Part shown: positions 1 to 38,599 of the stretch, in pieces
Layout of the letters: every line of letters starts with the position of its first letter
Numbering within the stretch: position 1 is the first letter of the stretch
Source of the DNA: Muribaculaceae bacterium
GTDB lineage: Bacteria > Bacteroidota > Bacteroidia > Bacteroidales > Muribaculaceae
Reading direction: 5' to 3'
DNA: 38,599 bases
Assembly: GCA_017557665.1 (NCBI GenBank)
Contig: JAFYYI010000061.1
Span: forward strand, 1 to 38,599
Notes under the pieces: model-generated
Seen by the model: only the letters and a program-made list of their open reading frames with translations
Told to the model about the DNA's origin: nothing
Database searches by the model: none
Position numbers and translations under genes: made by a program

Positions 1-927
1 GATGACGATGCTGGTCAGACTTTCGCAGCCCTCGAACGCTAACTCGCCTATCTTTGTTATCGAGTTGGGGATGACGATGCTGGTCAGAGTGCAATTCTTG
101 AACGCCCCGTAACCGATAGCAGTTACCGAGTTGGGGATAATCGTGTTCTTGCAGCCAGCAATTAGCGTATTAGAGGCGGTCTCTATAATTGCAGTGCAGT
201 TGTTGCGCGAATCATATCTTGGATTGCCACTTTCTACCACGATGCCGGTCAGACCAGGGCAATCCATGAATGCCAAGACACCGACCTCTGTTACCGAGTT
301 GGGGATGACGATGCTGGTCAGTCCTGGGCAGTCCATGAACGCACAGACAGCAATGCCTAATGTTCCTTCTTCTAAAGTCATATTCGTTCCGCTTGGCATC
401 GTGCCTTTATACTTATAAGCGACCTTGCCGGCATAGACCAATCCGTCTGGCTGGTTATTGTACCACGCTGTATTATAGAACGCGTAGGAACTGATAGCCG
501 TTACCGAGTTGGGGATGTCGATGCTGGTCAGACCAGTGCAGTCCATGAACGCCTCGTAACCGATAGAAGTTACCGAATTGGGGATGACGATGCTGGTCAG
601 TCCTGTGCACTCGCAGAAGGCACAGGCACCTATTGAAGTTACCGAGTTGGGGATGTTGACGCTTGTCAGCCCTGGGCATCTTAAGAACGCCCCGTCACCG
701 ATTGCAGTTACCGAGTAGGTGGTTCCATCATAGGTGACGGTGGCTGGGATAGTCACCGTGCCGGCGTAATGTAAGCGTAAGGTATGCACTTGCCCATAGG
801 TTACTTCGACTTCATTGCTATTGATTCTATTGTAATAGATACTATCGACCTTGAAGTCGTGGGCCGTGGCGATTGCGGGCAACAGGATGGCCAGCAACAG
901 GATAGAGGTTTTGATGAGTTGTTTCAT
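1..927 (-). CDS. BspA-like leucine-rich repeat surface protein (5' part only)
   Basis: The reading frame opens at an ATG at 927 on the minus strand and stays open to the window edge, giving 309 residues of a longer protein. It begins with a signal peptide (MKQLIKTSILLLAILLPA, cleavage near ATAHD). A short beta-rich N-terminal region follows, then Treponema-type LRR_5 repeats of about 23 residues (GAF..CPGLTSVNIPNSVTSIG pattern). An interruption carries NPRYDSRNNCTAIIETASN and an AGC motif, a known BspA signature. Members of this family are exported and mediate adhesion or ligand binding; that role is inferred here. The C-terminus, where a sorting domain would be, lies outside the window. The same architecture recurs in the gene at 34305-37745. 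Confidence 0.9.
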   Translation of the reverse strand, partial: MKQLIKTSILLLAILLPAIATAHDFKVDSIYYNRINSNEVEVTYGQVHTLRLHYAGTVTIPATVTYDGTTYSVTAIGDGAFLRCPGLTSVNIPNSVTSIGACAFCECTGLTSIVIPNSVTSIGYEAFMDCTGLTSIDIPNSVTAISSYAFYNTAWYNNQPDGLVYAGKVAYKYKGTMPSGTNMTLEEGTLGIAVCAFMDCPGLTSIVIPNSVTEVGVLAFMDCPGLTGIVVESGNPRYDSRNNCTAIIETASNTLIAGCKNTIIPNSVTAIGYGAFKNCTLTSIVIPNSITKIGELAFEGCESLTSIVI

Positions 928-987
928 AATAAAAATGTTTAGAATTAAATAACGGTTAATAAAATCATTGATTTAAAGTTTCGCCGA

Positions 988-995
988 CAAAGGTA
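988..995 (-). promoter_or_regulatory. -7 box of LRR gene promoter
   Basis: TACCTTTG on the minus strand matches the Bacteroidetes -7 consensus TAnnTTTG and lies about 60 bp upstream of the LRR start codon. No convincing TTTG -33 box is seen at the right spacing. Confidence 0.6.
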
Positions 996-1048
996 ATAAA
1001 GATTTTTCAATTTTCATCACAGGCATACCCATTTTCCATAAATCCAAC

Positions 1049-1085
1049 AAAAAAAAGCGGCCGGCTGCGCGGGCAGTCGGTCGCT
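1049..1085 (-). terminator. Intrinsic terminator, probably the original tRNA-Phe terminator
   Basis: A 13-bp stem with two mismatches (arms 1056-1068 and 1073-1085, four-base loop) is followed on the minus strand by eight T. It lies 15 nt past the tRNA-like 3' end in the left repeat (discriminator position 1100). No gene in the window now reads into it from the right. The simplest reading is that it ended tRNA-Phe transcription before the element inserted. Confidence 0.75.
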
Positions 1086-1096
1086 TCGTGTTTTTG

Positions 1097-1111
1097 ATGT
1101 GGTACCTCCGG
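1097..1111. repeat. Left attachment site (15-bp core repeat)
   Basis: Perfect copy of 6113-6127. It corresponds to part of the T-stem, the 3' acceptor strand, the discriminator and the next three bases of tRNA-Phe. The flanking bases differ from the other copy (g/t outside, t/g inside), so the identity is exactly 15 bp. Confidence 0.85.
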
Positions 1112-1296
1112 TAACACAAATATCACATTTATTAACTCTATAAGAATTTGCTTTTACTGATTATCAGCACTTTAATAATCTAAATGATGGTGTAAAGATA
1201 TAATAAAATGTAATAGAATGTAAAAAAATTGCCAGTAAAATTTGCCAGTAATTGAATTTTATCTATCTTTGTGGTGGATTTAAAAATGATATTACT
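1112..1296. promoter_or_regulatory. Left end of element: integrase arm-site repeats and int promoter
   Basis: This AT-rich segment has two direct copies of TTGCCAGTAA (1229-1238 and 1242-1251). Close relatives, GCCAGTTA, occur three times near the other end (6011, 6051 and 6062). Such short repeats beside both att cores are what arm-type integrase sites look like. A Bacteroidetes promoter, TTTG at 1241-1244 then 19 bp then TATCTTTG at 1264-1271, drives int. Its -33 box overlaps the second repeat, which would let bound integrase repress its own gene. Repeats and promoter boxes are seen; the function is inferred. Confidence 0.65.
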
Positions 1297-2676
1297 ATGC
1301 TACAAACAAGATTTGAATTAAGCAACAAGCCCACTCGCACTGGTGGACTTGCCATTATGCTGGTGATTTACATTGGTGGCAAACGCAAAAGAATATCCAC
1401 CCATATTGAAGTAAACACCAAGAGCAATTTCAACTACAAAGCCAAGAAGGGGCATTGGATAACTGGTGTGCCTGATAGTAAATCTCTTAATCAAAGTTTA
1501 AGTAATTTTATAACCGAAGCCGAAGCCAAATATAAGGCACTGGATGAAGGGGCATCAGCAGAAAGTGTAAAACTCGCCCTTAAAGACAAAGACAAGAGCG
1601 ATTCTTTCATCCAGTATGCACATGACTACTTGCAAACCTACTATGACCGGGGGCAACTATCCTACTGGAAGGCTGTCAAGAAATCATTCAATAAGTTTGA
1701 GAAATTTGCCAAGAGCAAAAATTATAGTGATGTGTCCTTTAATGACCTTTCACCAAGAATGATTGAGGACTTCAAGACATTCTTGATTAAGCAAAGGAAT
1801 AGCCGACACCCTGAAATGACCTTGAAGGCATCCACCATTAACCACACCATTAAGCAAATAAGGTTGATTGTCCTGGATGGAATTAAACATGGCAAACTTG
1901 CAGAAAGCAAAGACCCATTCAAGTTATATAAACCCGACAAAAAAGCCGAGGTGGAAAAGTCCAAATTGACTGATGATGAAATCAAAGCCCTGGAAGGACT
2001 TGAACTGGAAGAAGGCAGTTTGTTGTGGCATTGCCGTAATAGTTTCCTTTTCTCATACTATGCAGCAGGGCTTCGGATTGGCGATTTGCTCCGGATGCGT
2101 TGGATCAATATCCAAGATGGCCGACTTATCTATATTATGATGAAGAATGGGAAAGGAAGGAACTTAATACTTGTTCCACAAGCAAGAGCCATTCTTGCCA
2201 AGTACCATTCCGAAGAATCAAAACCTACCGATTTTATCTTCCCATTCCTGGCCAACGAGAAGGCACCATTTATAAAATGGTTAGACAACACCGAAACCAT
2301 GCCAGTAGAGGTCAAGAAAACTTTTCTTAATGCCATCAGTCGCAAAACTGCGCTAATCAATAAGTACCTTCCTAAGCTGGCTGAAAAGGCTGGCATAGAT
2401 AAGAAATTAAGTACCCACATTGCAAGGCACTCATTTGCTCACCAAGCAATGGAGATGGGCATCACTGGAAGCGAGGTACAAAACCTTCTTGCCCACAGCG
2501 ACCTATCAACCACGCAACAATATATGGGAAGCCTGGACACATCGGAAGCCGATGCAGCCCTTAACAAAGTCTTTTCATCCGGCAAGCCCATCGATAAGAA
2601 ATCTCAACTGATAGAACTGATTCAAGGCATGAATGAAGAACAACTGGCAGCAATGCTGGAGAAGATAAACCAATAA
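1297..2676 (+). CDS. Tyrosine recombinase / integrase of the tRNA-Phe element
   Basis: Site-specific recombinase of 459 residues that should insert and excise the element by cutting in the 15-bp core. The N-terminal half holds an arm-binding region and a SAM-like core-binding domain. The C-terminal catalytic domain shows the full set: Arg260 (GLRIGDLL), a lysine in the KNGKGRN hairpin, His374-x-x-Arg377 (HIARHSF), His400 (LLAHSD) and nucleophile Tyr409 (QQYMG). I chose the ATG at 1297; the frame is open back to a TTG at 1252, but that lies upstream of the promoter's expected start site. The following gene begins 12 bp later, so the two are probably cotranscribed. It resembles integrases of Bacteroidetes mobile elements. 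Confidence 0.93.
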   Translation: MLQTRFELSNKPTRTGGLAIMLVIYIGGKRKRISTHIEVNTKSNFNYKAKKGHWITGVPDSKSLNQSLSNFITEAEAKYKALDEGASAESVKLALKDKDKSDSFIQYAHDYLQTYYDRGQLSYWKAVKKSFNKFEKFAKSKNYSDVSFNDLSPRMIEDFKTFLIKQRNSRHPEMTLKASTINHTIKQIRLIVLDGIKHGKLAESKDPFKLYKPDKKAEVEKSKLTDDEIKALEGLELEEGSLLWHCRNSFLFSYYAAGLRIGDLLRMRWINIQDGRLIYIMMKNGKGRNLILVPQARAILAKYHSEESKPTDFIFPFLANEKAPFIKWLDNTETMPVEVKKTFLNAISRKTALINKYLPKLAEKAGIDKKLSTHIARHSFAHQAMEMGITGSEVQNLLAHSDLSTTQQYMGSLDTSEADAALNKVFSSGKPIDKKSQLIELIQGMNEEQLAAMLEKINQ

Positions 2677-2688
2677 AGACCAACTTCA

Positions 2689-3321
2689 ATGGAACAATCA
2701 TTTAAAGAAAAAGCAATAGAAGTACTGGCGAGATATGGACTTGAAGCCACTGATGCAGTAATTTCGGAATTGTATGAGGGATTCCAATTGTCAAAACAAA
2801 CCGACAACCCATGCAGCACCGAGGAAGAAGAATTGTTGCTGCTTCTTCACATGTGCGAGGATATTGAGATTAAAGGTACCATCAGACACCCATTAGGCCA
2901 GTTTATCAAATCACAAGCACATAAAGTCACTCTTTCGGACTATAAAGCCAGGCTGGAAGAACTTATCAAGCAATCGTACTTTAAGAGATTCAGCAATAAA
3001 GAAGAAATCAATTACGATAACCTGGCAGAACATATTAGGTTAAAAAAAATAATGATGAAGGGTGCAATATTCAATCGCAATGAAGCGTATGGGGCTATGG
3101 CGCACCAGGCAATTGGAATACTCAATAAGGTGAAAGACTTCAATAGTAAGCGTATGAATCAAACAAAGCAGTATAGTATCATCTATGACCTAATGCAGCC
3201 TTTTATCAGCAGCACTCCCCCAAAAGACATTTCAATCATGGTGGAGAGAGAAAAGCGAGGTGAGGTGAAAAACTGGCTTAAAGCATTCACAAATTCTTAT
3301 AAGGCGCAAAAGGATATTTAA
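2689..3321 (+). CDS. Uncharacterised element protein, 210 aa
   Basis: I do not recognise this protein. It is predicted to be soluble and mostly helical, with no signal peptide or membrane segment. It has a run of acidic residues followed by leucines near residues 44-53 (TEEEELLLLL) and a Lys/Arg-rich central and C-terminal part. It starts 12 bp after int and is followed by a terminator at 3340-3378, so int and this gene form one unit. A recombination accessory or regulatory role would fit that linkage, but nothing in the sequence proves it. Confidence 0.75.
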   Translation: MEQSFKEKAIEVLARYGLEATDAVISELYEGFQLSKQTDNPCSTEEEELLLLLHMCEDIEIKGTIRHPLGQFIKSQAHKVTLSDYKARLEELIKQSYFKRFSNKEEINYDNLAEHIRLKKIMMKGAIFNRNEAYGAMAHQAIGILNKVKDFNSKRMNQTKQYSIIYDLMQPFISSTPPKDISIMVEREKRGEVKNWLKAFTNSYKAQKDI

Positions 3322-3339
3322 TAAACTATTGATAATCAA

Positions 3340-3378
3340 GTGGGTAAAAATTCAACTTTTTATCCACTATTTTTTCCC
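3340..3378 (+). terminator. Intrinsic terminator after the int operon
   Basis: Arms 3340-3350 and 3357-3367 form an 11-bp stem with one G-T pair and a six-base loop. TATTTTTTCCC follows. It separates the int unit from the next operon. Confidence 0.75.
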
Positions 3379-3400
3379 AATTCCTACAAATCCACCCCAT

Positions 3401-3408
3401 TACCTTTG
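3401..3408 (+). promoter_or_regulatory. -7 box of the second element operon
   Basis: TACCTTTG, about 64 bp before the HTH gene at 3472 and just after the terminator. The -33 region is not a clear match. Confidence 0.55.
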
Positions 3409-3471
3409 CAGTGCATTCCAGGAACAAAGTAGCGATGTTGCGATTTGAAACCCCTGATGCATTCAACTTAA

Positions 3472-3783
3472 ATGAGTACAAAAGAGACAAACAACCAGGC
3501 AAGGCCTACTATCGTGATGCTTCCGGAAGCCGAATGGGAAAACATCAAAGGCTTATTGAGCGAAGTAAAGAACACACTGAAAACCAAGTCAGCTGAAGAA
3601 ATCAATTCCCAATGGCTTGAATCCGACAAAGCAAGAGAGTTACTGGGAGTAAGCCGGAAGACCTGGCAGACCTACCGGGATAACCGAGTGTTGCCCTTTG
3701 TTCAGTTTGGCCGAAAAATCTTTGTGCGCAGGGCAGATCTTGAAGCCTTCATGGAGAAGCACTTAATCATGGCAAAGGCATGA
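3472..3783 (+). CDS. Helix-turn-helix protein, excisionase type (HTH_17)
   Basis: Protein of 103 residues with a C-terminal winged HTH of the MerR/excisionase type. SDKARELLGVSRKTWQTYRD forms the helix-turn-helix, and the wing carries VQFGRKIFVRRADLEAFM. The N-terminal 45 residues look helical (IKGLLSEVKNTLKTKSAEE) and may dimerise. Proteins like this in Bacteroidetes elements act as recombination directionality factors or regulators, which is my inference here. Its stop codon overlaps the next start (ATGA at 3780-3783), so translation is coupled to the 161-residue protein downstream. Confidence 0.85.
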   Translation: MSTKETNNQARPTIVMLPEAEWENIKGLLSEVKNTLKTKSAEEINSQWLESDKARELLGVSRKTWQTYRDNRVLPFVQFGRKIFVRRADLEAFMEKHLIMAKA

Positions 3784-4265
3784 GCAACAAGAGAACATTG
3801 AAAGTGGCTTCCTATAGTCTAAAGCAAGGCACTGCAACAAGCTATTATCTTGAAGATAGCAATGCGGTTTGGCCACTTCCGAGAAGATTGAGCATTAGCT
3901 CTAATGACATGACCCATGTAGTAAGAGCCGGGCGCATGAACTACCGCAAGTCGGTGGGGCAACTTATTGGGGGCTTCACAAGGGAAGAAACAAGCCCATT
4001 GAAAGCCTATAAGCCCTTTAAGTTACGCACCCAGTTATGGGAGGTTGATGGGCATCCTGGACTGGCCTATGGCACTACTGGCATAACAAATCAGCAGGGC
4101 AAAATCAGCGATACTGGTGACCTGGTGTTGCTGTACCAGGTTGATGAGCGCACCATTAAGATTTATTATGTGGAAGGGGCTGGTACCCCTGATGGGTTGG
4201 CCGAGGTGTTAAAACTAATTGATGAAGGGGAGCGAACTTCACAGCCCACACCCCTTCGGATTTAA
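3780..4265 (+). CDS. Uncharacterised element protein, 161 aa
   Basis: I do not recognise it. The protein is soluble and mixed alpha/beta, with basic patches (NKRTLKVAS, RLSISS, VVRAGRMNYRKSVG). It begins in a 4-base ATGA overlap with the HTH gene and ends 8 bp before the next gene, so the three genes form one tightly coupled operon. That coupling suggests it works with the HTH protein and the 236-residue protein. Confidence 0.75.
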   Translation: MSNKRTLKVASYSLKQGTATSYYLEDSNAVWPLPRRLSISSNDMTHVVRAGRMNYRKSVGQLIGGFTREETSPLKAYKPFKLRTQLWEVDGHPGLAYGTTGITNQQGKISDTGDLVLLYQVDERTIKIYYVEGAGTPDGLAEVLKLIDEGERTSQPTPLRI

Positions 4266-4273
4266 AAAATGAT

Positions 4274-4984
4274 ATGCGCAAAGATAATACTTTTGACCGA
4301 AGGTACATCAATTTTCCGATAACTATTTTGCGGACATTCCCTGAGCAGCCGAAGCAAACACTTGTGCTGGCATTGCGGTATAGTTTAGGCCACCACATGC
4401 TGGCTAAGGGGAAAACTCTCAACGAAGCAAAGGACTATCTTTTGATTCCACCGAATTGGGTCTTTCATGAGGAACAATGCCGTAATGATTACATTAAGAA
4501 TCATGGCGGAGTGCAATGTGGCATTAATCGTGAGTCTTTTCTATTTTGGTTATATGATATCGACACTTGTTCCGAATTTGAGCAAATGAAGCTGCTAATG
4601 TACCTTGCTGCCCATTCTATTCTCGGCACTGGCCGAGGGAAGGTAGTCAGAACTAATTTCCGTATGCTTTTCAGTCGCATGGCTGGCCGACAACAACCAT
4701 TTGCCAGCGATGCCGAATTGCTTGCCAATGCCCATCCTAAAATCGCAGCATGGTATACCACAAGAAAGCGAAGGACACTATTGCGAGGGATATTTGAACT
4801 GGGAATTTGCAACTTCCCCGGCAGGGGAGTATGGCTTGCCTATGGCCATCAACAAAAGGACATAGACAGACTTGTGGCCGAGGTAGAGCGCAGAAGGTAC
4901 AAAGACCCCAGCGAGCAAACCTATTCCGCCATGCTCAAAGAAGCAAAGGCAAAGGCCAATAATATCAGGCCAGCACCACCCTAA
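4274..4984 (+). CDS. Uncharacterised element protein, 236 aa (candidate replication or maintenance protein)
   Basis: I do not recognise the family. The protein is soluble and basic, with a strongly charged C-terminal half (TTRKRRTLLRG and EVERRRYKDPSE). No relaxase, primase or helicase motif is visible. It is the last gene of the HTH-161-236 operon and lies directly before a noncoding segment holding repeated AATTGC and GGGGTCCCA motifs. An initiator-like DNA-binding role is possible from that position alone. A minus-strand frame overlapping its end (4778-5209) lacks support and is not called. Confidence 0.7.
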   Translation: MRKDNTFDRRYINFPITILRTFPEQPKQTLVLALRYSLGHHMLAKGKTLNEAKDYLLIPPNWVFHEEQCRNDYIKNHGGVQCGINRESFLFWLYDIDTCSEFEQMKLLMYLAAHSILGTGRGKVVRTNFRMLFSRMAGRQQPFASDAELLANAHPKIAAWYTTRKRRTLLRGIFELGICNFPGRGVWLAYGHQQKDIDRLVAEVERRRYKDPSEQTYSAMLKEAKAKANNIRPAPP

Positions 4985-5339
4985 TAAGGGGTCCCAAAAT
5001 GTTTGGAATCCTGGTGTGAAATCTCTCTTGGGGGATGTCGCAAGGTAGGCTAAGTGGGGGTCCCATTGCACCTTTGCTTTTGGTGTGACTTTTATACCGC
5101 GACGATACCCAGTTAATTGCCCAGGAAGCGCACAAATTGCACCTGGCTGCACCCATGTAAAAGGACAGCCAATTGCCCTACCGATACAAAAGAAGCCAGC
5201 AGAGTGCAATTAATCACTATTGTTAGGGCAAATGGGCAAGGAATTGCCATCATGCGAAGGGAGTGTTTTATGATTATCTCTACTTAATATCCAATTTAGT
5301 CACTCATGCAATCTAATGGCAGAAATAGTTTGCCAATCC
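4985..5339. other. Noncoding element segment with repeated short motifs
   Basis: No gene is seen here. Two copies of GGGGTCCCA occur at 4988-4996 and 5057-5065. AATTGC occurs at 5115, 5135, 5171 and 5242 and, inverted, at 5206, with spacings of 20, 36, 35 and 36 bp. This could be a protein-binding array such as an origin or operator region, but the motif is short and the function is unproven. Confidence 0.45.
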
Positions 5340-5371
5340 TTTGTCCTGATGGGAAGAATTTTGTACCTTTG
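5340..5371 (+). promoter_or_regulatory. Promoter of the second HTH gene
   Basis: TTTG at 5340-5343, 20 bp, then TACCTTTG at 5364-5371: a good Bacteroidetes promoter. It places transcription start near 5378, so the ATG at 5390 is the usable start and an upstream ATG at 5306 is not. Confidence 0.75.
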
Positions 5372-5389
5372 AGAACAAAAATAATTGAT

Positions 5390-5809
5390 ATGGATTTATC
5401 GTATATCTTTGATGAGTTAAGCAGGGAAGAACAACAAATGATTATAGAGGACATTGCTGCCATTGCAATCAGGGCAGCATTAGACCACCTTGCGACAATG
5501 ACCGATGCCGAGAAACAAGCCGTAATGCAGTCTGCAATGGGTAACCGACTGATGCCAGCCAGTGTGGTCTGCAAGCATTTGGGAATATCAAGAAGCACAT
5601 TGGGGCGATGGGTGAAGGCAGGGCGATTACCGATGCACAAGATAGGGGGAAGGTGCTTTATTGATTCAGCCGACATAGGTAGGGCTACCCAGCGACACAA
5701 ACACCAAGTAAGGCCAATAACACAACCTAAGGCAGAACCAGCGACACTACCTTCAGGCCAAGCATTCATAATAACCCACCGAAGTAATCAATATCAGGAT
5801 GACTGGTAA
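5390..5809 (+). CDS. Second helix-turn-helix protein of the element (HTH_17/excisionase type)
   Basis: Protein of 139 residues. An acidic N-terminal region (MDLSYIFDELSREEQQMIIED, then further helix) is followed near residues 55-98 by an excisionase-type HTH (MPASVVCKHLGISRSTLGRW) with a short wing (KIGGRCFIDSADIG). The basic, Gln- and Pro-rich tail looks disordered. It has its own promoter and is the gene nearest the tRNA-side att site, a common place for an excision factor. It could also be a repressor. It differs from the HTH protein at 3472 in length and N-terminus, so the element has two distinct regulators of this class. Confidence 0.85.
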   Translation: MDLSYIFDELSREEQQMIIEDIAAIAIRAALDHLATMTDAEKQAVMQSAMGNRLMPASVVCKHLGISRSTLGRWVKAGRLPMHKIGGRCFIDSADIGRATQRHKHQVRPITQPKAEPATLPSGQAFIITHRSNQYQDDW

Positions 5810-6112
5810 TGATGCCCATTCTAAACCCATGTACAGCTTTAATAAGGATTAAACCATTATCCCTTATATATTATATAAAGTCTTATCCCTTATTAATTTA
5901 TTATTAAAGGTGAACACCACCTGAACACCATTCAACACACATGGGGTACAACAAAGTGAACACCATGATGGTCACCAACAAAAGGTGTTACGCAAGCCAG
6001 CATCAAGAAAGCCAGTTAAGTCCAAAATCAGTACCAAAACTGGGTGTTTTGCCAGTTATATGCCAGTTAAAAAAGAAAAAGTGACTGATACCCAGCCACT
6101 TGTCTGCTAATT
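5810..6112. other. Right end of element: AT-rich tract, direct repeats and integrase arm-type repeats
   Basis: No gene is seen. Seen features: TTATCCCTTA twice within an AT-rich stretch (about 5850-5909); TGAACACCA three times (5911-5919, 5922-5930, 5957-5965; spacings 11 and 35 bp); and GCCAGTTA three times (6011-6018, 6051-6058, 6062-6069), matching the repeats near the left end. The last set is a likely integrase arm-site array. The TGAACACCA set with the AT-rich tract could be excisionase sites or an origin. Confidence 0.55.
6069..6100 (-). terminator. Element-supplied terminator for tRNA-Phe
   Basis: Arms 6080-6087 and 6093-6100 form an 8-bp stem with one G-T pair and a five-base loop. 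On the minus strand it is followed by TTTTTCTTTTTT. It starts 16 nt beyond the tRNA 3' end, almost the same distance (15 nt) as the stranded terminator at 1049-1085. It lies inside the element, so the element brought it. Confidence 0.8.
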
Positions 6113-6127
6113 ATGTGGTACCTCCGG
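6113..6127. repeat. Right attachment site (15-bp core repeat, in tRNA-Phe 3' end)
   Basis: Perfect copy of 1097-1111. It spans the last 12 bases of tRNA-Phe and three beyond, so crossover here leaves the tRNA sequence intact. Confidence 0.85.
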
Positions 6128-6187
6128 GGATCGAACCAGGGACACGCGGATTTTCAGTCCACTGCTCTACCACTGAGCTAAGGTACC
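6116..6187 (-). tRNA. tRNA-Phe (GAA)
   Basis: 72 nt fold as a standard cloverleaf: a perfect 7-bp acceptor stem (GGTACCT with AGGTACC), a D-arm GCTC/GAGC, an anticodon stem GTGGA/TCCGC with loop CTGAAAA (anticodon GAA), a five-base variable loop, and a T-loop TTCGATC. CCA is not encoded. The T-stem has one U-C mismatch (positions 51 and 63). This gene is the insertion target of the element at 1097-6127, whose core repeat regenerates its 3' end. Confidence 0.95.
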
Positions 6188-6203
6188 TTTTCAAAAGCGA
6201 CTG

Positions 6204-6235
6204 CAAAGATACGTCGACTTTTTGACGTGACCAAA
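6204..6235 (-). promoter_or_regulatory. tRNA-Phe promoter
   Basis: On the minus strand, TTTG (6232-6235), 20 bp, then TATCTTTG (6204-6211). The expected start is about 10 nt before the mature tRNA 5' end at 6187. Confidence 0.75.
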
Positions 6236-6282
6236 TTTTTTGAGGAAAATTTTATTTTTTTCTTTTTTTCGGTGAAAAGCAT

Positions 6283-6290
6283 TACTTTTG
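6283..6290 (+). promoter_or_regulatory. -7 box of the UbiA-gene promoter
   Basis: TACTTTTG fits TAnnTTTG and lies 27 bp before the start codon. The -33 region is a T-tract without a clear TTTG. This promoter diverges from that of tRNA-Phe. Confidence 0.6.
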
Positions 6291-6316
6291 TGAAACGAAT
6301 AAAAACATGACCAGAT

Positions 6317-7186
6317 ATGCTGCCACCCATCATTAAATTGCTACGTCCCAAGCAATGGAGCAAGAACGTTTTTGTGTTCCTGCCCTTGTTCTTTGACAAG
6401 AAGTTCACCGACGTCCATCTGCTGGCCTTGACATGCCTGTGCTTCGTCATCTTCTCGCTCGCGGCGAGTGCGGTCTATTGCCTGAATGACATTCTGGACC
6501 TCAAGGCCGACGCCCTGCATCCCGAGAAGTGCAAGCGGCCTATCGCATCGGGGGCCGTGAGCGTCGGTGCCGGATGGGCAGCGATGATCATCTGCGCCGT
6601 GTTGGCTCTGGGGCTCACCGTGTGGCTGTTGCCCGACCTGACGTGGCTGCTGCTGAGCTATATGGCGCTGAACATCGCCTACAGCCTGTGGCTCAAACAC
6701 GTGAGTCTGGTCGACATGCTGCTGGTGGCATCGTTCTACGTGATGCGCGTGCTGGCAGGCGCCATCAGTTGTGACATCGTTCCATCGCAATGGATCGTGG
6801 TGATGACCTTCCTGCTGGCACTGTTCCTGGTGCTTGGCAAGCGGCGCGACGACGTGATGCTGCAGACCGAGACGGGGGTAACCGTGCGTCGCGGCATCGC
6901 CAACTACAACCTGCAGTTCATCAACATGACGCTCACACTGGTGGCCACTGTGACGATTGTTTCCTACATGATGTACACGATGAGCAAGGACGTGGCCACG
7001 CGTTTCGACAGCAGTTATGTCTATTGCACAGCTGTCTTTGTCCTGGCTGGCATCTTGCGTTACCTGCAAATCACAATCGTGGAGAACCGCAGCGGCAGCC
7101 CCACCAAGGTGCTCTTCCGTGACCGCTTCATCCAGCTGTGCCTGCTGGGCTGGTTCATCTCCTTCCTTGTGATTATTTATTGGTGA
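6317..7186 (+). CDS. UbiA-family polyprenyl-phosphate phosphoribosyltransferase-like protein
   Basis: Integral membrane prenyltransferase of 289 residues with about eight or nine hydrophobic segments. The Asp-rich motif is N57-D58-x-x-D61-x-x-x-D65, followed by HPEKCKRPIASG (residues 68-79). That sequence is typical of the branch containing decaprenyl-phosphate phosphoribosyltransferase (DprP synthase, Rv3806c of mycobacteria), which joins phosphoribose to a polyprenyl phosphate. A second conserved region (GKRRDD, about residues 174-179) fits the family. The next gene starts with a HAD phosphatase domain, as expected if the phosphoribosyl lipid is then dephosphorylated. Exact lipid and sugar are inferred. 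Confidence 0.87.
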   Translation: MLPPIIKLLRPKQWSKNVFVFLPLFFDKKFTDVHLLALTCLCFVIFSLAASAVYCLNDILDLKADALHPEKCKRPIASGAVSVGAGWAAMIICAVLALGLTVWLLPDLTWLLLSYMALNIAYSLWLKHVSLVDMLLVASFYVMRVLAGAISCDIVPSQWIVVMTFLLALFLVLGKRRDDVMLQTETGVTVRRGIANYNLQFINMTLTLVATVTIVSYMMYTMSKDVATRFDSSYVYCTAVFVLAGILRYLQITIVENRSGSPTKVLFRDRFIQLCLLGWFISFLVIIYW

Positions 7187-7249
7187 TTTAGATGTTAGAC
7201 TTTAGACGTTAGACTTTAGACTTTAGACGTTAGACTTTAGACTTTAGAT
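7187..7249. repeat. Tandem heptamer array, nine units
   Basis: Nine consecutive 7-bp units of TTTAGAC or GTTAGAC type begin on the base after the UbiA-gene stop codon and end 29 bp before the next gene. Only the first base and the last base of the unit vary. Confidence 0.95.
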
Positions 7250-7278
7250 TTGACTGGGGACCAAATAACTGAAACAAG

Positions 7279-9588
7279 ATGAGACGGATTGTCGCTTTTG
7301 ATTTTGACGGCACTTACACGCTGCATGATTCGTTGCCTCGCTTCCTGAGGCACGCCTTCGGCAAGTGGGCCTACCTCTGGGGGCTCTTGGTGTGTCTGCC
7401 GTGGATCGCGCTTTTCAAGTTGCGTGTCATCAAGGGCGGCAAGGCCAAGGAAAAACTCATCGGGCACTTCGTCAAGGGGTTGCCCTACACTGAATTCAAG
7501 GACAAGTGCGATGCTTTCAAGGGCCAGATGGACACCCTGCGCCGTCCCGAAGCGCATGAAGCCATGCAGCAAGCGCTCGCGTGCGGTGACCAGGTGCTTG
7601 TCGTGACGGCAAGCATCCGTGACTGGGTGGAGCCGTGGTTCGACGGCATGGATGTGGAGGTGCTGGGCACGGAACTCGAGGTTGATGACAACGGCATCTT
7701 GACGGGCCGTTTCGCCAAGCCCAACTGCAACGGAGCCGAGAAATGGCGACGCATCGTCGAGGCTGTCCCCGACGTGGAGCAGCGCGAACTGGTGGCCTAT
7801 GGCGACAGCCGTGGCGACCAGGTCATGCTCAGCCATGCCGACAAAGCCTACTTCCGCGACTTTGAAGCGACAACGGACCAGTTGCCTTTCACCCGACGCC
7901 ATCCCGGCCTGTTATTCAAGGCGGTATTGCTCCTGCTGGTGTTATATCAACTGCTTGGGGTGTTCTTCGGTATGGACATTGCCGACGCGGGCTTTTACCT
8001 GACTTTCTATGACAACATCTTCACGCACCCCGAGAGCGTGGAGTATAATTTCATGTACTACCTGAGTGGCGTGATTGGCGGCACGTTCCAGAGCCTGTTC
8101 CCGTCGATGGGCCTGTGCGGGATGCGCCTGCTGGGCGTGGCGTTCAACACGCTGTGTGCCATCATCTTGTATTTCGCGTTGCGGCGCCATGTCGACGAGC
8201 GTGCGTTGACGCTGGGCTGCGCCCTGGTGGTCACAACGTTCATCGCCCCACCCTACACCCTGTGCTACGACCTGTGCACCATCGTGTTCTATGTCCTCGC
8301 CATCGTCCTGATGTGGCACGGCCTGGAGCGCGACAAGACATGGATGGTCATGCTGGCAGGAGCCTTTGCCGGGTTGAACAGCCTGGTGCGCATCCCCAAT
8401 GTGCTGGGGCTCTCGATGGCCTGCCTGCCGCTCATCCGCTATTGGGCCGACCACAGGCGACTCAACACCACATGGCGGCGCCCCACCCTGCTCACCCTGC
8501 TGTTCCTGGCCGGTGCAGCCGTGGCTGTCGGCCTGGTGCTTGCCCTCATGCCCGAGCGGCATAACACCTGCCTGCAGAACGTGTTGCGTGACCTGCGCAG
8601 CATCGCGGCCGATGACAGCGGCACGGCATCCCACACCACGGGACAAATGATTATGGTGCAACTTGAGTTCTATGCCACCGAACTCTGGGTCGCCGTCAAA
8701 CTGGCGGTTCCCATCGCCCTCTACTGGTGGGCACACACCAAAGCTCGCCCCCAATGGCTCGTATGGACAACCAAAGGCATCGCTGTGGCGCTGTTTGTCT
8801 GGTTCATCTATAGGATGCATCCGCTGCAGCCCCTGTGGGTGATGTGCATGACCGGTGGCATCATGGTGATGGTCAAGCACTGGCGCGACCGCTCGGGACT
8901 GGCTTGGATGGCTTTGTTGGGCATCGGCATGATGCTGGTGATGCCGCTCGGCAGCGACGGAGCCTACAACAACGGCACCATCATCACGTGGGCCATCGCA
9001 CCGGTAGCCGCGTTGTGGTGGCTGCGGCGTTCACGCGTGGTCTTCCCGTTGGCGCTGATTGCGGTTTGTGCCGTGCGCATGGTCACCGGCGGCGCCTACT
9101 TTGACGGAGGCGCCTTGTGGCACAAGCGATACACCGTCGACAACGACCGTGTCGCCTGCATCCACACCACCAAGCAACGGGCCGACGTGCTCAACACCCT
9201 GTTGCACGGCATCGCCCCCCACGTCAAGCCGGGCACGACACTCATGGCCTATGGCAGCGCCCCGCTCATCAATTACCTCACCCGTACCCGTCCCTACATC
9301 GGCTGCTCGTGGGTGGAGCAATTGAGCGCTCCCATGCTTGAGCACAAATTGTCCTATGCGCCCAAGACCGGGCTGCCGCTCGTGCTGCAACAGAAGTTCA
9401 ACAACCTGGGACCCTACTGGAGCGAGCCAAGCGAGGATTTCCGCACCGACTACGGTCATCAGGACATCTACCGCGACAACCGCAAACTGGAAGTCCTCAA
9501 CGATTTCCTAGAGAAATATGACTACCAGGTCATCTACGAGGACTCGCACTTCGTGCTTTACAAGCCCGTACGGGACTTTGCCCCATAA
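7279..9588 (+). CDS. HAD-IB phosphatase fused to a GT-C-like multi-pass membrane domain
   Basis: Fusion protein of 769 residues. Residues 1-205 are a HAD-IB phosphatase: motif I D8-F-D10-G-T, motif II Thr110 (VVTAS), Lys155, and motif IV G-D176-S-R-G-D180. From about 212 on there are roughly ten hydrophobic segments to residue 600, then a soluble region of about 160 residues. The first outward loop has D233 and D236 (GMDIADAGFY), where GT-C glycosyltransferases carry catalytic acidic residues. RIPN near 375 is also reminiscent of that fold. The gene follows the phosphoribosyltransferase gene. I infer that the HAD part makes polyprenyl-P-ribose and the membrane part transfers the pentose across the membrane. 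The GT-C assignment is from topology and motif only. Confidence 0.8.
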   Translation: MRRIVAFDFDGTYTLHDSLPRFLRHAFGKWAYLWGLLVCLPWIALFKLRVIKGGKAKEKLIGHFVKGLPYTEFKDKCDAFKGQMDTLRRPEAHEAMQQALACGDQVLVVTASIRDWVEPWFDGMDVEVLGTELEVDDNGILTGRFAKPNCNGAEKWRRIVEAVPDVEQRELVAYGDSRGDQVMLSHADKAYFRDFEATTDQLPFTRRHPGLLFKAVLLLLVLYQLLGVFFGMDIADAGFYLTFYDNIFTHPESVEYNFMYYLSGVIGGTFQSLFPSMGLCGMRLLGVAFNTLCAIILYFALRRHVDERALTLGCALVVTTFIAPPYTLCYDLCTIVFYVLAIVLMWHGLERDKTWMVMLAGAFAGLNSLVRIPNVLGLSMACLPLIRYWADHRRLNTTWRRPTLLTLLFLAGAAVAVGLVLALMPERHNTCLQNVLRDLRSIAADDSGTASHTTGQMIMVQLEFYATELWVAVKLAVPIALYWWAHTKARPQWLVWTTKGIAVALFVWFIYRMHPLQPLWVMCMTGGIMVMVKHWRDRSGLAWMALLGIGMMLVMPLGSDGAYNNGTIITWAIAPVAALWWLRRSRVVFPLALIAVCAVRMVTGGAYFDGGALWHKRYTVDNDRVACIHTTKQRADVLNTLLHGIAPHVKPGTTLMAYGSAPLINYLTRTRPYIGCSWVEQLSAPMLEHKLSYAPKTGLPLVLQQKFNNLGPYWSEPSEDFRTDYGHQDIYRDNRKLEVLNDFLEKYDYQVIYEDSHFVLYKPVRDFAP

Positions 9589-9600
9589 TCAACCGATGCC

Positions 9601-10881
9601 ATGGAAGGACTGCTGCAATATATCTGGCAACACAAACTCTGGCTGAGCGAGGACATGGTGACGGGCGATGGCCGCAAGGTGCGCGTCATTGACCCGGGGC
9701 TGCTCAATACCGACGCCGGGCCTGACTTCTTTAACGCCAAGGTGGAGATTGACGGTCACCTCTGGGTGGGCAATGTCGAGATTCATGTGAGGGCCAGCGA
9801 CTGGAAGCGTCACCACCATGACGAGGACCCGGCCTATGACAACGTGATACTGCACGTCGTCGAGAAGGATGATGCGCCAGTGTACCGTACGGGAGGCGAA
9901 ATCATCCCTCAAGTGGCGTTACGGGTGTCGCCCCGTTTCAACGAGTGTTATGACAGGCTTGTCAACGCCAAGGTGGAACTGCCCTGTGCGGCCCGCATCA
10001 AGGAAATACCACAGTTGACGGTCACCGAATGGATCGAGGCCCTGGCTTTTGAGCGCCTCCACAGCAAAGTGGACCGCGTGAGGGAACTTTACGAACGCTA
10101 CCATGGCAGCTGGGAGGACATCTGCTATGTGATGCTGGCCAGGACACTGGGCTTCGGCATCAACAACGACGCCTTTGAACGGCTGGCGCGGGTCACGCCG
10201 CTACGTCTGCTCCACAAGCACAGCGACTCGATCCTCCAGGTCGAGGCACTGCTGTTCGGACAGGCAGGACTCTTGAACGGTGCTTACAGCGACGACACCT
10301 ACTTTCAACAACTCACCCGCGAATACGCTTTCCTGGCCAATAAATTCTCGCTGCGCCCCATCGAGGGCACGGCATGGAAACTCTTCCGCAGCCGTCCCCA
10401 GAATTTCCCGTTCCGCCGCATCGCCCTGCTGGCACAATTCATCCAGGGAGGCTTCAACCTGATGAACGACATCCTGAACGCCGGTGATACCAAGGCGCTG
10501 CGCCAACTGTTTGATATCGAGCTGAGCGGCTACTGGACGACACATTATTCCTTCGGTAAGCCATCGCCAGGAGCTGGTCGGGCGCTGTCGGACAGCAGCA
10601 TCGACATTGTGCTCATCAACACCGTCGCCCCACTCTACTATGCCCGTGGAGAGATGACCGATGATTACGGCATGACCGACCGGGCCATCGCCTTACTCGA
10701 GGACATCCGTCCCGAGCGCAACAGCATCGTGGCGCTGTTCACGAAGGCCGGCATCAAGTGTGAAGATGCCCTCACCAGCCAAGCCTTGATTCAGCTCCGC
10801 CGCAACTACTGCGAAACCCGCAAATGCATCTATTGCCGGCTGGGTCACCGCCTGCTGGCGACCGATGCCCGCATGGCCTGA
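9601..10881 (+). CDS. DUF2851 family protein
   Basis: Protein of 426 residues matching the Bacteroidetes DUF2851 family over its length; no signal peptide, probably cytoplasmic. The N-terminal third has conserved DAGPDFFNAKVEIDG and WVGNVEIHVRASDW (about residues 38-65), with spaced acidic residues reminiscent of PD-(D/E)xK nuclease cores. The C-terminus has CETRKCIYCRLGHRLL, whose three cysteines may bind metal. Function is not established. It starts 12 bp after the HAD/GT-C fusion gene and is probably cotranscribed with it. Confidence 0.85.
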   Translation: MEGLLQYIWQHKLWLSEDMVTGDGRKVRVIDPGLLNTDAGPDFFNAKVEIDGHLWVGNVEIHVRASDWKRHHHDEDPAYDNVILHVVEKDDAPVYRTGGEIIPQVALRVSPRFNECYDRLVNAKVELPCAARIKEIPQLTVTEWIEALAFERLHSKVDRVRELYERYHGSWEDICYVMLARTLGFGINNDAFERLARVTPLRLLHKHSDSILQVEALLFGQAGLLNGAYSDDTYFQQLTREYAFLANKFSLRPIEGTAWKLFRSRPQNFPFRRIALLAQFIQGGFNLMNDILNAGDTKALRQLFDIELSGYWTTHYSFGKPSPGAGRALSDSSIDIVLINTVAPLYYARGEMTDDYGMTDRAIALLEDIRPERNSIVALFTKAGIKCEDALTSQALIQLRRNYCETRKCIYCRLGHRLLATDARMA

Positions 10882-11307
10882 TTGTCATCCTCGTGATGTC
10901 ATTTAAGGAAAATGCAAAGCCCCGGAACCATGATTTAACCTTTTGTCATTTGTCGTATACTGTATTACTCAATTCGTTTAATTACCTACTGTCACGGTTC
11001 CGGGCTCTGCCACGTTCATCTTTTCCAGCAAGACAACTTCGTCATAATTTAACCGCTCACGCGGCATTCATTCATGCGCTTATGAAAAAAAAATTACATG
11101 CACACTGTTTATTAATTTTCATCACCCAAACATTTGTGTGCAGCAATAACAGTTTCCTGTCACGCTGACGCAAATTTAGAGCAGACGTCAAGGTCTCCTC
11201 AATTATTTTCAGGTAAAAAAGCGCGATTGTCTAATTTTTTGACACTTTTCTGTCTAATTATTTGACACTATGCCCTCGCAAGGGGTCTGATGTGCTATAA
11301 AAAAGGA
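10882..11307. other. Long noncoding region with an inverted repeat and paired dyads
   Basis: No gene is supported. An imperfect inverted repeat pairs about 10917-10932 with 10992-11006 (AGCCCCGGAACCATGA with TCACGGTTCCGGGCT), enclosing about 60 nt, and could be an RNA stem or a relic. At 11228-11245 and 11251-11268 there are two copies of TGTCTAATTnTTTGACAC, each with outer arms TGTC and GACA, 23 bp apart. They look like operator sites, but no adjacent gene on the plus strand explains them. Confidence 0.5.
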
Positions 11308-11351
11308 AGAGGTCATGAGTCGTCAGGGAATCTGACTCATGACCTCTTTTT
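11308..11351. terminator. Bidirectional terminator after the PBP gene
   Basis: A perfect 14-bp stem (11308-11321 with 11334-11347) has a 12-base loop. The plus-strand side has TTTTTGTTT and the minus-strand side has TTCCTTTTTT, so it can end transcription of the minus-strand PBP operon and anything arriving from the left. Confidence 0.88.
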
Positions 11352-11398
11352 GTTTACGGATTAGTCTACACGGCACAGCACCTGTGCCCGGCAGTATA

Positions 11399-13825
11399 TC
11401 ATATCGAGTCGGGAACCGCGGGTTCCTCAGGAATCTCGTCGGGGTTGACGCCGTCGATCAACGAGATGTCGAGGCTGTCCTCCTCCATGTCAAGCAGTGT
11501 GGAGTCAAATTCCTCTTCAGGCGCTATCGATGAGCAACCCGAGTAGAGATCGGGATGGATGGGTTCCTTGGCCGGAGCGAAACGCTGGTGATAGCGCTGG
11601 AACTGCGGGTCGCTCAACACGAGCTGCAGGAAACGGCCGCAGATGGGCAATGCCGTGCGGCTTCCCTGGCCCAAGGAGCCCCAGCGGAAGTGAATCTGGC
11701 GGTACTCGCCTCCCACCCAGGAGCCGCACACCAGGCCCGGTGAGACAGCGACAAACCAAGCGTCGGCATGCCGGTTACTGGTGCCGGTCTTGCCGCCCAG
11801 GTCCACGTCATACAGTCCTCGCGTGATGTAGCCGTTGAGGGACATCGCAGTGCTGCCGGCGTCGGTGCGACAGGCCATCAGCATCTGCTGCATCAGCCAG
11901 GCCGAGCGGTAACTCATGGCGCGGTCCTGATGTTCGGGCGCACGGTAAATCTCCTTGCCGTCACGATCCACAATGCGCGTGATGAGCACCGGCTCGTGGT
12001 GCATGCCGTCGTTCACAACGGTGCAATAGGCATTCACAAGCTCCATCAAGTCCACGTCACAGGCGCCCAGCGAGAGGGCGGGCTTGGCTTCCAGGGGCGA
12101 CTTGATGCCCATGTCGGCGGCCAAACGGGCGATATTGCTGAAGCCCACTTCGCTGGCGACACGCACGGTGACACTGTTGATGCTCTGGGCAAAGGCACCG
12201 CGCAGGGTCATCTCGGCGCCGCTGAAACGGCCGTTGGCGTTGGTGGGGCGCCAGTGCTCCATGGAGTCTTTCTCCTCGTTCAGCACCAGCGTGTCGATAT
12301 ACTCATCGAGACGACGGTCACAGGGGACCAGGCCCTGCTCCATCGCCATGGCATACACGAACAACTTGAATGTCGAGCCCGGTTGATGCTTGGCTCGCAC
12401 CTTGTCATACTTCCAAGTGTCAAAATCCACATCGCCCACCCAGGCCTTGACGTGGCCATTGCTCGGTTCCATGGCGATGAAACCGCAGTGCATGAAGTGA
12501 AGCATGTAGCGCACCGAGTCCATGGAGCTCATCTCCATATACAACGAGTCGTTCTCGTAGTCGAACAGGTGCACCATGTGGGGCTGGTTCATATAGTAGT
12601 TCACCGAGTCCAGGTCGTTGGGGTAACGTGCCAACAGCTCGTGATAGATGGGCGTGTTGCGCGCTTTGTCCTCGACAAAGTTGGCGATGGGACGGTTGTT
12701 GTCGTCCAGCCAGCAGTCAGCGTTGCCCCAGTGGCTCTTGAAGTTGCGCTGAACAATCTTCATCTTCTCGCTCACGGCCTGTTCGGCATATTCCTGCATC
12801 TTGGAGTCGAGCGTGGTGTAGATCTTGAGGCCGTCGCGCTCCAGGTCCAACTTCAGGTCTTTGGCCTTGGCAATCTCCTCCACTTCACGGGCGACAGCCT
12901 CGCGGAAGTACGGGGCGACACCGTCATAGTTGGCCTCGAGCGTGTACTTCAGGTCGATGGCCAGCGAGGACACCGAGTCATACTGGGCCTGGGTCAAGTC
13001 GCCGCAGGCGACCATGTTCTTGAGTACCTGGTTGCGGCGGCGCAAGCTATTCTTGGGATTGATGCGCGGGTTATAGGTGCTGGTGGCCTTGAGGAGTCCC
13101 ACGAGCACGGCGCTCTCCTCGAGCTTGAGGTTCTGTGGTGTGGTCTTGAAATAGGTGTTGGCTGCCGTTTTGATGCCAAAGGCATTGCTGCCGAAGTCCA
13201 CCGTATTGGCATACATCTCCAGGATTTCCTGCTTGCTGTAGAAAATCTCCAGCTTGGTGGCGATAATCCACTCCTTGCTCTTCATGATGAGCATCTTCAC
13301 ACCCGGGATATAGCCCAGCAGACCCGTTGAATAGTCGCTGCGCGTGCGGAACATGTTCTTCACCAGCTGCTGCGTGATGGTACTCGCGCCGCGCGGGCGA
13401 CCGTGAAGCACCATGTCCTTGGCGGCGGCTCCCAGGCCGCTGAAGTCGATGCCGTGGTGGCTGTAGAAGCGCTCGTCCTCGGTGTCGATGAGCACCTGGA
13501 AGAACTGCGGGTTGATCGAGTCATAGGGGACAGGTGTGCGGTTCTCGTCATAGTACTTGCCGATGGTCTTGCCGTCGGCGCTGTAAAGGTAACTGGCCTC
13601 GGGGTTACGAGGATGCATGATGCTGTAGGTGCTGGGAGATTTCCCGAAGAGCCACAGCAGGTTGATGTCAACCGCGACAAGGTAGAACAGGAACAGGACG
13701 ATGAAGGTCCCCAGTGCTGCCAGCGTCTTGGCCCACCAGGGACGGCCGCGGTACAATCCCTTGTACCACACCTTGAAACGGTGCCAGTTGCGTGTGATGA
13801 TATTGCCTGATTTCTTTTCGCTCAT
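11399..13825 (-). CDS. Class A penicillin-binding protein (PBP1A-type transglycosylase/transpeptidase)
   Basis: Bifunctional peptidoglycan synthase of 808 residues anchored in the inner membrane. A short basic cytoplasmic tail precedes one membrane helix (about 31-60). The glycosyltransferase family 51 domain carries catalytic Glu116 (DTEDERFYSHHG) and RGASTITQQLVKN. The transpeptidase domain has Ser484-x-x-Lys487 (PGSTFKLF), Ser548-Ile-Asn550 and Lys679-Thr-Gly. The C-terminal about 60 residues are acidic and low-complexity. It lies 50 bp after the family 2 glycosyltransferase on the same strand and ends before a strong terminator. Equivalent genes are often named mrcA or ponA. Confidence 0.95.
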   Translation of the reverse strand: MSEKKSGNIITRNWHRFKVWYKGLYRGRPWWAKTLAALGTFIVLFLFYLVAVDINLLWLFGKSPSTYSIMHPRNPEASYLYSADGKTIGKYYDENRTPVPYDSINPQFFQVLIDTEDERFYSHHGIDFSGLGAAAKDMVLHGRPRGASTITQQLVKNMFRTRSDYSTGLLGYIPGVKMLIMKSKEWIIATKLEIFYSKQEILEMYANTVDFGSNAFGIKTAANTYFKTTPQNLKLEESAVLVGLLKATSTYNPRINPKNSLRRRNQVLKNMVACGDLTQAQYDSVSSLAIDLKYTLEANYDGVAPYFREAVAREVEEIAKAKDLKLDLERDGLKIYTTLDSKMQEYAEQAVSEKMKIVQRNFKSHWGNADCWLDDNNRPIANFVEDKARNTPIYHELLARYPNDLDSVNYYMNQPHMVHLFDYENDSLYMEMSSMDSVRYMLHFMHCGFIAMEPSNGHVKAWVGDVDFDTWKYDKVRAKHQPGSTFKLFVYAMAMEQGLVPCDRRLDEYIDTLVLNEEKDSMEHWRPTNANGRFSGAEMTLRGAFAQSINSVTVRVASEVGFSNIARLAADMGIKSPLEAKPALSLGACDVDLMELVNAYCTVVNDGMHHEPVLITRIVDRDGKEIYRAPEHQDRAMSYRSAWLMQQMLMACRTDAGSTAMSLNGYITRGLYDVDLGGKTGTSNRHADAWFVAVSPGLVCGSWVGGEYRQIHFRWGSLGQGSRTALPICGRFLQLVLSDPQFQRYHQRFAPAKEPIHPDLYSGCSSIAPEEEFDSTLLDMEEDSLDISLIDGVNPDEIPEEPAVPDSI

Positions 13826-13852
13826 AATTTGATCGTCTAATATTTACTTATT

Positions 13853-13873
13853 CCTAACGCCTAAAACCTAAAG
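13853..13873. repeat. Short heptamer array, three units
   Basis: Three 7-bp units (CCTAACG, CCTAAAA, CCTAAAG) lie between the stop codon of the glycosyltransferase gene and the start of the PBP gene. On the minus strand they read as TTTAG/GTTAG-type units like those at 7187-7249. Confidence 0.7.
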
Positions 13874-13875
13874 CC

Positions 13876-14631
13876 TCACTGCTTATTAACCCCTCCCCTC
13901 AAGCGACGCTTCAGATAACGGGGGATGAAGCTCAGGTGGGCAAGCACGGCCCTGGCCGTGCCGTAGTGGCGGCACATTATGCGGTAACGCTCCATCAGCG
14001 AAGCGCGGTGGTGGCGTGTCGTCATTCCCTCGGCCAGGTAACTGATGATGGGCTGCGGACCTGCATAGGCATTGAGGGTGGAGGCCTTCAACACCTTGAT
14101 GCACCAGTCATAGTCGGCACTCAGACGGTAGCTCAGGTCATACTCCGGCACCAGGTCACGCCGTGCCACAAAGGCCTGATGGCACACCACCATGCCGTTG
14201 AGGAAGCTGTCGGCCGTCAGCCTCTTGGGCGCCGTCAGGTGACGTTTGCCCACCACATGGCGCTCGGCATCCACCAGCTGTGTCTGGCCATAGATGACGC
14301 CGGGCTTTTCGGTCGCCAGCTTTGCCAGGCGAGCCAGCACGGTATCGTCGGCCAGGCTGTCGCCGGCATTCAAGAACATGACATAGCGGCCGCATGCACG
14401 CGCGATGCCCTTGTTCATCGCGTCATACAAGCCGCCGTCGGGCTCGCTGAACACGCGCTTAGACACGATGGCCGACCGCTCGACGATGGCCAGCGTGTCG
14501 TCGGTCGACGCGCCGTCGATGATGAGCAACTCATAATCACTGCTCGTCTGCCGCTGCACGCTCTCAAGTGTCGGGCCGATGGTGGCCGCAGCGTTCCATG
14601 TGACTGTTATGATCGAGAATAGCGGACTCAT
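13876..14631 (-). CDS. Family 2 glycosyltransferase
   Basis: GT-A-fold glycosyltransferase of 251 residues, probably cytoplasmic or membrane-associated and acting on a surface polysaccharide or lipid-linked glycan. The N-terminus SIITVTWNAAATIGPTLES and the sugar-nucleotide motif DGASTDDT are family hallmarks. EPDGGLYDAMNKGIARA follows, then FLNAGD as the metal-binding region. The catalytic-base region is around LSADYDWCIK. I chose the ATG at 14631, preceded by a purine-rich AAGGGAAGAGAG; the frame extends upstream but would cross the promoter. It forms an operon with the PBP gene. Confidence 0.9.
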   Translation of the reverse strand: MSPLFSIITVTWNAAATIGPTLESVQRQTSSDYELLIIDGASTDDTLAIVERSAIVSKRVFSEPDGGLYDAMNKGIARACGRYVMFLNAGDSLADDTVLARLAKLATEKPGVIYGQTQLVDAERHVVGKRHLTAPKRLTADSFLNGMVVCHQAFVARRDLVPEYDLSYRLSADYDWCIKVLKASTLNAYAGPQPIISYLAEGMTTRHHRASLMERYRIMCRHYGTARAVLAHLSFIPRYLKRRLRGGVNKQ

Positions 14632-14666
14632 CTCTCTTCCCTTGCTGGTAACGGTGTTGATGCACG

Positions 14667-14674
14667 CAAAATTA
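14667..14674 (-). promoter_or_regulatory. -7 box of the glycosyltransferase/PBP operon
   Basis: TAATTTTG on the minus strand, about 36 bp before the chosen start codon. No strong -33 box is evident. Confidence 0.6.
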
Positions 14675-14881
14675 TACAAAAACCTTGACATCCGGCACAC
14701 CATGGGGGCCTTTTCTTTGCCAAGGTGCCGCCAAATTTAGATAAAAAAGCGAAATCTTACAATCAAATGACCTTTTTTTACGTTATTTATACACATATTT
14801 TAATAAAACTACACCTGGCCTGGCGCGATTGTCCAACACTTTTTGGCTTTTTGCCATGGCTTCAAATGAGCATTACGCGAT

Positions 14882-15373
14882 ATGAAAAAGACCACTGCAC
14901 GCCTCATCCTGCTTGCCCTCGCCCTCGTGGGCTGGTGCAGCTCCTGTGACACCATCGACAACAAGGTCATTCCACGCTACACCGTGCGCATCGACCTGGG
15001 CAGCTACGCCCTATGGGGCACCTACGGCGTGAACGGCATGGGCGAGTACCGCATCTTTGACCGCGACAAGCGGCTGCCATCCAACTTCCCCTACAACGTG
15101 AACACCTACACCGGCTATGGCGGCGTGCTGCTCATGATGGGCATCGATGGGCCGATGGCCTATGACCTGTCGTGCCCCGTCGAGTCGAGCCAGCAGATCA
15201 TCCTGTCGATAGATGCCGACAACTACGATGCCGTCTGCCCGCGCTGCGGCTCGCGCTACAACCCGTTGACGGGAGGTGGAGGCCCCCTGAGCGGCGTAGC
15301 CATCAACAGCAAGGTCGGCATGCGCCAGTATCGCGTCATGCCAAGTAACGGCGGGTACTTTATCTCAAACTGA
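14882..15373 (+). CDS. Rieske-like lipoprotein with cysteine-only ligand motif
   Basis: Exported protein of 163 residues. The signal peptide ends in WCSSC, with Cys22 the likely lipidated residue, so it is probably an envelope lipoprotein. The C-terminal half resembles the Rieske fold: DLSCPVE (Cys108), then CPRCGSRYN (Cys129, Cys132) and GGGGPLSG, with a final YRV strand. A true Rieske [2Fe-2S] cluster needs two Cys and two His, but no His is present at the expected CxH and CxxH positions. It may bind another metal by cysteines or be structural only. I cannot name a partner; it stands alone between divergent and downstream units. Confidence 0.7.
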   Translation: MKKTTARLILLALALVGWCSSCDTIDNKVIPRYTVRIDLGSYALWGTYGVNGMGEYRIFDRDKRLPSNFPYNVNTYTGYGGVLLMMGIDGPMAYDLSCPVESSQQIILSIDADNYDAVCPRCGSRYNPLTGGGGPLSGVAINSKVGMRQYRVMPSNGGYFISN

Positions 15374-15762
15374 TATCGGCCCATGTCCCCTCCCTCAGGA
15401 GCCCATTCCGGGAGGTGATGCAACGACCCCGATTTTTTACAATTGTTCCACGGCGACTGAAGCGATTCACGAGCCGTTTTTCACATGCCAAAACCACTTT
15501 TCAGTAAAACTGCCCTTTTCTGTTGCATTTTGCAATTCGGAACGCCAATTTTCTCTCACAAGTGAGCGATTTTGATAGCAAAAATCCAAAAAATAAATCT
15601 TATAGGATGCCATTTATTGTTAAAAAGTGTAAACTTTTTCATTTTTGGTTTCCAAAATTTAAACATTGAGACTCGCCGCGAGCCTCTATTATCAGTGAAT
15701 TTACGTGGAACAATTTCTAAAAATGGCCAAAATCGCTAAATGTTTACAAGTGTTTAATCAGC
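15374..15762. other. Noncoding region with a 12-bp perfect inverted repeat 275 bp across
   Basis: No gene is seen. AATTGTTCCACG at 15441-15452 is exactly inverted at 15704-15715. The AT-rich interior includes a smaller hairpin (AAAAAGT/ACTTTTT near 15633-15650). No clear target-site duplication is visible. A MITE-like element or a pair of regulator sites are both possible. Confidence 0.45.
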
Positions 15763-15793
15763 TTGGTCGGGTTGGAGACTTGGGCTACCTTTG
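15763..15793 (+). promoter_or_regulatory. Promoter of the NlpC/P60 gene
   Basis: TTGG at 15763-15766, 19 bp, TACCTTTG at 15786-15793. Start near 15800 would leave an untranslated leader of about 190 nt, which includes a short stem pairing GGCCCTCG with CGAGGCC around 15908-15931. Confidence 0.65.
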
Positions 15794-15989
15794 CAGCGAC
15801 AAAAAACAAAGACAGTGCCTGCCGAGCACAGAATTGAACCTATTAACGCTTCATTTTTTGTCGAGGCAACGCCAGTCTTAAAATAGAAAACAAACCTGGG
15901 CAACCGGCCCTCGATTCGTTCACGAGGCCACCCACGAAACACCTCATTGTTTTTTAAATGTGTGTTTCCCGCCCACAATATATAAATTT

Positions 15990-16526
15990 ATGAGTTTTAT
16001 CAAAAGTAAAATCAGTTTATCAACATTATTCATCGTTTTAGCCATCACTTTCACCGCATTCAGTGCACAAGGCCAGGAACTTCCTTCGGCTCGCAGGAGC
16101 GGTACCGTTCTTGAACAAATCGAACAAAACAATCGCGGCAACATCATCGACCAGCTGCTGAGTTATGCCTACGGTTTCTATGGCACTCCTTACCGCTATG
16201 GCGCCATGTCGCCTCGCGCTTTTGACTGCTCGGGCTTCACCAGCTATGTTTTCAAGCGTTTCGGCATCCAGCTCAACCGCACTTCCCGCGGTCAGATCGC
16301 TGATGGCGTCCGCGTCAAGAAGAACGAGCTCCAGCCTGGAGATCTTGTCTTCTTCCAGGGCCGTTCAGGCCGTGGCGGCGTGGGTCACGTGGGCATCGTC
16401 ACCCGTGTCAACGAGGACAACACCTTCCACTTTATCCACTCGGCATGCAGCAGCGGTGTCACCGAGAGCAAGAACACCGAGACTTACTACAACCGCCGTT
16501 ACGTCGGCGCCTGCAGAGTTCTGTAA
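15990..16526 (+). CDS. Secreted NlpC/P60 (C40) peptidase
   Basis: Cell-wall hydrolase of 178 residues that should cut peptidoglycan stem peptides in the periplasm. The signal peptide spans residues 1-28 (cleavage after SAQG). The catalytic domain follows: Cys80 in FDCSGFTSYVF, His133 in GVGHVGIV, and His150 in FHFIHSA complete the triad. It is a single-domain, Spr/NlpC-like protein without binding modules. The ATG at 15990 is preferred over an upstream in-frame ATG at 15960 because it begins the signal peptide directly. A terminator at 16554-16592 ends this single-gene unit. Confidence 0.93.
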   Translation: MSFIKSKISLSTLFIVLAITFTAFSAQGQELPSARRSGTVLEQIEQNNRGNIIDQLLSYAYGFYGTPYRYGAMSPRAFDCSGFTSYVFKRFGIQLNRTSRGQIADGVRVKKNELQPGDLVFFQGRSGRGGVGHVGIVTRVNEDNTFHFIHSACSSGVTESKNTETYYNRRYVGACRVL

Positions 16527-16553
16527 GACAAACCGCTTTTAACCAATACACAC

Positions 16554-16592
16554 AGCGTGCGTTCTCAATCAGGAGAGCGCACGCTTGCTTTT
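16554..16592 (+). terminator. Intrinsic terminator after the NlpC/P60 gene
   Basis: A 13-bp stem with one G-T pair (arms 16554-16566 and 16573-16585) and a six-base loop, followed by TGCTTTT. Confidence 0.82.
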
Positions 16593-16612
16593 ACAATATA
16601 TCATCCCAAGGC

Positions 16613-16643
16613 TTGCAACATTGCCGCTTTTTTAATAGTTTTG
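16613..16643 (+). promoter_or_regulatory. Promoter of the esterase gene
   Basis: TTGC at 16613-16616, 19 bp, TAGTTTTG at 16636-16643, 22 bp before the start codon. Confidence 0.65.
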
Positions 16644-16665
16644 CGCCGACCAAAGACATTAGCTC

Positions 16666-17991
16666 ATGATGTTAGCCAGATACTTCTTATTATTAACGAT
16701 AGTCGCGGCAACCATCCTCGGTGCCGACGGCCACGTGCTGCTCGACGGGTCGCTCGACGAGTCGGCCATCTATCCCGGCACGGTGCACACCTTCCAGGTG
16801 TATGTTCCCGACCAGTATAACGGCAAGCGGCCCGCGGCGCTCTACGTGGGGCTGGACGGCGTGCTGTGCAACGCCCCGCAGGTCATGGACTCGCTCATCG
16901 CCGCCGGCAAGATGCCGTGCACCATCGGTGTGTTCCTGCAGCCGGGCCTCATCAAGGCCGACGACGGCACGGTGCTGCGCTATAACCGCTGCTTCGAGTT
17001 CGACGCCACAACGGGCGAGTTCGCCAGGTTCCTCGAGACGGAGCTGTTGCCTGCCGTGGCGCAGATGAAGACGCCGCAGGGCAAGCCCATCAAGCTGAGC
17101 CACAAGCCCCAGGACCGCATGATCTTCGGCCTGAGCAGCGGCGGCATCGCGGCCTTTAACGCGGCGTGGCACCGTCCCGACCTGTTCGGCAAGGTGTTCA
17201 CCGGCGTGGGCACCTTTGTGGCGATGCGCGGTGGCAATGACCTGCAGGCCCTGGTACGCAAGACCGAGCCGCTACCCTTGAGAATCTTTGTTCAGGACGG
17301 CTCCAACGACGCCTGGAATCCACTGTTCGGCCATTGGTACGAGGGCAACCAGATGCTGGCCTCGGCGCTGGAGTTCGCAGGCTATGACGTGAAGTGTGAT
17401 TGGAGCGACGGCGGCCACAACGTGAAACGCGCCACCGAGATATTTGCCCAGGTCATGCAATGGATGTGGCGCGACTGGCCGGCGCAGCCCACACTGGGCA
17501 AGACCGGCAACGACTTCCTGCAGGCCCTGCTCATCGACGGTCAGGGATGGGAAAAGCTGGGCAACGGCGTGCCGCGCAACCCCATCACACGCATCATCTA
17601 CCCCGACCTGTCGAACATCGCCATCATCCCCAATGAGGAGCATGGCAATGCCGTCTGGCAGTATATCCTCAAGGACGGCAAGCCCACCTGGGGAGAGCCT
17701 TTCTACTGGCTGCACAACGACGACATCAGCCACCCACTCGACATCCAATCCATCACCTTCGACGGCGACGGCAACCTGTGGGCCGCCACGGCAATGGGGC
17801 TGCAGATCTGTGACCAGAACGGACGGGTGAGGGCCATCCTGCGACTGCCGCAGGGCATCGACGCCGTCAACGAGATCTCCATCACCGACGGCTATGTGTG
17901 GCTGTACACCGACACAGGCGACTGGCGCCGCCGACTCAACGTCACGGCTCCCGTGCTGGGCACGAGGCCCAAGTCGCAGGGACAAGGGTGA
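16666..17991 (+). CDS. Secreted esterase (alpha/beta hydrolase, PF00756-like) with partial SMP-30-like tail
   Basis: Exported protein of 441 residues. After a signal peptide (residues 1-22) comes an esterase-D-like alpha/beta hydrolase, about 23-275. The nucleophile elbow is G-L-Ser157-S-G, with a candidate acid in QDGSNDAWNP and His in WSDGGHNVK. Relatives include feruloyl/acetyl xylan esterases (CE1) and enterochelin esterases. The remaining about 165 residues resemble part of an SMP-30/gluconolactonase propeller (ITFDGDGNLWAAT, then GLQICDQNGRV). That tail is shorter than a full six-bladed propeller, so it is truncated or a minimal form. The substrate is probably a carbohydrate ester, but this is inference. 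Confidence 0.8.
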   Translation: MMLARYFLLLTIVAATILGADGHVLLDGSLDESAIYPGTVHTFQVYVPDQYNGKRPAALYVGLDGVLCNAPQVMDSLIAAGKMPCTIGVFLQPGLIKADDGTVLRYNRCFEFDATTGEFARFLETELLPAVAQMKTPQGKPIKLSHKPQDRMIFGLSSGGIAAFNAAWHRPDLFGKVFTGVGTFVAMRGGNDLQALVRKTEPLPLRIFVQDGSNDAWNPLFGHWYEGNQMLASALEFAGYDVKCDWSDGGHNVKRATEIFAQVMQWMWRDWPAQPTLGKTGNDFLQALLIDGQGWEKLGNGVPRNPITRIIYPDLSNIAIIPNEEHGNAVWQYILKDGKPTWGEPFYWLHNDDISHPLDIQSITFDGDGNLWAATAMGLQICDQNGRVRAILRLPQGIDAVNEISITDGYVWLYTDTGDWRRRLNVTAPVLGTRPKSQGQG

Positions 17992-18031
17992 GAGTGAACA
18001 GTCAGGAGTTGGGGCAAATATTTTTTAAATA

Positions 18032-18063
18032 TTTGGCATTTCGGTTGGGTTGCATTACTTTTG
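18032..18063 (+). promoter_or_regulatory. Promoter of rel
   Basis: TTTG at 18032-18035, 20 bp, TACTTTTG at 18056-18063. It supports translation starting at the ATG at 18095 and excludes the upstream ATG at 18050. Confidence 0.78.
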
Positions 18064-18094
18064 TGGTTTGAATCAAAACAAACGCTTGTCATCC

Positions 18095-20314
18095 ATGATG
18101 AAGAACAACATATCGCCCGAAATGGAAGACCGCATGATCAATGAGGCCTACCAGAACCTGCTGAACAGCTACTTGTCAAGCAATCACCGCAAGAAGGTGG
18201 AAGTGATTGACAAGGCCTTTAAGTTTGCCCGGGAAGCGCACCGGGGCATCCGCAGGCGCTCGGGGGAACCCTATATCATGCACCCCCTGGCCGTGGCAAC
18301 AATCGTGATACAGGAAATCGGGCTCGGCTCGACAAGCATCAGCGCGGCCTTGCTGCACGACGTGGTCGAGGACACCGAATACACCATCGAAGACATCGAG
18401 GCCCAGTTCGGGTCCAAAATCGCTCGTATCGTGGACGGGTTGACGAAGATTTCGGGAGGCATTTTCGGTGCCAAGGCATCGGCTCAGGCCGAGAACTTCC
18501 GCAAACTGCTGCTCACCATGGGCGACGACATCCGCGTGGTGCTCATCAAGATGGCCGACCGCCTGCACAACATGCGCACCCTGTCATCAATGCCGCCCAA
18601 CAAGCAATACAAGATTGCCGGCGAGACGCTCTACGTCTATGCCCCACTGGCCCACAGGCTGGGACTGTATGCCATCAAGACCGAACTTGAGGACCTGAGT
18701 TTCAAGTACAACCATCCGGCTGAATATGAGCGCATCCTGGGACTTATCAACGCCAGCGAGGAGAGCCGCAACGAACTCTTCACGCGCTTCTCTGCACCCA
18801 TCCGTGAACGGCTCGACAACATGGGGTTGCAATATGAATTCAACGCGAGGGTCAAGTCATGCTTCTCGATTTGGAACAAGATGCAGACCAAGCACATCCC
18901 CTTCGAGGAAGTTTATGACCTGTATGCTGCACGCATCGTCTTCAAGTGTGACAAGGAGAGCGCCGAGAAACGCATCTGCTGGAGCATCTACAACGAAATT
19001 ACCGAGGTCTATGCCAAGCATCCTGACCGGGTGCGAGACTGGCTGACGACACCCAAGGTCAACAAATACCAGGCACTGCACGTCACGGTCATGGGACCCG
19101 ACGGCAACTGGGTGGAGGTGCAGATACGCAGCGAGAGGATGGACGAGATCGCCGAGCGGGGATTTGCGGCGCACTGGAAATACAAGATTGGCGAGGGTGA
19201 AGAAGAGGAGGAACTCACACGATGGCTCAGCACCATCACCGACATCCTCAAGGATCCGCAGCCCAATGCCATCGACTTCATGGACACCATCAAGCTGAAC
19301 CTCTTTGCCAGCGAGATTGTCGTGTTCACACCACAGGGTGAGACCATCACCCTGCCCAAAGGGGCCTCGGTGCTCGACATGGCCTTCACGCTGCACACCG
19401 ACCTGGGCACTCACTGCATTGCCGGCAACGTGAACCACAAACTCAGGCCGCTGTCCTACAAGCTGATGAGCGGTGACCAAGTGAAAATCATCACCAGCAA
19501 CTCCGAGTCGCCGAAACCCGAATGGGAAAAATATGTCGTCACCGCCAAGGGCAAGACAAGGCTCAGGGCGGCGCTCAGGCACCAGCGCAGGCTCATCATC
19601 GAGGAGGGCGAGAAACGCTTCATGACGTTCCTCAAGGAGCACGGCATCGAATTCAGCAACGAGGTGCTCTCGCTGGCCATCAGCCGCCAGTATGTCGCCA
19701 ACAAGGAGGAGCTGTTCTACATGATTGGCAACAACGAGATCACCCTCAACGAGGACATGGTCAAGAAGGAACAGGGGTCCCGGCTCAACTGGTGGCGCCG
19801 CAACCTGTTCAAGAGCAAGGAAACACCCAAGCAGACCACACGCGAGGCGACAGAAGCCATTGACACCAAAGCCATCTACAGCCTCACCACACGCGACGGC
19901 AAGAGCAACTACAAAATCGCCGGTTGCTGCCATCCCATTCCTGGCGACGATGTGGTCGGCTTCCTCAACGATGGCGGAGAGGTGATTGTCCACAAGATGG
20001 ACTGCCCCACTCTGGCCCGGCTCAAGGCCAGCTATGGCTCCAGGCTGCTGCAGACGCAATGGGAGGACCACAGCGAGACCTTCCTGGCGAGCATTCACAT
20101 CGAGGGCATTGACCAGAAAGGCATCCTGCAGTCCATAGTCAATATCATCTCGACCAACATGTCCATCAACATGAAGCAGATGACGGTCACTGCCGACCAG
20201 GGCGTTTTCAACTGCGACCTCGATGTGCTCATCAGCGACGCTTCGGTGGTCACCAACCTGTGCCGCGAAATCAAGAAAGTCAAGGGCATCAACCTGGCGG
20301 CCCGCGTCAGTTAA
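18095..20314 (+). CDS. rel: Bifunctional (p)ppGpp synthetase/hydrolase, RelA/SpoT family
   Basis: Cytoplasmic stringent-response enzyme of 739 residues, the usual length for long Rel proteins. Domain order: HD hydrolase (HPLAVATIV and LLHDVVEDTEYT intact), synthetase (YDLYAARIVF, then PKVNKYQALHVTV and EVQIRSERM), TGS (VVFTPQGETITLPKGASVLD), a Cys-containing linker (AGCCHPIPGDD), and a C-terminal ACT domain. Both catalytic sites look functional, so it probably both makes and degrades (p)ppGpp. A Bacteroidetes promoter lies just upstream. The pgpH-type gene follows after 43 bp without a terminator, so the two are likely one transcript. Confidence 0.95.
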   Translation: MMKNNISPEMEDRMINEAYQNLLNSYLSSNHRKKVEVIDKAFKFAREAHRGIRRRSGEPYIMHPLAVATIVIQEIGLGSTSISAALLHDVVEDTEYTIEDIEAQFGSKIARIVDGLTKISGGIFGAKASAQAENFRKLLLTMGDDIRVVLIKMADRLHNMRTLSSMPPNKQYKIAGETLYVYAPLAHRLGLYAIKTELEDLSFKYNHPAEYERILGLINASEESRNELFTRFSAPIRERLDNMGLQYEFNARVKSCFSIWNKMQTKHIPFEEVYDLYAARIVFKCDKESAEKRICWSIYNEITEVYAKHPDRVRDWLTTPKVNKYQALHVTVMGPDGNWVEVQIRSERMDEIAERGFAAHWKYKIGEGEEEEELTRWLSTITDILKDPQPNAIDFMDTIKLNLFASEIVVFTPQGETITLPKGASVLDMAFTLHTDLGTHCIAGNVNHKLRPLSYKLMSGDQVKIITSNSESPKPEWEKYVVTAKGKTRLRAALRHQRRLIIEEGEKRFMTFLKEHGIEFSNEVLSLAISRQYVANKEELFYMIGNNEITLNEDMVKKEQGSRLNWWRRNLFKSKETPKQTTREATEAIDTKAIYSLTTRDGKSNYKIAGCCHPIPGDDVVGFLNDGGEVIVHKMDCPTLARLKASYGSRLLQTQWEDHSETFLASIHIEGIDQKGILQSIVNIISTNMSINMKQMTVTADQGVFNCDLDVLISDASVVTNLCREIKKVKGINLAARVS

Positions 20315-20357
20315 GCGCCCCCAACAACACATATTGAATGACTAAAAATCCTTCAAG

Positions 20358-22436
20358 ATGAAAAGAAGAAACAACAATATCATCATTGCACTGCTCGTGC
20401 TTTCCATCGTCCTCATCGCCACGGCGCTGTTCTTCAGCCGGGAAGAGGTCCGCATCTACAGCTTTGAGGTGGGGAAGCCCTGGCTGCATCCTCGCTTGGA
20501 GGCCACCTTTGAGTTTGACATCGAACTCGACGAGGCGACACGCAAGCACATCACCGACAGCGTCAACAACAACTTTGCCAAAATCTACACCCTTGACCAC
20601 AAGAAGGGACAACAGCAACTGGCCCTGCTTTCCAGGGCGGTGGAAGGGCATCCCGGAGGACAAGCGCTGCTGCAGGCCGTCGCCAAGTTGTATCAGGACG
20701 GCATCGTCGACAACAAAGCGGCCAACGACATCAGCGAAGGCAAGCAAATCCGCTTCCTCGTCGGGAACAACCAGCTGCAAGTGGTCGACGCCACCAACAT
20801 GAAGACCGTCCGCCAGGCCTACACCTGGCTGGCCGACTCGCTCAAGGGCAATCCGGCTATCCAAGAGACGATGCGCAAGGTCAACATCATCGACTACCTT
20901 ACCCCGAACATGATGGTGGACAAGGAAGAGAACGACAAATGGCTGGGAGAGGACATCCGCAATGCCGTGCGCTCACCCGGCACGGTGCAGGCAGGTGAGG
21001 CTATCATCAACCGCGGCGACATCGTCACACCCAAGAAAGCAGCGGTCATTGAGAGCTACCAAAACGAGCTTACCGAGCGCAACAAGAAACGCAACGACGA
21101 CGAGACACTCAACCTGCTGGGACAGATTCTCATTGTGTCGATAGTCATGCTGGCGTTCTACTACTTCATGAAGCAGCAGCGCAGGCAGGTGTTCAGCAGC
21201 CTGCGGCGCATGGTGTTCCTTCTCACCCTCATCACCGTGTTTGTCATCGCGGTGCTGCTCCTCGTCAAGTTCAAGTACAGTCTGTTGTATGTCATCCCGT
21301 TCGCCCTGGTGCCCGTCATCGTATCCTCGTTCTTTGATGACCACACATCATTCTTCGTTCACATCGTCACGGTGCTCATCTGCTCGCTCATCGCAAGCAG
21401 CCATCAGGCCGAATTCATCATCATGCAGTTCTTGGCAGGCATCATCGCCATCATCCTGGTCAAGGAACTCACCAAGCGAAACCAGCTGGTGAGATGTGCC
21501 GCTTTGATTTTCCTTGCTTACTGCATCACCTACATCGCCATGACGCTCATCACCGAGGGCGATTACAACAAGATTGACCGGTATACCCTGGGATTCTTCT
21601 TCATCAACTGCGTCATCCTCTACGGCGGATCTCTCGTGATTCCCATCATCGAGAAGGCTTTCGGTTTCACATCGTCGATGACGCTGCTTGAGCTGGCCGA
21701 CATCAACAACCCGCTGCTGCGCCGACTCTCCACCAACTGCCCGGGAACCTTCCAGCACTCGCTGCAGGTCGCCAACCTGGGTGGTGAGGCCGCCCTCAAG
21801 ATCGGTGCCAACATGCAGCTCGTCAGGGCCGGTGCGCTCTATCACGACATCGGCAAAATCGAGAACCCCGCCTTCTTCACCGAGAACCAGATTGGGGAAA
21901 ATCCCCACGACCATCTCGTGCGTCCCGAGGACAGCGCCAAGATTGTCATCGAGCACGTGGCCAAGGGTCTCAAGCTGGCCGAGGAGAACGACCTGCCCAA
22001 GGTCATCAAGGACCTCATCGCGCAGCATCACGGCAAAGGCCTGACCCGCTACTTCTACTTCAAGGCGAAGGAGAGCCGCCCCGACGAGAACGTTGACAAA
22101 GCCCCCTTCTCCTACCCTGGTCCCAATCCCCAGACCAAGGAGGCCGCCATCCTGATGATGGCCGATGCCTGTGAAGCGGCCACCAAGAGCCTCAGCGACC
22201 ACAGCGAGGAAACCATCAGCAACATGGTGAACAAAATCATCGACACCCAGGTTGCCGAGGGACTCCTCCGCGAGGCACCCATCAGTTTCAGCGATGTGGA
22301 AACCATCAAGAAACTCTTTGTCGAGCGATTGCGCACGGCCTACCACGCACGCATCTCCTATCCCAGCGAGATGAAGCCGGCAGAACCCGCCAAGGACAGC
22401 GGGACCTCGATTGCCGAGGCCGCTGCCGACAATTAA
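20358..22436 (+). CDS. pgpH: 7TM-HD family phosphohydrolase, PgpH-like (cyclic di-AMP phosphodiesterase family)
   Basis: Membrane protein of 692 residues. An N-terminal helix anchors a large extracytoplasmic domain (about 30-255). Seven hydrophobic helices follow (about 255-430), then a cytoplasmic HD domain. HD-domain residues visible include FQHSLQVANL, LYHDIGKIENP, NPHDHL and AQHHGKG, with MADACEAATKSL behind them. PgpH proteins of Firmicutes hydrolyse c-di-AMP and respond to (p)ppGpp; transfer of that function here is inference. It lies 43 bp behind rel. The C-terminal tail is low-complexity. Confidence 0.88.
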   Translation: MKRRNNNIIIALLVLSIVLIATALFFSREEVRIYSFEVGKPWLHPRLEATFEFDIELDEATRKHITDSVNNNFAKIYTLDHKKGQQQLALLSRAVEGHPGGQALLQAVAKLYQDGIVDNKAANDISEGKQIRFLVGNNQLQVVDATNMKTVRQAYTWLADSLKGNPAIQETMRKVNIIDYLTPNMMVDKEENDKWLGEDIRNAVRSPGTVQAGEAIINRGDIVTPKKAAVIESYQNELTERNKKRNDDETLNLLGQILIVSIVMLAFYYFMKQQRRQVFSSLRRMVFLLTLITVFVIAVLLLVKFKYSLLYVIPFALVPVIVSSFFDDHTSFFVHIVTVLICSLIASSHQAEFIIMQFLAGIIAIILVKELTKRNQLVRCAALIFLAYCITYIAMTLITEGDYNKIDRYTLGFFFINCVILYGGSLVIPIIEKAFGFTSSMTLLELADINNPLLRRLSTNCPGTFQHSLQVANLGGEAALKIGANMQLVRAGALYHDIGKIENPAFFTENQIGENPHDHLVRPEDSAKIVIEHVAKGLKLAEENDLPKVIKDLIAQHHGKGLTRYFYFKAKESRPDENVDKAPFSYPGPNPQTKEAAILMMADACEAATKSLSDHSEETISNMVNKIIDTQVAEGLLREAPISFSDVETIKKLFVERLRTAYHARISYPSEMKPAEPAKDSGTSIAEAAADN

Positions 22437-22525
22437 TGCGGACCTCAGGGCAATAAACGCCCCTAAATCCGTGTTTATATAATGTAGAACAGTTTTCAGG
22501 AAAATGTTATTGGTGGTTTTTCACC

Positions 22526-22553
22526 AACTAAAAACCAGAGACTAAGAACTAGA
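22526..22553. repeat. Degenerate heptamer array, four units, ending at a start codon
   Basis: AACTAAA, AACCAGA, GACTAAG and AACTAGA lie in perfect 7-bp register and the next three bases are the ATG at 22554. A 6-bp hairpin (TTGGTG/CACCAA) lies just upstream and partly overlaps. Confidence 0.6.
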
Positions 22554-23048
22554 ATGATTTTACAGACCATATTGTTGATTGCCGGTATCATCTGCCTGGT
22601 GGCAGCGCTGGCACTCGTCCTGTGGCCGCGCTGGGTCGCCTCGGTGCCTGCTTTCATCGGTCTGTACCTCCTGCATCGCAGCTATGCCATTGCCGTCCCC
22701 GATAAGACATTCATCTTTTGGGGTATCGCCACTTTCATCACCGTCTGCCTGTTCTACCTCTCGCCAAAAGGCGAGCCCGACGGGCACCGGTCCAGCAATC
22801 TCTACGTGGGATTGACAGCGCTGGCAGGCGGACTGCTCGGCATTCTGCTTCAACATCCGGCATTCATGGTGCTCGGAGTGATTCTCGGTGCCGCCCTCGG
22901 ACAGTTGGCTTATACCCGGACTCCAAACGGCCGGTGGATGCTCAACCCGTCCTCCATGTTTTTTAAATACTTCGCGGCCAAGGGGCTTCCTGCCATCATT
23001 GCCGTCTCCATCATCTGCATCGCCGTGATGGGAATCGTGATAGAATAA
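22554..23048 (+). CDS. Unrecognised integral membrane protein, 164 aa
   Basis: I do not recognise a named family. The protein has five or six hydrophobic segments: two near the N-terminus, one near 55-72, a glycine-rich pair near 84-118 (GLTALAGGLLGILL and LGVILGAALGQLAY), and one at the C-terminus. The short loop KGEPDGHRS and the conserved-looking TPNGRWML would face the aqueous side. No catalytic motif is seen. It lies 117 bp after the pgpH-like gene and 12 bp before the DUF4919 gene, so it is probably expressed with the latter. Confidence 0.75.
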   Translation: MILQTILLIAGIICLVAALALVLWPRWVASVPAFIGLYLLHRSYAIAVPDKTFIFWGIATFITVCLFYLSPKGEPDGHRSSNLYVGLTALAGGLLGILLQHPAFMVLGVILGAALGQLAYTRTPNGRWMLNPSSMFFKYFAAKGLPAIIAVSIICIAVMGIVIE

Positions 23049-23060
23049 TGATTTAAATTC

Positions 23061-23786
23061 ATGACAATGAAACAACTCAGATACATCCTCACACTCCTTG
23101 TCGTCATTTCAGCGACAACCCTGTGTTGCGCGCAGTCACAGCGCGCCCAGGGCAGCAAGTTCGCCATCAAGAAGGTCGACTTTGACCACGTCAAGGAAGT
23201 CATCTCCAATCCCAACAACGCCTACTACTACCCCAAGTTGATGAAGGCCTACAACAGCAACGACACCACGCTCTCCATCGAGGCCTGGCGCAACTTCTAC
23301 TACGGCTACACCTTCCAGGAGGACTACAACCCCTTCCGCGAGAGCATCTACAGCAATGTCGTCGAGCAGCTTTACTACAAGCAGCCGCACTCACGCGCCG
23401 AGTGTGACAGCATAGAGAAGTATGCCGAGTTGTCATTAAACGACAACATGTTCGACCTGAACCAGATGAACTTTTACATCTACGTCCTCAAGGAGAAGAA
23501 GAAACATGCCCGTGCAGCCGTCTGCCAGTATCGCCTCGACAGGCTCATCGCTGCCATCATGTCGAGCGGTAAGGGCACCAAGGAAGAGCCTTGGGTAGTC
23601 ATCGCTCCCGAGCACGAGTACAACATCATCAATTTCCTCGGGTTCGTTGCCACCGAGCACGAGACCATCGACGGAGGCATCGACTACATCAAGGTGCAGC
23701 CCATCGAGGGCAAGAGTACCGAGGGTTTCTATTTTGACATCTCGCGCATGATGCAGATTGCCGCCCTCAAGTTCCCCGACATCTGA
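23061..23786 (+). CDS. DUF4919 domain secreted protein
   Basis: Exported protein of 241 residues (signal peptide to about residue 25, ATTLCCAQ) followed by a single domain matching DUF4919 of Bacteroidetes. Typical elements are NPNNAYYYPKLMKAYNSNDTT, then YYGYTFQEDYNPF, and a C-terminal stretch with EHEYNIINFLGFVA. Its function is unknown; tetratricopeptide-like helices are plausible. A second in-frame ATG six bases downstream (23067) would give the cleaner signal peptide MKQLRYI and could be the true start. A strong terminator follows. Confidence 0.85.
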   Translation: MTMKQLRYILTLLVVISATTLCCAQSQRAQGSKFAIKKVDFDHVKEVISNPNNAYYYPKLMKAYNSNDTTLSIEAWRNFYYGYTFQEDYNPFRESIYSNVVEQLYYKQPHSRAECDSIEKYAELSLNDNMFDLNQMNFYIYVLKEKKKHARAAVCQYRLDRLIAAIMSSGKGTKEEPWVVIAPEHEYNIINFLGFVATEHETIDGGIDYIKVQPIEGKSTEGFYFDISRMMQIAALKFPDI

Positions 23787-23818
23787 TGGCCATGACTTCC
23801 TCATGGCATTTCGATACC

Positions 23819-23864
23819 AAATGAGAAAAATCCTACATTTTCGGTAGGATTTTTCTCATTTTTT
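23819..23864. terminator. Intrinsic terminator after the DUF4919 gene
   Basis: A perfect 18-bp stem (23819-23836 with 23844-23861), seven-base loop, then more T. The A-rich 5' side makes it potentially bidirectional. Confidence 0.92.
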
Positions 23865-23868
23865 ACAT

Positions 23869-23876
23869 TAACTTTG
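23869..23876 (+). promoter_or_regulatory. -7 box for the secreted-protein pair
   Basis: TAACTTTG immediately after the terminator, leaving a leader of about 75 nt before the ATG at 23960. The -33 box would fall inside the terminator's 3' arm. Confidence 0.6.
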
Positions 23877-23959
23877 CACGGAATCAGCAGGCGTGAACGA
23901 CTGCTTGATTTATCAACTATTAACACCATTAATTATTAACCATCATTATTTATTAGAGC

Positions 23960-24439
23960 ATGACAAGAAGTTACAAATCAAGCTTGGTCCTGTTGCTGAT
24001 GATGTTGTGTTGCGGAGTGGCTTATGCCCAGTCCCACATGACATTCTATGATTTCGACGGACATGCCAAGGAGTCATGGCTCCTTCAGGACATCAGCAAA
24101 GTGACGTTTGAAGGAGGCTACATTGTCGTGACCCACTTGACAGGCACCGACACGGCCCCCATCGGCCAGGTAATGTCAATCAAGTTCACCGACGAGCAAC
24201 AAGACCCGACTTCGGTAGCCAAGATTGACACCGACGCTAATCAAGTGCGCGTTGCTACCGACAACAGTTCAATCCGTGTGCTGGGAGCCACGCACGGCTC
24301 AGTCACCATCTGGTCAGTGACCGGACAGCAGATCTACAGTAACCGCGACTGGAGTGGCGAGGAAATCGACATCAACCACCTGGAACACGGCATCTACATT
24401 ATTAACATTAACAACACCACCTTAAAATTCAAGAAATGA
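23960..24439 (+). CDS. Small secreted protein with type IX secretion-like C-terminal domain
   Basis: Exported protein of 159 residues. A signal peptide (to about residue 24, AYAQ) precedes a beta-rich N-terminal part with LLQDISKVTFEGG and a C-terminal domain of about 70 residues. That domain looks like a type IX sorting (Por_Secre_tail-like) domain: VTIWSVTGQQIYS, then HLEHGIYIININ and the basic end LKFKK. Such domains send proteins through the outer membrane T9SS. There is almost no passenger between signal and sorting domain. The stop overlaps the next start (ATGA at 24436-24439), so expression of the two proteins is coupled. Confidence 0.8.
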   Translation: MTRSYKSSLVLLLMMLCCGVAYAQSHMTFYDFDGHAKESWLLQDISKVTFEGGYIVVTHLTGTDTAPIGQVMSIKFTDEQQDPTSVAKIDTDANQVRVATDNSSIRVLGATHGSVTIWSVTGQQIYSNRDWSGEEIDINHLEHGIYIININNTTLKFKK

Positions 24440-25863
24440 TGAAAAAGTTTTTCACCCTTATAGCACTGCTCGCTTTCAGCATCATGAGCTTTGCACAGAC
24501 ATCACCCAACCGCCTCATTGTCACAATGAAGAGCGGAGAAATCACCGTCTATAACATTGCCGACGTGGACAGCCTCTCATTTGACCTGATTGAGGGTGAC
24601 GTGACGGCCACGCCCAATTTCAAAGCCTTTGAGTGGGATGGCGATGACGGCAACATCACCGTGGGCATCACGATGAGTCCCGAAGCCAAAAAATATCGCA
24701 TCGTCATCATTACTGCCGGTGCCGATGTCGAGGCCGCTCTTGCTGGTGCTCCCTTAATGGACGAAGAGGGCGACATCCAGTGCACCCTGCCTGCCGCAGT
24801 TCCCGGCGAGACTTACACGATTGCCACTGTAGCCTATGACAAGTATGGTATTGCAGGCGAGGTATCCACGACCACCTTTGTGGCTCCCGAGAAAACCATG
24901 AGCATGCCCGCATTGAGCATCGCCATCCCCACCAGCTTCAACGACTGCTGGGTTCAGCGTGTGATGTACGACGGCGTGAAGGTTGCCGAGGTCTGCAAGG
25001 AGTACATCAAGGAGTTTGACGACCAGCGCGTGGTTGTTTATCCCTGCGACGAGAACGGCATTGCCATCCTCACCAAGGGCGTTTCGGCCAGCGATGGCGG
25101 CACCGTGGTTTGGGACGAGGAGAACAACACGGTGACCTATACCGCCGGCAACAGCACTGCCCTGTCGATGGTCTATCTGGTAGACGGTGAAATCGTTATC
25201 GCCGCTCCCGAAATGGCCGAGCCCACTATCGTTGAGGCCGACCTGCTCGTGGACAAGCGCGGCAGCGAGGAGCAGGTTTACAAAATCGTGAAGATCGGCA
25301 CCCAGTACTGGCTGGCCGAGAACCTGCGCGCCGCCAAGTGGGTTGACGGAACCACAATCCCCCTGTTCAAGTCCACCCAGAGCGCTGAGTGGAGCGCCAA
25401 TACCACTGGCGCTTGCCACGTGTATGCCGATGACAACGACTACATCCCCATCTTCGGCATGCTCTACAACGGCTACTGCATCGAGAACGCCGAGATGCTG
25501 GCTCCCGAGGGCTGGGAGGTTGCCAGCCAGGACCAGTGGGCAGCCCTGCGCTCCTACGGCGGTCCTCTGGCCAACAATTTCAAGAGCGACACCGAATACT
25601 CATGGAACCTGGGCAAGGAGGGTACCAATGTGACCGGCTTCAACGTGTGGGCCGCTGGTTTCTACTCACCCGCAACTGGTGACGCCGATGACGGCGCCGA
25701 TGCCTGGTACTGGAGCACCACCCCCTATGACGATCCCTTGAGCAGCACTCCCACGTTCCAGATGATCCGTTTCAACCAGACCAGCAAGAACATGGTGCGC
25801 TACACCACTTCGGGCCACAATTACACCTTCGGCCACAGCGTGCGCTGCATCCGCAAGAAATAA
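24436..25863 (+). CDS. Secreted FISUMP-domain protein
   Basis: Exported protein of 475 residues. The signal peptide (to about 20, SFAQ) is followed by a short motif ITVYNIADVDSLSFD like the DISKVTF stretch of the preceding protein. A fibronectin-like beta domain follows (about 50-150), then a middle region. The C-terminal domain is of the Fibrobacter succinogenes major paralogous type (TIGR02145): KIGTQYWLAENLRAA, LYNGYCIENAEMLAPEGW, and the ending FGHSVRCIRKK. FISUMP domains resemble C-type-lectin/formylglycine-like folds and are found on surface proteins; binding function is inferred. There is no sorting domain of its own. Confidence 0.88.
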   Translation: MMKKFFTLIALLAFSIMSFAQTSPNRLIVTMKSGEITVYNIADVDSLSFDLIEGDVTATPNFKAFEWDGDDGNITVGITMSPEAKKYRIVIITAGADVEAALAGAPLMDEEGDIQCTLPAAVPGETYTIATVAYDKYGIAGEVSTTTFVAPEKTMSMPALSIAIPTSFNDCWVQRVMYDGVKVAEVCKEYIKEFDDQRVVVYPCDENGIAILTKGVSASDGGTVVWDEENNTVTYTAGNSTALSMVYLVDGEIVIAAPEMAEPTIVEADLLVDKRGSEEQVYKIVKIGTQYWLAENLRAAKWVDGTTIPLFKSTQSAEWSANTTGACHVYADDNDYIPIFGMLYNGYCIENAEMLAPEGWEVASQDQWAALRSYGGPLANNFKSDTEYSWNLGKEGTNVTGFNVWAAGFYSPATGDADDGADAWYWSTTPYDDPLSSTPTFQMIRFNQTSKNMVRYTTSGHNYTFGHSVRCIRKK

Positions 25864-25917
25864 ATCCGCTACGGGACGGTTGAACCCATCACATCACCCG
25901 TCAGGATAACATAAACA

Positions 25918-25964
25918 GACCAGAGGCTGAACCCTTCTTGTGTTCGGCCTCGGTCATTTTGTTT
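25918..25964 (+). terminator. Intrinsic terminator after the FISUMP gene
   Basis: A 14-bp stem with one bulged A and a G-T pair (arms 25918-25932 and 25942-25955), followed by ATTTTGTTT. Confidence 0.78.
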
Positions 25965-26025
25965 CATGAAGGCCCGTTCTTGGTCATTTATATCTTTTTT
26001 TTAGGTGAAAATGGATTAATTTGAT

Positions 26026-26033
26026 TATCTTTG
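26026..26033 (+). promoter_or_regulatory. -7 box of the acyl-CoA ligase gene
   Basis: TATCTTTG, 24 bp before the ATG at 26058. It overlaps an upstream in-frame start at 26031, which is therefore not the translation start. Confidence 0.65.
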
Positions 26034-26057
26034 CGGCTAATAAAACCCGTATCAGCT

Positions 26058-27719
26058 ATGATGAAGGAAAACCTGATCAAGATTTATGAGCGCAGTTTCA
26101 TCGACAACTGGGAACTGCCTGCATTAACCGACTACAATACCGGTGAACGCCTTACCTACGGAGACTTTGCACGCAACATCGCCAAGCTGCACCTCCTGTT
26201 CCAGAACAGCGGTGTCAAGCAGGGCGACCGCATTGCCCTCATCGGCAAGAACATCCCCAACTGGGTGACCGTCTTCATGGGCACCATCACCTATGGCGCC
26301 ATCATCGTCCCCATCCTCCAGGAGTTCAACCCTGCCGATGCACAGCACATCGTCAACCACAGCGAGGCGACCATGCTGTTCATCAGCAAGAGCATCTGGG
26401 AGAACCTGGAGTTTGACAAGATGCCGCGCGTGAGGGCTGTCATCCAGCTCGAGGACATGAAACTCCTCGCCGAGAAAGACGGTGAATGCGTCGGCAAGGC
26501 AAGAGAAACCATTGATGAAGCCTTCAACGAGAAATATGCCAAGGGGTTCTACCGCAACGACATACACTATGCCGAGGTGCCCAACGACTCCCTCGTCGAA
26601 ATCAACTACACCTCTGGAACCACAGGCTTCAGCAAGGGCGTGATGCTCACGGCCAACAACCTCGCCGGAAACGTCGTCTACGGCATCAACACGGGCCTGC
26701 ACTTCAAGGGGTCGCGCGACCTGGCCTTCCTGCCGCTGGCCCATGCCTTCGGGTGTGCCTTCGACATGCTCGTTCCATTGGCCGTCGGTGGTCACATCAC
26801 GCTGTTGGGCCGCATCCCCTCGCCCAAGATTCTTGTTAAGGCCATGGCCGAGGTCAGGCCCAACGTGGTCTTCACCGTGCCCCTGGTATTGGAAAAAATC
26901 TACAGCAAGATGATTGTGCCCATGATCAGCAGGGGCGCCTTGCGCTGGGCGCTGGCAGTGCCCTATCTCGACAGGCGCATCTATGATAAAATCCGTGACA
27001 AGCTCATCGAGGCCTTCGGTGGCGAGTTTGAAGAGGTCATCGTCGGCGGAGCTCCTTTCAACGCCGAGGTCGAGGACTTCCTCTACAAGATCAAGTTCCC
27101 CTTCACCGTAGGCTACGGCATGACCGAGTGCGGACCGCTCGTGAGCCACACCCCGTGGCGCGAGTTCGTGCCCCACAGTGCCGGCCGCATCCTTCCGGGC
27201 ATCATGGACTGCAAGATCCTGAGTGACGACCCCGAGAACATCCCGGGCGAAATCTGTGTGCGCGGCGAGAATGTCATGCAGGGCTATTTCCACAACAGCG
27301 AGGCCACCGACAAGGTGCTGCACGACGACGGATGGCTGCACACGGGTGACATGGGCACCCTGAATGCCGACGGCACATTATTTATTAGGGGACGCCTCAA
27401 AACCATGCTGCTCAGCTCCAGCGGACAGAACATCTACCCCGAGGAGATCGAGGCCAAGCTCAACAACATGCTCTACGTGAGCGAGAGCCTTGTCGTCATG
27501 CGCGAGGGCAAACTCGTGGCGCTCGTCTATCCCGACTACGACGCCATGGACCAGCTCGGCGTCACCCGCGACAAGTTGCCCGAACTGATGGAGGAGATAC
27601 GCACCGAGCTCAACAAACTCGTGGCCCCCTATGAGCGAATCGCCAAAATCCAGTTGATGGCTACCGAGTTTGATAAAACGCCAAAACGGAGCATCAAACG
27701 CTACCTTTACAGCAACTGA
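26058..27719 (+). CDS. Long-chain fatty acid-CoA ligase / AMP-binding protein
   Basis: Adenylate-forming enzyme of 553 residues that activates a carboxylic acid with ATP and joins it to CoA. Motifs in order: P-loop INYTSGTTGFSKGVMLT, adenine-binding GYGMTECGP, GWLHTGDMG, the hinge region KTMLLSSSGQNIYPEEIEAKL, and the C-terminal catalytic-lysine region FDKTPKRSIKRYLYS. The combination points to the FadD-like group rather than acetyl-CoA synthetase. No membrane segment or signal. It is a single-gene unit with its own promoter and a terminator at 27772. Confidence 0.92.
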   Translation: MMKENLIKIYERSFIDNWELPALTDYNTGERLTYGDFARNIAKLHLLFQNSGVKQGDRIALIGKNIPNWVTVFMGTITYGAIIVPILQEFNPADAQHIVNHSEATMLFISKSIWENLEFDKMPRVRAVIQLEDMKLLAEKDGECVGKARETIDEAFNEKYAKGFYRNDIHYAEVPNDSLVEINYTSGTTGFSKGVMLTANNLAGNVVYGINTGLHFKGSRDLAFLPLAHAFGCAFDMLVPLAVGGHITLLGRIPSPKILVKAMAEVRPNVVFTVPLVLEKIYSKMIVPMISRGALRWALAVPYLDRRIYDKIRDKLIEAFGGEFEEVIVGGAPFNAEVEDFLYKIKFPFTVGYGMTECGPLVSHTPWREFVPHSAGRILPGIMDCKILSDDPENIPGEICVRGENVMQGYFHNSEATDKVLHDDGWLHTGDMGTLNADGTLFIRGRLKTMLLSSSGQNIYPEEIEAKLNNMLYVSESLVVMREGKLVALVYPDYDAMDQLGVTRDKLPELMEEIRTELNKLVAPYERIAKIQLMATEFDKTPKRSIKRYLYSN

Positions 27720-27771
27720 TTTCAGAGCAAAAAATGTATAAATCGTAGGGTCCCACACCTAACTTAACAAT

Positions 27772-27811
27772 AATTAACGAATGCCACATTCATGGCGTTC
27801 GTTAATTTATT
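27772..27811 (+). terminator. Intrinsic terminator after the acyl-CoA ligase gene
   Basis: A 15-bp stem with one G-T pair (27772-27786 with 27793-27807), six-base loop and a T/A-rich tail. Confidence 0.75.
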
Positions 27812-27899
27812 ATACTAATAATCAACATGTTAGAGTGTAGTTTTGAGGCGTTTTCCTAAAAGTGTTTGAAATAATCTTTGAAAAATTTTTCCAAAAATG

Positions 27900-27929
27900 T
27901 TTGCAGGTGAAAATTTTGTTATAATTTTG
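27900..27929 (+). promoter_or_regulatory. Promoter of the small lipoprotein gene
   Basis: TTTG at 27900-27903, 18 bp, TAATTTTG at 27922-27929, about 55 bp before the start codon. Confidence 0.7.
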
Positions 27930-27984
27930 CACCCGATTTTAACAACCGAATATTATTGTTTTATTATTTAAAATTACAAAAGAA

Positions 27985-28200
27985 ATGAAGAAGTTAGTTT
28001 TGGCTTTTGCCGTTATCGCAGCTATGAGCATGGTATCTTGCACTGGTAACACTGAGAATGCTGAGCAGACTCAGGACAGCGTTACTACCGAGGTGGTTGA
28101 ACCCGAGGCTACCCCCGCTGACAGCACCGTAGCTCCCGCCGACAGCACCGTAGCTCCCACCGAGACCGCAGCTCCCGCTGACAGCGCTAAGGCTGAGTAA
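27985..28200 (+). CDS. Small Ala/Pro/Thr-rich lipoprotein
   Basis: Protein of 71 residues with a lipoprotein signal (MKKLVLAFAVIAAMSMVSC, lipidated Cys19). The mature part is acidic, disordered and rich in Ala, Pro, Thr and Glu, with PADSTVA repeated (about residues 45-58). At DNA level this is a 21-bp tandem duplication with one synonymous difference. It has its own promoter and a strong terminator, and its codons look even and well used, which suggests high expression. Such small lipoproteins are common in Bacteroidales; the function is not known. Confidence 0.88.
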   Translation: MKKLVLAFAVIAAMSMVSCTGNTENAEQTQDSVTTEVVEPEATPADSTVAPADSTVAPTETAAPADSAKAE

Positions 28201-28226
28201 TCAAGAGCTTAACGACAAAACGTTTG

Positions 28227-28263
28227 AAGCTGTTCCCGCCGATAGGCTCGAGCAGCTTTTTTG
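28227..28263 (+). terminator. Intrinsic terminator after the small lipoprotein gene
   Basis: A 9-bp stem with one G-T pair (arms 28227-28235 and 28250-28258) followed by a run of T. Confidence 0.82.
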
Positions 28264-28288
28264 TGCCCATTACCGAACACCATTAAAC

Positions 28289-28338
28289 ACTTCACCCTGC
28301 AGACGCTATGAAAATCGATAGCATCTGCAGGGTGAAGT
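28289..28338. terminator. 20-bp hairpin after nagB
   Basis: Arms 28289-28308 and 28319-28338 pair over 20 bp with one G-T pair. There is no U-tract on either strand, so it may be a poor terminator or an mRNA 3'-end stabiliser for nagB. Confidence 0.6.
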
Positions 28339-28360
28339 TGTATTACAGGGAACGGGAGAA

Positions 28361-29152
28361 TTACAGATTGTCCTTCTCGATGTCCTTGAAGTAGCGGTAG
28401 GTGCTCACCTTGAGTTCATCAACGGCGGCTTCGTCGGCGATGATGATGGCATGGGGGTGCATCTGCAGGGCGCTCAGGGTGCACATGTGGGACACGCCGC
28501 CCTCGATGGCCTGCTGCAAGGCGCGGGCCTTGGAATGGCCGTTGACAATGATCATCACCTCGCGGGCATCCATCACGGTACCGACTCCCACGGTGAGAGC
28601 CGTCTTGGGCACCTTGTTCAGGTCGCCGTCAAAGAAGCGGCTGTTAGCAATGATGGTGTCCTGGGTCAGCGTCTTCTGGCGCGTGCGTGAGGTGAGCGAC
28701 GAGCCGGGCTCGTTGAAGGCGATGTGACCGTCGGGGCCCACGCCACCCATGAATAGGTCGATGCCGCCTGCAGCCTGGATGCGCGCCTCATAGTCGGCAC
28801 ACTCCTTCTTCACTTCGGGGGCATTGCCGTTAAGGATATTGACGTTCTCGGGCTTGATATCGATGTGTGAGAAAAAGTTGTTCCACATGAAGGAGTGGTA
28901 ACTCTCGGGGTGATCCTCGGGCAGATTGCAGTACTCATCCATGTTAAAGGTGATGACGTTCTGGAACGACACCTTACCCGCCTTGTTCATCTCGATGAGT
29001 TCGCGGTACATGCCCAGGGGCGAGCTGCCCGTGGGACAACCAAGCTTGAAAGGTTTCTCGGGAGTGGGATTGGCCTCGTTGATGCGTTGCGCCACATAGC
29101 GGGCGGCCCACTTTGATACACTCTCGTAATCAGGTTCAATGATAAGTCTCAT
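28361..29152 (-). CDS. nagB: Glucosamine-6-phosphate deaminase
   Basis: Cytoplasmic enzyme of 263 residues, the standard length, converting glucosamine-6-phosphate to fructose-6-phosphate and ammonia in amino-sugar catabolism. Family motifs are present: [13 protein letters not shown] (phosphate binding), FNMDEYCNL (catalytic Asp), [17 protein letters not shown] (catalytic His and Glu loop), and [15 protein letters not shown] near the C-terminus. It is divergent from surE across a compact 112-bp region holding two back-to-back promoters, and is followed by a long hairpin. Confidence 0.96.
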
Positions 29153-29190
29153 AATAACTTGTTTAGATTAGATTCGTTCTTTAGATAGGG

Positions 29191-29198
29191 CAAAGTTA
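29191..29198 (-). promoter_or_regulatory. -7 box of nagB
   Basis: TAACTTTG on the minus strand, about 39 bp before the nagB start codon. The identical box on the other strand (29231-29238) serves surE. Confidence 0.65.
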
Positions 29199-29230
29199 CT
29201 CCATTTCTGCGAATTCTCCATAAAAAATAG

Positions 29231-29238
29231 TAACTTTG
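29231..29238 (+). promoter_or_regulatory. -7 box of the surE operon
   Basis: TAACTTTG, 26 bp before the surE start codon, divergent from the nagB promoter. Confidence 0.65.
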
Positions 29239-29264
29239 CGGTCAAATTCAACCAAACAAGCCGT

Positions 29265-30038
29265 ATGGACAAGAAACGCCCCCTCATTCTCGTCAGCAAC
29301 GATGACGGTTACAACTACAACGGCATTCAGTCGCTCATCAAGGTGGCACGCACCTTGGGCGACGTGTTCGTGGTTGCTCCTGCTGTTCACCAGAGTGGCA
29401 AGTCGAGCGCCATCACCTTTGTCAACCCCGTGCGCACGGCACTTGTCACGCGCGAGGAAGGCCTCACCGTCTATCTGGCAACAGGCACTCCGGCCGACTG
29501 CGTGAAACTCGCTCTGAGCCAGCTCATGGCCGACCGTATGCCCGACGTGGTGCTCGCCGGCATCAACCACGGCTACAACAGCGGACTGAACACGCTCTAC
29601 AGCGGCACGATGGCCTGCGTGTTCGAGGGCATCCTTCACGGTGTGCCGAGCGTGGCCTTCTCCTTTGGAGACTACAGCGCCGATGCCGACACGAGCGTCT
29701 GCGAGCCCATTGTCAAGCACGTCACCGAGCGCGTCCTGCAATCAGGCCTGCCCAAGGACGTCTGCCTCAACGTGAACATCCCTAAGATGGACGAGCCTTT
29801 CAAGGGCATGAAAGTGACCACGGGCGACATGGGACGATGGGTCAACGAGTGGGAACACCGCGTGGATCCCACAGGCCGCGATTACTACTGGCTGACCGGC
29901 GACTTTGAGATTGCCGACAAGGACGAGGGACTCACCGACTACTATTGGCTGCAACGTGGCTATGTGACCGTCACCCCCACCCATGTGGATCAGACCGACT
30001 TCGCCTCGATGAAGCAAATCTCTGATTTGCTGCTTTAA
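29265..30038 (+). CDS. surE: 5'-nucleotidase SurE
   Basis: Metal-dependent nucleoside monophosphatase of 257 residues, the normal SurE length. The N-terminal SNDDGYNYNGI supplies the metal-binding aspartates (Asp13, Asp14). HQSGKSSA supplies the conserved Ser, and GINHGYNSGLNTLYSGT the conserved Asn loop. It acts in the cytoplasm in nucleotide salvage or stress survival. It is the first gene of a probable surE-gltX-outer membrane protein-waaA transcript. Confidence 0.96.
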   Translation: MDKKRPLILVSNDDGYNYNGIQSLIKVARTLGDVFVVAPAVHQSGKSSAITFVNPVRTALVTREEGLTVYLATGTPADCVKLALSQLMADRMPDVVLAGINHGYNSGLNTLYSGTMACVFEGILHGVPSVAFSFGDYSADADTSVCEPIVKHVTERVLQSGLPKDVCLNVNIPKMDEPFKGMKVTTGDMGRWVNEWEHRVDPTGRDYYWLTGDFEIADKDEGLTDYYWLQRGYVTVTPTHVDQTDFASMKQISDLLL

Positions 30039-30099
30039 ACATCATGGCCAACATCATAAATTGACTACACATTAATAATATATATAGAAAGATATCATC

Positions 30100-31638
30100 A
30101 TGGAACGAAGAGTTAGAGTGCGCTTTGCGCCTTCCCCCACTGGACCGCTGCACATTGGCGGCGTGCGCACAGCATTGTATAATTACCTGTTTGCCCGTCA
30201 GCATGGCGGTGACATGATCCTGCGCATCGAGGACACCGACAGCACACGCTTTGTACCCGGTGCCGAGGAATACATCAACGAGGCCCTGCAATGGCTGGGC
30301 ATCGGTATCGACGAGGGTGTGCGCGAGGGAGGCAACTACGGTCCCTACAAGCAGAGTGAGCGCCGCGACCTCTATCGCAAGTACATGCAGCAACTCGTTG
30401 ACAACGGCAAGGCCTACTATGCCTTCGACACGCCCGAGGAGCTGGAGGCCAAACGCCAGGAAATCAAGAATTTCCAGTATGATGCACGCACTCGCGGCAT
30501 GATGCGCAACTCGCTGTCCCTGCCGGCCGACGAGGTCAAGGCGCTGATGGACAACGGCGCGAAATGGGTGGTGCGTTTCCGCATCGATCCTGACCAGGAC
30601 GTCGTGGTACACGACCTGCTGCGCGGCGACGTCACCATCAACTCGTCGATTCTCGATGACAAGGTGCTGTACAAGAGTGCCGATGACCTGCCCACTTATC
30701 ACCTCGCCAACATCGTTGATGACCACCTGATGGAGGTCTCTCACGTCATCCGCGGCGAGGAGTGGCTGCCTAGCGCTCCCCTGCACGTGCTGCTCTATCA
30801 GGCCTTCGGTTGGGAAGACACGATGCCCGATTTTGTGCACCTGCCTCTGCTGCTCAAACCCGACGGAAAGGGCAAACTGAGCAAGCGCGACGGTGACCGC
30901 CTGGGATTCCCCGTGTTCCCGCTTGACTGGAACGATCCCAAGAGCGGCGAGCGTTCCAGCGGCTACCGCGAGGCCGGTTACCTGCCTCAGGCCGTGATCA
31001 ATTTCCTGGCCCTGCTGGGCTGGAACCCCGGTGACGACCGCGAAATCTTCTCGATGGACGAACTCATCAATGAATTCTCCATTGACCACTGCTCCCGCAA
31101 GGGCGCCAAATTTGACTTCGAGAAGGGCAAGTGGTTCAACCACGAGTACCTGATGAACATGGATGACAATGAGTTGGCTCAGCTGTTCAAGCCCGTGCTG
31201 GAGCAGCACGATGTCAACGTGGGCGACTTCAGCGATGAGTTCATCGCCAGCGCAGTGGCATTGGTCAAGAGTCGCGCCAACTTCGTCGGCGACCTGTGGG
31301 ACCAGGCCAACTTCTTCTTTGTCCGTCCCACCACTTACAGCGAGAAGGACATCCGCAAGCGCTGGAAACCCGAGACGCCTGGACTCATGCGCCAGCTGGC
31401 CGGCCTGCTTGACAATGCCGACATGGAGGACATGGAGGATACCGAGAAACTGGTCATGGACTGGATTGACAGCAACGGTTACCACAAGGGCAACGTGATG
31501 AATGCCTTCCGCCTGACGGTTGTCGGTGAGTGCCGCGGACCGCACATGTTTGAAATCACCCGCCTGCTGGGTCGTGACGAGACGCTCGCGCGCCTCAACG
31601 CCGGCATCGAGAATATCAAGGTTCCCGCCGATGCATAA
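30100..31638 (+). CDS. gltX: Glutamyl-tRNA synthetase
   Basis: Class I aminoacyl-tRNA synthetase of 512 residues that charges tRNA-Glu. The HIGH-type motif is in [18 protein letters not shown], followed by [10 protein letters not shown]. The KMSKS-type motif is [14 protein letters not shown]. The C-terminal anticodon-binding helical domain is complete. It lies 61 bp after surE with no terminator between. Its last 8 bases overlap the start of the next gene. Confidence 0.97.
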
Positions 31639-32722
31639 ATGGCTCTTCGCCATATTATCCCTGATGCTCCTCCATGCCATGCCGCTGATGGCTCAAGAGC
31701 TGGAATGGAGCATTGACGCGAGTGTGCTGCTCAACAACCGCGAGGGAGGGCAAGACAGCTCCACGCCCGACCAGACCAATCTGTTCACGCGGCTGGCGCC
31801 AGAAGTGGGCCTCTCAATGTTCGACGGTCAGCATGTCCTCAAGGGCGGCGTGGTGTGGTATCAACCCATGAGTGACAACCTGCAGGGGTACAAGGTACTG
31901 CCCACGCTATATTACCGTTACAACCGCGACGACGGATGGCATGTGACGATAGGAATGATGCCCCGGACGCTCATGGTTGAGCGCCAGCCGAGCTACCTGT
32001 GGAGCGACTCGTTGAACTACTGCCAGCCCAACCTGCGCGGCATCATGGCACAGTTCATCAAGCCCACCGGATTTTCCGAGATTGCAGTGGACTGGCGGCA
32101 GATGCAGACCGAGCGCAAACGCGAGGCTTTCAGCATCATGTTCAATACCGACTGGCGCATCCACGGACCATTGAGACTGGGAGGACATCTGCAGTACAAC
32201 CACTTGGCGATGACACGTCACCACATCGAGGAGCAACACGTCAACGACAACGTGCTCGTCAACCCGATGCTCGCAATTGACCTTTCACGCCACACCTCAC
32301 TCGACTCGCTCAGATTTGCCGCTGGAGCCATCATCGACATGGAGCGCGACCGGAGCACCGACAAATGGGAGTCTCCTGCCGGCTTTGTCGCCACGGCGAC
32401 CGCCCGCTGGCGCTGGCTTCAGCTCGACGAGACATTTTACACTGGCCAGGAGCTGATGCCTCTCTACTCCAAGTTCGGCAGCCAGCTCATCCTGGGTGAC
32501 CCGTATTTTCGCAGCAAGACCTATAGCCGCACCGACCTCACCTTCCACATCGTGAGCAACCGTTTTGTCGACCTGTCGGGCGCACTCTCCCTGCATGTCA
32601 ACGAGGATATCACAGGCTTCTGGCAACAGATTTCCTGCCGCTTTTACATCGACAGCAACCTGTGGAAGCGTCGTCACGACAAGGACTACCTGCGCAGCGG
32701 ACATCTGGCTCCTCTCTACTAA
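31631..32722 (+). CDS. Predicted outer membrane beta-barrel protein
   Basis: Exported protein of 363 residues. The ATG at 31631 gives a clean signal peptide ([16 protein letters not shown], cleavage after LMAQ) and overlaps the end of gltX by 8 bases; the frame is open further upstream but only inside gltX. The mature part is a series of amphipathic strands separated by short polar turns, for example [20 protein letters not shown], and the protein ends in a strand plus short tail. I do not recognise a named family. Its position before waaA suggests an envelope role. Confidence 0.8.
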
Positions 32723-32754
32723 CGATAAACATTAAAGACTTAAGACAACCTATC

Positions 32755-34002
32755 ATGGATCCAATATATAACCTTGGTATAGCCACCTACCGTAATGCCG
32801 TGAGGATAGCTGCCGTGCGCAAACGCAAGGCCAAACTGATGCTGCGAGGACAACGCCGCTGTTTCCGCACGCTGCAGCGCAAACTCGACCCGGCAGGAGG
32901 CTATATCTGGATTCACGCCTCGTCACTGGGAGAGTTTGAGCAGGGAAGGCCGCTCATCGAGAAGATCAAGCGCGAACAGCCCGATGCCCGCATCCTGTTA
33001 TCGTTCTTCTCCCCCTCGGGCTATGAGGTGCGCAAGAACTTCAGCAAGGTGGATACCGTGGTTTACCTGCCGTTCGATATGCCCAACAATGTCAAGAAAT
33101 TCCTCGACCTGGTCAAGCCGTCGATGGCGATTTTCGTCAAGTATGAGTTCTGGGGCAACTACCTGCAGGCGCTCAAGCATCGCGGTGTACCTACATACAT
33201 CATTTCGGCCATCTTCAGGCCCGGGCAGATTTTCTTCCGCCCCTGGGGTGGCATGTTCCGCAAGATGCTCAAGTGCTTCGACACGCTGTTCGTGCAGAAC
33301 GAGCAGTCACGGCAACTGCTCGAGGGCATCGGCATCAAGAATGTGGTGGTGGCTGGTGACACACGTTTTGACCGCGTGGCCGACGTCAAGGCGGCAGCAC
33401 GCGAGTTCCCGCTGATTGCCAAGTTTGTCGAGGACACCCGCTTCACGCTCGTCATGGGCAGTTCGTGGCCTCCCGACGAGGACATCGTCATCCCCTACTT
33501 CAACGCTCACCGCGAGATGAAACTCATCATCGCACCTCACGAGTTTGACAGGCAACGCCTGCACGTGCTCATGTCCAAGCTGGCCCGCCCGGCACGTTTC
33601 TACAGCGAAGCGACCCCCCAGAACATCCAGGGCAGCGACTGCCTCATCATCGACAGTTTCGGCCTCTTGTCATCGCTCTACCGGTATGGCCAGGCGGCCT
33701 ATGTGGGCGGCGGTTTCGGTGCCGGCATCCACAACATCAACGAGGCTGCCGTCTATGGCATTCCTGTCATCTTCGGACCCAAGTACCATAAATTCCAGGA
33801 AGCCACCGACCTGATTGACGTTGACGGTGCCATGAGCATCCACGACGCCGACACGTTCTCGGCAGCCATGGACCCCCTGCTCGAGAATGAGCCGCTGCGC
33901 CTGAAGTGCGGAAAAGCCGCCGGTGAATACATCCATTCCCACCTGGGCGGCACCCAACTCATCTACGACCAGATTTTCCCAAAGGTCACGTCCGAAACGT
34001 GA
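32755..34002 (+). CDS. waaA: 3-deoxy-D-manno-octulosonic acid (Kdo) transferase
   Basis: GT30-family inner membrane glycosyltransferase of 415 residues that adds Kdo from CMP-Kdo to lipid A precursor in LPS synthesis. Recognisable elements: WIHASSLGEFEQGRPLIE (catalytic Glu region), LSFFSPSGYEV, KYEFWGNYLQ, SAIFRPGQIFF, AGDTRFDRV, and the C-terminal CMP-binding GGGFGAGIHNINEAAVYG. The ATG at 32755 fits the family N-terminus, although the frame is open further upstream inside the preceding gene. It is the last gene of the surE run. Confidence 0.95.
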   Translation: MDPIYNLGIATYRNAVRIAAVRKRKAKLMLRGQRRCFRTLQRKLDPAGGYIWIHASSLGEFEQGRPLIEKIKREQPDARILLSFFSPSGYEVRKNFSKVDTVVYLPFDMPNNVKKFLDLVKPSMAIFVKYEFWGNYLQALKHRGVPTYIISAIFRPGQIFFRPWGGMFRKMLKCFDTLFVQNEQSRQLLEGIGIKNVVVAGDTRFDRVADVKAAAREFPLIAKFVEDTRFTLVMGSSWPPDEDIVIPYFNAHREMKLIIAPHEFDRQRLHVLMSKLARPARFYSEATPQNIQGSDCLIIDSFGLLSSLYRYGQAAYVGGGFGAGIHNINEAAVYGIPVIFGPKYHKFQEATDLIDVDGAMSIHDADTFSAAMDPLLENEPLRLKCGKAAGEYIHSHLGGTQLIYDQIFPKVTSET

Positions 34003-34304
34003 GACAAAAAATAAAAATGTCTAATTTTTTTACGTTTTTTTGACGTTTTACCGTTTTCCGTATGAAATAATCCGCCGAGCGCTTGGCTAATGGCTCTGCT
34101 CATCCTAACTTTGTCATGGTATGATGTAATGCACAACATATCATGACATGATTTTTTATACTCACAGGGCGAGCCTTCAGACAGCCAAAAACAAATCGGA
34201 TTCGGCGAAGTACAATGTTCTCACGCCCAAAATCAAACATCCCTCGGCAAGGGAACAGATGCCACGGTTGAGGAGAACCAACCCACGGCGACATGATTAT
34301 TCTT
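34003..34304 (+). promoter_or_regulatory. Noncoding region and promoter of the large LRR gene
   Basis: TTGG at 34083-34086, 19 bp, TAACTTTG at 34106-34113 form a good promoter. The leader to the start codon is about 185 nt and has no recognisable riboswitch, only a small CCCT/AGGG hairpin near 34241. Before the promoter, a T-rich stretch at 34019-34055 begins with TGTCTAATTTTTT, also found at 11228. No gene is seen. Confidence 0.6.
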
Positions 34305-37300
34305 ATGAAACATCTAAACATTTTGCTCAGGGCCGCCCTGTTACTGCTCATCCTGCCCATTTCACTGGGTGCGGATGCCATCACCGAATTTTACTATCAG
34401 GGCATCATGTTTCGTTTCACGGGCAACGGCACCTGTAAAGTCATCCAGCCTGGATGGTACAGCGAGAACGGCTACAGTGGAGTCATCAATATTCCTCGCA
34501 CGGTAAATGCTGCCGTCTATGATGCCTGGTCCAGCAACTCCACCGGTACCAACGTCTCGCTTATTGTCACTGGCATTGACGACAATGCTTTCAGAGACTG
34601 CTCGGGACTCACCAGCGTCACCATCCCTAACACCGTGACCAACATCGGCAAAAATGCCTTCTATGGATGCCGGAGTCTCACCAGCGTCACCATCCCCAAC
34701 TCGGTGGACACTATCCAGGCTTCGGCTTTTGCCAAGTGTTGGGCACTGACCTCGGTAAACATCCCCAACTCGGTTCGATATCTGGGTTGGAACGCTTTCT
34801 ATGACTGTTCTGCGCTCACCAGCGTCACCATATCTTCGTCCGTACGAGAGTTGAACGGCACTTTCTGCAGCTGCTCGGCGCTCACCAGCGTCAATGTGCC
34901 GTCATCAGTCGTTAAACTCGATCGCGCGTTCATCAACTGCTCCAGTCTCACCGACGTGAAACTCCCCGCTTCGCTCATCACCATCGGCGAGAACACGTTT
35001 GAAGGTTGTACCCTGCTGTCAAGCATTTACATCCCTAACTCTGTGGCCACCATCGGCGAGAGGGCTTTCAGCGGCACTGCCTTGACAGGCATTGAGCTTC
35101 CCGAGACGCTCACGACGTTGGGCAAGTATGCCTTTTTAAGCTGTAACAACCTGGAAAGCGTTTCAGTCAGGGCAATGAATCCGCCATCGATGTTCGACAG
35201 CGACTGCTTCTCCAATTACACCTATCAAAATGCCATCCTGAAGGTTCCTCTGGCTGCGACCCAGGTCTACACGACGACCGACTGGTGGAACTTATTCGTC
35301 CCTGACAATGTAATTGGCTCCAGCGACCTGGATCACCCCTACGACTTCACCGTTAACGGAATTTACTATTTGAAAACTGGCTCGTCGACAGTCAGTGTGG
35401 TCGCCGGTGACAGCCCTTACAGCGGCAACGTGGACATTCCCGCAACAGTCTCCAACAATGGCATCACCTATAACGTGACGGCTATCGGCAACAGTGCATT
35501 TGAAGACTGCACCGGACTGACGGCCGTCAGCATCCCCGGCTCGGTGACAAGCATCGGCAGTAACGCGTTCATGAACTGCCGCAGTCTGGGCAGCATCACC
35601 CTGCCCGATGGCCTGACGTCCATCGGTGACAATGCATTGAAGGGATGTGAAAGTATTTCAAGCCTGACGATACCCCAAGGGGTCACCTACCTCGGCGAGA
35701 ACGCTCTGGCGGGCATGACAGGTCTGACTTCACTCACGTGGAACGCCGCCAATTGCTGGACCAACGGCAACCTGGCGACCGCGACGCTCAGAAACGTGAC
35801 CATCGGCGAGGGCGTCGAACTGCTCCCGTGGGGCTTTGTCGCAGGGGCGCCCATCACCTCAATTCAATTCCCGCAATCACTCGAGACCATCGCGGGCAGC
35901 GCTTTTGAAGGCTGCAACGGCTTAACGTCCCTGACCATTCCCGAGGGTATCACCGCCATCGGCTCCAGGGCTTTCTATAACTGCTCATCGCTCACCGCCC
36001 TTCACTGGAATGCCCGTGAATGCTGGACCAACGGCGACATGCCGACGCCCGACATCACCAGTGTTTCTATCGGCAACCAGGTCGAGGTATTGCCCACGGC
36101 CTTCATCCTGGGCTCTCACATCACGGCCATCGACATCCCCATCTCGGTCAAGGTCATCGGCAACAGCGCGTTCAGCGACTGCACTGAAATGACCAGCATC
36201 ACGATTCCCGACTCGGTGCGCAACATCGGCGCCCTGGCGTTTAACGGCTGCACCGGCCTGACAAGCCTGACCATCGGCAAGAGTGTGGATGCCATTGCCG
36301 ATGACAGCTTCAGCAACAGCACGGGCCTCACCTCACTCACCTGGAACGCTCGCCATTGCACGAGCAATGGCAACATGACCACCAGTAACATTGAGCAGGT
36401 GACCATCGGCAATGAAGTGGAAGTACTGCCTTGGGGATTTGCAGCCAACTCCAAAATCACCCATGTGGAACTGCCTAACTCGCTAACCAACATCGGCAAC
36501 GAGAACTATTCTGAATATGATCGACCAACAGGTGCTTTCGAGAATTGTTTCTCGCTGACAAATATTGTCATCCCTAATTCAGTAACCACTATCGGCATCG
36601 ACGCTTTCTATAATTGCCAGGGTATCACCAATATTGAGATTCCCAGTTCTGTCACCAATATCAATAGTTATGCGTTTTCCTACTGCACAGGGCTGACGAC
36701 TTTCACCACCGGTGAGAATGTCGAGCGCATCGGCAGTTCGGCCTTTGCCTACTGCAGCAACCTGGAACAAGTCAACCTTAATCTGGGACTGAAAACTATC
36801 GGCGGCAACGCATTCTACTATTGTTGGAAACTCCAAAGCATCGACGTGCCCAACACGGTAACCTCTATGCGCTGGGCCTTCTCGGACTGCGGCATTTCCT
36901 ATCTTAAACTGCCCGATGGTCTCACCTCAATTGGCATGTATGAATTCGAGGGGTGCTATAACCTCAAATATATCAACATCGGCAGTGGGGTAAGACGGAT
37001 TGCATCTTGGGCCTTCAGCCACTCAGGCATTACCAGCATGGACATTCCTGACAATGTCCTGGAGATCGAAAGCTATGCATTCGAGGAATGTTACGACCTG
37101 CAGAGCGTCACTATCGGCAACGGATGCCAGTATTTGGGACAAGGCGCGTTCTACATGTGCAACTCTCTCCAGTTCATCTCCGTCAGCGAGGACAATCCCG
37201 TCTATGACTCGCGCAACGACTGCAACGCCATCATTGAGACGGCCACCAACAGGCTTGTGCATGGTTGCCCCGGCAGTACAATTCCGAGGTCAGTAACCAT

Positions 37301-37745
37301 CATTGGTGAAGGTGCCTTTGACTACTGCCCTGCTTTGATGGAGATCACTATACCCAGCAGAGTTAAGAGCATCGAAGATGATGCCTTCGGCTATTGTCCT
37401 GGACTCACCAGCATCACGTGCCTGGTTAAGGACCCCATCGAGATTAGCGACTGCACCTTCGACCTTTGTTACGACGCGACCCTCTACGTCCGCAACGAGT
37501 CGGTCGAGGCCTACAGGAATGCTCCCGTCTGGAAGAATTTCTCGTATATTGAAGGCATCGACTATACCGAGCCAGGCGACCTTGACGAGAACGGCGAGTT
37601 GACCATCTCTGACGCGATCAACCTGATCAACCTTATCATTAACAACACTGTCGTCGAGGATCCGAATGGCGATGTCAACGGCGACGGTATCGTGAACATC
37701 TCTGATGTCATCGAACTCATCAACACAGTGCTCAACGAGGTCTAA
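34305..37745 (+). CDS. Large BspA-like LRR protein with C-terminal dockerin-like domain
   Basis: Exported protein of 1146 residues. Signal peptide (about 1-25) is followed by LRR_5 arrays. The first array runs to about residue 340. A fresh cap domain (VNGIYYLKTGSSTVSV, about 350) restarts a second, longer array, so the protein looks like two fused LRR units. The second contains three longer modules (WNAxxCxxNG ... VEVLPxxF; starts near 477, 566, 678), and near 970 the BspA motif NPVYDSRNDCNAIIETATN. The last about 55 residues have two Ca-binding dockerin-like repeats (GDLDENGELTISDAINLIN and GDVNGDGIVNISDVIELIN). An in-frame ATG at 34293 is an alternative start. Likely role: adhesion or ligand binding at the surface. 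Confidence 0.9.
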   Translation: MKHLNILLRAALLLLILPISLGADAITEFYYQGIMFRFTGNGTCKVIQPGWYSENGYSGVINIPRTVNAAVYDAWSSNSTGTNVSLIVTGIDDNAFRDCSGLTSVTIPNTVTNIGKNAFYGCRSLTSVTIPNSVDTIQASAFAKCWALTSVNIPNSVRYLGWNAFYDCSALTSVTISSSVRELNGTFCSCSALTSVNVPSSVVKLDRAFINCSSLTDVKLPASLITIGENTFEGCTLLSSIYIPNSVATIGERAFSGTALTGIELPETLTTLGKYAFLSCNNLESVSVRAMNPPSMFDSDCFSNYTYQNAILKVPLAATQVYTTTDWWNLFVPDNVIGSSDLDHPYDFTVNGIYYLKTGSSTVSVVAGDSPYSGNVDIPATVSNNGITYNVTAIGNSAFEDCTGLTAVSIPGSVTSIGSNAFMNCRSLGSITLPDGLTSIGDNALKGCESISSLTIPQGVTYLGENALAGMTGLTSLTWNAANCWTNGNLATATLRNVTIGEGVELLPWGFVAGAPITSIQFPQSLETIAGSAFEGCNGLTSLTIPEGITAIGSRAFYNCSSLTALHWNARECWTNGDMPTPDITSVSIGNQVEVLPTAFILGSHITAIDIPISVKVIGNSAFSDCTEMTSITIPDSVRNIGALAFNGCTGLTSLTIGKSVDAIADDSFSNSTGLTSLTWNARHCTSNGNMTTSNIEQVTIGNEVEVLPWGFAANSKITHVELPNSLTNIGNENYSEYDRPTGAFENCFSLTNIVIPNSVTTIGIDAFYNCQGITNIEIPSSVTNINSYAFSYCTGLTTFTTGENVERIGSSAFAYCSNLEQVNLNLGLKTIGGNAFYYCWKLQSIDVPNTVTSMRWAFSDCGISYLKLPDGLTSIGMYEFEGCYNLKYINIGSGVRRIASWAFSHSGITSMDIPDNVLEIESYAFEECYDLQSVTIGNGCQYLGQGAFYMCNSLQFISVSEDNPVYDSRNDCNAIIETATNRLVHGCPGSTIPRSVTIIGEGAFDYCPALMEITIPSRVKSIEDDAFGYCPGLTSITCLVKDPIEISDCTFDLCYDATLYVRNESVEAYRNAPVWKNFSYIEGIDYTEPGDLDENGELTISDAINLINLIINNTVVEDPNGDVNGDGIVNISDVIELINTVLNEV

Positions 37746-37774
37746 GCCTCACATAACTTTTCATCTCAACAGCG

Positions 37775-37806
37775 GGTGCGTCATGACGATGGCGCACCTT
37801 GCTTTT
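37775..37806 (+). terminator. Intrinsic terminator after the large LRR gene
   Basis: A 10-bp stem with one G-T pair (37775-37784 with 37789-37798) around a four-base loop, followed by TTGCTTTT. Confidence 0.78.
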
Positions 37807-37851
37807 GCCTGTATCCCAAAACACGTTAAGACAAAAAAAATCATAAAAACG

Positions 37852-37882
37852 TTGAATATTAACGGGAAATGTTATACCTTTG
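37852..37882 (+). promoter_or_regulatory. Promoter of the DUF177-rpmF operon
   Basis: TTGA at 37852-37855, 19 bp, TACCTTTG at 37875-37882, 27 bp before the start codon. Confidence 0.72.
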
Positions 37883-37908
37883 TGGCGCTTTAACGAAAAT
37901 TTCAGGAG

Positions 37909-38457
37909 ATGGTAGATGCTTTGAAGTTGAAAATCAAGACGTTACCATTTGGCATTCATACGGTTGAATGTCATGTGGACGAATCTTTTTTTAATACCGA
38001 TGAGCAGAACGAAGTGCGCCACGCCGATGTGGATGTCATCCTAAATGTGACCCGCAAGAGCGAGAACACCTTCCGCTTGGAAATCGCCTGTCACGGCACA
38101 GTGACTGTTCCCTGTGACCGCTGCCTCGACGATTTGGATTTGCCAGTGGATGAAGACTACAGCCTGAACGTGGAGCAAATGGGCGATGAGCTTGACGATA
38201 CAGGCGACGAGCTCTTGATAGTGCCCTCGGACTGGCGGGAGCTGGATGCCGCACCCCTGGTGCGCGACACCGTGCTGCTCGCTATACCGATGACGCACTG
38301 TCATGAGAACGAAGACGACTGCAATCCCGTCATGCTCGATGTCCTTGACAGCCATCTCGCCGGGACCGTCCACGTCGACGATGACGACCAACAGAGTGAA
38401 ACAAACGGCACCGACCCCCGTTGGGAGGCGCTCAAGAAACTTAAAGAACAACAATAA
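37909..38457 (+). CDS. YceD/DUF177 family protein
   Basis: Soluble acidic protein of 182 residues of the YceD (DUF177) family, usually encoded beside rpmF and linked in other organisms to 23S rRNA accumulation. The family marker VPCDRCLDDLDLPV (about residues 64-77) is present, as is the second-half motif with CHENEDDCNP. The C-terminus DPRWEALKKLKEQQ is typical of the family. Gene order DUF177-rpmF with a 21-bp gap supports the call. Confidence 0.92.
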   Translation: MVDALKLKIKTLPFGIHTVECHVDESFFNTDEQNEVRHADVDVILNVTRKSENTFRLEIACHGTVTVPCDRCLDDLDLPVDEDYSLNVEQMGDELDDTGDELLIVPSDWRELDAAPLVRDTVLLAIPMTHCHENEDDCNPVMLDVLDSHLAGTVHVDDDDQQSETNGTDPRWEALKKLKEQQ

Positions 38458-38478
38458 CTTTTAAATAACAACAAGAAA

Positions 38479-38599
38479 ATGGCACATCCTAAAAGAAGAC
38501 AGTCTAAGACTCGTACCGCTAAGCGCCGCACCCACGACGTGGCTGTGGCTCCGACCATCGCTCAGTGCTCTAACTGTGGTGCATGGCATGTTTATCACA
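38479..38599 (+). CDS. rpmF: Large-subunit ribosomal protein L32 (3' end beyond window)
   Basis: Forty codons are visible, starting MAHPKRRQSKTRTAKRRTHD and continuing to a zinc-ribbon half CSNCGAWHVYH, which is diagnostic for bL32. The reading frame continues past the window edge. It follows DUF177 by 21 bp. Confidence 0.96.
   Translation, partial: MAHPKRRQSKTRTAKRRTHDVAVAPTIAQCSNCGAWHVYH

Follow-up and report, generated by a model that had tools for sequence, protein, structure and literature searches.

The described elements that come closest to the locus studied here are phage satellites, which shape phage predation and gene flow, and mobilisable elements of Bacteroidota, a dominant gut phylum. 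Phage-inducible chromosomal minimalist islands (PICMIs) are, in the excerpts of PMC10803314, elements of Vibrionaceae whose model allows PF12728 for AlpA; PICMI115 is ordered int–iolg–alpA–up1–prim–up2; as a group, PICMIs leave the capsid unremodelled and are packaged as helper-length concatemers. Where the excerpts of PMC11389934 list known satellite families, both 'Bacteroid-' mentions refer to NBU elements, which are integrative mobilisable elements (IMEs), NBU1 and NBU2 being named as Bacteroides IMEs with a mobilization protein. Lateral transduction has been reported in Bacteroides (PMC12946183, in the excerpts of which 'satellite' is not a word), and no Bacteroidota phage satellite is described among the matches listed for titles and abstract starts in the open-licence PMC literature. 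We analysed a 38,599-nt stretch of DNA (the window) and describe in it a 5,016-bp Bacteroidota integrative element whose most likely way of life, held with moderate confidence, is that of a minimal phage satellite. Gut genomes can be searched for its family by hallmark gene, gene order and att sites, and the family is a minimal case in which to test the requirements of a satellite.

Element boundaries, empty sites and gene content

The first-pass annotation had proposed that a perfect 15-bp repeat from the 3′ end of tRNA-Phe bounds about 5 kb of AT-richer DNA. The repeat, ATGTGGTACCTCCGG, is present in two copies identical at 15/15 positions (Table 1), has no further copy on either strand of the whole window, and delimits an element of 5,016 bp. 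Given the position and minus-strand orientation of the tRNA-Phe(GAA) predicted by ARAGORN, the right copy covers the tRNA 3′ end and extends 2 nt beyond it. The claimed difference in base composition stands on one side: G+C amounts to ~38–47% in the element and 52–61% in the right flank, but the contrast is not distinct on the left, since the left flank has 48.5% (bases 1–1000).

We determined the state of the corresponding site in related genomes by following the flanking gene, whose product we take to be a UbiA-like protein. Its best identity was 52–55% in a first search; within the genus of genome G003, 33 of 101 genomes match at E ≤ 1e-60 with a best identity of 90%, and by sequence similarity we tentatively place the window's host near this genus. 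Seventeen neighbourhoods (L114–L130) of the 30 loci returned were examined. Nine of them (L114–L122) carry tRNA-Phe beside the UbiA-like gene, and the element is absent from all nine, so that the empty site anticipated by the first-pass annotation exists in congeners, where the element genes are not core. Through the 15-bp core, the joined window flanks match L119, L120 and L121; a terminator-like spacer and the tRNA are identical in L119, while L120 and L121 have one spacer mismatch each. One base differs inside the core in L114, L115 and L118, the left-side sequence differs in L116 and L117, and the spacer is shortened in L122. Since joining the flanks yields the empty site seen in related genomes, the end repeats are beyond chance. 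The feature is almost certainly a mobile integrative element, and these alignments show its insertion to be site-specific, at the 3′ end of tRNA-Phe.

A second empty site was found for the related element L003 at tRNA-Arg(CCT), whose left flank is matched in 57 of 61 congeneric genomes. Thirty loci were returned and inspected, one of which (L067) is G003 itself; the site is empty, with left-flank gene, tRNA and right flank contiguous, in 8 of the other 29 (L068, L072, L073, L074, L078, L080, L082, L086). The remaining 21 display no such contiguity within the ~1.5 kb covered.

Table 1 Features of the element in the window
Feature	Position	Strand	Evidence
Left end repeat (attL core)	1097..1111	.	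15/15 identical to right copy; left flank runs on into L119–L121 empty site
Promoter-like site (putative Bacteroidetes type) before integrase	1242..1271	+	TTG-N-TAnnTTTG pattern match alone, without chance control
Tyrosine recombinase (integrase), 459 aa, open reading frame	1297..2676	+	Phage_integrase 5.7e-21, Phage_int_SAM_5 3.7e-13, Arm-DNA-bind_5 3.3e-6 (Pfam)
210-aa protein, family F4, adjoins integrase	2689..3321	+	Without known domain
103-aa HTH_17 (AlpA/excisionase-like) protein	3472..3783	+	HTH_17 1.2e-11 (Pfam); homologs in 15/15 loci
161-aa hallmark protein, family F1	3780..4265	+	In 15/15 loci (loci found by F1)
236-aa protein, family F5, proposed iteron-binding replication initiator	4274..4984	+	In window, L001, L005, L110; putative binding
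Promoter-like site before last gene	5341..5371	+	Pattern match alone, without chance control
139-aa HTH_17 protein, in slot of terminase small subunit in some kin	5390..5809	+	HTH_17 1.4e-9 (Pfam)
Candidate replication origin: AT-rich stretch, then TGAACACCA repeats at 5911, 5922, 5957	5839..5985	+	Repeat count vs expectation
Right end repeat (attR core)	6113..6127	.	Overlaps tRNA 3′ end
tRNA-Phe(GAA), integration target, left intact	6115..6187	-	ARAGORN; 73/73 bases identical in L114–L121

The gene content is as first annotated, comprising an intact tyrosine recombinase, two HTH genes and three unrecognised proteins of 210, 161 and 236 aa, for which the best match in Pfam, PHROGs, NCBIfam and PADLOC is no better than E 0.03. 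Domain scans of the six window proteins revealed no relaxase, transposase, capsid or cargo domain, again in line with the initial claim; in the same four libraries they have no significant match to structural genes (capsid, tail, lysis) or to the prophage genes for terminase large subunit, capsid, portal and tail, and no capsid-remodelling gene was recognised. The integrase is read from the ATG at 1297, its longest open reading frame (ORF) beginning at a TTG at 1252; the longest ORF of the 139-aa protein begins at 5306. We take TTG-N-TAnnTTTG to be a Bacteroidetes-type promoter motif. Both HTH proteins match PADLOC mad1 (0.001 and 7e-8), and for one of them there is a match to the NCBIfam MADS1 model that falls well short of its cut-off; we read these matches as reflecting the HTH held in common. 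In PHROGs, the 139-aa protein matches phrog_66 (excisionase, 7.9e-13) and phrog_57 (terminase small subunit, TerS, 1.7e-6) and thus looks more excisionase-like than TerS-like; tblastn returned no match to it in phage records, and the window contains no clear TerS.

The motif TGWACACC occurs three times in the window at an expectation of 0.30 and is enriched in all four elements with an F5 gene (window, L001, L005, L110). In an unguided 7-mer cluster test, the window count of 3 equals the shuffle maximum of 3 and is therefore not above shuffles. We propose the TGAACACCA/TGTACACC repeats as candidate binding target of the 236-aa protein.

Relatives at other tRNA genes

Among 5.8 billion proteins, close relatives at E ≤ 1e-3 are few: one for the 236-aa, six for the 161-aa and five for the 210-aa protein. 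Comparison of the 161-aa alignment with a species-genome collection confirmed at least 10 of 37 stretches matching one of two peptide patterns, a count that is a lower bound. The F1 profile was found in 3 of 393 Bacteroidales genomes, the source of the window included, in 1 of 395 genomes of a phylum sample, which is this source itself, and in 6 of 101 genomes of the G003 genus, four of them found previously. Taken together, the F1 family consists of 15 distinct loci (window, L001–L010, L024, L025, L109, L110). By title, L001–L008 derive from Bacteroidales, L009 from Bacteroidetes and L010 from a Chitinophagaceae MAG; of the first-pass suggestion of an undescribed mobilised or satellite-like family of Bacteroidales, the satellite-like character agrees with the kin and the restriction to Bacteroidales does not hold. 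No relative of element or hallmark was found in phage and plasmid records, and IMG/VR, scanned with one or two peptide patterns each, yielded no confirmed relative of the hallmark, the initiator or the 236-aa family.

A tRNA borders 12 of the 15 loci, and six kinds are used: Phe once, Leu-TAA twice, Arg-CCT four times, Leu-CAA three times, Arg-ACG once and Ala-GGC once. No bordering tRNA was seen in L008, L009 and L025, the latter two of which run off their contigs. The gene order that the first-pass annotation suggested looking for beside other tRNA-Phe genes was recovered, in similar form, at other tRNAs, and there the homologous elements have their own end repeats. In 11 of the 12 tRNA-bordered loci, L002 being the one in which none was found, a repeat of 13–25 bp at the tRNA end recurs on the far side, at spacings of 5,016, 5,028, 5,244, 5,461, 5,491, 5,602, 5,650, 5,996, 5,999, 6,079 and 7,551 bp. 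In L007, a second possible left copy lies 8,995 bp away. At the level of sequence, the window is kin to a family of small elements with recurrent gene order that occupy other tRNAs.

A full-length integrase is present in 13 of the 15 loci; L002, in Phocaeicola faecium, has on its left side only an integrase-like fragment of 131 aa, together with two recombinase-like ORFs on the opposite strand, and the contig of L008 starts inside the element. Diverged F4 homologs occupy the same slot in L001, L002, L004, L007 and L025. The HTH protein occurs in 15/15 loci (in L024 and L110 by all-ORF scan only), and in L110 the HTH–F1–F5 block runs opposite to the integrase. Pairwise distances correlate between integrase and HTH protein (Spearman 0.75), integrase and F1 (0.47), and HTH protein and F1 (0.80), values reached by 2, 38 and 0 of 1000 Mantel shuffles, respectively; the gene set therefore largely travels together. 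For the 161-aa hallmark, the AlphaFold2 model (mean pLDDT 82.7, eight strands and a C-terminal helix) predicts a beta-sheet protein with a C-terminal helix, for which there was no confident fold match.

This recurrence bears on the very improbable reading of the element as a decayed prophage remnant. Outside the family, one F5 homolog neighbours a primase (L034) and another belongs to a prophage (L035) that also has TerS and tape-measure genes, and L002, with its integrase fragment, L003 and L005 look partly worn. Against decay stand a similar gene order, a size of 5–7.6 kb, hallmark identities of 25–52% and end repeats in distant hosts; because order and repeats recur there, independent decay would hardly converge on them.

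Replication and packaging genes

The replication slot holds one of two gene families. A complete F3 gene (315–355 aa) is found in 10 of the 15 loci (L002, L003, L004, L006, L007, L008, L010, L024, L025, L109), and F5 in the four with the 236-aa family, the window among them; in L009 the slot is cut off. In L005 a truncated F3 remnant precedes F5, and in L110 an ORF start resembles F3 in our judgement, which suggests that F5 took over the F3 slot. One model of F3, from L002, has the fold of a RepDE/pT181-type rolling-circle initiator at Foldseek TM scores of only 0.41–0.45 (4cwc, 4cwe, 4cij). F3 has no sequence match to PDB chains, the proteins of L002, L003, L006 and L010 match no Pfam initiator family, and that of L109 matches Phage_CRI alone (0.016); Tyr, Asp, Glu and His are conserved in the sequence columns. 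From the model, F3 seems to be a rolling-circle-type initiator.

TerS follows the replication gene in 6 of the 15 loci, or 6 of the 12 tRNA-bordered members, and belongs to two unrelated families. The first kind (L001, L002, L004, L109) is identified by PHROG matches (7.5e-11 in L001, 6e-5 in L002) and homology among the four, and appears in Pfam as a transposase-type HTH (HTH_Tnp_1_2, 2.3e-7); the second (L010, L024) is Terminase_2 at 6.1e-21 and 3.4e-24. In a scan of all ORFs ≥40 aa, a homolog of neither kind was found in the window, L003, L005, L006, L007 and L110, all of which reach the tRNA, nor in L008, for which no right boundary is set; L009 and L025 were left out of this judgement. 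The L004 TerS matches 6 of 101 genomes of the G003 genus, three of which (G004, G857, G001) carry F1 elements. The other three (L111–L113) lack the 161-aa gene and are ordered HTH–unknown–311/312-aa Rep–TerS–tRNA-Leu, and L112 and L113 have an integrase farther to the left; the contig of L111 ends before that point, and the HTH match of L112 is weak (5e-4). Two of the Rep proteins were scanned, those of L112 and L113, and both hit Phage_CRI (the gpII-type replication domain), with values of 1e-21 and 1.3e-18. End repeats lie 7,715 and 4,700 bp apart in L112 and L113 and were not found in L111. As these loci were found through TerS, their TerS rate carries no meaning.

The TerS genes also bear on two alternatives to the satellite reading. 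In the first, which we regard as unlikely though the most serious, the element is an IME, moved by a resident conjugative element via its own oriT, with the rolling-circle-type protein of the kin as a possible MobT-like relaxase. Rolling-circle folds occur in some relaxases too, so the initiator fold of the kin is of a suitable kind, and size, tRNA integration and the HTH_17 protein are all compatible. IMEs without relaxase (iOriT) are recognised in the excerpts of PMC11389934. However, the window has no relaxase domain and carries the 236-aa protein instead of the rolling-circle protein, and the TerS of six kin has no evident conjugative use. In the second, which we consider improbable, the element is a self-replicating integrative plasmid or cryptic island without its own transfer route, and the TerS of the kin is a captured phage gene acting as regulator. 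Integration and probable replication genes without a recognised transfer gene in the window, and several kin without TerS, agree with this; two unrelated TerS families after the replication gene and a spread across several host species and tRNA sites speak against it.

With TerS in 6/15 and a rolling-circle-type initiator in 10/15 loci, a satellite-like reading fits the kin, and phage satellites are our best reading of the family, at somewhat better than even confidence. Against it stand the window without clear TerS, the six of 12 tRNA-bordered members without TerS, the transposase-type Pfam reading of the commoner TerS kind, the phage, plasmid and pattern-based IMG/VR searches that gave no confirmed relative, the capsid-remodelling genes, of which none was recognised, and the occurrence of rolling-circle folds in some relaxases. 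No helper was seen either: Terminase_2 was not found in 11 of 14 host genomes, and in G010 and G358 it is solely the element's own TerS. The case for a satellite is better in the kin than in the window, where the packaging step depends on evidence from the kin. In the proposed satellite cycle, the integrase would excise a circle across the 15-bp core, aided by an HTH_17 protein as excisionase or activator and perhaps by the 210-aa neighbour of the integrase. The 236-aa protein would bind the repeats beside the AT-rich stretch and start replication, a step for which most kin would use the rolling-circle-type initiator. Multimeric DNA would be packaged by a helper phage. In kin with TerS, the small subunit encoded by the element would guide this step; in the window, the role may fall to the 139-aa HTH protein or to a helper-like pac/cos site. 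In the next cell, the element would integrate at tRNA-Phe.

Comparison with described elements

NBU1 and NBU2 have a tyrosine integrase, excision genes and a tRNA-end target, as here. They carry a mobilization protein in the excerpts of PMC11389934, whereas the window has no relaxase domain. RepDE/pT181 initiators differ from F3 in lacking a PDB-chain sequence match to it and in the low TM scores given above, and F3 is absent from the window, where the 236-aa protein takes its slot. The elements here reach roughly one third to one half of the length typical of phage-inducible chromosomal islands (PICIs). With PICIs, as described in the excerpts of PMC6092414, they share att-site integration, an AlpA/MerR-like regulator (Gram-negative PICIs), an own replication gene (a probable one here), terS in some members and no structural genes. 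Among these traits, the window has its own integrase with a specific attachment site, no structural genes, and two HTH_17 proteins in the putative role of the AlpA/MerR-like or Stl-like regulator; for terS, present in the six kin, it has the 139-aa HTH protein with its lesser TerS match. Charybdis elements, compared by description in the excerpts of PMC12324425, are likewise small (4.6 kb), lie in some cases next to tRNAs and are suspected viruses or satellites, but have marine archaeal hosts where known, ~10 genes, a proposed structural module and no terminase.

PICMIs of the excerpted PMC10803314 differ in that their DUF3987/DUF5906-type primase has no counterpart domain in the window, where the replication gene is the 236-aa or, in kin, the rolling-circle-type initiator; in TerS, carried here by six of 12 tRNA-borne members; in hosts, which belong to another phylum; and in the prototype site, fis (an optional marker) rather than tRNA-Phe. 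Integrase and AlpA (PF12728 allowed) are both present in the window, and the 161-aa protein occupies the up1 position. We give about an even chance to the fuller description of an undescribed Bacteroidota phage satellite family, among the smallest known (~5 kb), with an interchangeable replication module (rolling-circle-type in most, 236-aa/iteron in others, following a truncated F3 remnant in L005 and apparently L110) and TerS of two unrelated families in the next slot. Its likeness to PICMIs, in the same excerpts, lies in few genes with the same logic: integrase, integrase-neighbour, AlpA, unknown, replication, unknown, and no capsid-remodelling genes.

Loci and flanks of the hallmark-gene family

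In the Phocaeicola faecium member (L002), the integrase is represented only by a 131-aa integrase-like fragment, with two recombinase-like ORFs lying further left on the opposite strand; this member looks damaged, or its locus overrun by another element. Between the HTH (AlpA/excisionase-like) gene and the 161-aa hallmark gene, the 117-aa ORF of L003 gives a weak match (0.0017) to Alt-like phage ADP-ribosyltransferases. The same slot holds a different 101-aa ORF of unknown kind, common to the family loci L006 and L008.

In L109 (0.6–4.1 kb, genome G857), the genes that flank the tRNA-Phe of the window, which we take to be UbiA-like and HAD-type, adjoin the left end of a tRNA-Arg element instead, a placement that may reflect chance or rearrangement. 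Partial tRNA-Arg end copies of 23 and 28 nt adjoin the L003 left-flank gene in the congeneric loci L070 and L090, respectively, as if the same site had been taken by other elements.

Coordinates of features in the window and in family loci
Feature	Location	Position	Remark
131-aa integrase-like fragment and recombinase-like ORFs	L002	5390-8656
117-aa ORF	L003	9633-9983	between HTH and 161-aa genes
Protein gene	window	1-940	interrupted by window start; presumably BspA-like leucine-rich-repeat protein
Protein gene	window	34293-37745	presumably BspA-like leucine-rich-repeat protein
Short tandem repeat, TTAGAC/TTTAGAC-like units	window	7187-7255	between UbiA-like and HAD-type genes

Sister elements and a possibly related prophage

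Three loci found through the terminase small subunit (TerS) of L004 lack the 161-aa gene and are ordered HTH, unknown gene, replication protein (Rep), TerS and tRNA-Leu, with an integrase wherever the contig reaches far enough. The Rep carries a Phage_CRI domain in both of those scanned (L112 and L113, two of L111–L113). These sister elements suggest a broader satellite-like superfamily.

In the L035 prophage (about 5.7–16.2 kb), a gene of the 236-aa family (F5, the proposed iteron-binding replication initiator) is followed by an AACAGCA array of 11 copies and then by TerS and tape-measure genes; the F5 module may stem from a source related to this prophage.
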